Assembly: GCA_026003175.1 (NCBI GenBank)
Contig: BPGT01000006.1
Location: forward strand, 1 to 64,000
Reading direction: 5' to 3'
DNA from: Armatimonadota bacterium
Lineage (GTDB): Bacteria > Armatimonadota > HRBIN16
Length of the DNA: 64,000 bases
Shown: piece by piece, positions 1 to 64,000 of the stretch
How positions within the stretch are numbered: position 1 is the first letter of the stretch
Layout of the letters: every line of letters begins with the position of its first letter
Made by a program: the position numbers and the translations under genes
The notes under the pieces: model-generated
Seen by the model: only the letters and a program-made list of their open reading frames with translations
Told to the model about the DNA's origin: nothing
Databases searched by the model: none

Positions 1-165
1 ATCATCTGCCATCTCAGCGGTAACGTTGGTCAGCTCCCAGCGGGTACCGCACCGTGGGCACTCGCCGTCGTAGGTGTTCTGATACTGACCACCTACCAGC
101 TCCAGCTGAACCTGAGAACCGCAGGGGCAGGTAATGATGATGTACTGGGGATTGGTGTTGTACAT
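1..165 (-). CDS. Zinc-ribbon-like small protein (3' end outside window)
   Basis: The reading frame starts at the ATG at 165, preceded by an AAGGAG ribosome binding site, and runs open to the window edge (55 codons visible). It begins MYNTNPQYIIITCPCGSQVQ and has a CPCG pair followed about 25 residues later by a CPRCG pair. This spacing suggests a rubredoxin/zinc-ribbon knuckle. It is the last visible gene of the minus-strand accessory block. The role is unknown; the full length and any C-terminal domain cannot be seen. Confidence 0.6.
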   Translation of the reverse strand, partial: MYNTNPQYIIITCPCGSQVQLELVGGQYQNTYDGECPRCGTRWELTNVTAEMADD

Positions 166-190
166 GGCTTCTTAACTCCTTCTTGTTCCC

Positions 191-228
191 ATCCTGCTTG
201 TTTCTATCCTGCTTGTTTCTATCCTGCT
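191..228. repeat. 15-bp direct repeat in spacer
   Basis: The unit ATCCTGCTTGTTTCT occurs twice in tandem (191-205, 206-220), followed by a partial third copy to 228. It sits between two minus-strand genes. It is not a multiple of the 5-bp motif seen in the larger spacers of this block. Function unknown. Confidence 0.7.
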
Positions 229-239
229 CCGGTATGTTG

Positions 240-473
240 CTAACGTGTGTTCTCGTCAATGTTAGCTTCCTGCCTCTGGATGGTCTCCCTGACACGCTCC
301 CACGCTTCGTCCAGCTCGTCTCTGGTTAACTGCAGTCGCCACTGCTCCATATCGATAAGGTGCTGGTAAGCGAACAGGAGCATGTCCTCCAGATCCAGGG
401 ATTGCTCTTGCTGTTTCATGAACAGCACATCCTGTAACATGAACTCAACTGCTTCCTGTACCCGTTCGTCCAT
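240..473 (-). CDS. Small acidic helical protein, unknown function
   Basis: A 77-residue protein starting at 473 behind a strong GGAGGT site. It is rich in Glu, Asp and Gln, is predicted helical throughout, and has no Cys and no membrane segment. Short, acidic, helical proteins of this type are common in phage and plasmid early regions, but no family is recognised. It lies in the same orientation as its neighbours with a short spacer, so it probably belongs to the same transcription unit. Confidence 0.6.
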   Translation of the reverse strand: MDERVQEAVEFMLQDVLFMKQQEQSLDLEDMLLFAYQHLIDMEQWRLQLTRDELDEAWERVRETIQRQEANIDENTR

Positions 474-512
474 GTCGTATACCTCCAGATAATGTATTTG
501 TGCACGCCAGGT

Positions 513-1607
513 CTAACATGATAGCACTTCCAAGAGTGCCTCAACACCTTTGTCACCACGTACGCTATACTCCAGCACAAGCGCTTGCATGTCCTGACCG
601 GTCTCCACCTTCTGCCAGGTAACCTCATGCACAATGGGCTGGGTGTTCAGTATGCGGTCTATTAATGTAGCCAGATAGGGCAGACTGCCCTTGCAAAGCC
701 TCTCCAGAGCGTCGTCCAATCTGAAGGTTCTAATAAGCCTGCGTGCTTCCGCTTCCAGATTGGCATCTGGAGCCAGAACCCTGTACGAGCTTGCAGAGAC
801 GTCGTAATATGCATGGATCAGTAAGTTGTCTATGATGACCAGATTCCTGGCGTCCTTCAGATCCATGCCTCTGCGTAGATACTGCTCCATGGATGCAAGC
901 GATATCAGATCTGCAGCCAAACGACGACCATACAGGAGCAGATCGTCGTACCTATCGTATAGCGTATTCCTGAACTCACTTTTGGCTATCCGGGATTGAT
1001 AGTCCAGCGCATCTCTCAGAGTCTCGATAACGTGTCTGGAGTAATATGTATCCCTCATGCCGTACATGAGCTCTGCCCTTACTACAGCGTTGGTGAACCG
1101 ATCCTTGATAGACAGGGAGCTGATGAACTTGATGAAAGGAGCCGTGTATCTCGTAGCGTCCTCCCAAAGAGCCTGTTCACAGGCATCTTTCCATTCCCGA
1201 CGGAACCGCCTGAAGAACGTGCAGGCATCCCTGTGAGCCCGTTCCACTTCGTTACCGTACAGGTAGTGGTACATTCGAGAGCCGTCCGGGTTACTCAGAA
1301 TGGACTCCCTGAGCATCCCTTCTCCTGCGCGGATGAAGGAATCGCTGAAGGCTGCCCCATCATCGTATTCAGATACAGCAACTTCCATATCGCCTGCGCG
1401 TACAACAAACGTACCCTGCTCATCGATATGCCTGCCCGGTTTGTACAGGAGAGTGGTGCCAGGAGTGAGTTCTACCTCTCTCGGTTTCATAAGGTGCACT
1501 ACTCTGTCGGGCCATCTGGTGCAGGACGGGAATTCGTATGGGGCGTCGAACAGCTCAACGGCACGGCGTGAGATGTAACGCAGAAGGAATCTGTAGTTCT
1601 TGGCCAT
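513..1607 (-). CDS. Hypothetical protein, 364 aa, accessory block
   Basis: The open frame extends further upstream, but the start at 1607 (MAKNYRFLLRYISRRAVELF) is preferred because AGGAGG lies just before it. The product is soluble, rich in Arg, Asp and Tyr, with no signal peptide or membrane helix. The C-terminal half looks all-helical. No catalytic motif or known domain is recognised. The gene is followed closely by other unrecognised minus-strand genes, consistent with a phage-like or plasmid-like cassette. Confidence 0.65.
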   Translation of the reverse strand: MAKNYRFLLRYISRRAVELFDAPYEFPSCTRWPDRVVHLMKPREVELTPGTTLLYKPGRHIDEQGTFVVRAGDMEVAVSEYDDGAAFSDSFIRAGEGMLRESILSNPDGSRMYHYLYGNEVERAHRDACTFFRRFRREWKDACEQALWEDATRYTAPFIKFISSLSIKDRFTNAVVRAELMYGMRDTYYSRHVIETLRDALDYQSRIAKSEFRNTLYDRYDDLLLYGRRLAADLISLASMEQYLRRGMDLKDARNLVIIDNLLIHAYYDVSASSYRVLAPDANLEAEARRLIRTFRLDDALERLCKGSLPYLATLIDRILNTQPIVHEVTWQKVETGQDMQALVLEYSVRGDKGVEALLEVLSC

Positions 1608-1620
1608 GTTTGACCTCCTG

Positions 1621-2043
1621 CTAGCGGGAAGTGTTATGAAATAACGCGGACAGTTCAACCGGATACTCGAGCCTGTATTCATACCTTGGGATAGCTATCT
1701 GCGCTTGCATGTTGCCGGCTCTGTTGCACTCTATCATCAGGAAGGCATCCCACAGGTATCGCTCGCCTATCAGATCGACGACTTCCCTCCATTGTCTGTC
1801 GTTGATCAGGATGGGCGATTCCTGTTCCAGTGCCTTATCAAGATGCGGCAGGTCCAGTACAGGGATAACTTCACGGTCGATGACAACTACAGGCATTCTC
1901 CACAGGATGGACTGGTGCTCATCGAGCTGCTGAGCCATAGCCTGCATCCTGTCCAGCCTGGTTGATACCTCGTCACGGCTGTATCGCCGAACGATAATCC
2001 AGAGATCGCCTTCCTCAGTGATAAGCGGAATCACCAGATGCAT
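1621..2043 (-). CDS. Hypothetical protein, 140 aa
   Basis: The start at 2043 (MHLVIPLITEEGDLWIIVRR) is chosen because GAGGAGG sits at ideal distance, although the open frame continues to 2085. The protein mixes hydrophobic strands with Arg/Glu-rich helices and has no recognisable motif. Only 13 bp separate it from the next gene downstream, so the two are probably co-transcribed and translationally linked. Function unknown. Confidence 0.6.
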   Translation of the reverse strand: MHLVIPLITEEGDLWIIVRRYSRDEVSTRLDRMQAMAQQLDEHQSILWRMPVVVIDREVIPVLDLPHLDKALEQESPILINDRQWREVVDLIGERYLWDAFLMIECNRAGNMQAQIAIPRYEYRLEYPVELSALFHNTSR

Positions 2044-2054
2044 GGTTAGCCTCC

Positions 2055-2330
2055 TCATTGCCCAATTAACACCTTGTCCTGCCATTCCTCAGCCTCATGT
2101 AGCAGGTTGTGGAGTTCCAGCCTGGCACTGAAGTCGCCATCGTCTGCGTTATGAACGAGCTCCACGAATCGGCTTATCGGCAGGTGGTGGTATAGCACTT
2201 TGCTATCTACCAGGATAGCTGTGACCTCTGTACCGTCTCCATCTGATATCACCGCATAGCGGAACCGATAGACGGTGTTCCCTGTCTGATACCGGGCTTT
2301 GTCCACAAGGGCTACGTTGAGTGTTGACAT
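2055..2330 (-). CDS. Hypothetical protein, 91 aa
   Basis: Starts MSTLNVALVDKARYQTGNTV at 2330 behind GAGGTAG. It is a small soluble protein with an N-terminal beta-rich part and a Glu/His-rich helical end. There is no cysteine, signal peptide or known motif. It sits between two other unrecognised genes with gaps of about 10 bp. A shorter ORF in another frame across its start is taken to be a shadow. Confidence 0.55.
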   Translation of the reverse strand: MSTLNVALVDKARYQTGNTVYRFRYAVISDGDGTEVTAILVDSKVLYHHLPISRFVELVHNADDGDFSARLELHNLLHEAEEWQDKVLIGQ

Positions 2331-2336
2331 GTTTGA

Positions 2337-2996
2337 CTACCTCTGATTCCTCACGAACTGGATGCAATGTTCGATGATGCTTGCGAACTGTTCGTCGGAG
2401 ATGACCTCTGAGCATTTGGCGGACCTCAACGGGTACTTGTACCACCATAGCGCCCAGTCTGTCGGCTTATACAGGAAGTTCGGTCTGATAACGGCGCATC
2501 CACGCCGGTGTCCGGCATGACCTTCTTGCCGGATGATCTCCAGCAGCTTCTCCTCTATCCGCCGGTGGTAGTCGCAGGAGCACTTGATGGCAACTCCATG
2601 CCACCAGTCGTCTCCTTCAGTGGGCCAGCCTAACTGCTGGTATACCGGTTTGATGATCTCTTCCAGCTTCTGCTCGTATTGCTTCCTGAAACTGCCTCCC
2701 ATATAGGCCAGACGACCGTACTGGTCCTCAAACCGCTTCCATACCTGCTGGAAGCAATCCTCCCGGTGCTGAAGCTGGTCTCGCCATTTCCAGAAGGGAT
2801 GGTAGTCCCAGCCGCAGTCACACTCCTGGTCGTAGTCTGGGAGCAACTCGAACAAGCCGCACCGGAATTCGTCGTAGACCGAGATGTCCAGCACATGGTA
2901 GAGTGGCAGGAATATCTGCTCCCAGCGTTTCCTGTCCGGGATAGGATGGCGTTCGTAGTACTGGTCGCCTTCTTCAATGCGAGCAATGTCCAGCAT
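2337..2996 (-). CDS. Hypothetical Trp/Tyr/His-rich protein, 219 aa
   Basis: Starts MLDIARIEEGDQYYERHPIP at 2996 with CAGGAGG upstream. It has an unusual composition, with many Trp, Tyr, His and Asp residues. A CDCGWDYH motif in the first half and a KCSCDYHRR motif in the second suggest a metal-binding protein of two similar halves. This is inference; no family is recognised. The 5' leader contains a strong hairpin at 3045-3074, and the spacer upstream is the first 5-bp repeat block. Confidence 0.6.
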   Translation of the reverse strand: MLDIARIEEGDQYYERHPIPDRKRWEQIFLPLYHVLDISVYDEFRCGLFELLPDYDQECDCGWDYHPFWKWRDQLQHREDCFQQVWKRFEDQYGRLAYMGGSFRKQYEQKLEEIIKPVYQQLGWPTEGDDWWHGVAIKCSCDYHRRIEEKLLEIIRQEGHAGHRRGCAVIRPNFLYKPTDWALWWYKYPLRSAKCSEVISDEQFASIIEHCIQFVRNQR

Positions 2997-3044
2997 TTGA
3001 GCCTCCTGTGGTGGAATATCTGTCGTTGCGTGGTGGAATATCCG

Positions 3045-3074
3045 CCGGCAGATGGATTGGATTCCACCTGCCGG
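3045..3074 (-). promoter_or_regulatory. Hairpin in leader of the 2337-2996 gene
   Basis: CCGGCAG (3045-3051) pairs with CTGCCGG (3068-3074). A further TGGA/TCCA pair lies inside after one mismatch, leaving a 6-nt loop. It lies 50-80 bp upstream of the start codon at 2996. No T-run follows on either strand, so it is more likely an RNA structure or protein site than an intrinsic terminator. A 12-bp direct repeat (TGGTGGAATATC) sits between it and the gene. Confidence 0.5.
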
Positions 3075-3310
3075 CTTGTTTGCCGTGCCTCGCCTTGGCT
3101 AGCCTAGCCAGGACTCGCCCCGCCCAGACAAGACTCGCCTTGCCTGCCACGACGCGCCCAGCCGCACCATGTCGCGCCGTGTCGTGCCTTGCCAGGCCTG
3201 CCCAGCCTCGCCTTGCCACGCCTGGCCTCACCATGCCGTGCCTGCCATGCCAAGCCAAGTCTTGCCATGCCACGACGTGCGATGCGGTTCCTAGCCCAGC
3301 CAAGCCAAGC
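3075..3310. repeat. Degenerate pentanucleotide repeat block 1
   Basis: On the plus strand the spacer is built almost wholly of 5-bp steps of the form GCCNN (for example GCCTT, GCCGT, GCCAA), with occasional slips such as GACTC or ACGTG. The same register persists for over 200 bp. The stop codon of the gene at 3311-4018 abuts it exactly. A 5-bp period cannot be coding. It is one of three such blocks in this element. Confidence 0.85.
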
Positions 3311-4018
3311 CTATTTGCCGGATAGAGAATCTATTATCAGGTCCGGCAAACCTTCCAAACTGCTCAGCACGGGAACACTCGGATCTATCTCTACCTGCTG
3401 TGTAGCCTGCCAATCGCCACGGTCTATCAATATACCTCTCGCACCACATTGCAGTGCAGGTAGAATGTCAAACTGATAACTGTTTCCCACCATGACCACT
3501 CGCTGTGGATTGTGCTGAGCATCAAGCATCTCCAGCAATCGCAGGAAGCTATCTCTGTCCTTCGTGGCTGTGACCACCACATGGTGGAAATAGCCCCGAA
3601 TCCCAGACAGGTCTATCCTGCGGTTCTGGTGTTCCATATCACCGGCTGCGGAGTAGAGCACCAGCAGATGACCTCGTTTGCGGAGCTCCTCCAGCACAGG
3701 TATCGTCTCCGGATAGAGTTCCGGCGGAGCGTCCAGCAGATGACGGAATGAGTAAATCGCTGCCTCTACTCCTGGATTGAACGGGATACCGTGTCTGGTT
3801 GCCAGAATGGTGTAGGTAATCACCAGACTCTCAATGAACCGTTCCGGTCTCAGACCACGATACGGTACACGGGCACGATCCAGATCGTCCAGCTGCTGTA
3901 TGATGTCCTCACCATAGATACCTATTTGCCCTAGCATCTGTTTGAACTCAGTCTTGATCCTCTCGTACACCGACTGTGTTCGCCAGAGCGTATCGTCTGC
4001 ATCAAGCACTACGGTCAC
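3311..4018 (-). CDS. HAD-superfamily hydrolase
   Basis: A 235-residue haloacid-dehalogenase-fold phosphatase-type protein. Motif I DADDTLW is at the N-terminus, with the nucleophile Asp and acid Asp two apart. A motif II Ser follows VLYSAAG. The motif IV region VGNSYQFDI carries Asn where most members have the first Asp. The GTG at 4018 is preferred as start because GGAGGTAGA precedes it exactly as it precedes the ParB-like gene next door; ATG at 4030 is an alternative. Phosphate-ester substrates are typical of the family, but the substrate here is unknown. It is flanked on both sides by 5-bp repeat blocks. Confidence 0.8.
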   Translation of the reverse strand: MTVVLDADDTLWRTQSVYERIKTEFKQMLGQIGIYGEDIIQQLDDLDRARVPYRGLRPERFIESLVITYTILATRHGIPFNPGVEAAIYSFRHLLDAPPELYPETIPVLEELRKRGHLLVLYSAAGDMEHQNRRIDLSGIRGYFHHVVVTATKDRDSFLRLLEMLDAQHNPQRVVMVGNSYQFDILPALQCGARGILIDRGDWQATQQVEIDPSVPVLSSLEGLPDLIIDSLSGK

Positions 4019-4061
4019 GTCTACCTCCATAGAGTAATTCCCACCCGCCACAACCCAGATG

Positions 4062-4287
4062 CCTCGCCAGGACTCGCCGTGCCGTGCGCCTCGCCCGCTG
4101 CCTGTGCCACGCCCTCGCCTCTGCCTGCCTTGCCTCGCCACGTCCTGCCGAGTCGCGCCTTGCCAAGCCCAGTCACGTCATGCCTAGCCGAGACTTGCCA
4201 GGTCCTGCCTTGCCATGCCTTGCCTCGCCTTGCCCGGCCGTGCCACGCCATGCCGAGCCAAGCCTAGCCGTGCCACGCCCGCCGAGA
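4062..4287. repeat. Degenerate pentanucleotide repeat block 2
   Basis: Same GCCNN architecture as block 1, filling the spacer between the stop codon at 4288 and the leader of the HAD gene. It contains a 47-bp stretch (4146-4192) found again at 5132-5178 with a single mismatch. The side next to the HAD gene carries a TTCCCACCCGCCACAACCC flank that is nearly repeated beside block 3. Confidence 0.85.
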
Positions 4288-5016
4288 CTAGCTCTCTACA
4301 GGTTGCTTACGTTTGCGGGCAGTCTTGAACTGGCTCAGGAAAGCACCGAGAGCTTTGTACAGGAGCCGCATCTCCCGGATGAGCTCACCGTTGCCAGTCG
4401 GTACCAGCCCGTTCTCCAGAGCAGACCTTAGCTGCTTCACCTGGAAGGTGATGGAACTGCCGAGCACCTTGCTGTGAGCGGATGCCTGATCCTCTGTCAT
4501 CTCGGTGCCGGAGAGGTGACGAACGGCGAACTTGACCGGAATGGGCTTTGGTTCATCGCCTCCGTTCTGTACACGAGCCTCACGCACCAGCAGACGCTGC
4601 GTGTACTCCAGAGGACGACCGAACAGACGAGCCAGATGGGGAACGTCTACCCCATACGGTCTCAGCAGTTGAGCTGCATGTACCAGGTCCTGAGAAGTGA
4701 GAGCCTTGCCGTGCTTGATGTTGGCACGCACGGCCTCCTCAACCATCGACCTCTCGTCCTCGTAGTGCTTGATGACAGCCGGAATCTCTGCTTCCGGACC
4801 GAACTCGGCGATGAACGCCTCCCTGCGGTGAGCACCGTCTACCAGGATGCCCGTGTCGGATACAAGGATAGGTGGCAGATTCTCACCGGCACGGATGGCG
4901 AGCTGCAGATGGTAGACGTGTACCCGGTCTATCCCTCCGGCACGGGGATAGATGCGTTCGTCCAGGATTAGCTGGTTTGCTCGAATCCTGGTAGTTGCAA
5001 CGGTATCGTCAGTCAT
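4288..5016 (-). CDS. ParB/Srx-fold (ParB-like nuclease domain) protein
   Basis: A 242-residue protein starting MTDDTVATTRIRANQLIL at 5016 behind AAGGAGGTAGA. Residues about 10-90 match the ParB/sulfiredoxin fold: a LPPILVSD strand, then VDGAHRREAF, the conserved box that binds nucleotide in ParB relatives. A helical region follows with an HTH-like LVHAAQLLRPYGVDVPHLAR segment and a basic C-terminus. Such proteins act in plasmid or phage partition, transcription control or as nucleases; no ParA partner is visible here. The leader is shared in sequence with that of the HAD gene. Confidence 0.75.
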   Translation of the reverse strand: MTDDTVATTRIRANQLILDERIYPRAGGIDRVHVYHLQLAIRAGENLPPILVSDTGILVDGAHRREAFIAEFGPEAEIPAVIKHYEDERSMVEEAVRANIKHGKALTSQDLVHAAQLLRPYGVDVPHLARLFGRPLEYTQRLLVREARVQNGGDEPKPIPVKFAVRHLSGTEMTEDQASAHSKVLGSSITFQVKQLRSALENGLVPTGNGELIREMRLLYKALGAFLSQFKTARKRKQPVES

Positions 5017-5064
5017 ATCTACCTCCTTACGTGATGTGTTATCCCACCCTCCACAACCCTGATG

Positions 5065-5355
5065 CCTTGCCTCGTCGTGCCGGGCCCTGCGTTGACGTGC
5101 CACGCCCCGCCTCGCCTGCCTTGCCTCGTCTTGCCGAGTCGCGCCGTGCCAAGCCCAGTCACGTCATGCCTAGCCGAGCCCTGCCTGCCTCGCCAGGACT
5201 CGCCGTGCCATGTCGGGCCTCGCCTAGCCTCGCCTTGCCTGCCTTGGCCCAGCCAAGTCAAGCCTGCGCCCGCCACGCCTCGCCTTGCCTTGCCTGCCGT
5301 GCCGTGCCGAGCCCTAGCCGTGCCATGCCCCGCCGCGCCAGCCTGCCTGCCAGGA
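5065..5355. repeat. Degenerate pentanucleotide repeat block 3
   Basis: The longest of the three GCCNN blocks, between the leader of the ParB-like gene and the in-frame stop (5356-5358) of the next gene upstream. Shares a 47-bp near-identical core with block 2. The exact abutment to a TAG stop is seen at all three blocks and helps identify the true C-terminus of the frameshifted gene at 5356-6097. Confidence 0.85.
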
Positions 5356-6097
5356 CTACCTGGTATCGTTCTCGGTGGGCGGGACGAACGTCGGTTTGGG
5401 ATCTGCCAGGGCTACCGCCGCGATCTCAAACAAACCCCAGCCGAGACCGTGACTCTCACGACTGTCCGGTCTGCCTTCACCGATACCGACCTGCAAGCCT
5501 ACACGAGCCAGCAGGTTGGTCACATCGGCCAGGCTGAACTGAGACTCGTCCCATGAGATGGCTCACGTTCGCCGCCCACTGTCGCCACATCGGACGGGCA
5601 CGCAGGTCCAGCACGCCGGTAGCGTTACGCACGGGCATCACCGACATCTCGGGCTCGCCCTCAATCTTGACAAGCGGCGTACCGTCCACTGCGTCCAGCC
5701 CGTCGGGGGCGACGAACAGCGACAGCTTCGCCAGAGTCATGCGGTATCCGACCAGTCGACAGGCGGAGATGAGCGCGTTGCGGAAAGCACTTGCGGGGAT
5801 GCCGACCCAGCCCTCGGAGCTGACATGCATCGCCTGCTTGTAATCTTCCTCAAAGTTGCGAGGCTCACGAGATTTGCCCTTGCGGGCTCGCTGACCTGCC
5901 TCGTGCTGCTCCCGTATCGCCTGCATCGCCTTCTGCGAGAACCGTGCCTGGCAATACGGAGTGATGCCGACGATGCGGAACTGGGCTGAGGCGAACCGTG
6001 GCGGCTGGATGACAACCTCCTGACCAGCCGAAGCGGAAAGCTCCAGCGTCGGATCGGAGCCGTTGCTCCTGGATTTGGATTTGGTTGCAACTGGCAT
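5356..6097 (-). pseudogene. Phage-type conserved protein with +1 frameshift
   Basis: Starts MPVATKSKSRSNGSDPTLEL at 6097 behind GGAGGTAAG and reads well to about 5565 (WRQWAANV). From there the coding signal moves to the +1 frame, which continues WDESQFSLADVTNLLARVGL and a Gly-rich GIGEGRP to GLGWGLFEI stretch before TAG at 5356. The joined product would be about 246 residues. The unshifted frame ends at 5477 with an unlike tail. The family resembles conserved hypothetical proteins of phages and mobile elements; I cannot name it. The shift may be decay, a sequencing error or programmed frameshifting. Confidence 0.65.
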
Positions 6098-6121
6098 TGT
6101 ACTTACCTCCTTGTTGGTTGT

Positions 6122-6457
6122 TTATGGGATATCTACACCTACCGCACCGGCCAGGTTCGGTCTGGGAGCTCTCACCGGGAACTGCTCATCGGTGAGGTCC
6201 ACACCTTCACCTGCACCGGACGCCAGCGGGTATTTCCGTTCCAGGTCTTTGAGCACATCCGTCAGCGTCTCCTGATACTGCTCTGGGAACGATGACGCCA
6301 CCTCCCGGATACGGTCTATCCCGCAACCGGACTTGAGCAGATCTTCACATCTGTCGTAGAGCTCCTCGTCCAGCGAGACACCGAACGTGTCCGCTATGGC
6401 GAACGCCTCTTGCAGAGTGCTCTTTATCGTCGTCATCACGATGTCCAGCTCGCTCAT
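6122..6457 (-). CDS. Small helical protein, 111 aa
   Basis: Starts MSELDIVMTTIKSTLQEAFA at 6457; the start overlaps the stop of the upstream gene by 4 bp (ATGA), indicating translational coupling. The product is acidic and helical with two Cys and no recognisable domain. Its proline-rich C-terminal tail may be flexible. It sits 24 bp before the frameshifted gene, so the genes probably form one operon. Function unknown. Confidence 0.6.
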   Translation of the reverse strand: MSELDIVMTTIKSTLQEAFAIADTFGVSLDEELYDRCEDLLKSGCGIDRIREVASSFPEQYQETLTDVLKDLERKYPLASGAGEGVDLTDEQFPVRAPRPNLAGAVGVDIP

Positions 6458-7257
6458 AGATGTGCTCCTGTCAACTTCATGGTTTCAATCGCTATCCTGA
6501 CGTGACTCCCGAACTGGAGATGGGTCAGTGTCCGTTCGTCGGACTTAAAGACCGCATAAACGTCGCCGGAGGAATGGGAGAGCAGAGCACGACGTGGCGA
6601 TGTCTCTACCACCAGCATCGTCCCGCTCTCATTACGCTGCTTCAACTGCGCACCGAGCTCACCGAGCAACAGGTCGTCCATGTTGCCGTAGAAGCCCTTG
6701 CCGAGCCTTATCGTCAACTCGCCCGGATAGTCCAGCTGCGGTAACTGCCCCGTATCCAGAACGGTGGCTGCACGGACGACGGACAACGGTATGAAGTACA
6801 CCATGTGGGTGTATGGCGACTTCTGGGAATATATCAGACAGGGCTCTGTGCGCTCCTCAACGGGCTCCGTCTCTATGACAGGGAGCTGCAAATCCTCCGG
6901 AAGCTCCAGACAGTGCATAGCCCCCTTATGCTCTACACAGAGCGCCATCCAGCTCTTATCATCAGTCTTGACCAGCTTCAACTGTAGTTGCGCCGTCTGC
7001 TGGTTACAGACCTGACGAGCGATATCATCACTGCACCAGATGACCTTACCGTGCTCGTTGTAGTGCAATGCACGTCGGAGCTCCGGACTGGTGATATCCT
7101 GAGCGGTGGCGACAGTTACCGTGCCGATGTTCAGCGAAGCCTCTACCGGCATTGAACAGTTGAGTAACCGGGCTGCGGTCTCCAGAACCGGTTGCAGGTC
7201 GTCTGTGAACGCAACCAGCGGCGAACGGTAACTGTCTTCAAGTATCAGGGCGTACAT
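6454..7257 (-). CDS. Hypothetical protein, 267 aa
   Basis: The start at 7257 (MYALILEDSYRSPLVAF) is chosen because GGGGAGGTGT lies upstream; the open frame runs on to 7425 but crosses a terminator, which excludes that part. The protein is soluble with mixed alpha and beta content. Its first half contains a CSDD segment. Its second half has a FIPLSVVRAATVLDTG stretch and a basic C-terminus. The overall layout of repeated beta-rich segments is reminiscent of clamp-like folds, but no similarity can be claimed. It is the first gene of the operon running down to 5356. Confidence 0.55.
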   Translation of the reverse strand: MYALILEDSYRSPLVAFTDDLQPVLETAARLLNCSMPVEASLNIGTVTVATAQDITSPELRRALHYNEHGKVIWCSDDIARQVCNQQTAQLQLKLVKTDDKSWMALCVEHKGAMHCLELPEDLQLPVIETEPVEERTEPCLIYSQKSPYTHMVYFIPLSVVRAATVLDTGQLPQLDYPGELTIRLGKGFYGNMDDLLLGELGAQLKQRNESGTMLVVETSPRRALLSHSSGDVYAVFKSDERTLTHLQFGSHVRIAIETMKLTGAHL

Positions 7258-7326
7258 AGTCGTACACCTCCCCTTAAGAGAACTCACTGGAAAGAGATAT
7301 GAGGAACCGGCGGAGAAGGTACCGCA

Positions 7327-7363
7327 TGTGCAAAATAAGGCGCCGGTATTTATCCGGCGCCTT
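7327..7363 (-). terminator. Intrinsic terminator behind the sigma-like gene
   Basis: A perfect 10-bp stem, AAGGCGCCGG (7337-7346) with CCGGCGCCTT (7354-7363), has a 7-nt loop. On the minus strand it is followed by a TTATTTT tract. It lies 36 bp past the stop of the sigma-like gene, separating that gene from the operon that begins at 7257. Confidence 0.85.
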
Positions 7364-7399
7364 GAACCGCAGAGAAGGAGGATGGAAGGATGTGACGCA

Positions 7400-8000
7400 C
7401 TAAACCCAGCAAGGAGGATCTGCACGCAGAATCTCTAAAGCCCTCTGGATATGCTGATGCACCCGCTGTCTGGACATGTTCAATAACCTGCCTATCTCGT
7501 CCATAGTGCATTCTCTCGTGCCGATACCAAAGTAACAGACGATGCATTGATACTGCAACGTGTTCAGTCGTTCCCTGAGATACCTCTGCCAGGAGAGGAC
7601 GCTGAGTATGCTGTCATAAGAAGGTTCCTCATAACTCAGGGCGTTCAATACCTCATAATAGGCTGGATGTTCTTCATTCTCTAACACGCTCTCTATGGGC
7701 AACCAGGACGGACCGGTGCATCGGTTCCTGAAGTCGCATTGAGACACGACGCAGAGATACCTGTTGTTCCTTATCCATTCCAGCATGGCATGCACCAGTC
7801 TGGTATACAACAGCGTGCTGAACTTCGTGCCTCGTGATGGATCGTAGTCCAGAATGGTCTGCCAGAGCACTATCCTGGACTCCTGCAATAACTCCTCACG
7901 CTCGTAACCGTTCCTGGCATACCGACGCACGAGCTCTGTATATCATGCGCTCGTAAGCGCTCCAGAACTGGTTGAACCTGGTCTCGTCCTGCTGCTGCAT
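7400..8000 (-). pseudogene. Diverged RNA polymerase sigma factor with +1 frameshift
   Basis: The first frame starts MQQQDETRFNQFWSAYERMI at 8000 behind GAGGG. After about IYRA (near 7931) the coding signal moves to the +1 frame as VRRYARNGYEREELLQES, and continues to the stop at 7400. The result is about 199 residues. The region-2-like part is LLQESRIVLWQTILDYDPSR followed by GTKFSTLLYTRLVHA. The region-4 helix-turn-helix is TMDEIGRLLNMSRQRVHQH. Regions 2 and 4 without region 3 resemble phage or ECF-type sigma factors. It could direct transcription of the block. The frameshift leaves its activity uncertain. Confidence 0.7.
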
Positions 8001-8017
8001 ACTTTCCCTCACCACTG

Positions 8018-8194
8018 GAGATAGATAGCGGAACAGGGGGCATTAAGTGCCGGCATTGGGCATAAAAATTGGGGAGGCGGTAGATGCCTCCCCAGACAAA
8101 CAGAACACGGCAACGAGAGAGTTGGAGACGAGGAGGGAAGCCTGTGGGCGGGCTGGTTTTGATATACAATTGCCTTACCAGAGGAGATAGATAG
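8018..8194. repeat. Pair of GAGATAGATAG direct repeats
   Basis: The 11-bp sequence occurs at 8018-8028 and 8184-8194 in the otherwise gene-free stretch upstream of the sigma-like gene (8001-8394). They flank the minus-strand terminator at 8066-8093. They could be regulator sites or footprints of a short duplication; nothing more is visible. Confidence 0.45.
8066..8093 (-). terminator. Intrinsic terminator upstream of the sigma-like gene
   Basis: GGGGAGGC (8071-8078) pairs with GCCTCCCC (8086-8093) around a 7-nt loop. On the minus strand it is followed by AATTTTTA. It lies 66 bp upstream of the start codon at 8000 with no recognisable gene behind it, so it may act as an attenuator in the sigma gene leader or end a small RNA. 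Confidence 0.7.
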
Positions 8195-8244
8195 GAATGC
8201 TCGCATCAAATGGTGCCAGGCTCAGGTCAATTTCAGTTTCCTAC

Positions 8245-8273
8245 TTGCACAACGCCCAGATATGTGATACAAT
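8245..8273 (+). promoter_or_regulatory. Sigma-70-type promoter for tRNA-Arg/tRNA-His
   Basis: A TTGCAC -35 box (8245-8250) and a TACAAT -10 box (8268-8273) are separated by exactly 17 bp. They lie about 120 bp upstream of tRNA-Arg with no other plus-strand gene between. Confidence 0.65.
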
Positions 8274-8394
8274 AGCAACTGCATGTTCAAAACAGAGGTG
8301 CAGACGGGGCATAAACCTGTGGTATAAGAATGCACAAGGAGTGACAACACAAGGGCAACCTTGCTGAGTAATGTCATCAGGAAGAGCCTGCCCT

Positions 8395-8471
8395 GCCCCC
8401 GTAGCTCAGCAGGACAGAGCAACTGCCTTCTAAGCAGTGGGTCGGAGGTTCGAGTCCTCTCGGGGGCGCCA
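8395..8471 (+). tRNA. tRNA-Arg (UCU)
   Basis: A complete cloverleaf: acceptor GCCCCCG pairs with CGGGGGC, the D-arm is GCTC/GAGC, and the anticodon stem ACTGC/GCAGT encloses CTTCTAA with anticodon TCT. The T-arm is GGAGG-TTCGAGT-CCTCT. The 3' CCA is encoded. It is the first of two tRNAs transcribed together. Confidence 0.95.
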
Positions 8472-8489
8472 ACCTACTGCCTTTTCGGT

Positions 8490-8568
8490 GGCGGCTGTAG
8501 CTCAGCTGGTCCAGAGCGCCTGACTGTGGCTCAGGAGGTCGTGGGTTCGAATCCCATCAGCCGCCCCA
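8490..8568 (+). tRNA. tRNA-His (GUG)
   Basis: The extra 5' G at 8490 typical of histidine tRNA faces the discriminator C. Acceptor GCGGCTG pairs with CAGCCGC, the anticodon stem CCTGA/TCAGG encloses CTGTGGC (anticodon GTG), the T-loop is TTCGAAT, and CCA is encoded. It lies 18 bp after tRNA-Arg. Confidence 0.95.
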
Positions 8569-8668
8569 TACTACATGTATCTTCTGACAGCCAGCAGTAC
8601 AACATGTTGTGTGTCACAGTGTGACAGTTTCCCCGATTCTGAAGGTCTTGCGCTCGACCGTCCCCCAT

Positions 8669-10147
8669 TTACTCGAGAAGCCCCAGAAACCGCTCGTATG
8701 CCGCATCCCATGCCTCCGTATCACGAGGCGTGTACTCGATAATTTCGGTGGAACGGCGAATCAGCTCGCGCCCCTCGGTGACGCCTTTCAACTCGCCCAG
8801 CGCGATCATCTGCAGCATCACGTTGCCTGCCGCCGTCGCCTCCACAGGACCTGCCAGCACCGGACGGTGGCAGGCATCGGCGGTGAACTGGCACAACAGA
8901 CGGTTCTGAGTACCTCCACCGACAACGTGAACCACGCTCAACCGCTTGCCCAACAGGCTCTCCAGCTGCTCTAACACCCAGCGATAGCGCAAGGCAAGAC
9001 TCTCCAGACAGCACCGTACAAACTGTCCCGGCGTCTCCGGTGCAGGCTGCCCGGTGCTTTCGCAGTACTCGCGAATAGCTTGCAGCATGTTGGGTGGGTT
9101 CAGGAAACGGCGGTCATCGGGGTCTATAATGGCGCGGAACGGTTCTGCCTCCGATGCCATCTGTGTCAACTGCTCGTAGGTGTACTCCTGCCCCTCACGG
9201 GCGTATGCGCGTCGGCACTCCTGTACCAGCCACAGCCCCATGATGTTGCGCAAGAACCGTATCGTGTTGTGTACGCCGCCTTCGTTGGTGAAGTTCAGTG
9301 TGCGTGTGTGGGCGTTAATCAACGGTTCGGGCAGCTCTACGCCCATCAACGACCATGTGCCGCTGCTGATATAGGCGAAGTCGGTGCCGTAGCTTGCAGG
9401 CACGGCAGCCACTGCGGAGGCGGTATCGTGACTACCCGGTGTGATAACCTCTACGCTCGAAACGCCGGTCTCTTCTGCCACTGCCTGGCGTAGCTTGCCC
9501 AGTTTCGTACCCGGCGGCACAATCTCCGGCAGGAAGTGCGTGGGAAGCCCCACATGCCTCAGCAAATCCAACGCCCACTCGCCGGTGCGCGCGTCCATCA
9601 TCTGCGAAGTGCTGGCAATGGTGCGCTCGCTCACCTTCGCCCCGCTCAACCAGTAGTGGAACAGGTCGGGCATCATCAGCATCTTGTCCGCCAGGTCCAG
9701 TAGCCCAGGATGTTGTTGCTGCACTGCTACCAGCTGGTACAGGGTGTTGATGGGCATGAACTGGATACCCGTGTAGTCGTAGATGGTATCTGCGCCTACC
9801 ATCGCCTGCACGTTCTCCATAATGCCGTCGGTGCGGTGGTCGCGGTAGTGCACGGGATTGGTCAACAAAGTGCCTCGCGCGTCCAGTAGACCGAAGTCCA
9901 CGCCCCAGGTGTCCACCCCTACGGAACGCACCGCTTCGCCGTACTCGCGCACGGTCAGAGTGATTCCCTGCAGAATCTCCGCATACTGTCGCAACACGTT
10001 CCAGGTAAGCGCATCGGGCAGGCGTAAAGGTGTGTTCGCAAAGCGGTGCAGGGTTTTCAATTCTAGACGCTGCCCATCATAGATACCCGCTACGGCGCGT
10101 CCGCTCTCGGCACCCAGGTCGAAGGCAATGTACACCTGTGAGGACAC
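8669..10147 (-). CDS. rhaB: Rhamnulokinase
   Basis: A 492-residue FGGY-family kinase that phosphorylates L-rhamnulose to rhamnulose 1-phosphate in rhamnose catabolism. The ATP-binding box FDLGAESGR is at residues 9-17. A SHDTASAV box (about 243) and GGGTQNRLLCQFTADA (about 416) complete the nucleotide site. The DHRTDG segment near residue 105 is typical of RhaB. It starts with GTG at 10147 after GGAGGT. Rhamnose isomerase and aldolase genes are not adjacent, so the pathway must be scattered. Length matches the family. Confidence 0.93.
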   Translation of the reverse strand: MSSQVYIAFDLGAESGRAVAGIYDGQRLELKTLHRFANTPLRLPDALTWNVLRQYAEILQGITLTVREYGEAVRSVGVDTWGVDFGLLDARGTLLTNPVHYRDHRTDGIMENVQAMVGADTIYDYTGIQFMPINTLYQLVAVQQQHPGLLDLADKMLMMPDLFHYWLSGAKVSERTIASTSQMMDARTGEWALDLLRHVGLPTHFLPEIVPPGTKLGKLRQAVAEETGVSSVEVITPGSHDTASAVAAVPASYGTDFAYISSGTWSLMGVELPEPLINAHTRTLNFTNEGGVHNTIRFLRNIMGLWLVQECRRAYAREGQEYTYEQLTQMASEAEPFRAIIDPDDRRFLNPPNMLQAIREYCESTGQPAPETPGQFVRCCLESLALRYRWVLEQLESLLGKRLSVVHVVGGGTQNRLLCQFTADACHRPVLAGPVEATAAGNVMLQMIALGELKGVTEGRELIRRSTEIIEYTPRDTEAWDAAYERFLGLLE

Positions 10148-10354
10148 GGCTTCTCACGACCTCCTTGCCAGTATAGGTTCTGAGAAGTCAGTTCGCTATG
10201 CTTCAAGCAAATCCTGCCGCAGCACAGGAACTTCTGCACACAGGTTGTGCGTAAGCGTTACAGAAGGATGGGGTCACGCGTGCGACTGCCTTGTCACATC
10301 AAAGCAATGCTACTGGATAGAATACTAAACGAAAGAACATAGAGAGGACGGAAG

Positions 10355-10639
10355 ATGCGTGTGACAGGTAGACTACTCTGCCCTGCTTGCCAGGAACTGC
10401 TTATTCCTGTGGATAGGGACGGCGTAGAAATAGACTACTGCCCTCACTGTCGCGGCGTCTGGCTGGACAGGGGCGAACTGGATAAGATTCTGGAACGCGC
10501 CTCGCTGGGAGCACCGCGTCCCACAGCCAGACAACAACCGCACCATGAGGAATGGCATGAGGAAGAGTACGAGCGCAAACATCCTCGCAAGCGCAAGAGG
10601 CTCAAGTCGTTCTTAGAAGACCTCTTCGATTTCGACTGA
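10355..10639 (+). CDS. TFIIB-type zinc-ribbon protein
   Basis: A 94-residue protein with the zf-TFIIB pattern LLCPACQELL, then YCPHCRGVWLDRGELDKIL, giving a CPxC...CPHC four-cysteine site. The rest is a His/Glu/Arg-rich tail ending in LKSFLEDLFDFD. Members of this family are small proteins of unknown function found across bacteria, sometimes near membrane proteases. It lies just upstream of pcrA, but pcrA has its own promoter. Confidence 0.8.
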   Translation: MRVTGRLLCPACQELLIPVDRDGVEIDYCPHCRGVWLDRGELDKILERASLGAPRPTARQQPHHEEWHEEEYERKHPRKRKRLKSFLEDLFDFD

Positions 10640-10644
10640 GGCTA

Positions 10645-10682
10645 TTGATTCCATGCACCATTTCCCGTAAAATAGTGGTGCA
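10645..10682 (+). promoter_or_regulatory. pcrA promoter with flanking dyad, apparently leaderless
   Basis: TTGATT (10645-10650) and TAAAAT (10668-10673) are 17 bp apart. The ATG at 10683 begins only 9 bp after the -10 box and has no Shine-Dalgarno sequence, so the transcript probably starts at or next to the start codon. TGCACCA (10654-10660) and TGGTGCA (10676-10682) form an inverted repeat around the -10 box. Confidence 0.65.
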
Positions 10683-12836
10683 ATGGATGAATGGCAAAAG
10701 TTGAACGATGCTCAGCGAGAAGCGGTAACGTACGGCGAGGGACCGCTTCTCATTTTTGCTGGCGCGGGCAGCGGTAAAACGCGCGTGCTCACCATGCGCA
10801 TCGCCCACCTCATCTCCGCACGAGGGGTCTCGCCGCGACATATCCTCGCGGTCACTTTCACCAATAAAGCCGCTAACGAGATGCGCGAGCGCATCGAGCA
10901 GCTGGTCGGCTCGGTGCAGGTGAAGCAGATGTGGGTGGGCACGTTCCACGCGATATGTGCCCGCATCCTGCGCGAGAGCGGACGCCCAATTGGTGTAGAC
11001 CCCGAGTTTGTGGTGTTCGACGAAGACGATCAGCTCAGTGTGGTTAAAGAGGTGCTGAAGCTGCTGGATATCGACGAGAAACGCTTTGCCCCGCGCTCTA
11101 TTCTCAATTTTATCAGCCGTGCAAAGGAGAAGCTGATACCGCCCCACCTGTACACACCTGTGGATTACTTCACCCAGATAGTGGGCAGGGTATATCCACA
11201 CTATCAAGAGCGACTGGAGGCGTGTCACGCGCTAGACTTTGACGACCTGCTGATGAAAACAGTGCAGCTGTTCGAGCAATACCCCGATGTGCTGGAGCGC
11301 TATCAGAAGCGTTTCCTGCATGTGCTGGTGGATGAGTTTCAGGACGTGAATCAGGCGCAGTATCGCATTGTAAAGAATCTCAGCGCGATGCACCGCAACC
11401 TGTGTGTGGTAGGCGATGACGACCAGTCTATTTACTCGTGGCGTGGAGCCGATGTGGGCATTATCCTTTCCTTTGAGCGCGATTTCCCTGATGCGCACGT
11501 GGTGAAGCTGGAGCAGAACTACCGCTCTACCCAGCCCATCCTGGACGCGGCTTTCCACGTGGTGGAGAAGAACGTCCGCCGTGCTCCCAAGCGGCTGTGG
11601 TCCGAAAAACGCGACGGGCTGCCCATCACCGTGACCGAAGTGCAGCATGAACGCGAAGAGGCGATGGTGGTTGCGCAGCATATCGCGCTCAGCGTGCAGC
11701 AACTGGGGCGCAAGTACGGCGATTTCGTGGTGTTGTACCGCACCAACGCGCAGTCGCGCACCTTTGAAGAGGTCTTCCTGAACTACCGTATCCCATACCA
11801 GATTGTGGGAGGTGTGCGCTTCTACCAGCGCAAAGAGATCAAGGATGTGCTGGCTTACCTGCGCGTCATCCAGTCGCCCAGCGATGACGTGAGTCTGCTG
11901 CGCATTATCAACGTACCCACGCGTGGTATCGGATTACAGACCATAGAGGTCATCCGCCAGCTGGCGGTAGAGGAAGGTATCAGCCTGTGGGAGGCGGTAG
12001 AGCATCCCAGCCTTTCCAACCGCTTGACCCAGCGCGCTTACCAGGCGGTTGCCCAGTTTCGCAATCTGATTCAGCAGCTACGCGCCCTGCGCGAGAAGAG
12101 CTCCGTCACCGACCTGCTCAACGAGGTTCTGAAGCGTACCGACTACCTGCAACGGCTGGGCGATACACGCGACCCTGAGGTACAATCTCGCGTGGAGAAC
12201 GTTCGGGAACTGCTTACCGCCACCCAGCAGTTCGACGCGAGCCCCGATGCGGAGCGCGGTCTGGCTGGATTTCTGGAAAGTGTGGCGCTGGTAGCGGACG
12301 TAGACTCGCTGGAAGAGGGCAGCGACCGCGTGACGCTGATGACGGTGCACGCGGCGAAGGGGTTGGAGTTCCCTGTCGTCTTTCTGGTGGGCATGGAGGA
12401 GGGATTGTTTCCGCACATCCGCGCCATCAACGACGACCCCAACGTGGAAGAGGAACGCCGATTGTGCTACGTCGCCATTACCCGCGCCAAAGAACGGGTA
12501 CATATCACCCACGCTCGCCTGCGCAGCGTGTTCGGCGTGACTAGCGGCATGTTCGAGTCGCGCTTCCTGCACGACATCCCGGAAGGGCTAAAACTGTACT
12601 GGAGCCCTACCGAGCTGGCGCATCCGTTGCCCGCGACTCAGCCTGCACGCCAGCCCGCTCCCAAAACGCAGGACGCCTACCGTGTAGGGCAAAGGGTGCG
12701 CCACCATAAGTTCGGCGAGGGGGTTATCATGAAGTGTGAGCCTCAGACCGACGACCATCTGCTGACGGTGGTGTTCCCGAACGCGGGTATCAAGCAACTG
12801 CTGGCATCCATCGCTAAATTGGAGAAGCTCTCGTAG
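10683..12836 (+). CDS. pcrA: UvrD/PcrA-type DNA helicase
   Basis: A 717-residue superfamily 1A 3'-5' helicase acting in repair and removal of recombinase or stalled forks. Motifs in order: Q-motif LNDAQREAV, Walker A AGAGSGKT (26-33), Ia TFTNKAANEM, Walker B DEFQDVNQ, III GDDDQSIYSWRG, IV NYRST, V TVHAAKGLEFPVVF, VI VAITRAKERV. The C-terminal 50 residues form the PcrA tudor-like segment (YRVGQRVRHHKFGEGVI). This tail and the length favour PcrA over Rep. ftsY follows 15 bp downstream, so the two are probably co-transcribed. Confidence 0.93.
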   Translation: MDEWQKLNDAQREAVTYGEGPLLIFAGAGSGKTRVLTMRIAHLISARGVSPRHILAVTFTNKAANEMRERIEQLVGSVQVKQMWVGTFHAICARILRESGRPIGVDPEFVVFDEDDQLSVVKEVLKLLDIDEKRFAPRSILNFISRAKEKLIPPHLYTPVDYFTQIVGRVYPHYQERLEACHALDFDDLLMKTVQLFEQYPDVLERYQKRFLHVLVDEFQDVNQAQYRIVKNLSAMHRNLCVVGDDDQSIYSWRGADVGIILSFERDFPDAHVVKLEQNYRSTQPILDAAFHVVEKNVRRAPKRLWSEKRDGLPITVTEVQHEREEAMVVAQHIALSVQQLGRKYGDFVVLYRTNAQSRTFEEVFLNYRIPYQIVGGVRFYQRKEIKDVLAYLRVIQSPSDDVSLLRIINVPTRGIGLQTIEVIRQLAVEEGISLWEAVEHPSLSNRLTQRAYQAVAQFRNLIQQLRALREKSSVTDLLNEVLKRTDYLQRLGDTRDPEVQSRVENVRELLTATQQFDASPDAERGLAGFLESVALVADVDSLEEGSDRVTLMTVHAAKGLEFPVVFLVGMEEGLFPHIRAINDDPNVEEERRLCYVAITRAKERVHITHARLRSVFGVTSGMFESRFLHDIPEGLKLYWSPTELAHPLPATQPARQPAPKTQDAYRVGQRVRHHKFGEGVIMKCEPQTDDHLLTVVFPNAGIKQLLASIAKLEKLS

Positions 12837-12851
12837 GGGGATACACGGTCT

Positions 12852-13745
12852 ATGCCTTTGGGAATATTCAAGGGACTTTTGCAGAAGGTAGACACGCTGC
12901 TCACGGGACGTGGGCGCGTGGATGAAGAGCTGTTCGAGGAGCTGGAAGGAGTGTTGCTCACCGCCGACATCAACGTACATACCACTATGCAGGTGCTGGA
13001 CGATTTACGTCGTGCGGTGCGAGAACAGAGGTTAAAGGAGCCTTCGGAAGTAAAGACTGTTCTGAAGGAAAGCCTGCTCGCCTCGCTGCGGTCGGGTGGA
13101 GAGGCACAGCTCAAGGTCTCTCCGGAGCCTCCGACGGTGTACCTGTTTGTGGGTGTCAATGGTGTGGGCAAGACCACCTCCATCGCCAAGCTGGCTTACC
13201 GCCTGCGTCAGCAGGACAAAAGCGTGATTCTGGCAGCGGGCGATACCTTCCGCGCCGCCGCCATCGACCAGCTGGAAATATGGGCACAGCGGGTGGGAGC
13301 GACCCTCGTCAAGCATCGCGAAGGCGCGGACCCCTCGGCAGTCATCTACGACGCCATTGCCGCCGCGCGCAATCGGGGCGTGGATTACGTGCTGGCAGAT
13401 ACCGCCGGCAGATTGCATACACGTTCCAACCTGATGGAAGAGCTCAAAAAGGTGTATCGTGTTACCGAGCGGGCGCTGGGGCGTCCGCCTGACGAGGTGC
13501 TGTTGGTGCTGGACGCGACCACCGGACAGAACGCCATCCGCCAAGCAGAGGAGTTTATGCAGGCGGTGAACGTGACGGGTATTGTGCTGGCAAAGCTGGA
13601 CGGCACCGCGCGCGGTGGGGCGGTCATCACCATCCACGATGAACTCAAAGTGCCTATCAAGCTGGTGGGGGTAGGAGAGAAACCCGAAGACCTCGAAGAT
13701 TTTGACGCGGAGGAGTATGTCGCCGCGCTGTTGGGAAATGAGTGA
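12852..13745 (+). CDS. ftsY: Signal recognition particle receptor FtsY
   Basis: A 297-residue SRP-type GTPase that docks SRP-ribosome complexes at the membrane. It has the N-terminal helical N domain (1-85), a G1 loop GVNGVGKTT (101-109), the DTFRAAA insertion box, DTAGR (about 180) and the AKLDGTARGG motif. The long acidic A domain of proteobacterial FtsY is absent, as is common in other phyla. It lies directly behind pcrA. The ATG at 12852 gives the usual short N-terminal amphipathic helix. Confidence 0.93.
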   Translation: MPLGIFKGLLQKVDTLLTGRGRVDEELFEELEGVLLTADINVHTTMQVLDDLRRAVREQRLKEPSEVKTVLKESLLASLRSGGEAQLKVSPEPPTVYLFVGVNGVGKTTSIAKLAYRLRQQDKSVILAAGDTFRAAAIDQLEIWAQRVGATLVKHREGADPSAVIYDAIAAARNRGVDYVLADTAGRLHTRSNLMEELKKVYRVTERALGRPPDEVLLVLDATTGQNAIRQAEEFMQAVNVTGIVLAKLDGTARGGAVITIHDELKVPIKLVGVGEKPEDLEDFDAEEYVAALLGNE

Positions 13746-13818
13746 CAAGTAATTTGCGTATCTGCATCAAAAATCAAAACTGGTAGATTTAGCGTTTCCC
13801 CCTTGCGACGACAGGTTT

Positions 13819-13824
13819 TATAAT
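13819..13824 (+). promoter_or_regulatory. -10 box before the CBS-GGDEF gene
   Basis: A perfect TATAAT lies 33 bp before the ATG at 13858, preceded by a T-run. No convincing -35 box is present at 16-18 bp, so an activator or alternative contact may be needed. Confidence 0.4.
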
Positions 13825-13857
13825 GGGGGTAGAACATCCCCAAAAGTACACGCGGTT

Positions 13858-15156
13858 ATGAGAAAACTGAGAGAGTTGATTCATGCGCCGCCGGTGTGGG
13901 TGAACCCGCAACACCCGGTGAAGATGGCTATAGTGCTGATGCAGGGGCTTCAGGTGGATGTGCTGCCTGTGCGAGATGGCGACCAGGTGGTTGGCATGGT
14001 CGCGGCAAGGCAGCTGCTTGGTGTCGCCGAGGAGACCTGTGTGGCCGAGGTGATGAGCACCGAGGTGTTGCTTTTGGACGCAGAGATGCCTGTCCGGGAC
14101 GCGGCGGCAAAGATGGCGGAAAACGGCGCAGGCGTTGCCTTTGTCATCAACGATACGCTGGCAGGCATGGTACGGGCGATCGATCTCATCCCGGAGGTGT
14201 CCCGCTCGTACGACCCGCTCACCAAACTGCCCTGGCAGGATGCCCTGCGCGAGTGGAGCATCGAGAAACTGCGCACCGGACACGAAATCTCTATCCTCTT
14301 TTTTGATATCGACCGTTTCGGGCAGTTCAACAAGCAGTATGACCACGTGACCGGCGACCGCGTGCTGGAGATGGTGGCGCGTACCATAGAGCGCGAGCTG
14401 GACCCCGATTTGACCATCCTCTGCCGCTATGGTGGTGACGAGTTCGCCGTTGCTACACTGTATATGAGTGATGAGGCGCAGCAGCTCGCTGCCCGTATCG
14501 CCCGCCGGGTGGAGGAGATACAATTTCCCAATGTGCGCGAGGTGATTTCGGTTTCATACGGTGTTTTCGGGGGACGGCGCACCCGCGAGCGCGAGATGGT
14601 ACACTATGCTGCCACGGTGGACGACCTCATTGTCCGCGCCAGCCAAATGTGCCTGCAAATGAAACAGCGTAAGGGCGCTCTGGCAATGCTGCAACTCCCT
14701 TTGCCCGGAGTGGGGTCAGAGGAGCATACCGAGCCGCGTGTGCAGGTAACAGGAATCAGTTTCATCACACAGGGCAAGGAGGCGGAAGCCAGCGTGGAGC
14801 TGTCAATCGGCAGACTGCGCACCTTGCGGCAAGTGCGTGGCGACGCCAAGCAGCCACCCGAGGAGCTGATGGTGCAGGCAGCACGCGATGCGCTGGTTGC
14901 GCTGGTGCCCGGCATAGGTGCTGTGCAGGTGCACCATGTCTCCAAAGTCACGGTGGAACTACACGAGAAGAACGAGAAGATGGATGGTGTGATGGTGGTG
15001 GCGGAGTTGCAAACTGCTTCGGGTAGTCAACTGTTGTCCGGGTTCGCTCCTGTTCGCGAAAACGTACAGCGTGCGGCGGTGAATGCTCTGCTCCACGCGC
15101 TCAATCGTCCTCTGGCGAAGTGGCTCTCTCAATCGCGGCTAAGCTCCGCCACGTGA
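13858..15156 (+). CDS. CBS-GGDEF diguanylate cyclase with novel C-terminal domain
   Basis: A 432-residue soluble protein. Residues 1-120 form a CBS pair (ligand sensor). About 122-260 form a GGDEF domain with an intact GGDEF active site at 192-196 and the substrate Asp in FFDIDRFG, so c-di-GMP synthesis is likely. Residues 300-425 form an alpha-beta domain that recurs in the protein at 19996-20679 (EAEASVEL near its start and AAVNALLHALNR near its end). Its 3' end overlaps the convergent permease gene. Two HD-GYP genes lie nearby, consistent with a local c-di-GMP cluster. Confidence 0.85.
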   Translation: MRKLRELIHAPPVWVNPQHPVKMAIVLMQGLQVDVLPVRDGDQVVGMVAARQLLGVAEETCVAEVMSTEVLLLDAEMPVRDAAAKMAENGAGVAFVINDTLAGMVRAIDLIPEVSRSYDPLTKLPWQDALREWSIEKLRTGHEISILFFDIDRFGQFNKQYDHVTGDRVLEMVARTIERELDPDLTILCRYGGDEFAVATLYMSDEAQQLAARIARRVEEIQFPNVREVISVSYGVFGGRRTREREMVHYAATVDDLIVRASQMCLQMKQRKGALAMLQLPLPGVGSEEHTEPRVQVTGISFITQGKEAEASVELSIGRLRTLRQVRGDAKQPPEELMVQAARDALVALVPGIGAVQVHHVSKVTVELHEKNEKMDGVMVVAELQTASGSQLLSGFAPVRENVQRAAVNALLHALNRPLAKWLSQSRLSSAT

Positions 15157-15940
15157 CCAGAGCTATCGCGGTCAACGCCGCCCCGAAGCAGAGAACCAGC
15201 ATCCCTGCGCTGAAACTGATTGCCCAGGTTGCCCCTGCGACCCCTCCCAAAAACGCGCCAGCCGATAGCCATCCTTCTTGCGACCACGCAGGCGTTGTGC
15301 GCCTGATACTGACCAACGCGCTGAGCAACGCTAACGGCAGCATCAGCCATAACGACAGCCAGAGCGCACCGTGCGGCGCGATCCCCGCAAACACCAGCGC
15401 GGGCACCAGCACATATCCCCCACCGAGACCGGTCATCCCGCCAAGCACACCCGCCAGTAGCCCGGCGATGACCACCGTTCGCCACTCCCTCTGTGATAAC
15501 AGTGCGATGCGTGTATCCGCTGCACGAAACACGCCCTCGGAAAGCGTCGGGTAAGCTTGCCAAACCATGCCCGCTCCTACCACCGTCAACAGCAGGAGAA
15601 GGTACATCTGCAATGTTATCCTCCAGCGACGGGGAAACACCGCATTGCCCACCAGACCTGCAATGATGTATGCTCCCCACAAGAAGAGCACCAGAAATCG
15701 GAGGGGGAAATACTGCGCAAATACCGTTAGCCCACCGATGCAGGCGCACAGGGTCGCCAGCCAGCCCGCTGCCGTTGCACGAGCCACCGAAAAGCCGAGC
15801 AACGCAGTGCTCACCGGCAGAAAAACCGCCAGTGCGCCCAGGCTGGTGAGCCCGTACAGCGCACCAAACGCCCAGCCTAACACCAGCAGTACCAGCCCGC
15901 GCAGTACCAAAAACAACCAGTCGGAACGTGGCTGAGACAA
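15101..15940 (-). CDS. TauE/SafE-family membrane permease
   Basis: A 279-residue integral membrane protein with about eight hydrophobic helices in two halves. Each half carries the family's glycine-rich signature, notably GVLGGMTGLGGGYVLVPAL in the second. The family exports sulfite, sulfoacetate or related organic anions; the substrate here is unknown. The TTG at 15940 is preferred because GGAGG lies 6 bp before it; an ATG at 15976 without a ribosome site is the alternative. The last 56 bp overlap the end of the convergent GGDEF gene. Confidence 0.82.
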   Translation of the reverse strand: MSQPRSDWLFLVLRGLVLLVLGWAFGALYGLTSLGALAVFLPVSTALLGFSVARATAAGWLATLCACIGGLTVFAQYFPLRFLVLFLWGAYIIAGLVGNAVFPRRWRITLQMYLLLLLTVVGAGMVWQAYPTLSEGVFRAADTRIALLSQREWRTVVIAGLLAGVLGGMTGLGGGYVLVPALVFAGIAPHGALWLSLWLMLPLALLSALVSIRRTTPAWSQEGWLSAGAFLGGVAGATWAISFSAGMLVLCFGAALTAIALVTWRSLAAIERATSPEDD

Positions 15941-16037
15941 AAGGCTCCTCCGTGATGAAATGCTGGCACTCAGCATATCATATCGTAATCAGATTGCTCA
16001 AGATTTTGTACGCCCCTGCTCCCACAGGCAACTGCAC

Positions 16038-17657
16038 TCATCTCTGCCTCTCCCACACCTCAATGCGCGGGAAAGGATACAACATATCGTGAGGCACATT
16101 GCGCTTGCCGAAGTGGATGCCGTCCACGCGAAACGTTGTGTCAAATCGCGCCGCCCGATGGAAGGAGCGGTTCAACTCATCCAGAAACGCCTGCGCAGGC
16201 GCGTGGCGTACCCGTACCGCGTCATCCACTTCGAACTGACTCAGCACCACCACCTGCGCCCGCCGAATCACGTTCACATCCCACTCCGCACCCGGCACCA
16301 GCAGACGGTACTCCTTGACCTCTCGGGCGCGCTCCGCCCTGCGTGACGGTTGCAGTTCGCCCCAGTATGGGCTGAGGGGCGGCGTGTAGAACCAGGGAAT
16401 AGTGGCAAAGCCGATGCGTGTACCCTGTGGCACGTGCTGACGTATCCACTCCAGCGCTTGCAGACGTGGGTCGGGTTGCAGCAGAGCAACGGCCACCGCG
16501 ATGCCCCAGATGAGCGTGTAAACGGCGATAGACCCTGCCCCCGCCGCCACGACGACCCTGCCCGCCTGCTGGGTATTCCGCCACGCTTCCGCTATCAGCC
16601 ACGCGGTCAACACCATCAGCGGAGGCAAGATGGGTAGCAGATACCGCGCGAACCGCACGGCAAAGGAGCCGAGGAACAGATAGTACACCACCACGAAAAC
16701 CCACAGGATGAGCACCCGCGGTCGGCGCGACAGGGGAGCAATCAGCACGCTGAGCGTTGCCAGCAGCAACAGCGGCAGTCCCAATCCGAAGCGCAGATTC
16801 GTCCAGTAGTGATAAACCCAGCCCAAGCCGGTATTTACAAAAACCAGACCATGCCCCTCGCGCACATGTTTTGCCTCATACCCGAAGTCGCGCCAGAACT
16901 CTTGCGGGTTCATCCACACGCCCGGGCAAAAGAGCAGAAAAGCCACCCCGCTTATCGCTACCAGAAGCACAGCCTTGCTCAACCACGCTTCGCGGTGCTC
17001 CGTACCTCGTAGCCATAAAGCCAGCAGGGGAGCTATAAGCACCAGCGCAGTGTTGTAGCGAGTAGCGGACGCCAGCCCTACCAGCACCCCTGCCGTTATC
17101 AGGATACGCTTTGCACCGGTCTCATGCAGTTTCAGTGCGGCGAGTAACACGCCGGTAGTGAATAATGTAGCGGTAGCGTCGGTAGTGAGGAAGTGGCAGT
17201 GCAGGGTGTGTAGAGGCACTACCGCCAGCAACAACGTGGCTACCGCCGCACAACGATGTCCGCACACTCGCTTGCCTGTCTCCCATACCAGCCAGCAGGT
17301 GAGTACTCCCATGACGACAGATAACCAGCGACCGGTCAGATAGAGTCCGGCGAACGCCTCATATTGCGCGACTTCGGTGGGGAGGGTAATCCACCCGTAA
17401 GTGGAGCCGATGAGAATAGCAAGGTGCAGAAGATACAGGTACACCGTGCCGTAGTTGTAGAAGTGCGGGTCAATCTGTCCATGCGGAATGTCCAGTCCCA
17501 GCGTATAGCCCAGTATTACCCACTCGTCGGGGTGAAAGGAGAAGTAGTGCGAGGGGTCAGGTATTCCCCAGCGAATACCCATCGCGCGAAACAGAAAGGC
17601 TACCGCCAGAACGATAACCAGCGCCAGCCTGAAGAAACGCTCAGGCGTACCGTTCAT
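16038..17657 (-). CDS. GT39-family membrane glycosyltransferase
   Basis: A 539-residue polytopic protein of the PMT/ArnT fold (GT-C). After the first helix comes the catalytic-loop region with PSHYFSFHPDEWV, where the Asp-Glu pair is expected to bind metal and the lipid-phosphate sugar. About ten more hydrophobic helices and a C-terminal soluble domain follow. It probably transfers a sugar from a polyprenyl donor to a lipid or protein. The start at 17657 lies inside the preceding HD-GYP gene (17-bp overlap), suggesting coupled translation. Confidence 0.85.
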   Translation of the reverse strand: MNGTPERFFRLALVIVLAVAFLFRAMGIRWGIPDPSHYFSFHPDEWVILGYTLGLDIPHGQIDPHFYNYGTVYLYLLHLAILIGSTYGWITLPTEVAQYEAFAGLYLTGRWLSVVMGVLTCWLVWETGKRVCGHRCAAVATLLLAVVPLHTLHCHFLTTDATATLFTTGVLLAALKLHETGAKRILITAGVLVGLASATRYNTALVLIAPLLALWLRGTEHREAWLSKAVLLVAISGVAFLLFCPGVWMNPQEFWRDFGYEAKHVREGHGLVFVNTGLGWVYHYWTNLRFGLGLPLLLLATLSVLIAPLSRRPRVLILWVFVVVYYLFLGSFAVRFARYLLPILPPLMVLTAWLIAEAWRNTQQAGRVVVAAGAGSIAVYTLIWGIAVAVALLQPDPRLQALEWIRQHVPQGTRIGFATIPWFYTPPLSPYWGELQPSRRAERAREVKEYRLLVPGAEWDVNVIRRAQVVVLSQFEVDDAVRVRHAPAQAFLDELNRSFHRAARFDTTFRVDGIHFGKRNVPHDMLYPFPRIEVWERQR

Positions 17658-18333
17658 GGTAGGAGGGGCTCGGCTGTCTGGACGTTTCCGCGCGGACAAT
17701 CGCCTGAAACACCTCAAAAACTCGCGGGTCGTACCGCGTTCCCTTGCCTGCTGCTATCTGCTCGGCTGCCTGCAGGCGCAGGGAGGCGTTACCTAGGTCT
17801 TTCCCGCGCAGTGCGTCCGCGTAATCACCTGCGATGTGTAGAATGCGCGACGCCAGGGGAATCTCCTCTCCCTGCAACCCATCGGGATAACCACTGCCGT
17901 CCCAATTTTCATGGTGATGGCGAATAAGCGTTGCCAGTCTCGCCAGCGAGGGGACCTGCTCCACCATCCTCTGGCTCAGCACGCTATGCAGTTTTAGCAT
18001 CTCTTCCTCGTCGCTGGTGAGAGGTCCTTCTTTGTTCAGAATACCGTATGGGATGCTAACCTTGCCGATTTCCTGTAGTAGCGAGGCGAACTCGATATCC
18101 CGTATCATTCGAGACGGCAGTCCCAGTCGTTCGGCGATTTGCGTGGCGTAGTATGCCCGCAGGCGTGCGCTGCCGGTGGTGCCGTGTTCCCGAATCTCCA
18201 CGGCGCGTGCCAACGCCTGCAGCCCCTGTTGGTAGTCGCGACGAATCTGCCCGGGTAGCCACACCAGGGCATAGTAGCACAGGAAAACAACGCTACCCAT
18301 CACCACGAGATATACGAAGGTGGTGAAGCTCAT
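17641..18333 (-). CDS. Membrane-anchored HD-GYP-like protein lacking its metal site
   Basis: A 230-residue protein with one N-terminal membrane helix (about 5-28) and an HD-GYP-type domain. The signature HD is replaced by QE (LLQEIGKVSIP where LLHDIGK is usual), and the first family His before it is also missing. The later HHENWDGSGYP motif is intact. It may therefore bind c-di-GMP or a partner without hydrolysing it. Its start overlaps the stop of the intact HD-GYP gene by 4 bp, suggesting the two act together. Confidence 0.8.
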   Translation of the reverse strand: MSFTTFVYLVVMGSVVFLCYYALVWLPGQIRRDYQQGLQALARAVEIREHGTTGSARLRAYYATQIAERLGLPSRMIRDIEFASLLQEIGKVSIPYGILNKEGPLTSDEEEMLKLHSVLSQRMVEQVPSLARLATLIRHHHENWDGSGYPDGLQGEEIPLASRILHIAGDYADALRGKDLGNASLRLQAAEQIAAGKGTRYDPRVFEVFQAIVRAETSRQPSPSYHERYA

Positions 18334-19682
18334 GCTACCGCCTGCCTCTTCACCATCGCCGACACCGCGTGTTCGACGTGCTCAACCCCGAATTCACCCG
18401 CTGCCAATGCCTCGATAAAGGCTTTAACCACTTCGGGGTGGAACTGTGTGCCCGCTCCCTTTTGCAGCTCCGCGATGGCTTCCGGTACCGTTTGGGGTTT
18501 GCGGTAGGGACGTTGTTCACCTTTCTCGTCATCGCCCACCATCGCGTCGAAAGCGTCCACTACAGCAATAATATGCGCCTCGATGGGGATTTCGCCCATT
18601 TTCAGCCCGAACGGATAGCCCTTGCCATCAGGACGCTCGTGGTGCAGAGTAATCCACAACGCCACTGGTTCGATATGCTTGATTCCGCTAACAACCTCTG
18701 CCCCTTTCAGGGGGTGGGTGCGTATCATCTGCCAGTCCGCCTCAGTAAGGGGGGTCAATTTGTTCAGCACCGCTTCGTCGATGCCCACTTTACCCAGGTC
18801 GTGTAAAGCGGCTGCCTCGGGCAGGAGTTCGATGTGACGCGCTGGTACACCCAACCGGGTGGCCACGCTCATCGCCATCTGGCTGGCGCGTTGTAAATGT
18901 CCCGAGGTGTAGGGGTGAGCGTGCTGCACCAGCAAGCCCAGCGCGCGGATGGTTTCGCGATAGTTCCGTATCTGCTGGATGCGCTGGCGGAAGCACTCCC
19001 GGGCGGCAAGGAAGGGCACTGCCACCAGAACGAAGCCTGCGACGTGATAGGCGCGCAGCAGCAGTATCAACAGGATGGACAGAGGCATCACCAGGATGTA
19101 GGTGGGCACCACGATACGCAGGCTATGCCGCCAGACGCTTGGCAGAGGTTCCCGGTTATACAAAGCGCTCGCCACAGACACCAGCAGAGCGTTGACTACC
19201 AGGTAGACCACTGCCGCCAGAGTCAAAGCCACCAGCGTTTGTGTTGTCAGAAGGGTTGCTGCGCTGGTGCTGAACCAGTAGTACACCACTCCAGCAGTGC
19301 CTGCACTAATGACAGATTGAGCGGCGTTGAACAGCCCCCAGCGCAAGCGATAGCGTATCGGGTAAGAGCGATTCAGCAGCACTCCAGCCAGCAACGTAGG
19401 CAGGCTATCCACCGCCATAGCAGGCACTATGCCGTACATGGCGATGACGGTGCACACAATGGGGAACCCCAGCGTTACCTGAGTGCCGCCGTGCAACAGG
19501 GAGACCGGCAACATTTCGGTTGCCACGGCGAACAGCAGAATAGTGACTGCCCCTACCGGCAGCCATTGCGCTGGGGGCGTGCCAGACATGAACACCAGAG
19601 CCAACCCTGCTGCCACCAGGATGATGCCGCGATGATAATATCGTATTAGCAGCTCGCTCCACTTGGGCGGGATGTCCCGCAT
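18330..19682 (-). CDS. HD-GYP phosphodiesterase with membrane sensor domain
   Basis: A 450-residue protein. The first 225 residues hold about seven hydrophobic helices resembling a MASE-type integral sensor. The rest is an HD-GYP domain with intact HTYTSG-like first His (HPYTSGH), AALHDLGKVGI, HP, and HHERPDGKGYP. It probably hydrolyses c-di-GMP. The start at 19682 follows AAAGGAG. It heads an operon with the degenerate HD-GYP gene and the GT39 gene. Confidence 0.87.
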   Translation of the reverse strand: MRDIPPKWSELLIRYYHRGIILVAAGLALVFMSGTPPAQWLPVGAVTILLFAVATEMLPVSLLHGGTQVTLGFPIVCTVIAMYGIVPAMAVDSLPTLLAGVLLNRSYPIRYRLRWGLFNAAQSVISAGTAGVVYYWFSTSAATLLTTQTLVALTLAAVVYLVVNALLVSVASALYNREPLPSVWRHSLRIVVPTYILVMPLSILLILLLRAYHVAGFVLVAVPFLAARECFRQRIQQIRNYRETIRALGLLVQHAHPYTSGHLQRASQMAMSVATRLGVPARHIELLPEAAALHDLGKVGIDEAVLNKLTPLTEADWQMIRTHPLKGAEVVSGIKHIEPVALWITLHHERPDGKGYPFGLKMGEIPIEAHIIAVVDAFDAMVGDDEKGEQRPYRKPQTVPEAIAELQKGAGTQFHPEVVKAFIEALAAGEFGVEHVEHAVSAMVKRQAVA

Positions 19683-19753
19683 GACCGTTCTCCTTTGACC
19701 TTCCACGAGCCTGTTGGGGTCAGCAGCAACGGCGGGCGGGGGCACGCGCCATC

Positions 19754-19870
19754 CTAATAGCTGGCTGAAGGTGGTGGTGGCGGTTTAGGTGGCGGGTATA
19801 TCTCTAACTTCGCGCCGTAGGTAGTAGCCCATACCACCAGGAGCAACAACATGGTAAGCCAGTATTTCAC
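19754..19870 (-). CDS. Small membrane or secreted peptide with proline tail, 38 aa
   Basis: The GTG at 19870 lies behind GGAGG at 9 bp. The product MKYWLTMLLLLVVWATTYGA then continues with a short KLEIYPPPKPPPPPSASY tail. One hydrophobic helix plus a proline run suggests a membrane-anchored or exported peptide. It lies between the HD-GYP operon and the 19996-20679 gene in the same orientation, in an otherwise empty 313-bp gap. Too short for firm statistics, but the ribosome site and composition support it. Confidence 0.5.
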   Translation of the reverse strand: MKYWLTMLLLLVVWATTYGAKLEIYPPPKPPPPPSASY

Positions 19871-19995
19871 TACGAGCGACCTCCACAAGTGTTCCGTTCG
19901 CGCCGCTAAGCGAACAGACACTCACTCCGCTTCTGTGCCACCCTAGCCCGCACGCCGCTGCTGGCTACAACAGGCTCTATACGATTGTCTGGAGG

Positions 19996-20679
19996 CTACT
20001 CGTCCTGGAGTGCTGCGGTCCGGCGATTCAGTGCGTCCAGCACCGCGTTGACCACGGCGCGGTTTAAATCGTTACGTACCAACGCCGAGCCGGTGAGAAC
20101 ATCCTCACCGTACTGCGACAGCATATTCACCACAGCGACCACAATCTGCCTGCCTGCTACCATCACGTTGGGGTTGATGTCCTCCACAGCAATCTGGTCT
20201 GTCATGTTGCAGGCTTGCTCCACCGCACGCACCGTGGCGCTGGCAATCAAGCGCAGCTGATTGGACTGACTTCCCTGACCGGCAGCTTGCCCGGTGAAGG
20301 TTTCAGAGCCACGCTGTAAATGCACGCTGGCTTCCGCCTTCGTACCATTGATAGTGAGTTCTACATCGGCAATGCGGAGACGGTTTCGCATGGAGCGCAA
20401 CAGGGCGCCCTGCATCTGGGCGACGCTAATTTTGCGGTGGTCCACTACAATCCCATGAGATGTCAGTAGAGCCGATTCGATATCCCGTACCACCTGCTTG
20501 GGCGAACGATTGGAGGAGACCAGCACGTGAATCTCCTGTATCGCTCCGTTCTTGTCCACCACGACACGGGCTGAGAGAACATCGCGCAATTGACGAATTA
20601 CTTTCTCGACCTGCTCGGCAGGCACCTGTCCAATCGTGCTCTTGCTCGTTGCCGGCTCTCCTGTCGGCTGGTGGGACAA
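19996..20679 (-). CDS. Protein with domain shared with the GGDEF protein
   Basis: A 227-residue soluble protein. The N-terminal part (about 20-95) has ARVVVDKNGAIQEIHVLVSS and QVVRDIESALLTSHGIVVDH, an alpha-beta unit that looks regulatory. Residues 115-222 match the C-terminal domain of the protein at 13858-15156 (KAEASVHL, DVLTGSALVRNDLNRAVVNA, DALNR). A consensus-like promoter lies about 90 bp upstream. The function of either domain is unknown; proximity to c-di-GMP genes suggests, but does not show, a signalling role. Confidence 0.65.
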   Translation of the reverse strand: MSHQPTGEPATSKSTIGQVPAEQVEKVIRQLRDVLSARVVVDKNGAIQEIHVLVSSNRSPKQVVRDIESALLTSHGIVVDHRKISVAQMQGALLRSMRNRLRIADVELTINGTKAEASVHLQRGSETFTGQAAGQGSQSNQLRLIASATVRAVEQACNMTDQIAVEDINPNVMVAGRQIVVAVVNMLSQYGEDVLTGSALVRNDLNRAVVNAVLDALNRRTAALQDE

Positions 20680-20768
20680 ACCAACCCCTCCTTTAGGCAG
20701 GCGTTATCTTAAGTTGTGCAATCCCCTTTCCTGCATTGCTACCGCAAAATTACTGGGGTTGTGGTGTT

Positions 20769-20797
20769 ATTGTAGCGCATCTGTTTTTATATTGCAA
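20769..20797 (-). promoter_or_regulatory. Sigma-70-type promoter for the 19996-20679 gene
   Basis: On the minus strand TTGCAA (20797-20792) and TACAAT (20774-20769) are 17 bp apart, about 90 bp upstream of the start at 20679. The spacing is ideal and both boxes match five or four of six consensus bases. Confidence 0.65.
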
Positions 20798-20949
20798 GCT
20801 ACGATGCCTGTTTTCCTGCTTATTTTTGCATCGTCGAAAGAAATTCCTCTTTCAGGGAGTATGAAGACACAAAAGCACCGCGCAGGAAGCCTCTACCCAA
20901 AAGGCAAAATGTAAGGATGTCACTTCAGGTATGAAGGGAGGCGTTACTC

Positions 20950-22002
20950 ATGCGTTCGCGATTATGCTGGTTTGCACTTATTTTGCTGGTTGCCCTGGCG
21001 GGATGCTCCCGTAAAGGCACTGCTCCGCCGTCTCCACCGCAAAGCGGCACGACGCAGCGAACCTTCCGGTTTGCTATCATCCCCAAGCAACTGGACAACC
21101 CCGTGTTCAATTACGCGAAGATGGGCGCTCTGGGCGCAGCGGCTAAACTGGGCAACGTGGAGATTTACTGGAACGCGCCGGAAACCAACGACGAAGCCAA
21201 GCAAGCGCAAATCTTCGAAACCTATGTGCGCCAGAAGGTGGATGGCATCGCCGTTTCCTGCGTGAACGCCGAGATTATGCGCCGCGTGATCGACAAGGCG
21301 GTGGAACAGGGCATTCCGGTCGTGACATGGGATAGCGACTCGCCAAAGAGCAAACGCCAGGCGTTCTTCGGGATGGACGACTACGAGGCGGGGAAGACCA
21401 TCGGCGAGGAACTGGCAAAGCTCATCGATGGCAAGGGCAAGGTGGCTATCCTGTCGGGCGTACAGGGGGCGCAGAACCTAAGCACGCGTATTCAGGGCGT
21501 GCAGGACGCTCTGAAAGCCTACCCCGATATTCGCATTGTGACCACCGTTTACTGCAACGACGACGCTACCCGCGCCGAATCGCTTATTAACAGCGTGATG
21601 CAGCAACATCCCGACCTCGCCGGCTGGGCGATGGTGGGCGGCTGGCCCCTGTTTACCAAAACCGGGCTGAACGGCATCAAGCCGGGCGTGACCAAAGTGG
21701 CGGCGGTAGACCCGCTGGAAGGCAACCCATGGACATGGATTGAGAAGGGCTATGTGCAGGTGTGCATCGGGCAGAAAGTGTTCGACTGGGGAGCCAAAAG
21801 CGTGGAGATGCTGTACAACCTGGCGCAAGGTAAAGGCATCCCACAGGCGGATGAGAAAGGCTTCGTGAACTCGGGGCTGGACATCGTGGTGTTGGACAGG
21901 ACGAAGTTCAAAGACCCCTCGCGCTACATCTCGCTGGAAGATTACAAGAAGATGTTCGAGCAACGCAAACAGGAGGCGCAGGGGGTAGAAGCGAAACAGT
22001 AA
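20950..22002 (+). CDS. Sugar-type substrate-binding lipoprotein (Peripla_BP_4)
   Basis: A 350-residue exported lipoprotein: LVALAGC lipobox with Cys19, then a Thr/Pro/Ser linker and a LacI-type periplasmic binding fold (FAIIPKQLDNPVF, DGIAVSC, IPVVTWDSD, GKVAILSG, AVDPLEGN). This class usually delivers pentoses, ribose or inositol to ABC importers of the RbsAC type. No matching permease or ATPase lies nearby. The adjacent importer is of the MalFG type with its own binding protein, so this is an orphan. It starts behind GGGAGG. Confidence 0.87.
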   Translation: MRSRLCWFALILLVALAGCSRKGTAPPSPPQSGTTQRTFRFAIIPKQLDNPVFNYAKMGALGAAAKLGNVEIYWNAPETNDEAKQAQIFETYVRQKVDGIAVSCVNAEIMRRVIDKAVEQGIPVVTWDSDSPKSKRQAFFGMDDYEAGKTIGEELAKLIDGKGKVAILSGVQGAQNLSTRIQGVQDALKAYPDIRIVTTVYCNDDATRAESLINSVMQQHPDLAGWAMVGGWPLFTKTGLNGIKPGVTKVAAVDPLEGNPWTWIEKGYVQVCIGQKVFDWGAKSVEMLYNLAQGKGIPQADEKGFVNSGLDIVVLDRTKFKDPSRYISLEDYKKMFEQRKQEAQGVEAKQ

Positions 22003-22028
22003 GCCTACTACAAGAAGGAGGAGAGAAA

Positions 22029-22835
22029 GTGGCGAAGATCGGTGTAATCCACTATAATTGGCCCGGCTTTTCGTTCGAGGAGTTCCTGCGGTTCGCGGCG
22101 GAAACGGGCTACCAGTACGTGGAACTGCAAATCGGTGACGTCTGGACGTCCGATATCGACAACCCCGAAGCCAATGCCGAGCGCGTGCGCAAGCTGGTGG
22201 AATCGTACGGGCTGAAAGTGTCTGCGCTGGCTGCAGGCAACGACTTCCTGCAGACCGACGAGGAAGCCATCCGCTACCAGGTGGAGCGTATGCAGCGAAT
22301 CTGCAGGCTGGCGCGCATCCTGCACGAAGAAGCGGTGGTACGCAGTGAGGGCGGCGCGCCCAAAGAGAGCGTACCCCGCCAGAAGTGGCTGGACGCACTG
22401 ACCGAGTGCTTCCAGCGATGCCTCGATTTCGTGGATCAGATGGGTGTTGCGCTGGCAATCGATAATCACGGCTACATTACCAACGACTACACCATCCTGT
22501 ACATGCTGCTGCAGAGGCTGAACCATCCACTCGTCGGCACCAATCTGGACACCATGAACTACCGCTGGTATGGGCACGACTTGCAGGTGTGCAACCGCAT
22601 CTATGAGCTGATGGCTCCGTACGCGAAGCATACACACTTCAAAGACGGCTTCGGCAGCCTTGGAGGGTACCGCGGCGCTGCGTTGGGTGATGGCGAGATA
22701 GACCTGCTTCATGCTTTAGACTACCTGAAGCGCGCCGGCTACAACGGCGTCTACTGCGCCGAGTATGAGGGTCCGGAAGCAGCTGGCGGCGTTGGCTATG
22801 CGAAGTGCTACCGCTGGCTGAAGGAGCACACGTGA
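22029..22835 (+). CDS. Xylose-isomerase-like TIM-barrel sugar isomerase/epimerase
   Basis: A 268-residue protein of the AP-endonuclease-2 (sugar phosphate isomerase/epimerase) family. Conserved metal-ligand regions are visible: QYVELQIGDVW, LAIDNHGY, GTNLDTMNY, HTHFKDG and a late CAEYEG Glu. It probably interconverts keto sugars or inosose-type compounds. GTG start at 22029 behind AAGGAGG. It sits 26 bp after the binding lipoprotein, so the two are likely co-transcribed and act on the same sugar. Confidence 0.83.
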   Translation: MAKIGVIHYNWPGFSFEEFLRFAAETGYQYVELQIGDVWTSDIDNPEANAERVRKLVESYGLKVSALAAGNDFLQTDEEAIRYQVERMQRICRLARILHEEAVVRSEGGAPKESVPRQKWLDALTECFQRCLDFVDQMGVALAIDNHGYITNDYTILYMLLQRLNHPLVGTNLDTMNYRWYGHDLQVCNRIYELMAPYAKHTHFKDGFGSLGGYRGAALGDGEIDLLHALDYLKRAGYNGVYCAEYEGPEAAGGVGYAKCYRWLKEHT

Positions 22836-22931
22836 TTGCCAGGTGAAAGGGGGGACGAAGGTTGCCGCTGATATGATGCTACTCCCCCGCACACGGGTCG
22901 TCATCTGCATTGATGAAAATGAATAAAAGCC

Positions 22932-24302
22932 ATGAAATACGTCTTTCTCGCAACCTTTTTGGTGCTGGTGTTGCTCTCGGTGGTAGCGTGGCGCATCCAG
23001 CCCGAAAACACCGCGCGGGGCAAAATCCCGCTGGTGTGGGTAAGCGACGACAACCCTGCCCGCCGCGAGCAGATTGCGCTGTTCAACCGTTTGCATCCTG
23101 AATACGACCTGCGCCTGGACCCCAGCAACACGGGCATGGAAAAGGTGATTGTGCAGTCGCTGGCAGGTGTGGGACCGGATATCTTCGACTGCTACGATGG
23201 ATTCCAGCTCTCCGCCTACGTGCGCTCGGGCATCGCGTGGGATGTGACTGAGGAACTGAAAAAGGCGGGCATCGACGTGCAGAACGAGGTGTGGAGGGCG
23301 GTGCATCCCAACATTATCCACGAAGGGCGTGTGTACGGCTTCCCTACCAACGCGGCGGTGAACGCGATATGGTTCCACAAGGATATCTTTGACAAATACG
23401 GCGTGCCCTATCCCAAGGGACCCTGGACGTGGGAACAGTTTTTAGAGGTGGCGAAGAAGCTCACCATTCGCGATAAGAACGGCAGGCCGGTGCAGTTTGG
23501 CTTCCTGATGGACTGGTGGAACTGGTATCACTTCGTGTTGCAGTGGGGAGGCAGGCTGTACACACCCGACGGCACAAGATGCATTATCGATAGCCCACAA
23601 GCCATTGCAGCAGTGCAGTTTATGCAGGACTTGATATACAAGCATAAGGTGATGCCCAGTCCTGTAGAAGAGGCGGCTATGGCGACGCAGGGCGGCTGGG
23701 GCTCAGGCACGATCACGTGGTTTGGCGCGAAGAAGGGGGCGATGGCGCTCGGCGGCAGATGGTGGCTGTGCACTCTGCGTAGCTATCAGGGGCTGAAGCT
23801 GGGTGCGGTAGAGTCGCCGCATGGACCCTACCGTGTGTTTCGAGGTTACGGACGCGCCTCACTGATTAACCGCAATAGTCCCCGTCGCCAGCACGCGCTG
23901 AAGTTCCTGCTGTATCTGGCGAGCAAGGAGTACAACGAACTCATTAATCACCAGGCGGACGCCCTTGCGCCGGTGAAAAGGTATTCCTACACCGACAAGT
24001 ACCTGCACGATCCCGCCTTCCCCGAAGAGGATTTCAACGCGGTATGGCGCGACGCGATGAACTACGCCGTACCGGATGAGATTAGTCCCTTCGTGAACGG
24101 GCAGGCGGTACAGCGCATCCTGAACAAGCAGTTAGACCTGGTGAAATCGGGGCAGAAGTCGGCGGCAGACGCCCTGCGCACCGCTGCACGCCTGATTAAC
24201 GAGGAGATTCAGAAAACGATTCAGCGCGACCCGGAACTGCGCAGGCGATATGAGGCGCTGATGCAGGAGAGGGAGAATGTCTTCTCTTCAGACATCAGGT
24301 AG
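22932..24302 (+). CDS. ABC sugar importer extracellular solute-binding protein
   Basis: A 456-residue family-1 binding protein. The N-terminus MKYVFLATFLVLVLLSVVAW acts as a signal or anchor without a lipobox Cys. Then come VWVSDDNPARREQIALFN and GPDIFDCYDG, and a FPTNAAVNAIWFHKDIF segment typical of MalE/UgpB-like proteins. It has a long helical C-terminus. It would hand oligosaccharide to the permeases at 25083 and 27123. The start is supported by the signal sequence; the ribosome site is weak. Confidence 0.87.
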   Translation: MKYVFLATFLVLVLLSVVAWRIQPENTARGKIPLVWVSDDNPARREQIALFNRLHPEYDLRLDPSNTGMEKVIVQSLAGVGPDIFDCYDGFQLSAYVRSGIAWDVTEELKKAGIDVQNEVWRAVHPNIIHEGRVYGFPTNAAVNAIWFHKDIFDKYGVPYPKGPWTWEQFLEVAKKLTIRDKNGRPVQFGFLMDWWNWYHFVLQWGGRLYTPDGTRCIIDSPQAIAAVQFMQDLIYKHKVMPSPVEEAAMATQGGWGSGTITWFGAKKGAMALGGRWWLCTLRSYQGLKLGAVESPHGPYRVFRGYGRASLINRNSPRRQHALKFLLYLASKEYNELINHQADALAPVKRYSYTDKYLHDPAFPEEDFNAVWRDAMNYAVPDEISPFVNGQAVQRILNKQLDLVKSGQKSAADALRTAARLINEEIQKTIQRDPELRRRYEALMQERENVFSSDIR

Positions 24303-24304
24303 CG

Positions 24305-24310
24305 TATAAT
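24305..24310 (+). promoter_or_regulatory. -10 box before the antitoxin gene
   Basis: A perfect TATAAT right after the stop of the binding-protein gene, 35 bp before the antitoxin start. No clear -35 box. It would give the toxin-antitoxin pair its own transcript inside the transporter operon. Confidence 0.35.
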
Positions 24311-24344
24311 GGAATAAGGCAGTGAACGAGCCCGGGGAGAGAAG

Positions 24345-24614
24345 ATGAAAACACTCACTATCACCGTTCCTGACGACCTGCCCGGTTCGCTGGAGATGTC
24401 TGATGAGCAGTTTCAGCAAGAAGCCAGATTGCTGCTAGCGGTGAAGCTCTACGAGCTTGGCAGGATCTCTGCTGGTGTAGCCGCTCAGTTGGCGGGTGTT
24501 GAGCGTGTGAGTTTCCTTACACTGCTCTCGCGGTATAGCGTGCCTGCTATCAACCTGCAGGGTGAGGAGATAAAATACGAAATAAAGGAGGCGCGCAAAC
24601 TGGCAACCGGATGA
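24345..24614 (+). CDS. UPF0175-family antitoxin
   Basis: An 89-residue protein. The middle SDEQFQQEARLLLAVKLYEL and the AQLAGVERVSFLTLLSRYSV segment define UPF0175, a winged or helical DNA-binding-type antitoxin that pairs with DUF3368 PIN-domain proteins. The gene is intact. Its stop overlaps the start of the following toxin gene by ATGA. That toxin is broken, so the antitoxin may now be an orphan. The pair sits between the binding-protein and permease genes of an ABC importer. Confidence 0.82.
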   Translation: MKTLTITVPDDLPGSLEMSDEQFQQEARLLLAVKLYELGRISAGVAAQLAGVERVSFLTLLSRYSVPAINLQGEEIKYEIKEARKLATG

Positions 24615-25089
24615 CAAGCCGAGTAACCGACACTTCTGCGCTTATCTTCCTGGCGAAAATAAACCGTCTGGAGCTGCTACAACTTGGCGTGCGGGAGGTG
24701 CTCGTTCCCTCAGAAGTTCTGGCGGAGGTTCAGGCAGGACCGACTGATGTCATGACGCATATTGATGCCCATCTAGGCACATAGCTGAGAGAGTGTAATG
24801 CCAGTTTGAACCGAGAGGTTGCCTTTACCCGCAGCTCGGAAAGGGCGAGGCAGCGGTGTTGAGCCAAGCAATCTGTCTGAACATGAAGAGCGTGGTATTA
24901 GACGATATGGTTGCTCGTAAGGTGGCACGACAGCTGGGGCTCCTTCTTGCGGCGCGGAAAAAGGGCTTGATTAAGAATCTCCAGAGCGAGTTGGAGAGCC
25001 TGAAAGCGTGCGGTTTCTGGATAAGTACGGTGGTAGAGCGTGAGGTGCTGCGGGAAGCAGGCGAAGGTGTACAAAGGGAGCCATGCTGA
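24611..25089 (+). pseudogene. DUF3368 PIN-domain toxin, frameshifted
   Basis: Frame 1 from ATG 24611 reads MTSRVTDTSALIFLAKINRL up to a TAG at 24782. The rest of the domain is in another frame: PQLGKGEAAVLSQAI, VVLDDMVARKVARQLGL and FWISTVVEREVLREAGE, ending at 25089. Together they give the full length of a DUF3368 ribonuclease-like protein (about 155-160 residues), with the catalytic Asp (DTSAL), Glu (GEA) and Asp (LDD) split between frames. The indel near 24780-24820 should abolish the toxin. The last bases overlap the permease start. Confidence 0.8.
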
Positions 25090-26057
25090 CTATGCTTCAA
25101 CGTTTTCGTACTCGTGACGAGAGATACGTCGCGTGGCTGTTCCTGCTGCCGAACTTTCTCGGCTTCGCGGTATTTACGGCGGGACCGGTGCTGTTCTCGC
25201 TCATCGTCAGTTTCTCGAACTGGAATCTGCAGCGCACCATCCCCTTCCAGTGGATTGGCATCGAGAACTATATAGAGCTGATGCACGATCAGCAGTTCTG
25301 GCTGTACTTCATCAACACGCTCTATCTGATGCTGGGAATGCCCATTGCCATTGCGGGTTCGCTCGCGCTGGCGGTGTTGCTCAGCCAGAAACTGCGGGGC
25401 ATCGTGCTATACCGAACCCTCTTCTACCTGCCCAGTATCACCAGTGGCGTTGCGTTGATGATACTCTGGAAGGCGCTGTACAACCCCGATTTCGGTCCCA
25501 TCAACGCGGTGATTAACGCCGTGAGCCAGGCGCTGGGACTGAACGTGAAGGCGCCGCAGTGGCTGCTTTCTACCGCCAACCTGTTGGGGCTGGACGTGGA
25601 GCAGGTGCGCATGACGGCGAAGCAGTTCGGGCTGGGTGCGCGCGATGCGCTGATCATCATGGGCATCTGGATCGCCATCGGTGGAAACAATATGCTGCTC
25701 TATCTCGCCGCGCTTACCAATGTACCGCAGGAGCTGATAGAAGCCGCGCAGCTGGATGGGGCGGGCAAATGGTCGGTCTTCCGCAACGTCACCTGGCCGC
25801 AGCTGGCTCCCACCACCTTCTTCATCGTGGTAATGAGCTTTATCGGTGGATTGCAAGGGGGCTTCGAGCAGGCGCGCGTGATGACGGCGGGCGGGCCCGC
25901 GGGCACGACCACCACCCTGGCGTATTACATTTACACCAAGGCGTTCGAGGAGTTCCAGATTGGCTACGCCTCAGCGATTTCGTGGATACTGTTCGCCATT
26001 ATCTTTGGGGTGACGCTGGTTAACTGGAAGTTCGGCGCGAAAGAGGTCAGCTATTGA
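25083..26057 (+). CDS. ABC sugar importer permease, MalF type
   Basis: A 324-residue membrane protein with six to seven helices. The EAA loop reads EAAQLDGAGKWSVFRNVTWP (about 220), the site that contacts the ATPase. The N-terminal AWLFLLPNFLGFAVFTAGPV is typical of MalF/UgpA. It would pair with the second permease at 27123 and the binding protein at 22932. No ATPase gene is in the operon, so a shared MsmK-type ATPase elsewhere is likely. Confidence 0.9.
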   Translation: MLTMLQRFRTRDERYVAWLFLLPNFLGFAVFTAGPVLFSLIVSFSNWNLQRTIPFQWIGIENYIELMHDQQFWLYFINTLYLMLGMPIAIAGSLALAVLLSQKLRGIVLYRTLFYLPSITSGVALMILWKALYNPDFGPINAVINAVSQALGLNVKAPQWLLSTANLLGLDVEQVRMTAKQFGLGARDALIIMGIWIAIGGNNMLLYLAALTNVPQELIEAAQLDGAGKWSVFRNVTWPQLAPTTFFIVVMSFIGGLQGGFEQARVMTAGGPAGTTTTLAYYIYTKAFEEFQIGYASAISWILFAIIFGVTLVNWKFGAKEVSY

Positions 26058-26072
26058 GAGGAGGTGCTTGGG

Positions 26073-27047
26073 ATGGCACAGGACCTGGTGCACCTGGCTT
26101 TGCAGGGTAGCGAGATGTCTGACGCGGAGGCAAAACGACTGGAACAGCATCTGCAATCCCACCCAAACGATGCGGAGGCACGTGCTCGGCTGATAGGCTA
26201 TTACAGCGGAAGGCGTTTTGACTCGCATCAGGCGCGTGAGGCACGTCAAAAGCACGTGATGTGGTTCATTCAGCACCGTCCAGATGACCCCTTTGTAGGA
26301 ACGGGTATCTGCGATATGCATCCCGATATCGATGGCGAAGCGTATCATCGGGCACGTGCTCTTTGGCTGCAGCATGTCGCTAAACATCCGAAGAGTGTGC
26401 AGATACTGGCGAACGCATGTAGTTTTCTCACCTTGAACGATCGCCCCAAAGCGATAGAGCTCGCCAAACGCATCCAATCCCTTCAGCCGCACGATCCACA
26501 ACATGCTTTGAGACTGGCACATCTCTATATGCTGGACGCGCAAGGTGTCTGGGGCAAAAGGTCCCGATACCTAGACGCCGTGCGTGTACTGGAAGCAGCC
26601 CTGCCCGACGCGAAGCGGGCAGATGATCGAATCCCCCTGCTCCGAGAACTGGCAAATGCAGCACAACGCGCGAATATGCTACCAAAAGCCGAGCGCTATG
26701 CACGGGAACTCCTCCATCTGGCATCGACGCGCCCCCAACCAGACGCTGACGGGATACACATTGCGCATACGGTTTTAGGCAAGGTGGCGCTGCACAGGGG
26801 GGATATCGAGGCGGCGAAAAAGCACTTGCTGGACTCCGCCCGCGTTTCTGGCTCTCCAGTGCTTAGTTCGTTCGGTCCCGATTTTACGCTGGCGAAGGTG
26901 CTGCTACAACGGGGTGAAAGGCAGGCAGTGATCGAGTATCTGAATCTGTGCGAGCGCTTCTGGAAGTCTGGAAAGGGCAAGCTGCCAGAATACCGGCGTA
27001 CGATAGAGGGAGGAGGTATTCCCGATTTCGGTTTCAGGGGAGAGTGA
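26073..27047 (+). CDS. TPR-repeat protein between the two permeases
   Basis: A 324-residue soluble helical protein starting MAQDLVHLALQGSEM at 26073 behind GAGAGGAGG. It has several tetratricopeptide-like helical pairs (NDAEARARLIGYYSGRRF, PDDPFVGTGICDMHP, LLRELANAAQRANMLPKAER, GKVALHRGDIEAAKKHLLDS). TPR proteins act as binding scaffolds. There is no signal peptide. Its place between two permease genes is unusual and suggests late insertion or a helper role. Confidence 0.7.
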   Translation: MAQDLVHLALQGSEMSDAEAKRLEQHLQSHPNDAEARARLIGYYSGRRFDSHQAREARQKHVMWFIQHRPDDPFVGTGICDMHPDIDGEAYHRARALWLQHVAKHPKSVQILANACSFLTLNDRPKAIELAKRIQSLQPHDPQHALRLAHLYMLDAQGVWGKRSRYLDAVRVLEAALPDAKRADDRIPLLRELANAAQRANMLPKAERYARELLHLASTRPQPDADGIHIAHTVLGKVALHRGDIEAAKKHLLDSARVSGSPVLSSFGPDFTLAKVLLQRGERQAVIEYLNLCERFWKSGKGKLPEYRRTIEGGGIPDFGFRGE

Positions 27048-27122
27048 CCGGGGGAATGCGGCGGCTGGATGGACATACCATACATTTCGGAGCACACACA
27101 CGCTGACGGAGAGTAGCCTTTC

Positions 27123-27986
27123 ATGGTAGAAACCGCTCCTGTCCAAAAGCCCGCACCGCTGACGGTGTGGTGGAACCGTGCGGGCACGGTTATCGCCAGC
27201 CATCTGGTGCTGACGCTTATCGCGCTCACCACACTTGCGCCGTTTGCATGGATGGTGCTGGCGAGCTTCAAGCCGCTGGAAGAGGTGGAGCGGATTAACC
27301 CTCTGCCCAGCGTGTGGCATCCTGAAAACTACGCGAAGGTGTTCGAGCAAATCCCCTTCGCCCGCTACTATTTCAACAGCGTGTTCATCGCCGCGTGGGT
27401 AACCTTCTTGCAGTGCCTCACCAGCGCGATGGCGGCGTACGCTTTTGCCCGCTTGCAGTGGAAGGGGCGCGACGCGGTTTTCCGCCTCTATCTCGCTACG
27501 CTGATGATACCGGGCGTGGTAACGATGATCCCCAACTATACGCTGATGGTGTGGTTGCATCTGCTGGACTCGTACATCGGGCTGATTGTACCGGCGGCGT
27601 TCAGCGCATTCGGCACGTTCCTGCTGAGGCAGTTTATGCTCACCATTCCCCCATCGCTCGACGAGGCGGCGAAGATAGACGGCGCGACGCACTGGCAAAT
27701 CTTCTGGGACATCATCATGCCCCTGTCGCGTGCTGGGCTGATTACGCTGGCGATATTTACCTTCATGGGCAACTATGGCTCCTTCTTCTGGCCCCTCATC
27801 CTGATTAAGAGCGAGCACCTGCGTACTCTGCCCATCGGGATGCTTTACTTTGACACCAACTACGGAAGGCAGACCAATCTCATCATGGCGGCGAGTGTGA
27901 TGAACATTATCCCACTGGTCATCCTGTTCGTGGTGTCGCAACGGTTCCTTGTGCGGGGTATTCAGCTGGGGGCGGTGAAGGGGTAG
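27123..27986 (+). CDS. ABC sugar importer permease, MalG type
   Basis: A 287-residue membrane protein with six helices. The EAA loop EAAKIDGATHWQIFWDIIMP (about 180) is intact. N-terminal TTLAPFAWMVLASFKPLEEV is typical of the MalG/UgpE/AraQ group. Partner of the MalF-type permease upstream. Ends 30 bp before the stop of the convergent anmK gene, with no clear terminator between. Confidence 0.9.
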   Translation: MVETAPVQKPAPLTVWWNRAGTVIASHLVLTLIALTTLAPFAWMVLASFKPLEEVERINPLPSVWHPENYAKVFEQIPFARYYFNSVFIAAWVTFLQCLTSAMAAYAFARLQWKGRDAVFRLYLATLMIPGVVTMIPNYTLMVWLHLLDSYIGLIVPAAFSAFGTFLLRQFMLTIPPSLDEAAKIDGATHWQIFWDIIMPLSRAGLITLAIFTFMGNYGSFFWPLILIKSEHLRTLPIGMLYFDTNYGRQTNLIMAASVMNIIPLVILFVVSQRFLVRGIQLGAVKG

Positions 27987-28015
27987 AAGGCTGCGCGGCT
28001 GTAAACCGTGAATGG

Positions 28016-29182
28016 CTATGGCACACAGAGTTTGCCCATCACGACCGCTCGCTGTGCGCCTGTGGCGGGGGGCAAGTTATTGGTTCGTCCCCGCATCCGC
28101 TGATAGCCTAACACCGCAAACGCCACCGCCTCTTTCGCGTCGGGGTGGATGCCGTAGCGGTCGCTGGTTTCTATCTGCAGTTCGGGGAGCAGGTCTCGCA
28201 GCCGATTCATGAGCGTGAGGTTATGCACCCCTCCCCCTGAGGCGATGAGCCGCACTGCTTGCATCCTGGTGAGCACAAAGCGACGGGTGCCATCGGCGAT
28301 AGTGCGGGCAGTGAGCTCGGTCAACGTGGGAACAAGCAGTTCCGCATTCGAGAGCTTATAACGGCGCAGCAGCTTGCGCACCATCGCCTCACCGAAGGTT
28401 TCACGTCCGGTAGACTTGGGGGGCGGTTGTGCGAAATAAGGATGTTGCAGCAATTCACTCAGCCACTCCTCACGCACGGGATGTCGCTGGGCGAAGGAGC
28501 CTTCGGGGTCATAGCGATATTTGCCGCCGCTGGCTATTTCCATGGCTACGTTCATTAGCGCGTTGCCCGGTCCCGTGTCAAAGGCGATTACCTGCTCGGG
28601 CGAAGCGTTTGGGGGGATAGCGGTGAGGTTGGCGATCCCGCCGAGGTTGAGCAAGATACGCCCCTCGGAGGGGTGACGGAACAGCAGGTAGTCTACATAA
28701 GGCACTAACGGTGCGCCCTGTCCGCCCGCCGCCACGTCCGCCACCCGAAAGTCGCCGACGGTAGGCACGCTGGTGCGCTCTGCAATCACCGCCGGTTCAC
28801 CGATTTGCAGGGTGGAGCGAATGGCGCGCCCCTGCCACTCTATCGGCTCCGGCTGGTGCCACACAGTCTGTCCGTGCGAGGCGATACACAGCAGCTGTTC
28901 GGGGGGGACGTCTGCTTCCCGCATCAGCTGCAGTGCGGCTTCGGCGAACAGCTCGCCCAGCAAAAAGTTCAGGTGGCAGATTTCGGCGACGTTTGTCTCC
29001 CCGCGAATAGTGCGCGCCAGCTCTGCCCGCACGTCGGGAGGATAAGGTGTGGTGCGGAACGCCAGTGTCTCTACCTGAAGGTTGCCGTCCGCTTCGCGAA
29101 TGCGTACCAGCGCGGCGTCGATACCATCCATGCTGGTACCGGACATCAAGCCGATAACCAGGCTCGATTCGGGGTGTACCAT
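28016..29182 (-). CDS. anmK: Anhydro-N-acetylmuramic acid kinase
   Basis: A 388-residue ASKHA-fold kinase that opens and phosphorylates 1,6-anhydro-MurNAc during cell-wall recycling. Signature VIGLMSGTSMDGIDAALV lies at the N-terminus. FDTGPGNALMN and LIASGGGVHN further along complete the ATP and sugar sites. It starts 3 bp after the stop of the sigma-factor gene, so it is co-transcribed with it. Length matches the family. Confidence 0.93.
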   Translation of the reverse strand: MVHPESSLVIGLMSGTSMDGIDAALVRIREADGNLQVETLAFRTTPYPPDVRAELARTIRGETNVAEICHLNFLLGELFAEAALQLMREADVPPEQLLCIASHGQTVWHQPEPIEWQGRAIRSTLQIGEPAVIAERTSVPTVGDFRVADVAAGGQGAPLVPYVDYLLFRHPSEGRILLNLGGIANLTAIPPNASPEQVIAFDTGPGNALMNVAMEIASGGKYRYDPEGSFAQRHPVREEWLSELLQHPYFAQPPPKSTGRETFGEAMVRKLLRRYKLSNAELLVPTLTELTARTIADGTRRFVLTRMQAVRLIASGGGVHNLTLMNRLRDLLPELQIETSDRYGIHPDAKEAVAFAVLGYQRMRGRTNNLPPATGAQRAVVMGKLCVP

Positions 29183-29185
29183 CGT

Positions 29186-29956
29186 TCAGAACATGCCCGC
29201 GTCGCGTTGCAGATAGTTGCGGAGGCGCAATACCGCCTGCGTATGCAGCTGGTACACGCGCGATTCGGAGACTCCCAGCACTCTGCCGATTTCGCGGAAG
29301 GTCAAACCTTCGTAGTAATACAGGGCAATGACCAGCCGCTCGCGCTCGGGTAGGCGGTCAATGGCTTCCGCGAGCAGTCGGCGTGTCTCGCGCTGTTCCA
29401 CTTCGGCGATAGGGTCGGCGGTAGCATCGGAGAGCACATCGGAGATATGTAGCTTCTCGCCAGTGTCCTGCGTGCCCAGAATCAGGTCGTCCAGAGAGAG
29501 CAGGTTGGTACGCCCGGCGTCGCAGAGCAGCTGGTGGTAATCCTCTATAGCAATACCCAGTTCCTGACTGATTTCCTCTTCAGTGGGGGGGCGCCCGAGA
29601 CGGGATTCGAGGGCGGAGTAGGTGCGTTCCAGAGCTTTTACGCGGTCGCGCACGGAGCGGGGCACCCAGTCTTCCGAGCGTAGCAGCTCCAGGATGGCTC
29701 CCCGAATGAGCGCGATGGCATATGTTTCAAATTTGACCTGACGGGAGGGGTCAAACTGGTCTACCGCTTTAATCAGACCCATGATGCCCGCGCTCACCAA
29801 GTCCTCGCGGTCCAGCGTAGGTGGAAGCGAGCTAACCACGCGCCCGGCGGTAATCTTCACCAGGTAGGCATAGCGCTCGATAATCTGATTTCGTGCCTGC
29901 GGGTCGCCGTAGCGCTTGTAACGCTCCCACGCTTTGTCCATCTCCGCTGTCGGCAT
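29186..29956 (-). CDS. FliA/WhiG-family RNA polymerase sigma factor
   Basis: A 256-residue sigma-28-type factor with region 2 (LVSAGIMGLIKAVDQFDPSR and KFETYAIALIRGAILE), region 3 (LGRPPTEEEISQELGI) and region 4 (YYYEGLTFREIGRVLGVSES). The family switches on motility, sporulation or envelope genes. No flagellar genes are in view. Arranged in an operon with a small membrane protein upstream and anmK downstream. Confidence 0.9.
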   Translation of the reverse strand: MPTAEMDKAWERYKRYGDPQARNQIIERYAYLVKITAGRVVSSLPPTLDREDLVSAGIMGLIKAVDQFDPSRQVKFETYAIALIRGAILELLRSEDWVPRSVRDRVKALERTYSALESRLGRPPTEEEISQELGIAIEDYHQLLCDAGRTNLLSLDDLILGTQDTGEKLHISDVLSDATADPIAEVEQRETRRLLAEAIDRLPERERLVIALYYYEGLTFREIGRVLGVSESRVYQLHTQAVLRLRNYLQRDAGMF

Positions 29957-29998
29957 GACCTGCCTGTTCTCCTCTGCGATATCTTACCTGACGGGCTA

Positions 29999-30259
29999 TT
30001 ACGCTGCTTCTTGTTTTTCCTCCGGTTCATCCAGGGCGCGTTGTTCTTGCGGGGCAGGTCGGTTCTCGATGGGCTTCCATGCGCCTTTGGAAGCGTCTAT
30101 CAGCACTTGAAGCAGTATCATCGCTGCAGCGAGCATCACGAACACGGTCGCGGCACGCAAGAAGCTTGTCGCCAGCGACACACCGCTCCAGCTTGCCAGT
30201 AACCACGTCCACAATGCGCCCCAAAGAGCCACGAACCACGTTAGCCGACTTGCACTCAT
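29999..30259 (-). CDS. Small two-helix membrane protein, 86 aa
   Basis: Starts MSASRLTWFVALWGALWTWL at 30259 behind GGAG. There are two hydrophobic helices (about 7-24 and 30-52), followed by a Lys/Pro/Glu-rich cytosolic tail ending EEKQEAA. It precedes the sigma factor gene by 42 bp and could regulate or anchor its product. No family recognised. Confidence 0.6.
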   Translation of the reverse strand: MSASRLTWFVALWGALWTWLLASWSGVSLATSFLRAATVFVMLAAAMILLQVLIDASKGAWKPIENRPAPQEQRALDEPEEKQEAA

Positions 30260-30374
30260 GCCGAACTCCGCCACGATAGTTAGTATAACACAGCGATGGC
30301 GCGATTGCCAGTTTCCTCTCGCCCCAGCCATTCTGGGAGAGGTTGCGTTCACAGTGTTTCGCCCGCCATCGGGA

Positions 30375-31862
30375 TTACGCCGCCTGTAGACTGGCTTTGC
30401 GCTGTTCCAGTGCACGCAGATATAGATCGGCGTACTCGCCAGCTGCGCGGCTCCACGAGTTGTCCGAACGCAAAGCGGTGTCTACCAGCGTACGCCACAA
30501 CTCTGGCTGCTGATACACCTTGAGCGCGCGCTTTATCGTCTTCAGGAGCTCCGCCGAATCGTACTGTTCAAACACGAACCCGTTACCCTTGCCCGTGCGC
30601 GGCGAGAAGTCGGCGATGGTGTCTGCCAGACCGCCCGTTTGGCGCACGATGGGGATAGTGCCGTAGCGCAGTGCCATCAGCTGTCCTAATCCACACGGCT
30701 CGAAGCGAGAGGGCATCAGGAACATATCGCTGCCCGCGTAGATGCGCTGCGCCAGGTCGGGGTCAAAGCCGATGAACGCGCGCATCTGCTCGGGGTGTTT
30801 GTTTGCCAGCTGCGTGAAGAGCTCCTCGTAGCGAGGGTCGCCTGTGCCCAGCACCACGAACTGAAAGCCCAGCTTCAGTATCTGCTTGGCGATGGGGGCA
30901 ATCAGGTCCAGCCCCTTCTGGTCCGCCAGACGGGTAATCATGCTCATTACCGGAGTACGCGGGTCGGCTATGAACCCACACTCCTTTTGCAAAGCCGCCT
31001 TGCACTGCGCCTTGCCCGAGGGGTCATCTGCGCTGTAGTGTGCGGGGATGCGCGGGTCGGTAGCGGGGTTGTACTCCTCATAGTCGATGCCGTTGACGAT
31101 ACCTTCTAGTCTGCCCTGCGAGGCAATATACTGCAGTAGTCCTTCCATCCGACAGCCGTACTCGGGCGTCTGAATCTCCTTTGCGTAGGTCTTGCTAACC
31201 GTATTCACCATGTCGGAGTATACGATACCGCCTTTGAGGAAGTTCACTTTGCCGTAGAACTCCAGTCGCTCGTAATGGAACAGCCACTCCGGCAATCCCG
31301 CCTTCCACAGCAGATCGTATCCGAACTCGCCCTGGTACGCCAGGTTGTGGATGGTAAACACCAACCCTACCTGCTGCCATTCTGGCTGGTGCGCATGAAG
31401 CACCCGGATGTACACCGGCACGAACCCTGTATGCCAGTCGTTGGCGTGGATGATATCTGGCATCCAGTTCAGCGCTTCCAGCATCAGCGGGATGGTGCGG
31501 TCGAAGAAAATGTACGGTTCTGGCTCCAGCGCGTATATCTTCTTCGATTCGGTGGCTTCGGTGAAATAGTGTTTATGCCCCACCAGGTACACAGGCACGC
31601 CGCCGTTTAACGTGGTGCGCCGGATAATCGCCTCTTCGGTGGTCAGGGAATTAATCGGCACAGGCAGGCTTTTGATGACCGTGCGCACCGGATAGTCGGG
31701 GTTCTTTTCAATCATTCGGTAACAGGGCATGGCGACGCGCACATCGTGCCCCAGCGCGCGCAACGCTTTGGGCAACGCGCCAGCCACATCCGCCAGTCCG
31801 CCGACCTTCGCCAGTGGGGCAACCTCTGCGGAAACAATCAACACCTTCAAGCTACGAGCCAT
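30375..31862 (-). CDS. glgA: Glycogen synthase (ADP-glucose, GT5)
   Basis: A 495-residue GT-B glycosyltransferase that extends alpha-1,4-glucan from ADP-glucose. The KVGGLADVAGALPKAL nucleotide-binding motif is at 19-34, with HANDWHTGFVPVYIR and the C-terminal PSRFEPCGLGQLMALRYG and TGGLADTI motifs. The start at 31862 lies within the end of the MinD-like gene (16-bp overlap), with GAGGAGG before it, so the two are coupled. Length matches bacterial GlgA. Confidence 0.94.
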   Translation of the reverse strand: MARSLKVLIVSAEVAPLAKVGGLADVAGALPKALRALGHDVRVAMPCYRMIEKNPDYPVRTVIKSLPVPINSLTTEEAIIRRTTLNGGVPVYLVGHKHYFTEATESKKIYALEPEPYIFFDRTIPLMLEALNWMPDIIHANDWHTGFVPVYIRVLHAHQPEWQQVGLVFTIHNLAYQGEFGYDLLWKAGLPEWLFHYERLEFYGKVNFLKGGIVYSDMVNTVSKTYAKEIQTPEYGCRMEGLLQYIASQGRLEGIVNGIDYEEYNPATDPRIPAHYSADDPSGKAQCKAALQKECGFIADPRTPVMSMITRLADQKGLDLIAPIAKQILKLGFQFVVLGTGDPRYEELFTQLANKHPEQMRAFIGFDPDLAQRIYAGSDMFLMPSRFEPCGLGQLMALRYGTIPIVRQTGGLADTIADFSPRTGKGNGFVFEQYDSAELLKTIKRALKVYQQPELWRTLVDTALRSDNSWSRAAGEYADLYLRALEQRKASLQAA

Positions 31863-32803
31863 GTTTGTTCCTCCTCTTTTGGTATAGGCAGTAGAGCAGG
31901 TGGGCGCAGGTAATCCGCAAGCCGCGCCAGAAACGCATGGAGCCCTCTGCCTGCTCCCGGATGCGACAGGATTCGAGTTCGGATTTCTGCCGCCAGCGCA
32001 GATAGCCCCTTTGCCGCCAAACCATCGGGGCAGGAGAGCCAGAAGCAGGCGTTTTGCTCTGCTGCTGTGTTCACACTATTATCTTCCACAATACTGCCTA
32101 ACAGCTGCACCCTCCCTCCAAACTGCACAGAGAGCAACTGCTCTACCTGTTTACCAATCTTGTGCGCTTGCGCGGGGGAGATACATCTGTTCATCACCCA
32201 GCCGACCTGCAGGTCGGTGCGCTGCAGCAGTAGCCGCTTCACCAGACTATACGTGTGCAGCAGGCTCTCTCGTTGCGGCAGGGCGACCGCCAGCACGATG
32301 TCGGATGACAGAGCGTAGGCGAAGGTATCGGTAGACTGGGCGTTGCCAGTATCGATCAGCACCACATCCGCCAGCACTTCGAGGCTGCGCAGGCGTTCTA
32401 TGACGTCTCGTTGCTCCTGGGCAGGCAAGCGTTTGAGGGCGAGGATACGTGTTCCTCCCGGCAGCACGCGGATACCTGCTGCTCCAGACACCAGAATCTC
32501 CGGCAGGTCGCGCCGGTCGGCGAACAGGTCTTCGAGAGAATAACGGGGCTCTGTGCCCAGTAGACGATTACAGGTCAACGCGCCCACGTTACCGTCCACC
32601 AGCACCACATGACGCCCTGTCTGCCCCAGCAGGGCAGAGAGGTTGGTGGCGATGGTAGTTTTGCCTGACTCCGGCGTGCCGCTGACCACGCTAATGACCC
32701 ACGTGCCCATGCGCAAGCCGGGTGTAATGCCCAGCACGCCGTCCGCTGGTCGCTGAGAGATGAGCCGGCGCAGCCCCAATGCCTGATCCTGTACAACAGC
32801 CAC
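31847..32803 (-). CDS. MinD/ParA-superfamily ATPase with atypical P-loop
   Basis: A 318-residue SIMIBI-class ATPase. The P-loop reads SGTPESGKTTIATNLSALL (from about 41). The deviant-Walker signature Lys of KGGxGKT is replaced by Thr, though the catalytic-loop GKTT is kept. A switch II-like DVVLIDTGNA follows where DxxG is typical. Closest in layout to FlhG/FleN or MinD-type proteins. It begins with GTG at 32803 behind GGAGGT and is coupled to glgA. The unusual pairing suggests a role in placing or timing glycogen synthesis, which is speculation. Confidence 0.7.
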   Translation of the reverse strand: MAVVQDQALGLRRLISQRPADGVLGITPGLRMGTWVISVVSGTPESGKTTIATNLSALLGQTGRHVVLVDGNVGALTCNRLLGTEPRYSLEDLFADRRDLPEILVSGAAGIRVLPGGTRILALKRLPAQEQRDVIERLRSLEVLADVVLIDTGNAQSTDTFAYALSSDIVLAVALPQRESLLHTYSLVKRLLLQRTDLQVGWVMNRCISPAQAHKIGKQVEQLLSVQFGGRVQLLGSIVEDNSVNTAAEQNACFWLSCPDGLAAKGLSALAAEIRTRILSHPGAGRGLHAFLARLADYLRPPALLPIPKEEEQTWLVA

Positions 32804-32879
32804 GCGATACCTCCCACCGCAACATCTTGCCTGTGAAGATTATCGGGTAAAGCAGGGCGTTTTTACAGGGAGGCACGGG

Positions 32880-33860
32880 CTAGCTCGCCGCCTGCAACCC
32901 AAACCGCTTCATCTGCTCTTCCAGTCGCTGCCACAGCGGTTCATCCACCTGCACGCCCGCTTGTTCCAGTGCCATACATACTGCCGCAACGACCATCGGG
33001 AAACGCGGACGCACAATCTGCGCCAGGGTGCTGCGGGAGACTCGCTCGCGGAAAGCTTTGTGCAGTGGCTCCGCTGCCGCTGCTACCCCTCCTACTATCC
33101 CCACAGCCGCCCGGCGATATTGCATCCCCAGCTTACGCAATACCACGACCGCCATCAGTCCCAGCTCTCTGCCCGCGCTGCTCAGGATGCGCGTTGCCAC
33201 CCGCTCCCCAAGCTTTGCGGCATCCGAGACCGTTCTAGCGGCGGAGGCGAGGTCGGCGCGCGAGAGCTGACCGGAGTAAATCAGATGGTGCAGTGCACTC
33301 AGGGTGCTCACCCCGAAATGTTCCAGTATAGCTCGCCTCAGCCATGTGGCTGGGATGCGACCATCTTCTGCGCGGGTGCAAGCGTTTATCGCCTGCAGGG
33401 CAATCCAGTACGCGCTACCTTCGTCGCCCATCAGATACCCCCATCCACCGACAGCAACGGTCTCGCCTGCCTCGTTCATCCCAAATGCCACCGAGCCAGT
33501 GCCAGCTATCACCACTGCGCCGGGTGCGCCCTGCGTAATACAGTACAACGCGGTGCGAGTATCATGTGTGACCACCACCCTCTCCGCAGGCAGCGACTGG
33601 CGGCAAATCTCTCCTACTTTTGGACCGCCACCCGTCATCCCGCACAGCGCCACTGCGAAACGTGTGTCCGGCAGTAAGGAGGCGCTTTGCAGTGCCCCGT
33701 TCAAAGCTGTCTGTAGGGACTGCTGAAGGCGTTCCGGTCCGCCCGATTCGTGAATATGGTTGGCAGCGCCACCTACCCCGAGCCCGAGCAGATTGCCTTC
33801 GGAGTCTGCAATCAACGCACGGGTGGTGCTCTGCCCGCCGTCGATGCCAATGACCAGCAT
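32880..33860 (-). CDS. BadF/BadG-type sugar kinase (N-acetylglucosamine kinase-like)
   Basis: A 326-residue ASKHA-fold kinase: phosphate-1 box MLVIGIDGGQSTTRALIADS at the N-terminus, GAVVIAGTGSVAFGMNEAGE for phosphate 2, and the GWGYLMGDEGSAYWIA segment typical of eukaryotic-type GlcNAc kinases. It probably phosphorylates an amino sugar, fitting with anmK upstream in wall recycling. The ATG at 33860 is taken as start; a GTG at 33869 with GGGAGG at 8 bp is equally good. Confidence 0.87.
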   Translation of the reverse strand: MLVIGIDGGQSTTRALIADSEGNLLGLGVGGAANHIHESGGPERLQQSLQTALNGALQSASLLPDTRFAVALCGMTGGGPKVGEICRQSLPAERVVVTHDTRTALYCITQGAPGAVVIAGTGSVAFGMNEAGETVAVGGWGYLMGDEGSAYWIALQAINACTRAEDGRIPATWLRRAILEHFGVSTLSALHHLIYSGQLSRADLASAARTVSDAAKLGERVATRILSSAGRELGLMAVVVLRKLGMQYRRAAVGIVGGVAAAAEPLHKAFRERVSRSTLAQIVRPRFPMVVAAVCMALEQAGVQVDEPLWQRLEEQMKRFGLQAAS

Positions 33861-33900
33861 ACGCGGCACCTTTCTTCCCTCCCTGCTGTCAGCGTGTTGT

Positions 33901-34839
33901 TTATTGTGTACGGACTTGCGCAATCACTATCTCTTCCTGGGTAGCACTACTCGCCTGAGACAGGTATCCCGAACCGTCCGAAGTGCGTGAGATGTGCGCA
34001 ACAATACTGGAGCGCCCCTCGATAACCACATCGTCGAAAAGCTTCCCCACCATCATCGGGTTGACACCGATTATCTCGCGATGCTGCTGGCACGCCTGCC
34101 ATAAGCCTGTTTTCCAGCTCTCCGCCTGCTCCTGTGTCCATGGTAATGGGTTAAACGAAGGCTGCGCGATCAAACGTACTTTCTGGCGTGCCAGAGCCTC
34201 TATCACGTCGGCGTGGAAGCCGTCCCAACAGATGGCGACGCCCAGCCTGCCCACGGGCGTGTCTACTACCCGTACGTCTTCCACCCTGCCTGCGCAGAGG
34301 TCCATCCCTTCCTGTTGTTCCAGAGGGATGAGATGCACCTTGCGTTGTGTCAGTATCAGCCGGCCCTTGGGGTCAAACACGTAGCAGGTGTTATACACTT
34401 CGCCGGGGCGATTTTCATCGGGTAGCGGTGCGCTGCCTGCCACCAGAGTCACACCGTGTTTACGCGCTGCCTGCGAGAACAGGCGGCGATAACGGCTTTC
34501 CAGCTTTTTGCCTAGCGCCAGCAGAATGGCCCGCGTTGGAGAAGTCTTGTACGAATCTATCGCCTGACGGATGGGGGAGGCGTAGCGTTGTGAGAGCACT
34601 GCAGCTGCTTCGTAGATGCTTCTACAACCTTTAACCGCCTCGTAGTCATCCAGAAAGAGCATTCCCAGACCAATGTCTTCGGGGAAGACGACCAGCGCAG
34701 GGATGCCAGACCGAATGCGCTTCGTGGCAGAGGTAAGTAGCCTATCAATGCGATGTTCCAACTGCTTCTCATTCTGGTAATCTTCCAGAGTGGTGCGCAT
34801 CTGTATAGCAATCAGCGCCACTTCGCCACCTGGCTTCAT
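33901..34839 (-). CDS. Nitrilase-superfamily carbon-nitrogen hydrolase
   Basis: A 312-residue amidase-fold protein with the catalytic triad Glu54 (VFPEDIG), Lys167 (TQRKVHLIP) and Cys204 (VAICWDGF). Members cleave amides or nitriles, such as carbamoyl-putrescine or omega-amides; the substrate is unclear. The start at 34839 lies behind GGAGG, though the open frame continues to 34917. Transcribed toward the sugar-kinase gene with a 40-bp gap. Confidence 0.85.
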   Translation of the reverse strand: MKPGGEVALIAIQMRTTLEDYQNEKQLEHRIDRLLTSATKRIRSGIPALVVFPEDIGLGMLFLDDYEAVKGCRSIYEAAAVLSQRYASPIRQAIDSYKTSPTRAILLALGKKLESRYRRLFSQAARKHGVTLVAGSAPLPDENRPGEVYNTCYVFDPKGRLILTQRKVHLIPLEQQEGMDLCAGRVEDVRVVDTPVGRLGVAICWDGFHADVIEALARQKVRLIAQPSFNPLPWTQEQAESWKTGLWQACQQHREIIGVNPMMVGKLFDDVVIEGRSSIVAHISRTSDGSGYLSQASSATQEEIVIAQVRTQ

Positions 34840-35073
34840 ATTGAGAACCTCCGTTGCCTCCTGTTTTTTAATTTCGTGGTAACCTGCCAGTTTCCTGCAA
34901 AACATCTGCCTGAGCAAGGGTGAGGCAGGTGAGAGGAGTGAAGCAGTTGGAATAAGGTGGGAGATGGCTTCGCCGCTTGTGCAGCTCGCATGGACACGTG
35001 CGCTTTTTCACCCGTCGCTTGACGGTAATGCTCGTTCATGCTATGCTTGAGACGAGGAAGGGAGGTTGTTACC

Positions 35074-37812
35074 GTGTTCGCACGTTGCGCTCTGATAGTG
35101 CTGGCAATCATATCCTTCACCAGCGGTTACGCACAGACGCTTTATTACATCGACTTCCGCAACCCGTATGAGGTCGCCCGATGGCAACCTACCCATGCCA
35201 TCAGTCGGCTACTGCCCACATGGGATGGGATGCAGATAGAGATTTCGGGCGAAGACCCCTATACCATCGGTCCCGCCTATAGCCTGCCTTCGGATCAGGC
35301 GCTGTATCTGCGTCTTCGGGTGAAGGCAGAGGTGGGCACGTTCTGGCAGATTTTCTATTTTCGTGACGGCACCTGGGCGACGGAGGAGCAATCCGTGCGC
35401 TTCACCGTGCCGCAGGGACAGTGGGGTGAGCCAACGCTTATTCTGCCCGTCCTGCCCGGCAACTATCGGTTTCGGATTGACCCACCTGGTCCTTCCGGCA
35501 GAGCGTGGGTGCGTTACATGAGCATCGAGGTGCGTCATATTCCTCAGGAGCCACAATGGCTGCAACCTGTTCTGCCCGATTTGCAGGGTGAGGTGCATGA
35601 GATACGCTCCGGCGATCTGGTGCTGCGGCATGGTGTGCCTGCACCCGGTAACTTTGAGGTGCTCGTAGTGGGCGAGCGCATGGCAACCGGCTTTACCCGC
35701 CCCATGATAGGCTACCAGATGGGCAACAACAGCCGGTGGGTGGACGTGCACTCCGCCATGCAGAACACGCGCCTGTGGCGTGAGGGAGGTACGCTGGTGG
35801 TGGAGTATACCTTGCGCGACCCGGACGGAGGTAACTGGTTATGGACACAACGGTTCACACCGAATACATCTTCAGGCGCGATAGATACGCAGACGCAGGT
35901 GAGCGTAGACCAGTCGCGTGAGGTGTACTTTCTGCCGATGTTCCTGCTGCTGCCCGGCATGGGCAGTTACGGCGTGTCCAAGGGACAGGGGCTGTTTGCA
36001 GGGCTGGAGTATCTGGAAAACGAACCGAGCAGCTCTGAAGCGGACGTAGTGGGCGCGGCGGCGCGCCGACAGGTACCCGATAACCTCAAAATTACCTTCC
36101 CGCTGATGGCGATACAAGCGCGCGGACGGTACGTGGGTTTGGTCTGGCAACCCGATGAGCGGTTCTGCGCGTTGTTCGATTCGCCGGACCGCTTCTTCGC
36201 CTCCGGGGCGCACGTGATGGGCATCCTCAGCCCCGGCTCCAATGGGGTGAACCGCGAGGAGGGGAAGCTGATCCCCAGTTTCCCCATCCTATTGCAGCCG
36301 AACCAACCTCTGGTGTTGAACGCTACCCTCATCGGTGGGCGAGGGGAAAGCGTGGTGCCAGCCATCCAGCAATACGTGCGCCTGCGCGGCTTGCCTCCCC
36401 TGCCGAATATCGGCGTGAACTTTGCAGGGTATGTGTCGCTGGCGGCGGGAGGATGGCTGGACTCGCGCATCCGCGAGGGCTATCTGTTCCGGCATGCTTT
36501 CTGGCCCGGCTTTGACCCCCAGCCCTCTGCAGATGCGGCGGTGCTGATGGAGTGGCTGGCAGCTTACACCTCCGACCCCAATCTGGCGCAACGTCTGCGC
36601 GAAACCGCCATTGGAGCTATTGCGCAGGTTCCTCAAAGTGCAATGAACTTCTATAACATCTCGCATAACGCCTATCCGGTGGCTGCGCTGGTGTACGGGT
36701 ATGTGGCGGACAATATGGAGACTGCCCGACAGGTCGGCTGGCAGATAGTGTCGCGCTTCGAGCCGGATGGCACGCTCATCTATCGTCCCGAACCCGGCAA
36801 GCCCGACTATGGACGCACGCACTACGCCCCCGACGCCAGCGGATACACTGCCGCCGCAGTGGTGCAGGTGCTGGAGCATGGCGCGTTCAGCGGTGACCGC
36901 CAGCTGATTGCCGAAGGACTACGCTTGCTACGGGCGATGGACAAGTTCCGTAACGGCGTGCCGCGCGGTGCGCAGACATGGGAAATCCCGTTGCATACCC
37001 CCGATATCTACGCCGCAGGTCTGCTGGTACGTGCCTACCTGATGGGCTACCTGCTCACCGGTTACCGGGACTATCTGGAACAGGCGCGATACTGGGCGTG
37101 GACGGGCGTGCCGTTCGTGTACCTGGTGAACCCGGCGAACCAGAATACTGGCACATACGCCACCATTCCCGTCTACGGCGCGACCAACTGGGTGGCGCCC
37201 GTGTGGTTTGGACTACCCGTGCAGTGGTGCGGACTGGCGTACGCCGACGCCCTTTACCGGCTGGCACGGGTAGACCCTTACGGTGGTCCCTGGCGTGCGA
37301 TAGCGGACGGCATCACCGCTACCGGAATCCAGATGACGTGGAAGCAGGACGATATCGAAAGACAGGGGCTGCTGCCGGATGTGTTTCACCTGCGCACTCA
37401 GGTGCGCGACGGACCGCCGATCAACCCGGGTACGGTGCAGACGGACGCTGTTCGGTTGTTCCACGCCACGCCCGTCTACTCGCTGCAGGCGGTGCATCCC
37501 ACCAAACTGCTTATTCACGCGCCCGGGCAGATAGACCAGGTGCTGGTGCGCACTCCTCTGCCGGGCAACCCGCGCCGTTTGCAGGTTTCCTTCCGCGTCA
37601 CCCCGTGGCTATCGCGTCGCTACTACATCCTGATTAACGGTCTAGATCGGATGCCTCGGGTGCGCGTCAACGGCACGCCGGTAACCATCACCTCGCCGCA
37701 TCAGTATCTGCCTTCGAGGAGCCTTGTACTGCAGCTGCTGGGTACCAGCCGGGTGGAACTGCTCATGGAACCTGCAGCCAACTCACCCGCGCCTGTGTCA
37801 GGTGAACGGTAG
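35074..37812 (+). CDS. Large secreted protein with possible glycan-active domain, 912 aa
   Basis: The GTG at 35074 follows GGGAGG and starts a signal peptide, MFARCALIVLAIISFTSGYA. Residues 20-150 look like a beta-sandwich carbohydrate-binding module (WDGMQIEISGEDPYTIGPAY). The middle is rich in Trp and Tyr. Residues 420-720 have helical repeats with paired aromatic and acidic residues (LLRAMDKFRNGVPRGAQTWE, WAWTGVPFVYL), as in alpha/alpha-barrel glycosidases. A C-terminal beta domain follows. A polysaccharide-degrading role is plausible but no catalytic family is identified. Confidence 0.7.
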   Translation: MFARCALIVLAIISFTSGYAQTLYYIDFRNPYEVARWQPTHAISRLLPTWDGMQIEISGEDPYTIGPAYSLPSDQALYLRLRVKAEVGTFWQIFYFRDGTWATEEQSVRFTVPQGQWGEPTLILPVLPGNYRFRIDPPGPSGRAWVRYMSIEVRHIPQEPQWLQPVLPDLQGEVHEIRSGDLVLRHGVPAPGNFEVLVVGERMATGFTRPMIGYQMGNNSRWVDVHSAMQNTRLWREGGTLVVEYTLRDPDGGNWLWTQRFTPNTSSGAIDTQTQVSVDQSREVYFLPMFLLLPGMGSYGVSKGQGLFAGLEYLENEPSSSEADVVGAAARRQVPDNLKITFPLMAIQARGRYVGLVWQPDERFCALFDSPDRFFASGAHVMGILSPGSNGVNREEGKLIPSFPILLQPNQPLVLNATLIGGRGESVVPAIQQYVRLRGLPPLPNIGVNFAGYVSLAAGGWLDSRIREGYLFRHAFWPGFDPQPSADAAVLMEWLAAYTSDPNLAQRLRETAIGAIAQVPQSAMNFYNISHNAYPVAALVYGYVADNMETARQVGWQIVSRFEPDGTLIYRPEPGKPDYGRTHYAPDASGYTAAAVVQVLEHGAFSGDRQLIAEGLRLLRAMDKFRNGVPRGAQTWEIPLHTPDIYAAGLLVRAYLMGYLLTGYRDYLEQARYWAWTGVPFVYLVNPANQNTGTYATIPVYGATNWVAPVWFGLPVQWCGLAYADALYRLARVDPYGGPWRAIADGITATGIQMTWKQDDIERQGLLPDVFHLRTQVRDGPPINPGTVQTDAVRLFHATPVYSLQAVHPTKLLIHAPGQIDQVLVRTPLPGNPRRLQVSFRVTPWLSRRYYILINGLDRMPRVRVNGTPVTITSPHQYLPSRSLVLQLLGTSRVELLMEPAANSPAPVSGER

Positions 37813-37841
37813 GGTACAGTGGCAGGAGAGGGGATTACCCG

Positions 37842-37979
37842 ATGCAGAGCGTGCTGGTATCGCCAAAGAGGGCTGGCCGCATAGCACAGTGCTACCCCCA
37901 CTTTCGCCTCAAGCAGGAGTGGTTTACCAGCGAACATTTGCCTGACCCCTGCACCGCATGGCAGCAGATGCAGGGATAA
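37842..37979 (+). CDS. Possible small protein, 45 aa
   Basis: ATG at 37842, 8 bp after GGAGAGGGG, reads MQSVLVSPKRAGRIAQCYPH then FRLKQEWFTSEHLPDPCTAW to TAA at 37977. It directly follows the large secreted protein gene. Basic, with two Cys, no membrane segment. No family recognised; the ribosome site is the main support. Confidence 0.3.
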   Translation: MQSVLVSPKRAGRIAQCYPHFRLKQEWFTSEHLPDPCTAWQQMQG

Positions 37980-38002
37980 CGTATCTGGGGATTGGAACGC
38001 CT

Positions 38003-38570
38003 CTACACCGCCGCTGACCCGGGTTGCACGGCTCGGTATAACCTAGACAGCAGCAAGCCATAACAACCCTTCACCAAGCCTTTCCACCTCCACAACGTTT
38101 CCACACTGCCCTGCTGATACCGCAACACCCGAACAGGTCAGCCAGGTTGTTGCTGACCACCGATGCCGACATGTTCCTCATCACTTCCGCGGTGCCTGGT
38201 TGGTCAACCTCTCCCCCTTCCCCTCTCCTGCGAGGAGAGGGGAGCCGCGCATCGGGCGCCTCCTTCCCTCGTAGGGAAGGGGGGCAGGGGGTTAGGTTAC
38301 CAAACTTTAACCTCTCCCCCTTCCCCTCTCCTGCGAGGAGAGGGGAGCCGCACGTCGGACGCCCCCTTCCCTCGTAGGGAAGGGGGCAGGGGGGTTAGGT
38401 TTCTCCCCAACGGGTTAAAGTGATGTCACTCACTGTTTCGACGTACCAAAGAGATACCCTGCAGATACAGAGCACTGGCCGCCCAACTGCCACCCTCCAG
38501 CGGTTTCTGCTGCTCTACCAACTCGCCCGCTCCGCACGCTACACCCCGTTCAGGTAGTCCTTGCGCTATC
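38003..38570 (-). pseudogene. RHS C-terminal fragment 2 (degraded orphan tip)
   Basis: Nucleotide-level match to the main RHS gene over the region around 41760-42050 (the CGAGC-rich VACGAGELVEQQ stretch, then LYLQGISLVRRNSE). It is broken by a short deletion, by small indels and by a repeat array inserted at 38206-38400. After the usual core end it reads WRWKGLVKGCYGLLLSRLYR to a TAG at 38003, a tip unlike the other two. No start codon or full domain remains, so it is a remnant of an orphan C-terminal cassette. Confidence 0.75.
38206..38400. repeat. Palindromic repeat array A (2 units)
   Basis: Two units of about 100 bp (38206-38308 and 38309-38400). Each has a CCCCTCTCCTGCGAGGAGAGGGG palindrome-type core and a second CCCTTCCCT/AGGGAAGGG dyad, ending GGTTAGGTTA. 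The array splits the RHS fragment exactly between GTGCCT and AACGGG, which are adjacent in the intact copy near 41870, so it is a clean insertion. Confidence 0.85.
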
Positions 38571-38576
38571 CCTACA

Positions 38577-38753
38577 CTACGCCCTTTGTGAAACCCTGCC
38601 CTGCTTGCGTTGCTGCTGTCGTTCCCGCAGCCGTTGATACCTTTCCTCCCAAAAAGCACGCCGTTCCTCTGGCGTCAAAGACTCCAGCTGCCGCAGCAGC
38701 CGCTCTGCCCCCTCTCTCTTCATGCGAACACAATCAAAGCTCTTCGTCTTCAT
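38577..38753 (-). CDS. Small charged helical protein, probable antitoxin partner of PIN gene
   Basis: A 58-residue protein, MKTKSFDCVRMKREGAERLL then RQLESLTPEERRAFWEERYQ and an Arg/Gln-rich end. The start at 38753 follows GGAGGTG and overlaps the PIN gene by 20 bp. This arrangement and the FDCVxMKxxGAE start match small genes found next to PIN-domain genes. It is probably the antitoxin, although order (toxin first) is reversed from many VapBC pairs. Confidence 0.7.
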   Translation of the reverse strand: MKTKSFDCVRMKREGAERLLRQLESLTPEERRAFWEERYQRLRERQQQRKQGRVSQRA

Positions 38754-39204
38754 ACTCAATCACCTCCAGAGGCGAGAAGATGCCCACCTGAGGATAACCC
38801 CGGCTGAGGTTTACCAGATTGTATTGCGCCATGCGCCGAAAATGCACAATATGGCGAAAGTTCCAGCTGACGATGAGAGCACACCCTGACACCGTAGCCA
38901 GTGCTACGTGCAACGCATCCATCTGAGCCGAAGCGGGAACTACCCCAGCCTGAAGATACGCTTGCTGCAGAGACTCCGCCTCTTCGGTAATAGGCACAAT
39001 CTCCATTTGCTCCAACAGACTGTCATACAGAGCCTGCACCGGATCAGGGGCGAAGACGAGTTCCTGACTCACCAGCGGGGACGTGACGAGGAGGAACCTA
39101 CCAGCCCGCACAGCGGCGAAGAAGCGCTCTGAGGGCTCCTGAAACTCTTCATCAAAGCAGCCGCCAAACACGGAGCTATCAGCGTACACCCGCACAGGGC
39201 GCAT
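38734..39204 (-). CDS. PIN-domain nuclease (VapC-like toxin)
   Basis: A 156-residue protein with the PIN-domain acids: Asp in VYADSSVFGG near the N-terminus, Glu in LVSQELVFAP, and Asp in AQMDALHVALATVSG. Such domains cleave RNA. The start at 39204 follows GAGGAGG. It overlaps a small helical gene downstream that is probably its antitoxin. The pair lies inside the RHS locus between two C-terminal fragments, so it may be a passenger or a defence module. Confidence 0.85.
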   Translation of the reverse strand: MRPVRVYADSSVFGGCFDEEFQEPSERFFAAVRAGRFLLVTSPLVSQELVFAPDPVQALYDSLLEQMEIVPITEEAESLQQAYLQAGVVPASAQMDALHVALATVSGCALIVSWNFRHIVHFRRMAQYNLVNLSRGYPQVGIFSPLEVIEYEDEEL

Positions 39205-39400
39205 TGCGTTCAGCCTCCTCGCTATGAAACTATATCACAACTGTCGCCACGTCGCAACGGCACCCATTCTCCTGCTCGCCTCAAGCCGTTCCCTGACACA
39301 CGAAGCCAGCCTTAGATGGATTGGTAATTCGCACGAGTTGGCTTCAGCTGCGATTGCCGTGCACCACTGCAGAGGATGAAACATTTCGGCACAGCTCGTA

Positions 39401-39832
39401 TTAACATAGGTCGGTCTTTGGTGAAGGACCCTGTTTGCGGTGGGAAAGGGCACTCCATGCAGAAGTGATGAGCGACATCCCCCCAACAAATGTCAGATCC
39501 ATGGATAACAGGAACCCCATCCAGTAGCCGGTCATTTTGAAGAAGGAGGGAAGGCTGCTGCCCAATGTGTCGGTCAAGGAGAAAAAGATTCCCGCCAAGA
39601 AAAAACCCATTAAGGCAATACCTGTGAAGAAGAGCAGTCCTGCTGTCACGATACCGCGACCTGCGTTTCTTTGTGCCTGTCTTTGCAGACGCATGAACAG
39701 CCTGCGTGCGAATCTCCTGACCGGCTTGCTGCGTCGCATCACGGCGTACAGAATCATCACGACGTAAAAGGTTATCACGGCCCATTGCCCCATGCGAAGA
39801 TAATCGGCGTGCTCTACGCGTACAGGTTCCAT
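39401..39832 (-). CDS. Membrane protein, candidate immunity partner of orphan tip 1
   Basis: A 143-residue protein with about four hydrophobic helices (WAVITFYVVMILYAV near 18, GIVTAGLLFFTGIALMGFFL near 62, and two after 95). The start at 39832 (MEPVRVEHADYLRMG) follows GGGAGG. It lies 90 bp behind the orphan RHS tip at 39923-40468 in the same orientation. Position and membrane nature fit an immunity protein against a membrane-active tip, but no homology supports this. Confidence 0.55.
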   Translation of the reverse strand: MEPVRVEHADYLRMGQWAVITFYVVMILYAVMRRSKPVRRFARRLFMRLQRQAQRNAGRGIVTAGLLFFTGIALMGFFLAGIFFSLTDTLGSSLPSFFKMTGYWMGFLLSMDLTFVGGMSLITSAWSALSHRKQGPSPKTDLC

Positions 39833-39922
39833 ATATGCCACCTCCCAATCTATGCAGGCAACATAAGCACAGGGTCTCCCTCCCCCCGTTTATCCTCACC
39901 GGGCGCGAAGCCCGAAGACCTC

Positions 39923-40468
39923 TCACTGCAGTGTCGGCTGCGCAGGCACCACTGGTAACCTGGGCATTCTGGCTCCTCTCATACACTCCTCGTATTGGCG
40001 TAAACAATCATTCATCATCCGCCGATAAATGGCGTGACATCCTATGCCACAGAGCGTCCCCGCACCCAGCGCTGCCAGCTCGCATATCGCACCACAGAAT
40101 GGTTTCAGGGGAGGTGGGGCTGTCGCCAGACAGAGTGATTGACAAATGCCCGGCCCCCTTGCAACTATCGCAGCACAGATGCCCACACAAAACGCCAGGA
40201 ATCCTTGTGCTAATAATCTACAGTGCTGCAGCTGTGTTTCGCAGTCCTTCGCGGGATCAGGAGGTGTTGGCACCGGTATAGGCACAGGGAATGGTATCAA
40301 CTGACATGGATTCAGGACAGCCGCCGTGTGAGGCAAGTATAAAATACCCTGTATCCAAATAGCCTCTTCATCGCCACATCTTTTGTCCTTCCACCTCCAC
40401 GGCGTCTCGGCGCTGCCCTGTTGATACCGCAACACCCCGAACAGGTCATACAGGTTGCTGCTGCTCAC
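39923..40468 (-). CDS. Orphan RHS C-terminal tip 1
   Basis: A 181-residue frame beginning SSSNLYDLFGVLRYQQGS and ending the shared part at AETPWRW, the same core end as in the main RHS gene, then diverging completely. The new part has a Pro-rich linker (PFPVPIPVPTPPDP) and a Cys-rich hydrophobic region (FLAFCVGICAAIVARGPGIC, FCGAICELAALGAGTLCGIG). The GTG start has no clear ribosome site, as expected of a displaced tip that becomes active only by recombination into the core. A membrane protein gene follows. Confidence 0.65.
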   Translation of the reverse strand: MSSSNLYDLFGVLRYQQGSAETPWRWKDKRCGDEEAIWIQGILYLPHTAAVLNPCQLIPFPVPIPVPTPPDPAKDCETQLQHCRLLAQGFLAFCVGICAAIVARGPGICQSLCLATAPPPLKPFCGAICELAALGAGTLCGIGCHAIYRRMMNDCLRQYEECMRGARMPRLPVVPAQPTLQ

Positions 40469-40523
40469 ACGCCATCTGGTCGGACGCTGGCACCTGTAGC
40501 CTGTCTCGACACGAGTGCCTTAG

Positions 40524-41288
40524 TTAAGGCAAACGTCCCGTCATATACGTGCGTAATGCTGAGCAAAGATCCCTCCTGTCCACTAACTGCCAGAATAGTG
40601 TGAAAAGAAAATCATGAAGGCCTCGCACGGCATTTCTCTGGGTCTGCGCAGGTCGGAAGATTAGTGCCATCAAGACGAGTGCAAAAGCACTTGCCGTGAG
40701 CGTCACTGCAAGCGTTTGTAGGTCAGTCACGACTATGACCTTCTCTACCAACAAATAACACATGTAGGCTATCAAGCCAAACGAAACGCAAGCAATATCA
40801 TAGGCTCTCCACAGCTTTGGTATCCAGTGTGCATCCCGCTCTTTTAGTAATAGCATGAGAGCCACTACGTCCTGCTGTGGGGTGCCAATAAGCCGTTGTA
40901 GTACTTCAGCAGTTCTCCTGCGAACCTCGCCTCCCTCAGTCGAACCGAGGTGTACAAGTACCTCTATAGCATGTACCCCAGGATTGGTAGACAGAAGGTC
41001 AACAATGTGTAGATAGGCACGAACACTGCGAGCGTTGCGGGGTAGCCCTGGGAGGGTTTTCATCTCGCTCCGTAGATAGCGACGCGAGACCTCAGCTATT
41101 CGCTCGCTAGGTACCTCCCTTAACCTTCCTGCACAGGCGCGCACTACGTCAGGATCGCGGTGGAACAGCCCCTTCAGCAACAGCGATACATCAGCCTCAC
41201 CCTGAAAGGACTGTCTGTTCCCTCCCATCGTCCTTAAGCTCTCGAAGAACTGTCTCTCTCGCTGCTTTTGACGCCACCACAGAAACAT
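40524..41288 (-). CDS. Helical-repeat membrane protein, candidate immunity partner of main RHS tip
   Basis: A 254-residue protein. The first 145 residues form HEAT-like helical pairs (VRACAGRLREVPSERIAEVS, AIEVLVHLGSTEGGEVRRRT). Then come two membrane helices (about 165-180 and 190-210, with ACVSFGLIAYMCYLLVEKVI and LTASAFALVLMALIF). The start at 41288 follows GGAGG, 23 bp behind the RHS stop, so it is co-transcribed with RHS. It could protect the cell from the hydrophobic RHS tip; this is inferred from position only. Confidence 0.6.
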   Translation of the reverse strand: MFLWWRQKQRERQFFESLRTMGGNRQSFQGEADVSLLLKGLFHRDPDVVRACAGRLREVPSERIAEVSRRYLRSEMKTLPGLPRNARSVRAYLHIVDLLSTNPGVHAIEVLVHLGSTEGGEVRRRTAEVLQRLIGTPQQDVVALMLLLKERDAHWIPKLWRAYDIACVSFGLIAYMCYLLVEKVIVVTDLQTLAVTLTASAFALVLMALIFRPAQTQRNAVRGLHDFLFTLFWQLVDRRDLCSALRTYMTGRLP

Positions 41289-41311
41289 AGCGTCTTCCTC
41301 CGTCTACGGTA

Positions 41312-43099
41312 TCAGCGATACCCTATTACTAAAGAGCCGCCGTATCCCCGCAGGCGACAGTATAGGTAACCGCCTAACGACCCAACTATACCGCAGATAG
41401 CCGCCGCCCAAGGTCCCCAGTGCCCGCAAAGACATGCTAAGCATCCTCCCAAGGTGAGGTTGCAGTTAGAGGTGAGGACGTCACAAAGAACGCACTCTAC
41501 GAACCGCGTCCACTGAAGACCCCTGTTTGAGCAGTTAATCCAGCCTAGCGCTAACGCGCCAGCAAGCATTGAGCACACCCACCAGCAGGGACCACGCCAT
41601 ATTGGGTCATGAAACGGGTAGTGGCTCGGTGGTGGTATTATACGCCCGCGGTGAGGATTGTTACAGTGCGGTGCGGAGGACGCACTGGCTGAAGCCACTA
41701 TCCAGCAAGCGCTTGTAGGAACGACCTGCATACCGTCTTCTATGGAAATGTGCCTCCATCTCCACGGCGTCTCGGCACTGCCCTGCTGATACCGCAACAC
41801 CCCAAACACATCAACCAGGTTGTTGCTGATGACGCTGGCAGAACCATTCGTGATCACCCCCGCCGTGCCTAACGGGTCAAAGTGATGCCATTCACTGTTT
41901 CGACGCACCAGCGAAATGCCCTGCAGATACAGAGCACTCGTCGTCCAACTGCCACCCTCCAGCGGCTTCTGCTGCTCCACCAGCTCGCCCGCTCCGCACG
42001 CCACGCCACACGGATACCGCGTCCACACCCCGTTGATGTAATCCTTCCGCCAACGCCTGCCTCCGTCAAATCCGTAGCCATACTCATACGCTAACTGCAC
42101 GTTGCCACCGCCGTAATCCCGGCGAATGCGGATGAGCCTCCCCTCCTCGTCATACTCCAACAACCGCGTGTAACCCGGTCCCGGAAAACTCGCCAACGTG
42201 CCGTCCGCGTTCCACACATACGTCTCGGTCGTGTTGGTGGCTGCATCCACTACCTGAACCAGCCTGCCTACGCCGTCATACGTATACGTGCCACGATGCG
42301 TCTCTACACCGTTCTCCACACGACGCGCAAACGTGCGGTTGCCGGAAGCGTCATACTGATACTCCCCCAGATACGGACGGTTCACCGTCCGCTCCTCGCG
42401 CAGCAACCTGCCTGCTCCGTCATACTGATACGTCGTCACCGCGTTGGACGGGGTTTCGTTCATGCGCGTCACCCTGCCCGCACTGTCATACGTCACCGCG
42501 TAGCCAATGATCAGCGCACTCGTGGAGTGCACCCGATGCTGCACGCTCGTCACCCTGCCCGCGCTGTCGTAAGCGTAGTCCACCCGCGTGTTGTTGGAAT
42601 ATACCTCACGGGTGACCGCACTGTTGGCGTTGTACGTATACTGCACCCAACTCGTGGGGTCCGACACCCGAACCAGCCTGCCTGCGCCGTCGTAACTGTA
42701 GGTTATCTGCCTGCCCGTCACGTCCGTCTGGCGGGTGAGCCTGCCTGCCCCGTCATATGTGAACTGCGTCTGCCTGCCCATCGGGTCGGTCAATGCCGTC
42801 ACCTCGCTACTGCGCTGTAGACGGGATAAGCGGGTTGCCAGGGCTGTGGCGAGCCCGGAGCAGGTTGCAGGGGTGGTGCACCCGATTGCAGGTAGGAGAG
42901 GACGAGGTTCCATAGCCCGTTTGCCCAGGCGAGCCGTTTGCTGGAAGAGGAGTTGTTGTCAGTGGAAAGGGAAGAAACTGTCTCTTTTACCCCCCCCCCT
43001 CATGTCGGAGGAGGCGAAGAGCGGAGCGGCTACCTGCACGGTGAGGCTCAGGATGCACACGGTAGCCAGTGTGCGCAGATACGGAAAGCGTCGTAACAT
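41312..43099 (-). pseudogene. RHS-repeat protein gene, 5' end interrupted
   Basis: ATG at 43099 starts a signal peptide (MLRRFPYLRTLATVCILSLT). The frame meets TGA at 42959 right after a run of ten G, then stays open in the same frame to 41312. From 42810 it contains about ten YD repeats (FTYDGAGRLTRQTDVTGRQI and relatives), the RHS core end (DVFGVLRYQQGS), and a new tip of about 150 residues. The tip is Cys-rich and hydrophobic (LGGCLACLCGHWGPWAAAIC, GIVGSLGGYLYC). The usual N-terminal RHS region seems deleted. It may be an off-phase or decayed gene. Confidence 0.75.
42990..42999. repeat. G10/C10 homopolymer tract in RHS gene
   Basis: Ten C on the plus strand (ten G in the gene) lie about 35 codons after the RHS start. 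Loss of one G would move reading to a frame that continues VKETVSSLSTDNNSSSSKRL and stays open for about 60 codons. Such tracts slip readily and can act as on/off switches in surface-protein genes. Confidence 0.7.
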
Positions 43100-43253
43100 T
43101 TTGGTAAGCACCCTCTTTTGTGTTGTGATGAAAAGCCCTCTTGAGATTTTCGCCACACTGCGGGAGATGTGCTACTGGCTACAGTATAGCACCTCCCTAC
43201 ATGGTTGTCAAGCATTTTGGCGGGGGTGGGGGAAAATTTTTTCGGAAGATTCC

Positions 43254-43741
43254 ACCTCTCCCCCTTCCCCTCTCCTGCGAGGAGAGGGGCGCAGGCGCGG
43301 ATGCCCCCTTCCTTTGTAGGGAAGGGGGTCAGGGGGTTAGGTTACTAGACTTTAACCTCTCCCCCGTCCCCTCTCCTACGAGGAGAGGGGAGTTGCCCCC
43401 TTCCCTCGCAGGGAAGGGGGTCAGGGGGTTAGGTTACCAAACTTTAACCTCTCCCCCTTCCCCTCTCCTGCGAGGAGAGGGGCGCAGGCGCGGATGCCCC
43501 CTTCCTTTGTAGGGAAGGGGGTCAGGGGGTTAGGTTACTAGACTTTAACCTCTCCCCCTTCCCCTCTCCTGCGAGGAGAGGGGAGCCGCGCATCGGGCGC
43601 CCCCTTCCTTTGTAGGGAAGGGGGTCAGGGGGTTAGGTTACTAGACTTTAACCTCTCCCCCTTCCCCTCTCCTGCGAGGAGAGGGGAGCCGCGCGTCGGA
43701 CGCCCCCTTCCTTTGTAGGGAAGGGGGTCAGGGGGGTTAGG
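43254..43741. repeat. Palindromic repeat array B (5 units)
   Basis: Five units of about 92-103 bp begin near 43254, 43354, 43446, 43547 and 43650. They share the two nested dyads of array A and alternate spacers (a CGCAGGCGCGGATG type and a GCCGCGCATCGG type). The array fills the gap between the RHS start and the stop of the TlpA fusion gene. The strong hairpins could terminate transcription in both directions. Confidence 0.85.
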
Positions 43742-43770
43742 TCCAACCTGCGGTATCATCCTTCAGAATG

Positions 43771-44907
43771 CTACTGTCCCAGAGCCTGTTTTACCGCCTC
43801 TTCCATCTGCTTCTCGGTGCCCGGCCCGAAACCAACCTGTACCCAGGCGACCTTCCCCTCGCGGTCAATCAGCACAAAGGTAGGGATGCCCTGTACCTTG
43901 TAAGCATTGAGCACTATGCCCTCTTTGTCCATCAGCACGCGGAAGCTGTACTTGTTGTCCTGCATGAACTTCTTCACTGTGTCCAGCTCCTCGCGTGCGT
44001 TCACCGCCAGAACCATCAAGTCACCCGATTTCGCCTTCTCATGCTGGCTAAGCGACTGCGTATGTGGGAGGGACTGTCGGCAAGGCGGACACCACGTCGC
44101 CCAGAAGTCCAGGAACACCACTTTGCCCCGCAGGCTGCTCAGCGAGACCTCGTTGCCCTCCATGTCGGTCAGGGTGAAGTTCGGAGCCTCCTGTCCTTTC
44201 AGTGAAGTGGTATCTTCTTCGGCGCGTTGCGCTGCTGTGGGGGCTTCAGCCTTCTTAGCGCCTGCCGGTGGTTTGAAGGCAAATGCTGTCTTCTGGATGC
44301 TCGGATTGAGTTGCAGAGTGGTGACAACCTCCTCGTAGGTATCGCCATCGGGCATCTTGTACACCATGCGGTATACCAGCCCATCTTTCTGCCCCAAGAA
44401 GAGGGTCATGGTGCCGCCCTTACCCGTCAGCTCCACCACACGGCATGGGGTCGCGCCCACTTTTTGTGCGCCCTTTGCCTGCACTTTCTCAAAGCTCTGC
44501 TGTAGGAACCCTTCCAGAATCTGCCCGAACTGCGGCTCCATCGCCAGAGCGGCGAAGCCTGCAAAGGTCAGGTGTCCGCCAGTCAGAGGCTTGTCTTCTG
44601 GGACAGGCTGTTGTGTATAGGTTTTCTGCTGGGCGTCGTACGTGGTAAAAGTAGTGCCATCGCTAATGAACGACTGCACCAGCTTGCCGTTTTGTGTCAC
44701 CTGCACCAGAAACTGCTTCGGGCGCACGAATTGCACCGACGCCACGAAGGTCTCGCCCATCTTCATCTGCACGGTGGCTCGCAGACTCTGCACCTTCTCG
44801 TACGCCTGCCGAATCTGCTGCATCACCTGTTTGGGGGTCATGCTCTGGGCAAACGCACCTGTTGCCAGTGTGCACACTGCGCAGACGAGCAGTATCGTTC
44901 GTTTCAT
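43771..44907 (-). CDS. LolA-like/DUF2092 domain fused to TlpA-type thioredoxin
   Basis: A 378-residue exported protein. Signal peptide MKRTILLVCAVCTLATGAFA. Residues 22-210 resemble LolA/DUF2092 lipid- or lipoprotein-binding beta folds (QSLRATVQMKMGE, TFTTYDAQQKTYTQ, VVELTGKGGTMTLFLGQ). Residues 235-378 form a TlpA/ResA-like thioredoxin domain with the redox motif WCPPC at 272-276 and the cis-Pro in VQGIPTFVLID. It probably reduces or protects thiols outside the membrane, coupled to a lipid-binding partner domain. Confidence 0.87.
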   Translation of the reverse strand: MKRTILLVCAVCTLATGAFAQSMTPKQVMQQIRQAYEKVQSLRATVQMKMGETFVASVQFVRPKQFLVQVTQNGKLVQSFISDGTTFTTYDAQQKTYTQQPVPEDKPLTGGHLTFAGFAALAMEPQFGQILEGFLQQSFEKVQAKGAQKVGATPCRVVELTGKGGTMTLFLGQKDGLVYRMVYKMPDGDTYEEVVTTLQLNPSIQKTAFAFKPPAGAKKAEAPTAAQRAEEDTTSLKGQEAPNFTLTDMEGNEVSLSSLRGKVVFLDFWATWCPPCRQSLPHTQSLSQHEKAKSGDLMVLAVNAREELDTVKKFMQDNKYSFRVLMDKEGIVLNAYKVQGIPTFVLIDREGKVAWVQVGFGPGTEKQMEEAVKQALGQ

Positions 44908-45090
44908 CCTCTCCGCCTCCTCGCGAATGCTCTTTACCGCAGTATACCAGAAACGGTGGATGAGTCACAAGGAACAACTTCATCTGCAAACAGGCAAATG
45001 CCCGAAGGCAAGCGGTAGCGCTCAAAGAGGATTCTCTTCCTGCCTCTCGGAACTTTACCACAAAGCAAGCACAGAAAGGTTCCTTTGCCG

Positions 45091-46968
45091 ATGGCTCGAG
45101 TGTTCATCCTGCCCGATGAGGTAAGCGTAGACCTGCCCGAAGGCACGCCGCTGGTGCGCGCGCTGTGGCAGGCTGGGATTGCGGTAGAGACCCCATGTGG
45201 CGGGTTTGGGGTTTGTGGGAAATGCAAGGTGCGGTTTACTGGTAGGGCGATTCCGGACCCTACCGAAGAGGAGCTACGCCACGTACCTGCACAGGAGCTG
45301 TCCGAAGGCTGGAGGTTAGCCTGCCGCCACCGGTTGACTGCCGACGCGGAATTGGTCGTGCCCAATGAAAGCCGTCCGGCCATCGCTCAGGTATTGACCA
45401 CCGCTGTAGAGCGTCCCGTCCCGCTGGAACCTGCTGTGCGCCGACTGCCCCTGCATTTGCCCGCACCCAGCACTGCCGACGAGCGTTCCGACCTGCGTCG
45501 CCTGCTGGACGCGCTGCGCGAGCAACACGGCATCGCCGTAGAGGTGGAACAGGTTCCGCTGAGCGTCACGCGGCAGCTGCCTCAGGTGTTGCGCGAATCG
45601 GATTTCCGCCCGTTTGCCGTGCTATTCCATGACCCCGACCATCCCGCCGAGACGCGCCTGCTGGCGGTGCAACCCGACGACACCACCCCCCTACTGGGCA
45701 TGGCGTTTGATATCGGCACCACCACGCTGGTAGGGTATCTGATAGACCTGCAAAGCGGGAAGGATCTCTCTCATGCTGCCCGCCTCAACCCGCAGGTGCA
45801 GTACGGCGACGACGTGGTCTCTCGCTTGACCTTCGTCTATCACGAGCCGTCGGGCTTGAGGTCGCTGCAACACGCGGTCGTGCGCGGCATGAACGAGATT
45901 ATCGCCGAGGCATGTCAGACCGCAGGGGTGGACCCTCACCACATCTTTGAAACAGTAGCGGTTGGCAACACCACCATGTTGCATTTCCTGCTGGGGGTGA
46001 ACACCAACTCTATCGCCGTCGCGCCGTACGTGCCGGTGTTTACCGACCTGCTGAGTGTGGAGGCGCGCCAAATCGGCTTGCGTGTGAACCCATCTGCTCT
46101 GTTAACTACTTTGCCCTGCGTGGCGGGCTACGTGGGTGCAGATACAGTAGCGGTCGCGCTCACGCATCTGTATCAGCCCGATGGGGAAACGGTGCTCGCG
46201 CTGGACATCGGAACCAACGGCGAGGTGGTTCTGCGCCACAGGGGCAAGTACTACTGCACTTCCGCTGCGGCGGGTCCGGCTTTTGAAGGCGGGCGCATCT
46301 ATCAGGGCATCCGCGCCGAGACGGGCGCGGTTTCGCAGATAAGTGTGGAAAGCAACGGCGAGAGCCGCTGGCTGCACGTTACCACCATCGGCGGAGGACT
46401 GCCCAAAGGCATCTGTGGCTCGGGATTGATTGACGCCGCGGCGTGCCTGCTGGATGTTGGCGCGGTGAACGAGGCTGGGCGTATGAACAGTAGCGAGGGC
46501 AGCGTGTGGTGGAGTTCCCATCTCACCATGTTGTGCGAGCAGAAAGCGTTTCAGCTGGTCGCGCCAGAGGCGTCGGGTACTCCCGAAGGAGTGATACTGA
46601 CCCAGAAGGACGTGCGCGAGCTGCAGCTGGCGAAGGGTTCCATCCGCGCGGTGATGGAGGTGCTGCTGCAAGAGGCTGGTATCACGTGGGGAGATGTACA
46701 GCGGCTGCTGGTCGCGGGGGCGTTCGGTATGTATGTGAACCTGCGCTCGGCACAGCGCATCGGCTTGTTGCCTCCCATCCCGCTGGAGCGCATCGAGCCA
46801 GTGGGCAACGCGGCAGGTGCAGGTGCGAAAATCGCCCTGCGTTCGGTGCGCGAGCGCAAGCGTGCCCAATGGCTGGCACAGCAGATGAAACATGTGGTGA
46901 TGACCGGCAATCCGCAATATCAGGAGGCGTATATGGACCATCTCGGCTTTGTGGAGAGCCTGGATTGA
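45091..46968 (+). CDS. RACo-like corrinoid activation protein (2Fe-2S + DUF4445/ASKHA)
   Basis: A 625-residue protein. Residues 1-90 form a [2Fe-2S] ferredoxin domain (CGGFGVCGKC, Cys36, 42, 45, and Cys78 in WRLACRH). The rest is an ASKHA ATPase of the RACo family (GMAFDIGTTTLVGYLIDLQS, AVGNTTMLHFLLG, LALDIGTNGEVVL, GGLPKGICGSGLIDAAA). RACo proteins reductively re-activate Co(II) corrinoid methyltransferases with ATP. The ATG at 45091 is preferred over the TTG six bases upstream. The methyltransferase-type gene follows by 9 bp. Confidence 0.87.
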   Translation: MARVFILPDEVSVDLPEGTPLVRALWQAGIAVETPCGGFGVCGKCKVRFTGRAIPDPTEEELRHVPAQELSEGWRLACRHRLTADAELVVPNESRPAIAQVLTTAVERPVPLEPAVRRLPLHLPAPSTADERSDLRRLLDALREQHGIAVEVEQVPLSVTRQLPQVLRESDFRPFAVLFHDPDHPAETRLLAVQPDDTTPLLGMAFDIGTTTLVGYLIDLQSGKDLSHAARLNPQVQYGDDVVSRLTFVYHEPSGLRSLQHAVVRGMNEIIAEACQTAGVDPHHIFETVAVGNTTMLHFLLGVNTNSIAVAPYVPVFTDLLSVEARQIGLRVNPSALLTTLPCVAGYVGADTVAVALTHLYQPDGETVLALDIGTNGEVVLRHRGKYYCTSAAAGPAFEGGRIYQGIRAETGAVSQISVESNGESRWLHVTTIGGGLPKGICGSGLIDAAACLLDVGAVNEAGRMNSSEGSVWWSSHLTMLCEQKAFQLVAPEASGTPEGVILTQKDVRELQLAKGSIRAVMEVLLQEAGITWGDVQRLLVAGAFGMYVNLRSAQRIGLLPPIPLERIEPVGNAAGAGAKIALRSVRERKRAQWLAQQMKHVVMTGNPQYQEAYMDHLGFVESLD

Positions 46969-46977
46969 GGTGAACCC

Positions 46978-47976
46978 ATGCTTGCACGCGAGCGCGTGTT
47001 GACCGCTTTGAACTTTCAGGAGCCCGACCGCGTGCCCATTTATATATGGATATTCGGGCAACCCGGCGTGATAGACGACATCCTGGCAAAGTACGGCACA
47101 TTCGAAGTCTTCTGTGATGCGCTAGATGTGGACATGACGCAAGCGTTCCCCGCCAGGGGTTTTCTGAAGCAGGGGGCGCCGCCCCACAGCCCCGACTCCG
47201 AGTATGAACCTGCCTACGGCTGGGTGTACACGCTGGACGCGGCTCTGGAATCGGAGTTTACCGATCCCGATGACCCCGCAATCTACACCACCATCCGCGC
47301 CGAGATCGAGCACCACAAAGGACGACGCGGGCGAGCAGTGTTCGTGCAAACACCCGGTGTGTTCGAGGCGGCAAACGGCGTCATCGGACAGGAACAGAAC
47401 CTGATGGAGCTGGCGCTACGTCCCGAACTATGCAAGCAGCTGTATGAGCGCATCGCGCGGTGGTCTGCCCGCTACGCCGAAAACTGTCTGGATCTGGGCG
47501 CAGATGTGATACACATCTCCGACGACTGGGGCATGAACCACGCGCTGATGTTTCGCCCGCAAACGTGGTGGGAGGTCATCTACCCTGCTGAGAAGATTGT
47601 CTGCGATGCGGTGAAGCACAGGGGTGGTCTGCTCTCCTTGCACAGCGACGGGTACATCACTCCTGTACTGGATGGCGTGGTGGAACTGGGCTTTCGCGTG
47701 GTGCATCCGGTACAGGAATCGGCGGGCATGGACCCCATACAGGTAAAGCGAGACTACTTCGGCAAGCTGGGCATCTACGGGGGACTGGACGTGCGTACCA
47801 TGTTGGGACGTGGCTTGCCGCACGAGCGGCTGGCAGATGAGATTCGGCGGGTGATGAACGCCATGAAACCCGGTGGTGGTTACATCTTCTGCACCTCTCA
47901 CATGGTACAGCCCGGCACCCCGCTGGAGGAAGTGGAGTTTGCCTATCAGGTAGCGCACGAAGCGGCGAGATATTGA
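46978..47976 (+). CDS. UroD-family protein (methylcobamide:CoM-type methyltransferase)
   Basis: A 332-residue TIM-barrel protein of the uroporphyrinogen decarboxylase superfamily. Visible blocks: RVLTALNFQEPDRVPIYIWI at the start, DVIHISDDWGMNHALMFRPQ in the middle, GGLLSLHSDGYITPVLDGVV, and FCTSHMVQPGTPLEEVEFAY at the end. The link with a RACo-like gene 9 bp upstream points to corrinoid-dependent methyl transfer from an O- or N-methyl substrate, rather than haem synthesis. No corrinoid-binding protein gene is adjacent. Confidence 0.82.
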   Translation: MLARERVLTALNFQEPDRVPIYIWIFGQPGVIDDILAKYGTFEVFCDALDVDMTQAFPARGFLKQGAPPHSPDSEYEPAYGWVYTLDAALESEFTDPDDPAIYTTIRAEIEHHKGRRGRAVFVQTPGVFEAANGVIGQEQNLMELALRPELCKQLYERIARWSARYAENCLDLGADVIHISDDWGMNHALMFRPQTWWEVIYPAEKIVCDAVKHRGGLLSLHSDGYITPVLDGVVELGFRVVHPVQESAGMDPIQVKRDYFGKLGIYGGLDVRTMLGRGLPHERLADEIRRVMNAMKPGGGYIFCTSHMVQPGTPLEEVEFAYQVAHEAARY

Positions 47977-48004
47977 ACCCAAACGCTCAGAATGGCACAG
48001 TTAC

Positions 48005-49186
48005 TTAGCTCGAAGCGGCAAGGCGTTGTTCTACCATCTCGACGTTTTCTACCGTGCCGTCGGTTATCATCAGCACACCCTGCTGCCTGGCTAAATCGAA
48101 GGCTTCATGGTTTCTGTTCTCCCCGGCAACAGCAGGCACGGCACGCAATCCTGCCTTCCTGAGCAGCTGCGCTCGGCGGATAGCACGCACCACATCGTTG
48201 GCGTCGATGGTCTCGGATACCTCCATAGCGAAGAAAACGGGTTCACCATCCTGTTGCCATGTCCCTCTAACGATGGCGTCTGTGAGGTAGAAGTCCTGCA
48301 TCTCATCCCGAGACAAGTGTTCCTCTACCAGATCCTCCAACTCGTGAGGAAGCAGTCCTCTGGTTCGCCTGAGGAAGCGTCCGAAGTAGGCAGGAGCGCG
48401 CTCGCGATAGTGAACCTCGTAATAGAATCCGGACAGCTTTGCCTGACGCTGTTCCAGCCTGTCCATCCGGCGCACAAGCGAGGTCACAACCTCTACCAGG
48501 TTGCGTACAGTCTCCATCAGCTCCGCTAACCTGCGTTCCTGACTATCCATCCTTTCCTCCAGGCGGGTGAGGCGTTCTCCCTGCTGAGCGATCAATTCCT
48601 CCAGGCGGGTGAGACGTTCTCCCTGCTGGGCGACCAGTTCCTCCAGGCGTGCCAGGCGTTCTTCGTGCCTGTCCAGCCTTGCCGACTGCTGGGCAAGCAG
48701 TTCCTCCAGGCGGGTGAGACGTTCTCCCTGCTGGGCGACCAGTTCCTCCAGGCGTGCCAGGCGTTCTTCGTGCCTGTCCAGCCTTGCCGACTGCTGGGCA
48801 AGCAGTTCCTCCAGGCGGGTGAGACGTTCTCCCTGCTGGGCGACCAGTTCCTCCAGGCGTGCCAGGCGTTCTTCGTGCCTGTCCAGCCTTGCCGACTGCT
48901 GGGCAAGCAGTTCCTCCAGGCGGGTGAGACGTTCTCCCTGCTGGGCGACCAGTTCCTCCAGGCGTGCCAGCCGTTGATCCTGGGTCGTTAGCAGCGCTTC
49001 GAACCGCTGCGATGACGCAACCTGCGCTTGAGACAAGTTAGCAATAGCCCGAGCTAGCTGAGACAGCTGCTCTGGCAGCGCGAGAACCTCCTCAGGCAGG
49101 ATGAGTGCTCGCAGCTGTGCTCGCCAGTCGGGGTGTTCTTCCAGCAAACGGATGAGATCAGAAAAATCCTGTATCGTGAAAGCCAC
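48005..49186 (-). CDS. Coiled-coil protein with putative PD-(D/E)XK-like C-terminus
   Basis: A 393-residue protein. Residues 60-220 are a long heptad coiled coil in which a 35-residue unit (LARLEELVAQQGERLTRLEE, then LLAQQSARLDRHEER) recurs three times. The C-terminal 150 residues include FYYEVHYRERAPAYFGRFLR and FFAMEVSETIDANDVVRAIR, where the acidic residue and following strand resemble the restriction-like endonuclease fold; the usual Lys is Ser. Similar proteins are common in repeat-rich thermophile and cyanobacterial genomes. GTG start at 49186 follows GAGGTG. Confidence 0.72.
   Translation of the reverse strand: MAFTIQDFSDLIRLLEEHPDWRAQLRALILPEEVLALPEQLSQLARAIANLSQAQVASSQRFEALLTTQDQRLARLEELVAQQGERLTRLEELLAQQSARLDRHEERLARLEELVAQQGERLTRLEELLAQQSARLDRHEERLARLEELVAQQGERLTRLEELLAQQSARLDRHEERLARLEELVAQQGERLTRLEELIAQQGERLTRLEERMDSQERRLAELMETVRNLVEVVTSLVRRMDRLEQRQAKLSGFYYEVHYRERAPAYFGRFLRRTRGLLPHELEDLVEEHLSRDEMQDFYLTDAIVRGTWQQDGEPVFFAMEVSETIDANDVVRAIRRAQLLRKAGLRAVPAVAGENRNHEAFDLARQQGVLMITDGTVENVEMVEQRLAASS
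48595..48980. repeat. 105-bp tandem repeats inside the coiled-coil gene
   Basis: Three near-identical copies of a 105-bp unit (five heptads) plus partial units at both ends. The third-base positions also match closely, showing recent duplication rather than selection on protein alone. Copy number is expected to vary between strains. Confidence 0.85.
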
Positions 49187-49287
49187 TGGATATTCACCTC
49201 ACACCGTTATCATACCACATCGCAACCCTGCCTGCCAATTCCCTCTCACTACATGTATCATATAATTTTCTTTTACTTAAAAACTCG

Positions 49288-49316
49288 TTGACAATTTTTT
49301 TCTACTGCACTAAAAT
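49288..49316 (+). promoter_or_regulatory. Consensus sigma-70 promoter of the RpiR operon
   Basis: TTGACA (49288-49293) and TAAAAT (49311-49316) with exactly 17 bp between. The start of the RpiR-type gene lies 22 bp downstream with GGAGG in the leader. One of the strongest promoters in the window. Confidence 0.85.
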
Positions 49317-49338
49317 TAACAAACTGGAGGCGAGCGAT

Positions 49339-50196
49339 ATGGCTTCGGTGCTGGAAAGGGTTTCCGCGCTGTACACATCGCTGAACGAAGCGGAGCGCAA
49401 AGTAGCAGACTTCGTGCTGAACCATCCGGAGGAGGCGCGTGGCTGCAGCGTTATTCACCTCAGCGACCACAGCGGCGTGAGCGAAACCACGGTGGTACGG
49501 TTCTGCCGTTCCATCGGCTTTAAGGGCTATGCCGATTTCAAGCTGGCTCTGGTTGCCGACCTGGCTCCCCAACGCGAGCCTGTGTCTGATGTGCATGGCG
49601 ACGTGTCACCGGAGGATGACTTGCTCCGACTGGTACAGAAGGTGCTGAACATGGACGTGCAGGCGATTGCCAGTACAATGGAGCTGCTGGACATGGGGCA
49701 GTTCGAACGGGCAGTAGAGACTATCGCCGAGGCGCGTCGGGTAGCGATATTCGGAGTGGGCAGCTCGCTGCCGGTGTGTATGGACCTGCAGTACCGACTG
49801 CAACGGTGCGGCATAGATACCCTCTTCTCGGTGGACGACCATCTTCAGGCAATCAACGCCGCGCTCTTGGAGCCGGGCGATGTGGGGCTGGCGGTGTCTT
49901 ACTCAGGAGCGAGCCGCGAAACGGTAGAGTCGGTGGAGCTGGCAAAAGAGGCGGGCGCGCGCACCATCTGCGTCACCAGTTTCCGCCGTTCTCCTCTGGC
50001 GAAGCTGTGCGACATCTGCCTGATTACCTCCGCCGGGCGCACGCAATGGCTGGACGAGACCATCACCGCACGATTGGTGCAGATGGCTCTGTTCGACGCG
50101 TTGTGTGTGGCGCTGGCTCGCCTGAAGCGCCATGAATCACTGCCTATCCTGAGCAAAATCGCTCGCGCTGTAGAGCGAAAGAGGCATACGGTATGA
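49339..50196 (+). CDS. RpiR/MurR-family regulator with SIS domain
   Basis: A 285-residue regulator. Residues 1-80 form the RpiR winged helix (LNEAERKVADFVLNHPEEAR, SDHSGVSETTVVRFCRSIGF). Residues 120-250 form a SIS sugar-phosphate-binding domain (RVAIFGVGSSLPVCMDLQYR, GLAVSYSGASRETVESVELA). It probably senses a phosphosugar and controls the three downstream genes. Stop and next start overlap by ATGA. The ATG at 49339 follows CTGGAGG. Confidence 0.9.
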   Translation: MASVLERVSALYTSLNEAERKVADFVLNHPEEARGCSVIHLSDHSGVSETTVVRFCRSIGFKGYADFKLALVADLAPQREPVSDVHGDVSPEDDLLRLVQKVLNMDVQAIASTMELLDMGQFERAVETIAEARRVAIFGVGSSLPVCMDLQYRLQRCGIDTLFSVDDHLQAINAALLEPGDVGLAVSYSGASRETVESVELAKEAGARTICVTSFRRSPLAKLCDICLITSAGRTQWLDETITARLVQMALFDALCVALARLKRHESLPILSKIARAVERKRHTV

Positions 50197-51866
50197 GCAC
50201 TTCTTTGCAACTCCTGTTGGGCATCAAGACCGACCCGATAGAGTACCGCTATTCCTACCCCTGGCTGTTCCGGTTAGCAGCAGAAGAGGGTGCAGAATAC
50301 ATCCAGCTGGGTAGCACCTTCGAGTTCTACTTCCTGCCCGACGACTTCTTCCACTGGCTGCGCGGACAGGCGGAAAAGGCAGGGGTGCGCATCCACAGCC
50401 TGTTTACCGCTCATCGCGAGCTGGGTGGTTTCTTCCGCAACGAGCCGGGCTGGGAAAACGTCGCGCGGCGCATGTTCGAACGGTATATCCAGATTGGCAG
50501 CATTTTGGGAGCGCAATCGGTGGGGCACAACCCGGGCGCGGTGCTGCGCGACGAGATGCACACCAAACCGCAAGGCGTCGCCCGCTACCTGACGCACTTC
50601 AGGGAATTGATGCACTTTGCATACGAGCAGGGTGTGCCCTGGCTGACCATCGAGCCGATGTCGTGTCTGGCAGAACCGCCCACCCTGCCTGAAGAGATTC
50701 GACAGATGGGCGAGCAACTCACCGCTTACCACAGTCAACACCCGCACACCACCGCCCGTATGGGCTTCTGCGCCGATGTGTCGCACGGTTACGCCGATGA
50801 GACGGGCAACGTCGTTTGGGAGAACTTGCAAACCTTCGAAGCCACTCTGCCTTATCTGTACGAGGTGCATCTGAAGAATACCGATGTCCTCTTTCACTCC
50901 ACCTTCGGTTTCAGCGAAGAGGAAAGGTCTAAAGGTATAGTGCAGATAGAACGGTTTCGCGACCTGCTTCATGCAAACGCACACCTTTTGCCGGTAGACA
51001 GGGTGGTGGGTTATCTGGAAATCTCGGGACCGAAGCTGGGGCGTGACTATAGCGATATCCACCTGGAGAGGCATCTGCGCGAATCGCTGAGATACCTGCG
51101 CGAAACGTGGTGCGCATCTCCACAGCAGGTTGCAGCCTCTTTCGTCTCCTCCGCTTCGCCTTCTATAGAGCCTGTTCGCCTCTCAGCGTCGCTGATGTGC
51201 GCCGACCAGCTGAATCTGGAGTCGCACCTGCGCCAGCTGGAAGCGATGGGCGTTCACTATTTGCACGTGGACCTGATGGATGCGCACTTCACGCCGAACA
51301 TGCCGGTCGGTCTTGTGGTGCTAGAACAGCTGCGTGAGCGCACCCATCTGCCTCTGGACGTGCATCTCATGGTGGAGGACAACGACCTCTTCATCCGCAA
51401 GCTGTTGCCGCTGGGGGTACAGATGATTTCGGTGCACGCCGAGTCCGCCCGACATTTAGACCGCACGCTCAGCCTGATTCGCGAGGGCGGTGCGAAAGCC
51501 GGGGTTGCGCTCAACCCTGCCACACCGCTGGACACACTGGATTACGTGTTAGAAAAACTGGACTTCGTGCTTATCATGACCGTGAACCCGGGTTTCGCCG
51601 GACAAAGGCTGATACCACAGACCCTGCGCAAAATCGCCGACTGCCGTCGCTATCTGGACGGACGTGGTTTCACAGAGATGCCCATTCAGGTGGACGGCAA
51701 CGTGAGCTTCGAGAACATTCCGAAAATGGTGGCGGCAGGGGCGGATATTCTGGTGCTGGGCTCCAGTAGCCTCTATCATCCGGGGGCAACGCTCTGGCAG
51801 AACGGTCGGCAGGTGATGCAAGCGGTGCAGGAGGGGCTTCGCCGGCGCGCGGGAGGTGAGGCTTAG
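50193..51866 (+). CDS. Fusion: TIM-barrel sugar isomerase + ribulose-phosphate 3-epimerase
   Basis: A 557-residue protein. Residues 1-310 resemble the AP-endonuclease-2 sugar isomerase/epimerase fold (EEGAEYIQLG, IHSLFTAHRELGG, WLTIEPMS, FCADVSHGY, YEVHLKNTD, YLEISGP). After a short linker, residues 330-557 are a ribulose-phosphate 3-epimerase-type barrel (SASLMCAD, HVDLMDAHFTPNM, LDVHLMVEDN, VNPGFAGQ, VDGNVSFENI). Together they could isomerise and epimerise one sugar phosphate, such as an allulose-type intermediate. Coupled to the RpiR gene and followed by two dehydrogenases. Confidence 0.87.
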   Translation: MSTSLQLLLGIKTDPIEYRYSYPWLFRLAAEEGAEYIQLGSTFEFYFLPDDFFHWLRGQAEKAGVRIHSLFTAHRELGGFFRNEPGWENVARRMFERYIQIGSILGAQSVGHNPGAVLRDEMHTKPQGVARYLTHFRELMHFAYEQGVPWLTIEPMSCLAEPPTLPEEIRQMGEQLTAYHSQHPHTTARMGFCADVSHGYADETGNVVWENLQTFEATLPYLYEVHLKNTDVLFHSTFGFSEEERSKGIVQIERFRDLLHANAHLLPVDRVVGYLEISGPKLGRDYSDIHLERHLRESLRYLRETWCASPQQVAASFVSSASPSIEPVRLSASLMCADQLNLESHLRQLEAMGVHYLHVDLMDAHFTPNMPVGLVVLEQLRERTHLPLDVHLMVEDNDLFIRKLLPLGVQMISVHAESARHLDRTLSLIREGGAKAGVALNPATPLDTLDYVLEKLDFVLIMTVNPGFAGQRLIPQTLRKIADCRRYLDGRGFTEMPIQVDGNVSFENIPKMVAAGADILVLGSSSLYHPGATLWQNGRQVMQAVQEGLRRRAGGEA

Positions 51867-52934
51867 GTGAAAGCATTGGTGCTCCATGCGATAGGCGATT
51901 TACGTTACGAGGAGGTACCCCTTCCCGAACCCGGAGCGGATGAGGTGCTGGTGCGTGTAGCGTACTGTGGCGTATGCGGCTCTGACATCCCCCGTATCTT
52001 CTCCAAAGGCACATATCGTTTTCCATTGATATGCGGTCATGAGTTGGCAGGTATCGTAGAACGGTGCGGTGAAGGTGTCACCGGTTTTGCGTCGGGTGAC
52101 AGGGTAGCGGTGTTCCCGCTGATATGGTGTGGACGGTGTGCCGCTTGCGAGCGAGGTCAGTACGCGCAATGCGAGTCGTACGACTACCTTGGCTCGCGGC
52201 GGGACGGGGCGTTCGCCGAGTATGTGGTGGCACCTGCTCGCAACCTGCTGCATCTGCCTGAGGGAGTAAGCCTGCAAGAAGCCGCCATGACCGAACCGGC
52301 GGCGGTGGCGTTACATGCGCTGCGTCGCGCCGGCGGGGGGTGCCAGCCGGGCGAAACGGTGGCGATATTCGGCGCGGGACCGATAGGGCTGATGGTGGCG
52401 CAGTGGGCGCGAGCGATGGGGGCGTCGCAGGTGGCGCTTTTTGACGTTGTGGAGGAGAAGCTCGCTCTGGCGAGGAGACTGGGCTTTGCACACGCTTACC
52501 ATTCCTTACACGATGCACCCGAAAAGGTGGTTGTCTCTTTGACGCAAGGGCAGGGGGCGCATCTGTGTGTGGAAGCGGCGGGCGTGCCGTCCACGCTCCT
52601 GCAGGCTTGTACCTGCGCCAGAAGGGGAGGGCGGGTGGTGATACTGGGCAACCCCTCGGCGGATGTCACCTTCCCTGCCGGTCTGCTCTCGCAGCTGATG
52701 CGGCGCGAGGTGAACCTGTACGGCACGTGGAACTCGCAATACGCGGTGTATAGCGAAGATGATGACTGGCACACCACCCTGCAGGCGATGGCGTCGGGGC
52801 AGTTACACCTGTTGCCTCTCGTTACTCACCGCGTGCCGTTGAGCCGCGCCATCGATACCTTGCACGCCATACGCGATAGAAAGGGTTTCTTTTGTAAAGT
52901 GCTGATACATCCCGACGGACAGGAGGAAGACTGA
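51867..52934 (+). CDS. Zinc-dependent polyol/sugar dehydrogenase (GatD-like)
   Basis: A 355-residue medium-chain dehydrogenase. Catalytic zinc ligands are in CGVCGSDIPR and CGHELAGIVE; the structural zinc site is CGRCAACERGQYAQC. The Rossmann motif is IFGAGPIGLMVAQWARAMGA. The overall pattern is closest to galactitol-1-phosphate or sorbitol dehydrogenases. GTG start directly after the stop of the fusion gene. Its stop overlaps the next dehydrogenase start. Confidence 0.87.
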   Translation: MKALVLHAIGDLRYEEVPLPEPGADEVLVRVAYCGVCGSDIPRIFSKGTYRFPLICGHELAGIVERCGEGVTGFASGDRVAVFPLIWCGRCAACERGQYAQCESYDYLGSRRDGAFAEYVVAPARNLLHLPEGVSLQEAAMTEPAAVALHALRRAGGGCQPGETVAIFGAGPIGLMVAQWARAMGASQVALFDVVEEKLALARRLGFAHAYHSLHDAPEKVVVSLTQGQGAHLCVEAAGVPSTLLQACTCARRGGRVVILGNPSADVTFPAGLLSQLMRREVNLYGTWNSQYAVYSEDDDWHTTLQAMASGQLHLLPLVTHRVPLSRAIDTLHAIRDRKGFFCKVLIHPDGQEED

Positions 52935-53980
52935 TGCTGGCAGCCGTTCTGGAAGAGCTGGACAAACTGGTGCTCAAGGAAGTGCCCGAGCCGGAGATAG
53001 ACGACGATTCCGCGTTGCTGCGGGTGGAGTCGGTGAGCATCTGCGGCTCGGATGTGCGCATCCTGCATCACGGCAACCCGCGTGTGAAGCCTCCAGCGAT
53101 TATCGGGCACGAGACGGCAGGCGTGGTGGTGAAAGTGGGCAAAAATGTCACGCGCGTGAAGGAGGGCGACCGCGTGGCGATTGGCGCGGACGTACCGTGC
53201 GGACAGTGTCGATGGTGTCGTAACGGTTTGGGCAACAACTGCCCGATCAATTACGCGGTAGGCTACCAGATACCCGGCGCGTTCGCGCAGTACATGAAAC
53301 TGCCCAAACTGCTGCTGGACGAGGGACCCGTCACGCCCATCCCCGCCGACATGGACTACGATACCGCCGCGCTGGCGGAACCGCTGGCATGCGCGATCAA
53401 CGGCATGGAGCTGGTGAACATGGGGCTGGGCAAGAGCGTGGTTATTATCGGCTTGGGGCCGATTGGCTGTATGTTGATTGACCTCGCTCGTGTGATGGGC
53501 GCGACCAGAATCATCGCCGTGCAGCGCAGTAAGGCGAGGCTGGATCTGGCTCGTTTCTATGGGGCAGATGTGTACATCAGCGCGGAAGAGGAGGATGTGG
53601 TGGCGCGTTGCCGCGAGGAAACCGGCGGTGAGGGACCGGACATCGTCATTACCGCCAGCGCGTCGGTGGAGGCACATGAGCAGGCGATAGAGATGGTGGC
53701 GCATCGGGGATACGTCAACCTGTTCGGTGGCTTGCCGAAGGGCACTCGTCCGATGAGCGTGTACTCCAACACCATTCATTACAAGGAATGCTTCGTGACA
53801 GGTTCACACGGCTCAGTGCCCAGGCACCACGAGCTGGCAGTGCAGTTATTAGCGCAGGGGAAGGTACGTGTGGCTCCGCTCATCACCCACCGCTTTCCGC
53901 TTTCGCAGATCCACCGCGCCTTCGAAGTGATGCAGAATCGCGAGGGGATGAAGGTGATGCTACATCCACAGGAGGCGTGA
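52934..53980 (+). CDS. Second zinc-dependent dehydrogenase, threonine/sorbitol type
   Basis: A 348-residue medium-chain dehydrogenase. SICGSDVRILHHG and IIGHETAGVV hold the catalytic zinc ligands. CGQCRWCRNGLGNNC is the structural zinc site. VIIGLGPIGCMLIDLARVMG is the Rossmann loop. A one-base overlap (TGATG) with the previous gene shows coupling. With the first dehydrogenase and the isomerase/epimerase, it suggests stepwise oxidation of a polyol to a phosphoketose. Last gene of the RpiR operon. Confidence 0.87.
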   Translation: MLAAVLEELDKLVLKEVPEPEIDDDSALLRVESVSICGSDVRILHHGNPRVKPPAIIGHETAGVVVKVGKNVTRVKEGDRVAIGADVPCGQCRWCRNGLGNNCPINYAVGYQIPGAFAQYMKLPKLLLDEGPVTPIPADMDYDTAALAEPLACAINGMELVNMGLGKSVVIIGLGPIGCMLIDLARVMGATRIIAVQRSKARLDLARFYGADVYISAEEEDVVARCREETGGEGPDIVITASASVEAHEQAIEMVAHRGYVNLFGGLPKGTRPMSVYSNTIHYKECFVTGSHGSVPRHHELAVQLLAQGKVRVAPLITHRFPLSQIHRAFEVMQNREGMKVMLHPQEA

Positions 53981-54065
53981 TGCGGTTCCTCATTTGCCCA
54001 TTGGAGATGATATTCCCCGAGGGCGGCAAGTATGGTATGCTATAGCGGAAGGAGGAAGATGTTCT

Positions 54066-54290
54066 ATGGAGCAAACTCTGGAGGAGCGCATTAGACAACT
54101 ACCTGCCGATCTGCAACAGGAGGTTTCCGATTTCATCGACTTCTTGCTAGAGCGACGGCGACGGCAGAAACACCCTCCTACCTTTTCATGGGCAGGTGCT
54201 TTAAAGGACATGCGTGATCAATATACCTCGGTAGACCTGCAGCACGAGGCTGCAGAGTGGAGAGCGCAAACCGATGAGATTGCTCATTGA
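54066..54290 (+). CDS. DUF2281-type antitoxin
   Basis: A 74-residue protein: LEERIRQLPADLQQEVSDFI then DFLLERRRRQ, matching the DUF2281 pattern found in antitoxins paired with PIN-domain toxins. The ATG at 54066 follows GGAGG. The stop overlaps the start of the PIN gene by 17 bp. The gene is intact. Confidence 0.8.
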   Translation: MEQTLEERIRQLPADLQQEVSDFIDFLLERRRRQKHPPTFSWAGALKDMRDQYTSVDLQHEAAEWRAQTDEIAH

Positions 54291-54576
54291 TACTAATGTG
54301 TTTCTGGAGGTGTTCCTGAATCAGGAGCAAGCTGAAGCCGCTCGCTCTCTTCTGTCTATGGTTGGAGAGCACGATATGTTCCTTGTGCTGAGCCTTCCTG
54401 TTAACGAGGTGGAACGAGTCGCACGAGCCACTGAGCGATTCCGTCTGGATTTTGACGATGCTTACCAGTATGCAGTTGCCGAAGTGCATGACCTGACCAT
54501 TATCAGCTTGGACAGCGACTTCGACAGGACAATACGTGGCAGGATGGTACCTGCGCAATTGCTACAAAGAGGTTGA
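54274..54576 (+). CDS. PIN-domain protein with internal deletion
   Basis: A 100-residue protein with the first catalytic Asp (LLIDTNVFLEVFL) and the later FDDAYQYAVAEVHDLTIISL and DSDFDR acidic residues. About 35 residues normally lying between GEHDMF and VVSL are missing in frame. These hold the central helices and, in relatives, an SIGLILLRR stretch. Usual length is about 130-140. The domain may be non-functional although the frame is open. Coupled with the DUF2281 antitoxin upstream. Confidence 0.75.
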   Translation: MRLLIDTNVFLEVFLNQEQAEAARSLLSMVGEHDMFLVLSLPVNEVERVARATERFRLDFDDAYQYAVAEVHDLTIISLDSDFDRTIRGRMVPAQLLQRG

Positions 54577-54616
54577 CCGTCCACTTACTCCACTCCCTTT
54601 CTGCACAGACAGGAGG

Positions 54617-54645
54617 AAAAGCCCCTCCCCCACAGGGAGAGGGGC
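54617..54645 (-). terminator. Terminator behind the pseudopilin gene
   Basis: GCCCCTC(C)CC at 54621-54630 pairs with GGGAGAGGGGC at 54635-54645. On the minus strand the hairpin is followed by TTTT, 19 bp after the stop at 54664. Its core resembles the stem of the palindromic repeats of arrays A and B. Confidence 0.65.
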
Positions 54646-54663
54646 AAGAGGTTTGCTGCTGTA

Positions 54664-55485
54664 TTACTGCGGAGCCCTGTCCGGCGGCCAGCCGGTAGCG
54701 GGGATAGTCGTCCACTTGCGACCGTAGTTAATCAGCTTGGCATGCCCATCAAAGAAGGTGGCATTATAGCCCTGCGAGTGGTTGAAGATGGTACGCCTGT
54801 TCGGGTCGGAAGCATCTGCGCCATCCCAGCCGAACGCACCGCGCTCAGTGAACAGGATACGCTCCGAGATGTATTCGGATTTTTCATCCGGCGGCATGTC
54901 GTTCAGGTTCTTGTAAGTGCCATCAGGGTACTTCACGCAGGGGAACGGACCGGGATAGCCTGCGCTGCTGCCCGGGCACCAGGTGTTGTACACCCAGTTG
55001 GGGAACCATTGATAGGACTGCATCCCCGTCTGCATGTTCGCCGGGGATGGGTCGCGGTATCTGTCCGAAGGGCAGTACCAGATGCTCTTGTTCTTCTGGT
55101 AGGGACCCAGCTGCACCGTCATCAGCGTGCGGTAGAACTCGCTACCGTAGGCACAGCCTGAATAGTTTGGACCCCCGTCACCCGGGTTGAATCCTGCCCA
55201 CCAGCCGCCGCAGTCTTCCCACCCTTCGTTCCCGTCGAAGTTGTTCACATCTGGGTTAACTTCCCAGTTGCGAGCTCCGGGGTAGGTGCCCATCGGGAAC
55301 TTCTCATCGTAGTCCTGCGAGTACATGCGCACCGATAGACCTATCTGCTTGAAGTTGGAGAGACACGAGGTCTGCCGTGCTTTTTCCCGTGCCTGAGCGA
55401 ACACCGGGAACAGAATAGCCGCCAGTATCGCGATAATCGCGATGACCACCAGCAGCTCGATCAGAGTAAAAGCTTGTCGCTTCAT
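54664..55485 (-). CDS. Type IV-pilin-like secreted protein (DUF1559-type)
   Basis: A 273-residue pseudopilin. A short basic leader KRQA is followed by [20 protein letters not shown] and a long N-terminal helix with conserved Glu5. The C-terminal domain carries [14 protein letters not shown] and the H-x-DG box ([16 protein letters not shown]) typical of DUF1559/DUF1559-like proteins abundant in Planctomycetota and Armatimonadota. It starts at 55485 behind AAAGGAGGG. Probably exported by a type II-like system. This is the main taxonomic hint in the window. Confidence 0.9.
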
Positions 55486-55530
55486 GATGTGAACCCTCCT
55501 TTGTGATGTGTTTTTTTGTTTTTTGGGTGT

Positions 55531-55773
55531 TTAGCGTCCAGCGGGAGCTGGAGCAGGCATTGCTGGCGTGCCACCAGCAGGAGCACCACCGGGGGTCATT
55601 CCTCCCATCCTGCGCTGGAACTCTGCCTGTACATCTGGCGGCATAGGCGGTGGCGTTGCTCCCTTGCCGCCTGCCGTACGTCCCTCGGTCATCCACCAAT
55701 AGACGCCTCCGATAACCAACAGTACAACAACGATGACCACGACCGCGAGTGCAGGGGACACTTCACGCTTCAT
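55531..55773 (-). CDS. Small membrane protein with proline/glycine tail, 80 aa
   Basis: MKREVSPALAVVVIVVVLLV then IGGVYWWM is a single hydrophobic helix. It is followed by a Gly/Pro/Met-rich tail ending PAPAPAGR. The start at 55773 follows GGGAGG and lies inside the end of the GntR gene (11-bp overlap). It precedes the pseudopilin gene and may help in its export, which is inference. Confidence 0.65.
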   Translation of the reverse strand: MKREVSPALAVVVIVVVLLVIGGVYWWMTEGRTAGGKGATPPPMPPDVQAEFQRRMGGMTPGGAPAGGTPAMPAPAPAGR

Positions 55774-56902
55774 ACTCCGAACCTCCCTCCTTGGGATGAA
55801 TTCGCCGCAGCGTGCGCGGCTCACGCCACAAAACGGGTACCGACAGGATATACGTGCGCGGTGTGGATTGCCTGCCGCTCAGCCATTCGTCCAGCACCTC
55901 CACTGCGATTTCGCCCAGGCGGGCGAAGTCGGGTTGCGAGGTCGGAAAAGCGGGCTGGAAGAAGTGAGTGGTCTCCAGGTCGTCGAAACCGACCACACGT
56001 ATCTCCTCCGGCACGGCGACACCCAGCTTCTGCAGTGCGCGGATAATGGAAACGGCGGTGTGGTCTTCCCAGGCGATGAGAGCGTCCGGCACAGGAGAAA
56101 GCTGCAGCAGTTGATGGGCGACCTCCTCGCCGTCGATGTCCTCTTCCCGCCGTTCCAGTGGCGTCCACTGCAGATAGCTTTGCGGGACGGGCACGCCGGC
56201 ATCTTGCATCGCTGTCAGCCAGCCTTCACGCCGTTCGTGAATGGAACGGTGCAGACAGTCCGGGTTCAACGGCAGGAAAGCGATACGCCGGTGTCCGTGT
56301 GCCAGCAGAGCCTGCGTCATCTCGTAGCCCAGCCGAAAGTTGTCAAACAACACCATGGGGCGTTCCCACACCTCGTAGCCGATGTCAAAGATGACAATCG
56401 GCACGTCACGCCAGCGGTGGCGCAGGTAATCGGTGGGTAACTGGTGCCGCCAGCGTGTCACCGGATAGAGGACGATGCCCTGTGCTCCCGCCTGCAGGTG
56501 TTGTTCCACCAGCTCTTCCTCGTGCCGGACATCGTCCTCGGAGCTTGCCATCAGCAGCTGGTAGCCTCGCTGACGTGCGCGGCGTTCGATGCCGTAGTAT
56601 GCCCGCAGCACCAGTGAGGCGTGGGCGCGTGGCGCGATGAAGCTCAGCAGACGTGTGCGCGTGCTTGCCAGAGGCACCGAGCGCAAGTAGATTCCACTGC
56701 CCTGCCGCGATTCAATCAGCCCCTCCGCTGCCAGTAGCGTCAGTGCCTTCGCCACCGTAGGGCGACTGACCCCCAGCATCTTGCGCAGCTGGTGCTGTGT
56801 AGGCAGCTTATCACCCGGGCGCACGTCGGGACGGCTAATCCACTCCGCCTTGATGCGCTCCGCCAGCAGCACGTATGTCGGCAACCGTTTGGACGCACTC
56901 AT
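55763..56902 (-). CDS. GntR-type regulator with LacI-like ligand domain
   Basis: A 379-residue regulator. Residues 1-75 form a GntR winged helix (LAERIKAEWISRPDVRPGDK, HQLRKMLGVSRPTVAKALTL). The remainder is a periplasmic-binding-type sugar domain (LLSFIAPRAHASLVLRAYYG, VVGFDDLETTHFF), the AraR layout. The start at 56902 is close to the -10 box and lacks a ribosome site in the short leader. A dyad overlaps the promoter, consistent with self-repression. It probably controls sugar or envelope genes nearby. Confidence 0.9.
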   Translation of the reverse strand: MSASKRLPTYVLLAERIKAEWISRPDVRPGDKLPTQHQLRKMLGVSRPTVAKALTLLAAEGLIESRQGSGIYLRSVPLASTRTRLLSFIAPRAHASLVLRAYYGIERRARQRGYQLLMASSEDDVRHEEELVEQHLQAGAQGIVLYPVTRWRHQLPTDYLRHRWRDVPIVIFDIGYEVWERPMVLFDNFRLGYEMTQALLAHGHRRIAFLPLNPDCLHRSIHERREGWLTAMQDAGVPVPQSYLQWTPLERREEDIDGEEVAHQLLQLSPVPDALIAWEDHTAVSIIRALQKLGVAVPEEIRVVGFDDLETTHFFQPAFPTSQPDFARLGEIAVEVLDEWLSGRQSTPRTYILSVPVLWREPRTLRRIHPKEGGSEYEA

Positions 56903-56911
56903 AGTGTTTTC

Positions 56912-56948
56912 ATTATAGAACCTCCTTCCAAATTTGTCAAGCAAATTT
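56912..56948 (-). promoter_or_regulatory. Perfect consensus promoter with dyad operator for the GntR gene
   Basis: Minus-strand TTGACA (56940-56935) and TATAAT (56917-56912) are exactly 17 bp apart. The ATG at 56902 lies 9 bp past the -10 box, so the transcript is probably leaderless. AAATTTG (56930-56936) and CAAATTT (56942-56948) form a perfect 7-bp inverted repeat over the -35 box, a likely operator. Confidence 0.85.
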
Positions 56949-56983
56949 TGAGGTTGATAATCTGATTTTTTGAAGAAGCCCCC

Positions 56984-57012
56984 TTGACGAACTCGCCATC
57001 TTGTGGTAGATT
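56984..57012 (+). promoter_or_regulatory. Promoter of tRNA-Thr
   Basis: TTGACG (56984-56989) and TAGATT (57007-57012) with a 17-bp spacer, ending 9 bp before the tRNA. Divergent from the GntR promoter on the other strand. Confidence 0.75.
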
Positions 57013-57021
57013 CCCTAGCGA

Positions 57022-57097
57022 GCCGACGTAGCTCAACAGGCAGAGCAGCGGTCTTGTAAACCGCAGGTTAGGGGTTCGAGTCCCCTCGTCGGCTCCA
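57022..57097 (+). tRNA. tRNA-Thr (UGU)
   Basis: Acceptor GCCGACG pairs with CGTCGGC. Anticodon stem GCGGT/ACCGC encloses CTTGTAA with anticodon TGT. T-arm GGGG-TTCGAGT-CCCC. Discriminator T and encoded CCA complete it. Confidence 0.95.
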
Positions 57098-57233
57098 GCA
57101 CACTGCAACTTGTAGTAACCCCCAACACGGCGACGGATGCCTGCTGCCAGGATTGGATGATATTGTGAGAGCAGAGCAGTTGCCTTAAAGAGTGTGGGGA
57201 CGTCCTGCTTTCGGCACATTTCTGTGGTGAGAT

Positions 57234-57262
57234 TTGACATCTTCTGCCCTCCGTGCTAAGAT
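57234..57262 (+). promoter_or_regulatory. Promoter of the Ser/Thr kinase gene
   Basis: TTGACA (57234-57239) and TAAGAT (57257-57262) with a 17-bp spacer, about 98 bp before the GTG start at 57360. The rest of the gap from 57098 holds no recognisable gene. Confidence 0.75.
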
Positions 57263-57359
57263 AAGGGTGTCTGCTTGCTGGCGTACGGCAGATGGAGCAA
57301 CTAAGGACGCAACCAAACCCAATCCCCTGGCTCCGGTGGAGCGATAGAAGGAGCATGCA

Positions 57360-59114
57360 GTGACAACAGGCACCCTTGTGGGCAAGTATCGCATCCTTCG
57401 CGAAATCGGCGGGGGCGGGATGGCACGGGTGTTTGAAGCGGAGGACCAGAGCATCGGCAGGAAGGTGGCGCTAAAGGTGCTTGTGGTGCCCCCTGCTGTG
57501 TCCGAATCCGAGAAGTCCCTCCTCATCGAGCGATTCCAGCAAGAAGCACGCTCCGCAGGTACGCTCTCCCATTCTAACGTGGTCACCCTGTACGAGATAG
57601 GAGAGGCAGCCGAGGTGCACTACATCGCCATGGAACTGCTAACCGGTAAGACCGTGCGCCAGCTGCTGCATGAGAAGGGTAAGATACCTGTGGACCAGGC
57701 GCTGAACATTCTCTTGCAGGTGGCTCGCGCTCTGGATTACGCGCACAAGCAGGGTGTGGTTCATCGCGACGTGAAGCCGGACAACATTGTGGTTACCGAG
57801 GAGGGGCTGGTCAAGCTCACCGACTTCGGCATCGCCCGGGCGGCGAACGACCTGCTGCGCACACAGAGGGGAATGCTTATGGGATCGCCAGCATACATGT
57901 CGCCGGAGCAGATACTTGGCGAGACGGTAGACCATCGTACCGACATCTTCTCGCTAGGAGTCACTGCTTACGAGATGCTTACCGGACGCAAACCGTTTGA
58001 CGCTCCTGCTGTTACCGCGGTGATGCATCGCATCGTGTACGACGAGCCGGACCCTGCACCTGAGTTGCCCTCCATCGCCCAGCTTGTCCTGCGCCAGGCT
58101 CTGGCAAAGAAACCTGACGAACGACCGCCGTCTGCAGTAGCGATGATAGAGGAACTCACCTCGGCATACTACGGCGCAGCGATAGTATCGCCAGAAGCGC
58201 GATTGACAGCACCATCCCCTTCCCCGTATCGCGACAAGGAGAGATTACCTATGAGCCAGCTTGCATCCTCATCCCGTTCCAATCGCTCTCTGTGGTGGAT
58301 TGGAGCCGTCGTTCTGGTATTAGCTGTTGCAGCGGTGTTGGTGTGGCGAACGATGTCCTCCAGCGGTGAACAGTTCGGTGTGCGCATCGTCGATGTCGGC
58401 GAAGCTCCCGCCGCAACACCTACCGTCGCTACCAACTTTGTACTGAACGATTTCGAGTTGACGCCGGGTTCATGGCAGGCGGAAAGCGAGGGGCTGAAAC
58501 TGGAGAGAGTTCGTGGCGGTGCGAGCCAGGCGGCGTACTGGTTGAAAGTCAGCGGGGTTCAGCTGGCGCCGGGTGGGCACGCGGCTGTCTTCTGCCTGCC
58601 TGAGACGCGCAATTGGTCGCGATTTGGCGGTATCATCTCGCTGGATGTGCTGGTGCCCGGAACTGCCCCACCCGACCTGCGCGCAACGATAGAGGTGGAG
58701 GACTCCACCGGCGGCTTGCAGGCAATGCCAGGCGAGGGAGTGGTCCTTACGCCCGGTAGATGGGCAGCTCTCACGTGGAACGCAGGCTCCGCGGCGCGCG
58801 ATGTGGCACGATTGCGGGTCAAACTGGTATGCGGACAGACGCCATACCGGGGCTACTTCGGCATCGATCACGTGCGAGCACAGGGAGCCTCGACGAGCCC
58901 TGCTACGCTGCGCTACAAGGTGCGCGTCGGACCCTTTACCGATACTGCCTCGCTGGAGCGGGAAACCGCACGCCTGAAATCGCTGGGCAAATCGCCGTTC
59001 CCGGTGCGCGAGGGTGACAAGCGGTATCTGCAGGTAGGAGCCTTCACCACGCTGGATTCCGCCCGGCGCGAGCTGGACGCTCTGGTAGCGCAGGGATATA
59101 GGGAGATTCGCTAG
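57360..59114 (+). CDS. Membrane Ser/Thr protein kinase with C-terminal SPOR-like domain
   Basis: A 584-residue PknB-type kinase. Gly-rich loop IGGGGMARVFEA (17-28), Lys39 in VALKVLV, HRDVKPDN (about 138), DFG (about 158), and SPAYMSPEQI for the activation loop. One membrane helix lies near 310-332 (WWIGAVVLVLAVAAVLVW). The outer part has a beta domain (340-510) and a SPOR-like tail (VRVGPFTDTASLERETARLK, YLQVGAFTTLDSARRELDAL) that could bind peptidoglycan glycans. It may sense wall state. GTG start behind AAGGAG. Confidence 0.9.
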   Translation: MTTGTLVGKYRILREIGGGGMARVFEAEDQSIGRKVALKVLVVPPAVSESEKSLLIERFQQEARSAGTLSHSNVVTLYEIGEAAEVHYIAMELLTGKTVRQLLHEKGKIPVDQALNILLQVARALDYAHKQGVVHRDVKPDNIVVTEEGLVKLTDFGIARAANDLLRTQRGMLMGSPAYMSPEQILGETVDHRTDIFSLGVTAYEMLTGRKPFDAPAVTAVMHRIVYDEPDPAPELPSIAQLVLRQALAKKPDERPPSAVAMIEELTSAYYGAAIVSPEARLTAPSPSPYRDKERLPMSQLASSSRSNRSLWWIGAVVLVLAVAAVLVWRTMSSSGEQFGVRIVDVGEAPAATPTVATNFVLNDFELTPGSWQAESEGLKLERVRGGASQAAYWLKVSGVQLAPGGHAAVFCLPETRNWSRFGGIISLDVLVPGTAPPDLRATIEVEDSTGGLQAMPGEGVVLTPGRWAALTWNAGSAARDVARLRVKLVCGQTPYRGYFGIDHVRAQGASTSPATLRYKVRVGPFTDTASLERETARLKSLGKSPFPVREGDKRYLQVGAFTTLDSARRELDALVAQGYREIR

Positions 59115-59353
59115 TAGTTTGTCAATCGTCAATCTTGTCAATGCCGATAGATCAGCAGGAGCCTCGCTCTACACATGGGATAGTACAAATCACGCTTGAC
59201 AGACTACTAGCAGAACAATTGCGGGCAACGAGACCGACAAATTTGTTCTTCGCACTTGTCAAATTTGAAACATCAGAGGATAGGGGGTATCTAAATAGAT
59301 GGAAAAATTACGAGACCTCATGTCTACTGTCGAGCAGGGAGAAGGTGGCGATA
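59115..59353. promoter_or_regulatory. Regulatory gap upstream of the anti-sigma gene
   Basis: There is no gene here, though a frame stays open to 59135. Two perfect palindromes, ACAAATTTGT (59237-59246) and TCAAATTTGA (59259-59268), share a CAAATTTG core and have centres exactly 22 bp apart. A GAAAC followed after 18 bp by TCTAAA resembles an ECF-sigma promoter. The CAAATTTG half-sites also occur in the GntR operator. Confidence 0.5.
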
Positions 59354-60241
59354 ATGAAAGTATGCGTAGAGTGGTGGACAGCGCTATCGGCATATGTGGA
59401 CGATTCTTTACCGCCAGATGAGCGCGAGCGCGTAGAGAGCCATCTCGATGGGTGTGCATCCTGTCAGCAAACGCTGATAGAACTACAGTCGTTACGTCAG
59501 AGTGTGAAGCTCCTGCCTCATTACGACCCGCCTCCAATGTTGAAGGCGCGGATACTGTCTGCAACCGTAGACCAGCCCACCTGGGGCGAGAAGATCATAA
59601 TGAACTGGAGGAAGGTGGTCTGGCGTGCGTCGCTGGCAGCGGCGACGGCGATGCTGGTGTTGCTCGCCTGGCAATTTACCCCCAGGCAGGTGCCGCAAGC
59701 GGTAAATACCTTCGTCTCCAGCATTAGGGAGGAGCAGATTACTGCCAAACCACGACAGGTAAGGAAGTCTCAACCTCCTCCCGCGATGAACGCCGTCGTG
59801 GCATCCAGCAAAACTCCTCAGACAGCACAACGTCGGACAACGCAACGCTACCGTGCCCCTGACGTATCCAACCGCCCTGCGATCGCCAAGAAGGAAGCGA
59901 AGTGGACTACCGTGGCACGGACCCCGATTGTTCCAGAGCTTGCTCCTGCCGATGCGCTGCAGGGCGAACCGGTGATTGAAGAAGACGTGCCCCGCATCGA
60001 CGTCACCAGCCCGCCCGCAGGCACCGATGAGCAGGTTGCTACTGAACCCGGCGAGGGAGAAAGCAAGACCGTCGCCAAGCGCTTCACCATTCCCGCCGAG
60101 GTGTTGAATCATGGCACCAGTGGACTGGAGGCTCTGCGCGAGCAGATTCGCATCCACAATCAGGAACAATGGAGTGGACAGATAAAGCGCAAGCTGCAGC
60201 GTAAACAGGTGGATGTAGACGTTATCACCGTGCGATTCTGA
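59354..60241 (+). CDS. Membrane anti-sigma factor with zinc-finger (ZAS) domain
   Basis: A 295-residue protein starting MKVCVEWWTALSAYVDDSLP at 59354. The ZAS motif HxxxCxxC is His30-Cys34-Cys37 (ESHLDGCASC). One membrane helix lies near 90-110 (ASLAAATAMLVLLAWQF), followed by a long Pro/Thr-rich outer domain. Such proteins hold ECF sigma factors at the membrane; no sigma gene is adjacent. Its stop overlaps by one base the start of the giant surface protein. The upstream open frame to 59135 is not used because it lacks a ribosome site. Confidence 0.8.
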   Translation: MKVCVEWWTALSAYVDDSLPPDERERVESHLDGCASCQQTLIELQSLRQSVKLLPHYDPPPMLKARILSATVDQPTWGEKIIMNWRKVVWRASLAAATAMLVLLAWQFTPRQVPQAVNTFVSSIREEQITAKPRQVRKSQPPPAMNAVVASSKTPQTAQRRTTQRYRAPDVSNRPAIAKKEAKWTTVARTPIVPELAPADALQGEPVIEEDVPRIDVTSPPAGTDEQVATEPGEGESKTVAKRFTIPAEVLNHGTSGLEALREQIRIHNQEQWSGQIKRKLQRKQVDVDVITVRF

Positions 60242-63200
60242 TGAGGTCGTCGGTTCGCATCATATTGCTTGCGATGCTCGCCTCCGCGATGATAGGCGCC
60301 GCGTGGGCACAGGGGAGCTCGCCTGCCCCTATCCCCCTCGCGGAGGGGCGTATCACCGCATCCAGGTCGGCAACAGAAAGATCGCAGGTTGGGCAGGTGA
60401 ACGCCGACCTGCTACGGGGCAATGGCACCCGAGCGGGCTATCTGCTGCGCTATGGAAACATCGTGCCCGAAAGCGAGCGCGTCACCGTAGATGCCCGTAC
60501 CCTGCAGCGCAACCGTGACTATACTATCGACTACACCACCGGCACACTCTTCTTTACCGAACCGGTGCGCACCTCACAGACGATACGGGTACAGTACCGT
60601 TACGTGCCCGGCTCCAGCGAACAGCGAGGGTTGTTGCAGGCGCCATCGTTGAGGTTGCAGTTCAGTCAGAGCCAGCTGAACATGGTGTACAGCTCCGGCG
60701 CGTTCCTGCGTCGTGAGGACGGAACCACCTTGCAAACCGATACATACGGGATGCAAACTCGCCTGCACCTCACCGGCAACAGCGTAATGGAAGGCTTGTT
60801 GTTCTTCTCTTCGCAACGAGCTGTGCAGGCGGTCGCAGACCCCACGTTACAACTCGGTGCACCCTCGCGCCCCAACACACAAGCCGCTGCCGGCTCAGAC
60901 CGCCTGATCCTGCAGAATCTGAACTGGGGCTTGGGCGGGCTACAGCTGCGAGGCATGTACCAGGACGTGGGACAGCGGTTCACGGGTTTCGCGGCTCTGC
61001 GAGAACAGAAGGCTGCCCCCGACCAGCTGATCGGCTGGCTGGAGAAAGAGCGGGGGATGCGCCGGATGAGCTACGGTCTGGGCTACGTAGCTGGTGGCAT
61101 GAACCTGCAGACCGACATCAGCCGAATCTCCGACGGCAAAGGCGAAATCCGGCAAGCGCAATACAGCGTGCAGACGAAGCAGATGGAACTGCGCTACAGC
61201 GAGCGCAAGATTGACCCCCAATTCCAGCGGTTCAACGATCTGCGCGAGGACCAGCGGGCGCAGTGGGCGAAGGAGCGCGGGCTGACGCGCGACACGCTCT
61301 CCGCTCGACTCCACCTGAGCGGTAACTCGCAGCTGAGCATGGAGCGCCAGCGCATCCTGGACTCCGGTAGCGGTATTGAACTGACCAACTACGTACTGCA
61401 GACCGCCGGGCTGAAGCTCACCTACAACACGCAAGAGATAGACAAAGAGTTCACTCGATTCAACGACCTCGTCGAAGGACAGCGCGCGCAATGGGCAAAG
61501 GAACGAGGCTGGGTGCGCTCCTTCCTGAGGGCGGAACTGCCGCCGTTTAAGGGAACGAACCTGCCTTCGCTGTTCATGCAGCAAACCATCCGCACCGAGA
61601 CGGGCAACCTCAACTTCCGGCAGGTATCGCTGAATACCCAGACGGTACAGCTCAACTATATCCGACACGGCACCGACCCCGGCTTCGCTGTTGCCAACCT
61701 GACGCCGGAGGAGATAAACCAGATGGCTCTGCTGGCGCGTCAGCAGGTGGAACCGAACGCGAATGCTGTGACCGATAACGATAGAAAGCAAATCCTGCGC
61801 GAGGCAGGATTGCAGCGGGAGACCCTGCAGATGAATATGACTACTGCCGCAAATGCGCAGGTAAGTGTCATCAAGGCGACTGTGGAAGATGCCAGTGGTG
61901 ATGTCAAGCGTACGCAGGTTGCGTACACCAGCCCGAAGTTCGAAGTGGCTTACCAGCAACAAAGCATCAGCGAAGGCTTTAGCCGTCTGGGCGACCTCAC
62001 CGACCCCGAGCGCACACTATACGCTGGCGAGACCGGTATCCAGCGAAGACTTATCAGCACGCGCTTCGCGCTGGACAAGGACGTTTCGCTAAGCGCGCTG
62101 TTCGGCAATATCCGCGATTCACAAGGATCGGTCATCAGGCAATCTTACACCCTGCGCACACCGCGCCTGTCGCTGTTTGCCAACCTAAAGCAGGTAGACC
62201 CTGCCTTCTCACGTATCGGTGACCTGACAGAGAGCGACCGTAAAGACTTGAGCGGTTTGCTGGGCTTTAAGTACTTCGATATGTCGGCGCAGTGGCAGGT
62301 CAGCAAAACGCTGTGGTTCGAGGGATTCTGGATCGATTCGCGTAACGCGCAGGTGCAGCAGATGCACCGACGCCAGCGGCTGTATTTCCAGTACCAACCA
62401 CAAGCGAACACGCGCATTACCCATGTGAACGACCGCACCAGCCGCGACGGCGCGACGGAGGTGCTGCATCGCCAGTGGCGCGAAACAACCACTGTTGACC
62501 ATGCTCTGGGTAAAGGGCTGAAGTTCTCGGCGTATCGCGACCGAATCGACGACGAGGGCGTGTTATTGCAACCCACCACCACGCTCACCAACTTCTGGCG
62601 TGTGGAATCCGATAAGAGCCACCCCGTGTGGTTCGTCATGGAGCAGAAGCACCTGCGCCGCACCGATGGCTACTACGATCTGGCAGACACCGTGCAGGTG
62701 CAGACGCCTGTCTCCCGAAGCGCTATCATGCAGTTCACCGAGCAACGTTTCGGGCGCAGCGACCGCCCATCGGAGTTGATACGTACAGTAGCTTCGCAGT
62801 GGTTGCTACACAAGGGGCTGACCTTTGCCATGAGCCTGTCTCGTCGCACCACCAGCACTGATACTGGAAGCCTCTTGAAGAGCTTCGCCCTGTCTGGGAC
62901 GGTGCTGAACTTTGCGAACGTAACAGGCAAGTACGACGAGCTGCGTGTAGACCGCGCGAACACCAAGGCGCAGAGCGAAATCGCCGTTTCCTCGCTGAAG
63001 CCGTTTAGCGCGCTCGGACTGACGAATATCCAGTTCACCGGCGCGTACGCCGCTCTGGCAGATCGCGCGAGCTGGCAGAAAGAAACCCGTACTGGACGTA
63101 TCACCGCGAACCTGGGCAAACACAGCCTGCTGGCGGAATATACCTCCGCCTTCATCCCGCAGGCGACGGACAGGTTGGTGGTGCGCACCTACCAGTTTAC

Positions 63201-63732
63201 CGTCGCCCCCATGAGCAACTTCAAAGGGGAAGTGTACTACCGCATGATCGAACAGCCTAACCAGCAAACGTGGCACGTGCGACGGTACTCACTGGACTGG
63301 CAGGTGAACCCGAATACCTCGCTCAGCCACCAGTTCCTGACCCTGCCCGAGCAGGGCAACAACCGTGTACAGCCGATAGGGCTGGATGTGTGGAAGCTGA
63401 GCTCGCGCCTGAATGCTCGCCAGATGCTAAACGGCGAGTACCGCATCGAAACCGACTATCTTAAGAGGCAGATTATCCGCCGTGCATTGCTGAGCATAGC
63501 GGGCAAACCCTCTGCTCTCTCCAGCGGTGAGGTGGGATACAGCCTCGATTCGGTGAACTATCAGGGCAATAAAGGCACAGCGCATTCCTTCCACCTGCGC
63601 TACGGCTGGCAGCTGGACGATGAACATTTCCTCAACCTGAGCCTGCGCTTGACGAACTACCAGCACCGCGTGCCAGATGGATTGTCGCGTAATGAGCTGG
63701 CAGGCACGCTGGAATACAAAACGCGCTTCTAA
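60241..63732 (+). CDS. Giant repeat-containing exported protein, 1163 aa
   Basis: Signal peptide MRSSVRIILLAMLASAMIGA, then an Ala/Gln cleavage region. Residues 30-130 form a beta unit (RNRDYTIDYTTGTLFFTEPV) seen in bacterial outer-envelope proteins. Five degenerate repeats of about 75-95 residues start near 324, 400, 478, 576 and 653 (DPQFQRFNDLREDQRAQWAK, DPAFSRIGDLTESDRKDL). The last 400 residues alternate polar and hydrophobic residues, ending TLEYKTRF, like an outer-membrane beta-barrel with terminal aromatic. It is coupled to the anti-sigma gene. Confidence 0.72.
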   Translation: MRSSVRIILLAMLASAMIGAAWAQGSSPAPIPLAEGRITASRSATERSQVGQVNADLLRGNGTRAGYLLRYGNIVPESERVTVDARTLQRNRDYTIDYTTGTLFFTEPVRTSQTIRVQYRYVPGSSEQRGLLQAPSLRLQFSQSQLNMVYSSGAFLRREDGTTLQTDTYGMQTRLHLTGNSVMEGLLFFSSQRAVQAVADPTLQLGAPSRPNTQAAAGSDRLILQNLNWGLGGLQLRGMYQDVGQRFTGFAALREQKAAPDQLIGWLEKERGMRRMSYGLGYVAGGMNLQTDISRISDGKGEIRQAQYSVQTKQMELRYSERKIDPQFQRFNDLREDQRAQWAKERGLTRDTLSARLHLSGNSQLSMERQRILDSGSGIELTNYVLQTAGLKLTYNTQEIDKEFTRFNDLVEGQRAQWAKERGWVRSFLRAELPPFKGTNLPSLFMQQTIRTETGNLNFRQVSLNTQTVQLNYIRHGTDPGFAVANLTPEEINQMALLARQQVEPNANAVTDNDRKQILREAGLQRETLQMNMTTAANAQVSVIKATVEDASGDVKRTQVAYTSPKFEVAYQQQSISEGFSRLGDLTDPERTLYAGETGIQRRLISTRFALDKDVSLSALFGNIRDSQGSVIRQSYTLRTPRLSLFANLKQVDPAFSRIGDLTESDRKDLSGLLGFKYFDMSAQWQVSKTLWFEGFWIDSRNAQVQQMHRRQRLYFQYQPQANTRITHVNDRTSRDGATEVLHRQWRETTTVDHALGKGLKFSAYRDRIDDEGVLLQPTTTLTNFWRVESDKSHPVWFVMEQKHLRRTDGYYDLADTVQVQTPVSRSAIMQFTEQRFGRSDRPSELIRTVASQWLLHKGLTFAMSLSRRTTSTDTGSLLKSFALSGTVLNFANVTGKYDELRVDRANTKAQSEIAVSSLKPFSALGLTNIQFTGAYAALADRASWQKETRTGRITANLGKHSLLAEYTSAFIPQATDRLVVRTYQFTVAPMSNFKGEVYYRMIEQPNQQTWHVRRYSLDWQVNPNTSLSHQFLTLPEQGNNRVQPIGLDVWKLSSRLNARQMLNGEYRIETDYLKRQIIRRALLSIAGKPSALSSGEVGYSLDSVNYQGNKGTAHSFHLRYGWQLDDEHFLNLSLRLTNYQHRVPDGLSRNELAGTLEYKTRF

Positions 63733-63736
63733 ACGG

Positions 63737-63745
63737 TGATATAAT
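63737..63745 (+). promoter_or_regulatory. Extended -10 promoter for the aldolase gene
   Basis: TGATATAAT is a perfect extended -10 (TGnTATAAT), just 5 bp past the preceding stop and about 119 bp before the ATG at 63864. The -35 box is weak, as usual for this class. In the leader, GCACCCTG (63772-63779) and CAGGGTGC (63821-63828) can form a long stem. Confidence 0.6.
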
Positions 63746-63863
63746 ACTTCTGGTAGAGAATCCAGCCTGTAGCACCCTGCAACAGGAAGAATGGCAATCG
63801 CCGTCGAAATGTGACGTTAACAGGGTGCGATAACCTGCCAGGGAGGAAGAAGGAGACCGAACC

Positions 63864-64000
63864 ATGATCGTTCCAACCCGCGTACTGTTCGAGCACGCAT
63901 ACGGTAAGTATGCGCTCGGCGCTTACAACATCAACAACCTCGAGCAAGCAATGGGGCTGTTCCGGGGTAACATGGAGTCGCAGGCGCCTTTCATCATCCA
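63864..64000 (+). CDS. Class II fructose-bisphosphate aldolase, partial
   Basis: The first 45 codons read MIVPTRVLFEHAYGKYALGA then YNINNLEQAMGLFRGNM, the N-terminal signature of zinc class II aldolases that split fructose 1,6-bisphosphate in glycolysis and gluconeogenesis. The start follows AAGGAG. The catalytic His residues lie beyond the window. Confidence 0.87.
   Translation, partial: MIVPTRVLFEHAYGKYALGAYNINNLEQAMGLFRGNMESQAPFII

What the first reader, a model, noticed from the sequence alone, without database searches (positions are those of the whole stretch)
3075..5355. Three spacers built of a degenerate 5-bp repeat that begins at a stop codon
Blocks 1-3 hold several hundred bp of GCCNN steps in one register. 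Each fills a complete gene-to-gene spacer and abuts a TAG stop directly. On the coding (minus) strand each block is NNGGC-type and so forms the 3' end of a transcript. Spacers of this kind do not match CRISPR, REP or terminator structures that I know. They could be recombination or packaging sites, RNA-processing elements or a mutational relic of an element-specific process.
Basis: seen in the sequence. Interest (0 to 1): 0.75.

Follow-up and report, generated by a model that had tools for sequence, protein, structure and literature searches.

The report
Phage guide-RNA arrays (VIPR system)
The odd five-letter repeats between these phage genes are almost certainly arrays of guide RNAs for VIPR, a newly described CRISPR-related system that phages use to switch off genes of rivals by reading only two letters in every five.

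Summary
Three spacers (3078-3310, 4047-4287, 5063-5355) read (GGCNN)n on the minus (coding) strand, with lag-5 autocorrelation z of 9-11. They occur nowhere else in the 4.1-Mb genome. In IMG/VR, 104 of 120 loci found by the same pattern hold such degenerate blocks, against 2 of 120 for a permuted control pattern. The neighbouring gene is the key: 83 of 111 block-bearing viral loci encode one family (phrog_4652) within 1 kb, median gap 13 bp. Its profile matches the solved SUSP1 Vipr protein (PDB 36pp, E=5e-43), and its predicted fold matches CRISPR Csm3/Cas7. A 2026 Doudna-lab preprint (PMC13142463) describes this pair: Vipr plus vrRNAs of alternating GGY/NN that read DNA through the NNs. The window therefore holds a VIPR locus: frameshifted vipr, block, ParB-like accessory gene, block, HAD gene, block, in the end of a large contractile-tailed provirus. 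Additions here: a GGCA four-base unit that punctuates arrays into runs of about 7-13 repeats, the ParB-like accessory gene, exchange of whole guides between 98%-identical proviruses, and one suggestive target in a host promoter. New member of a known kind.

The parts
5063..5355 (-). vrRNA array B3, (GGCNN)n on the minus strand, directly after the vipr stop codon
   Evidence: Period-5 autocorrelation z 10.6; parsed units with GGCA punctuation; orthologous blocks in G004 and G003
4047..4287 (-). vrRNA array B2, directly after the stop of the ParB-like gene
   Evidence: z 8.6; whole guide segments replaced relative to the 98%-identical G004 copy
3078..3310 (-). vrRNA array B1, directly after the stop of the HAD-hydrolase gene; four GGCA-delimited segments
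   Evidence: z 11.1; parse; nearly identical in G004
5356..6097 (-). vipr (phrog_4652; RAMP/Cas7-like). A single-base frameshift near 5558-5566 splits the frame in this genome; the copies in G004 and G003 are intact
   Evidence: HMM hits on both halves, 5.7e-45 and 1e-11; profile against PDB 36pp SUSP1 Vipr E=4.7e-43; alignment of the frameshift; intact relatives
4288..5016 (-). ParB-like gene, candidate vipr-accessory protein (vap) of this VIPR type
   Evidence: phrog_1033 ParB-like E=4e-11; homologs in all nine matching loci or copies lie next to vipr, usually with a GGCNN block
3311..4030 (-). HAD-superfamily hydrolase between arrays B2 and B1 (the true start may be a GTG a few codons in); not conserved with VIPR elsewhere
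   Evidence: Pfam PF00702 E=2e-14; 0 homologs in the other block loci
4040..4056 (-). G-rich 3' end of array B2 (RNA: GGGUUGUGGCGGGUGGG), candidate vrRNA tail
   Evidence: Same 17-mer with one difference after B3 and a close version in G003
5043..5059 (-). G-rich 3' end of array B3 (RNA: GGGUUGUGGAGGGUGGG), candidate vrRNA tail
3044..3075 (-). Hairpin that closes array B1, conserved in G003 while the array between has changed
   Evidence: 13-bp stem; local fold about -29 kcal/mol

Best explanation
The three spacers are arrays of VIPR guide RNAs (vrRNAs) belonging to a VIPR locus at the end of a large contractile-tailed provirus. The operon on the minus strand reads vipr - array B3 - ParB-like accessory gene - array B2 - HAD gene - array B1. 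In RNA sense each array is GGC/NN repeated: the GGC triplets are the scaffold held, one repeat per subunit, by Vipr, a small RAMP protein of the Cas7/Csm3 fold, and the variable NN pairs together spell a DNA target in which one base is skipped after each pair. A bound complex silences the target gene, typically of competing phages or satellites. Shown here: the repeat, its orientation, its tight linkage to vipr in many viruses, the family's match to the solved Vipr protein and to the RAMP fold, and the rapid replacement of whole guide segments. Taken from the preprint and not tested here: vrRNA expression, DNA binding, the one-base-skip code and silencing. Inferred: one repeat per subunit, that the 4-nt GGCA unit marks the joints between successive guides, and that the ParB-like protein is the accessory factor. 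In this genome vipr carries a frameshift, so the system may be inactive here although it is intact in two sister genomes.
For: Block statistics; absence elsewhere in the genome. IMG/VR: 104/120 degenerate blocks against 2/120 for the control motif. vipr within 1 kb in 83 of 111 block loci, median gap 13 bp, 81 of 83 on the same strand; phrog_4652 in 10 of 117 control loci. Profile match to PDB 36pp 'SUSP1 Vipr' E=4.7e-43, all other hits E>=0.05. Confident AlphaFold model (pLDDT 94.8) whose best PDB matches are Csm3/Cas7 subunits, probability 1.00. Published VIPR definition: Vipr plus vrRNAs of alternating GGY/NN, 9-16 repeats, beside vipr in phages and proviruses (PMC13142463). Among 61 relatives vipr is found only in G003 and G004 (G000's copy is frameshifted), the only genomes with long block sets. 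Same blocks and family in Cheoctovirus mycobacteriophages and cyanophage Cy-LDV1.
Against: No confident natural target was found: five of six guides tested had no match in ten genomes of the genus, and the sixth had one 21/24 match; an exact scan of IMG/VR with one guide found nothing. vipr is frameshifted in this genome. The middle base of GGC is only 63% conserved in the window, with GAC and GTC units in RNA sense, looser than the published GGY. 28 of 111 block loci show no vipr in the DNA held, though several are cut short.
Confidence: 0.94

Rival explanations
1. Decayed VIPR array: in this particular genome the blocks are relics, because vipr is frameshifted and no longer made.
For: One extra base relative to G004 and G003 splits the vipr frame; phrog_4652 is not detected at threshold in G000; arrays B2 and B3 in G000 have lost several GGCA joints that G004 keeps.
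Against: Draft assembly: a single-base error is possible. GGC positions are still well kept. Loss would be recent, since the element is 98% identical to the intact G004 copy.
Confidence: 0.4
2. Recombination linker or degenerate minisatellite: the blocks share about 70% identity by design and let phage recombinases exchange gene modules; no guide function.
For: Segments are exchanged and duplicated between blocks, for example an exact 49-bp duplication in G004 B2.
Against: Neutral tandem repeats decay at every position, whereas here GGC stays and NN varies. The linkage to a single RNA-binding RAMP family and the fixed transcription orientation are not expected.
Confidence: 0.03
3. RNA-structure or termination element: (GGCNN)n forms two-tier G-quadruplexes or, antisense, a C-rich Rho-loading site.
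For: Blocks lie between operon genes; G-rich sense strand, C-rich antisense strand.
Against: In the window the middle G is the least conserved base while the outer bases are held, opposite to a quadruplex need. No terminator-like class explains the linkage to Vipr.
Confidence: 0.02

Closest known systems
VIPR (Viral Interference Programmable Repeat), SUSP1 and P. fulva type II systems; PMC13142463, PDB 36pp
   Same: Same protein family (E=4.7e-43), same alternating GGY/NN RNA code, location in intergenic spacers beside vipr, phage or provirus carriage, small accessory gene
   Different: Here the guides lie in long tandem arrays (about 45-60 units) without tails between them, jointed by a 4-nt GGCA unit; the accessory gene is ParB-like; the scaffold is G(G/A/U)C; vipr is frameshifted in this genome. 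Whether this equals the preprint's 'staggered arrays' (fig. S18) could not be checked
Class 1 CRISPR RAMP proteins (Csm3/Cas7)
   Same: Predicted fold, glycine-rich C-terminal loop, filament on a guide RNA (the last from general knowledge)
   Different: No identical repeats with spacers in the blocks; about 10-14% sequence identity; 5-nt instead of 6-nt RNA pitch
TRAP, trp RNA-binding attenuation protein (from general knowledge)
   Same: Binds RNA triplets separated by two free bases, 5-nt pitch
   Different: TRAP binds (G/U)AG in an 11-mer ring and its NN carry no information; unrelated fold

Membership tests
VIPR | vipr gene (RAMP homolog) beside the repeats | tested here: met
   phrog_4652 gene directly upstream of B3; intact in G003 and G004, frameshifted in G000
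VIPR | Vipr has the RAMP fold (RRM core, G-loop) | tested here: met
   AlphaFold pLDDT 94.8 on family member L056; Foldseek top hits Csm3/Cas7, probability 1.00; conserved C-terminal G.GD.RP....G.F
VIPR | vrRNA of alternating GGY/NN with hypervariable NN | tested here: met
   GGC/NN at 5-nt pitch with nearly all NN types; the middle base is looser in the window
VIPR | 9-16 repeats per vrRNA | tested here: inconclusive
   Runs between 4-nt units are mostly 7-13 with a mode of 9-11, but vrRNA ends are not mapped
VIPR | Invariant structured 3' tail | tested here: inconclusive
   Shared G-rich 17-mer after B2 and B3, hairpin after B1; no tail between segments
VIPR | Accessory gene (vap) in the locus | tested here: inconclusive
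   The ParB-like gene lies next to vipr in 9 of 9 matching loci or copies; a different family (Mattes gp53 / Cy-LDV1 g33) is found in 28 block loci against 2 control loci. Not compared with the preprint's vap1-6
VIPR | Carried by phages or proviruses | tested here: met
   Element has baseplate wedge, virion protein, endolysin, primase, sigma factors, RNA ligase
VIPR | NN pairs match targets with a one-base skip | tested here: inconclusive
   One 21/24 match at a host promoter, other guides none
VIPR | vrRNA expressed, bound to Vipr, DNA binding and silencing | not testable with these tools
   Needs RNA-seq and biochemistry
CRISPR array | Identical repeats separated by unique spacers | tested here: not met
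   3-nt scaffold with 2-nt variable parts; no long identical repeat
REP/BIME or terminator | Inverted repeats / hairpin with T-run | tested here: not met
   Direct GGC units, no palindromic unit; no Rfam match in the blocks

The most novel reading that the evidence does not exclude
GGCA-jointed, tail-less vrRNA arrays with a ParB-like accessory protein form a distinct VIPR architecture, in which one long transcript is cut at GGCA into guides. In addition, the B1 guide of this provirus silences a chromosomal VWA-domain gene of its own host by binding its promoter, so VIPR also serves host takeover.
Probability: 0.15. Interest if true: 0.75.

Novelty: new member of a known kind. Interest (0 to 1): 0.56.

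Why it matters
VIPR was described only in 2026 and is proposed as an ancestor of CRISPR effectors. This locus and the survey recover it independently from the repeats alone. They add natural members (Cheoctovirus mycobacteriophages, a cyanophage, a bacterial provirus), a simple DNA signature for finding more, a likely punctuation rule for splitting arrays into guides, a provirus whose sister copy carries both VIPR and type I CRISPR-Cas, and a pair of 98%-identical proviruses in which guide turnover can be read. Whether the preprint's data set already lists some of these members could not be checked.

Tried and rejected
G-quadruplex and Rho ideas were dropped on the conservation pattern. TRAP-like ring binding was a useful lead only as an analogue. 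The recombination-linker idea was dropped because of the vipr linkage. Plasmids: no similar block found. A 719-bp block used as a blastn query against phages found nothing. Guide-to-target scan across 3.1 Mb of held loci: no excess for any skip length over the reversed-order control. Mycobacteriophage guide against IMG/VR: two matches, about chance level. Rfam, including hammerheads, on block loci: only tRNAs. In the 28 block loci without vipr, no significant RAMP relative was found in the DNA held. Literature search before the protein was identified found nothing. A search of the Mycobacterium family was not possible with the handles held.

Full report
WHAT IS THERE. Minus-strand genes in window 1-8200 are separated by three blocks that read (GGCNN)n in the sense of transcription. 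Period-5 identity is 0.55-0.61 against about 0.30 in dinucleotide shuffles, z 8.6-11.1. Long GCCNN runs occur nowhere else in the 4.1-Mb genome.

NOT LOCAL. In 84,980 cellular genomes a longer, ten-unit pattern gave 9 of 120. Two of the nine other genus members, G003 and G004, carry the same blocks. Of 198 blocks parsed, 142 begin within 60 bp of a same-strand stop of an ORF of at least 60 aa, most often 4-20 bp after it. Named phages with such blocks are Cheoctovirus mycobacteriophages (Mattes, Quico, ByChance, Brocalys, Donkeykong and others) and cyanophage Cy-LDV1.

THE NEIGHBOUR GIVES IT AWAY. Genes next to the blocks share a C-terminal motif of the form AG..vGvGD.RP..yGrF. A profile from one of them finds members in 83 of 120 block loci against 10 of 117 control loci. 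Of 111 loci with a parsed block, 83 have the gene, all within 1 kb, median gap 13 bp, 81 on the same strand. All 72 aligned members belong to phrog_4652, unknown function. Against the PDB the profile has one strong match, 36pp 'SUSP1 Vipr protein', E=4.7e-43. An AlphaFold model of one member (pLDDT 94.8) matches Csm3/Cas7 subunits with probability 1.00.

THE KNOWN SYSTEM. PMC13142463 (bioRxiv 2026.04.26.720920 v2) describes VIPR: a Vipr RAMP protein and vrRNAs of alternating GGY/NN, mostly in phages and proviruses, in which the NNs base-pair with DNA at a one-base skip and silence genes of competing elements. The window's vipr is 5356-6097. It carries a single-base frameshift near 5558-5566 that is absent from both G004 copies and from G003. 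Among 61 relatives the family is detected only in G003 and G004, the same genomes that carry the long block sets.

ANATOMY ADDED HERE. (i) Units are 5 nt (6788 of 7202), but 328 are 4 nt and 257 of those are GGCA, although A follows GGC in only a third of 5-nt units. Runs between 4-nt units cluster at 7-13, mode 9-11, close to the published 9-16 repeats per vrRNA. In G004 B2 a 49-bp segment ending in GGCA is duplicated exactly. I infer that GGCA marks joints between guides; the preprint's 'staggered arrays' may be the same thing, but its supplement could not be read. (ii) Between G000 and G004, 98% identical over the element, whole segments of B2 and B3 are replaced or shared between blocks, while B1 is nearly unchanged. 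(iii) B2 and B3 end in the same G-rich 17-mer, B1 in a strong hairpin conserved in G003. (iv) The ParB-like gene after B3 has homologs in nine loci or copies, all next to vipr and nearly all beside a block, including five unrelated contigs. (v) G is avoided at the last N before the next GCC, which avoids GGCC.

TARGETS. Six guides were searched in the ten genus genomes under the one-base-skip rule. Only the first B1 segment gave a match: 21 of 24 bases at G000:C2:430311-430345, just upstream of the start codon of a VWA-domain gene, over its likely -10 region. Order-shuffled guides reach this score about 0.003 times per genome in a 131-kb sample, so about 0.1 for all guides and genomes tried. 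The sister genomes lack the site, and this segment has the least regular GGC scaffold. It is a lead, not a result.

THE ELEMENT. The window is the start of its contig; element DNA ends near 8.2-8.6 kb, beside tRNA-Arg and tRNA-His. In G004 the same element continues with baseplate wedge, virion protein, endolysin, primase, sigma factors, RNA ligase, B12-dependent ribonucleotide reductase with an intein, Cas3 and a Cas7-family protein with a CRISPR array, and DndB. It is a large contractile-tailed provirus.

VERDICT. Observation confirmed; the proposed functions are replaced by guide-RNA arrays of a VIPR system. Membership rests on protein family, fold, repeat code and location, all met; expression, targeting code and activity were not testable or inconclusive here.

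Noticed in passing
L136:4948-6269 (G004:C5:187948-189269): CRISPR array of about 20 repeats (GTTTCTATCCTACTTAGGTATGTACCTGAC) with Cas3 and a Cas7-family (DevR) gene inside the same provirus, so one virus carries both VIPR and type I CRISPR-Cas. Window 177-240 holds degenerate remnants resembling this repeat.
   Followed up: partly
G000:C2:430311-430345 (L389:6312-6346): 21/24 one-base-skip match of the first B1 guide segment in the promoter region of a VWA-domain gene of the host chromosome.
   Followed up: partly
L137:7637-10438: B12-dependent ribonucleotide reductase interrupted by an intein, encoded by the provirus.
   Followed up: no
L136:17620-18804 and L139:3588-4787: DndB-like gene (PF14072, E about 5e-37) at the tRNA end of the provirus in G004 and G003; absent at that place in the window copy.
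   Followed up: no
window 43254-43742 and 38206-38401: Tandem 103-bp units (AACCTCTCCCCCTTCCCC...) in the host chromosome in two arrays.
   Followed up: no
L082:4250-5190, L002:500-1210, L098:540-1462: Viral VIPR arrays in which GGCNN tracts alternate with near-identical non-repeat segments of about 30-95 bp, which look like vrRNA tails.
   Followed up: partly
L001, L011, L060, L120 and 24 further IMG/VR loci: Block loci without a detectable vipr in the DNA held: possibly divergent VIPR types, satellites carrying guides only, or truncated contigs.
   Followed up: partly

Follow-up and report, generated by a model that had tools for sequence, protein, structure and literature searches.

The stretch of DNA analysed here, 64,000 nt long and hereafter called the window, probably carries an RHS-type polymorphic toxin locus. 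Its tips are supplied from a stock of cassettes by recombination at a conserved core-end; toxin and immunity proteins would act at the cell envelope, and a poly-G tract would serve as a switch.

Organization of the RHS locus

The window lies on contig C6 of genome G000, which measures 4.1 Mb. The RHS core is also present in the named congeners HRbin16, Chthonomonadia bacterium Ch118 and Armatimonadetes bacterium RSWS16, and matching through this core therefore places the window in an uncultured Armatimonadota genus. The locus comprises a core gene and two orphans, the first intact and the second decayed, all on the minus strand, with the following features:

43254..43742, no strand: interspersed palindromic repeat, tandem copies, upstream of the leader
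43000..43099, minus strand: signal-peptide leader ORF (MLRRFPYLRTLATVCILSLTVQVAAPLFASSDM); the same leader precedes long passengers in relatives
42990..42999, minus strand: poly-G tract, G10; passenger in frame +1 relative to the leader as assembled
42805..42989, minus strand: N-terminal passenger remnant in frame +1, ending at a deletion junction; dN below dS
41756..42804, minus strand: RHS/YD-repeat core up to SAETPWRW, assigned by Pfam RHS_repeat, NCBIfam YD_repeat_2x and dN/dS
42913-41312, minus strand: main RHS ORF, core and tip 1, with the SAETPWRW core end at 41756
41312..41755, minus strand: tip 1, 147 aa, 13 Cys; 97% identical to an orphan tip of genome G004
40524..41288, minus strand: tip 1 partner gene, 254 aa, candidate immunity gene; follows tip 1 in G000 and G004
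40391..40468, minus strand: orphan core-end, the same as that of the main gene, with the SAETPWRW motif
39923..40390, minus strand: tip 2, 155 aa, 14 Cys; two-helix hairpin predicted by AlphaFold2
39401..39841, minus strand: tip 2 partner gene, 146 aa, candidate immunity gene; two hydrophobic segments
38206..38404, no strand: interspersed palindromic repeat, two copies, in the third core-end at the DPLG point
38081..38548, minus strand: decayed third core-end and start of a tip, reading ...GSVETLWRW

The YD-repeat core matched Pfam RHS_repeat (E 2.7e-31) and NCBIfam YD_repeat_2x (E 1.2e-23). The start of a tip is marked by SAETPWRW and a short linker, with FDPLGTAG about 40 aa earlier; the DPxGL motif, by which the tip start is recognised in enterobacterial Rhs proteins, was not found there at the window locus. 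Tips 1 and 2 showed no similarity to each other (BLASTP, E 1e-3). The gap between tip and partner gene is 23 nt for tip 1 and about 80 nt for tip 2, and both partners have two hydrophobic segments. This bears out the earlier note on this DNA, which had described a core gene and two fragments with a common core-end and unrelated tips, and a membrane protein gene after the main tip and after one orphan tip; the third copy proved to be decayed. Chance similarity of the core-ends was rejected, since a 20-base core-end piece occurs twice in the window against 0.03 occurrences expected, and also on the grounds of clustering within genomes (0 of 5000 permutations).

The third core-end is broken up by interspersed repeats and by frame breaks. 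The repeat (INTERSPERSED) is palindromic and about 100 bp long, numbers 79 copies among the matches listed in the genome, and is represented by a subfamily directly after DPLG in most G000 orphan core-ends. We did not adopt it as the mobile unit because it is found genome-wide and intact cassettes free of it exist (L023, 10594-9986). Beside the decayed copy, a PIN-domain gene and a small adjoining ORF (window 38577-39204) may form a toxin-antitoxin pair, and the block at 38309-39312 is 93% identical to a stretch beside an orphan array in G004.

A poly-G tract separates leader and passenger

A near-identical signal peptide, which looks like a Sec signal peptide, was found in six of the ten genomes of the genus, joined to its passenger by a poly-G tract. 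At this same site tract length ranges from 6 to 13 G between copies and between species. Only one of ten uninterrupted, scorable tracts (G6) keeps the passenger in frame; G7, G10 and G13 place it in +1 and G8 in +2, one G9 copy has an unrelated passenger in +2, and two leader copies of G004 have interrupted tracts. It is because of the tract that the passenger is out of frame with the signal peptide in most copies. In genomes G001 and G002 the full-length frames, which include core and tip, run for 1067 and 1077 aa from the tract onwards, and as these begin at the tract and no earlier, the leader could serve them only through a change of frame.

Poly-G contingency loci have a G homopolymer of variable length in the 5' coding region that turns the reading frame on and off. 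The leader is like them in that a repeat tract lies within the coding region, at its 5' end, and differs in length and in its effect on the frame, here compared across copies and species; it is unlike them in that the tract sits on a common leader before both RHS and non-RHS passengers. The simplest reading that this suggests is phase variation of the exported protein: the Sec signal peptide would export the full-length protein, and slippage at the G tract between signal peptide and passenger would turn it on and off. A literature search limited to open-licence papers found nothing relevant on phase-variable RHS proteins.

A less probable reading, which still deserves some weight, is that the tract causes programmed slippage, either of the ribosome or during transcription, or that it partly reflects an assembly error, and that some passenger is produced at all times, in small amounts. 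Most tracts give the same +1 frame (G7, G10, G13), as expected from this reading, and long-read assemblies can miscount homopolymers. However, copies with G8 (+2) and G6 (in frame) exist too, and out-of-frame tracts of 7 to 13 G occur in several separately assembled genomes, which speaks against this reading.

The genome has about 17 tracts of at least 9 G, some others of which also lie behind predicted signal peptides. Such tracts stand directly behind the predicted signal peptide at C3:476560, C2:987626 and C3:39620 of G000, so the theme may be genome-wide; the genes at these places are a TPR gene, another RHS gene and a third gene. On contig C4 of G000 (L032, 8673-6500) the same leader and a G10 tract precede a 681-aa non-RHS passenger, whose C-terminal part (HHEHRRGREVDF...NHWHVRF) we take to resemble a peptidoglycan peptidase. 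Furthermore, in a more distant relative (G029; L116, 5890-9204) an RHS gene with a Cys-rich tip has a twin-arginine-like signal, and just upstream there is an 8-nt homopolymer.

The main gene of the window is interrupted but constrained

Compared to G002, about 1.5 kb of the N-terminal passenger is missing from the window gene at a deletion junction (42760-42818), which it has in common with G004. The passenger frame stops after YSAVAR. The core is in the frame of the signal peptide, with one TGA in between. As assembled, the main gene of the window is not readable from its own signal peptide, owing to the poly-G tract and the inherited deletion. Comparison of the passenger remnant with the full-length G002 gene gave dN 0.19 against dS 0.76 in frame +1 only, and dN was likewise below dS only in this frame when compared to G007. 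This implies that the +1 frame of the remnant is or was translated.

These lesions raise the alternative that the genes in the window are remnants of a decaying RHS locus and have no present function. The main gene carries a deletion and frame breaks, the third copy is decayed, and many G000 orphans elsewhere in the genome have broken tips. Nevertheless, dN/dS of the core is 0.07 to 0.19 compared to relatives, the value of 0.07 being that to G004 across the common deletion; tip 1 and its partner are intact and under constraint; and full-length passenger frames are present in G001 and G002. We therefore consider decay of the locus unlikely.

Comparison of species shows tip exchange at the core-end

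The core-end recurs at more than ten further sites in G000 and in most congeners. A fuzzy search of the fetched regions gave 73 core-end sites, nearly all from this genus, which has dozens of cassettes made up of a short core-end, a tip and a partner gene, scattered as well as in tandem. The genome maintains many such cassettes. The 47 tips that had 100 or more residues and 4 or more Cys fell into 25 groups (BLASTP, E 1e-10), 12 of them with several members.

A 1.48-kb block of the window (40390-41866) matches an orphan cassette of G004 (contig C1, L062) at 94%. It runs from one core-end to the next, and the tips beyond it differ. Identity along this block is 0.76 in the core-end, 0.96-0.99 from tip 1 into the partner and 0.88-0.94 further on. 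Tip 1, 97% identical in the two genomes, is on the main gene in the window and on an orphan at another locus in G004. Of the two flanks, that on the leader side (43651-44955) corresponds to a part of contig C3 in G004 with a different tip on the RHS gene (SMFRAADEGF...), and the other (34001-37869) matches G009 contig C6, where an orphan has yet another tip. Similarly, one G002 tip belongs to a gene whose frame extends 898 aa upstream of it, and its relatives in G001 and G004 are on orphans.

The same pairs of tip and partner reappear in different species, and their core-ends resemble others from their own genome. Among 70 core-ends, identity was 0.880 within genomes and 0.826 between them (0 of 5000 permutations), and for tip families present in more than one genome the core-end was closer to other cassettes from its home genome than to the cassette with the same tip in another genome in 25 cases against 6. 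All of this evidence concerns exchange between species, not within one population. This comparison shows that tips are exchanged by recombination within the core-end, which determines the tip on the RHS gene, and that tip and partner move together.

The tips are cysteine-rich and mostly unmatched in Pfam and PDB

In the tips, SAETPWRW is followed by a short linker, read as the degenerate end of the RHS core, and then by a Cys-rich region. Cys content is 8.2%, compared to 2.1% in background ORFs. The spacings C-x3-C (z 10.3), C-x6-C (z 4.5), C-x10-C (z 8.4) and C-x14-C (z 8.0) are enriched and C-x1-C is depleted, a pattern that is a helical register. Most tips are read as helical domains with a Cys ladder. 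The AlphaFold2 model of tip 2 (mean pLDDT 71, above 90 in parts) has long helices at 46-90 and 96-140, within which Cys spacings are mostly 4 and 11; these would allow a disulfide ladder between the two helices of the model. The model of tip 1 is also helical, with a low confidence (mean pLDDT 54) that makes it too poor for use.

Foldseek with the tip 2 model gave generic helical hairpins only and no match at E 0.001 or better. Pfam gave no convincing match for 38 aligned tips and none for tip 1, a profile of the 38 had no match among PDB sequences, and NCBIfam and PADLOC returned no match that counts for tip 2 or the partners. On the strength of the Pfam and PDB results with the 38 aligned tips, known domains were rejected as an account of the tips.

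A tip in Ch118 (L074, 513-980) contains DSCCMAHDTCY and has weak Pfam matches to phospholipase A2 that lie below the cut-off (E 0.02 and 0.09), with no match among PDB sequences; its partner is exported or a membrane protein. Tox-PLA2 is a recognised polymorphic toxin domain (PMC3482391), which this tip resembles in its DxC and CxxHD motifs and these weak matches, and from which it differs in falling below the Pfam cut-off; moreover, the tip belongs to a congener and not to the window.

Tips are coupled to their own partner genes

A gene lies close behind each intact tip. Recurring tip families retain their own neighbour gene: for tip 1 this is seen in two genomes, for the KTDRIS tip in three close copies. 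A hydrophobic segment is present in 40 of 48 partners compared to 23 of 92 background ORFs (Fisher p 2.6e-11), the background being mechanically called ORFs of similar size, some of them surely spurious; a few partners have none. Most partners are thus membrane or exported proteins. By Nei-Gojobori counts, in which several distant pairs were saturated, dN/dS is 0.07-0.41 for tips and 0.16-0.51 for most partners (0.51 for that of tip 1), and 2.3 for one close partner pair with very few changes (G000 C1:57268 and G004 C4). Tips and partners are mostly under purifying selection.

Could the cassettes serve antigenic or receptor variation instead? The RHS protein would then be a phase-variable surface protein whose exposed end is exchanged for that of silent cassettes, e.g. 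against phages or predators, and the partners would be membrane anchors or maturation factors for their own tips. A silent cassette stock combined with a frame switch is typical of contingency surface proteins, and a cassette stock and a leader frame switch are both present here. This reading is nonetheless improbable in view of the partners, which are mutually unrelated between cassettes and each travel with their own tip, of a G000 orphan (C1:58580) in which comparison to G004 reveals three indels that break the tip and none in the partner, and of the phospholipase A2-like tip, which looks like an enzyme.

We infer that the tip and partner pattern is that of a toxin and its immunity gene. 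Taken together, the Cys-rich tips, the Sec-type leader and the membrane partners point to action at the cell envelope: the tip would have its target in the envelope of a neighbouring cell, and the partner, as a membrane or exported protein, would shield the producer. The earlier note had proposed a tip-switching locus of toxin/immunity cassettes with tips of an unknown class. This is supported in part: its refuting case of conserved tips without swapping did not hold across species, where tips swap and the breakpoints lie in the core-end; a tip family that recurs retains its neighbour gene; and the tip class is absent from Pfam and PDB sequences. What it had missed are the signal-peptide ORF, the run of 10 G with the frame change there, the deletion junction and the interruption of the main gene after the signal peptide.

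Relation to known systems and implications

Enterobacterial Rhs loci contain orphan rhs-CT/rhsI modules and undergo C-terminal displacement (PMC2935791, PMC3967940). In both systems a single carrier gene is followed by orphan tips that retain part of the core, each tip has a partner gene linked to it, and exchange takes place by recombination in the conserved core. Delivery of enterobacterial Rhs is by type VI secretion; the leader here looks like a Sec signal peptide. In contrast to enterobacterial Rhs, the locus described here has a Sec-type leader with poly-G, Cys-ladder tips and no DPxGL boundary before the tip, and its cassettes are scattered genome-wide, whereas Rhs orphans lie only downstream. 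WapA/WapI of Bacillus, a Sec-exported YD-repeat toxin system (PMC3967940 and general knowledge), is similar in its signal peptide, YD repeats, variable C-terminal tip and adjacent candidate immunity gene; the Armatimonadota lineage, the frame-switch leader and the genome-wide tip stock set the present system apart. As in CDI (CdiA/CdiI, PMC3150448), orphan modules of tip and partner can be placed on a carrier by recombination, but the carrier here is a YD-repeat protein and not one of two-partner secretion. Tip displacement is of the type known from PMC2935791 and PMC3967940; the lineage is new, the tip class undescribed and the frame switch probable.

If poly-G slippage turns the exported protein on and off, the locus would have two switches, one for expression and one for tip identity. 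We propose tentatively, as a reading somewhat short of probable, that it serves antagonism in Armatimonadota through a phase-variable, Sec-exported RHS carrier that draws on a genome-scale supply of about 25 families of Cys-rich tips and envelope immunity proteins, the tips being mostly of an undescribed disulfide-laddered helical class and each having its own immunity protein.

Altogether, these data extend C-terminal tip displacement, a process worked out in enterobacteria, to a distant uncultured lineage and suggest that it is coupled there to a frame switch on an export leader. They also provide numerous uncharacterised Cys-ladder tips together with the partners that match them, and the sharp breakpoint at the core-end makes tip exchange directly testable in metagenome reads.
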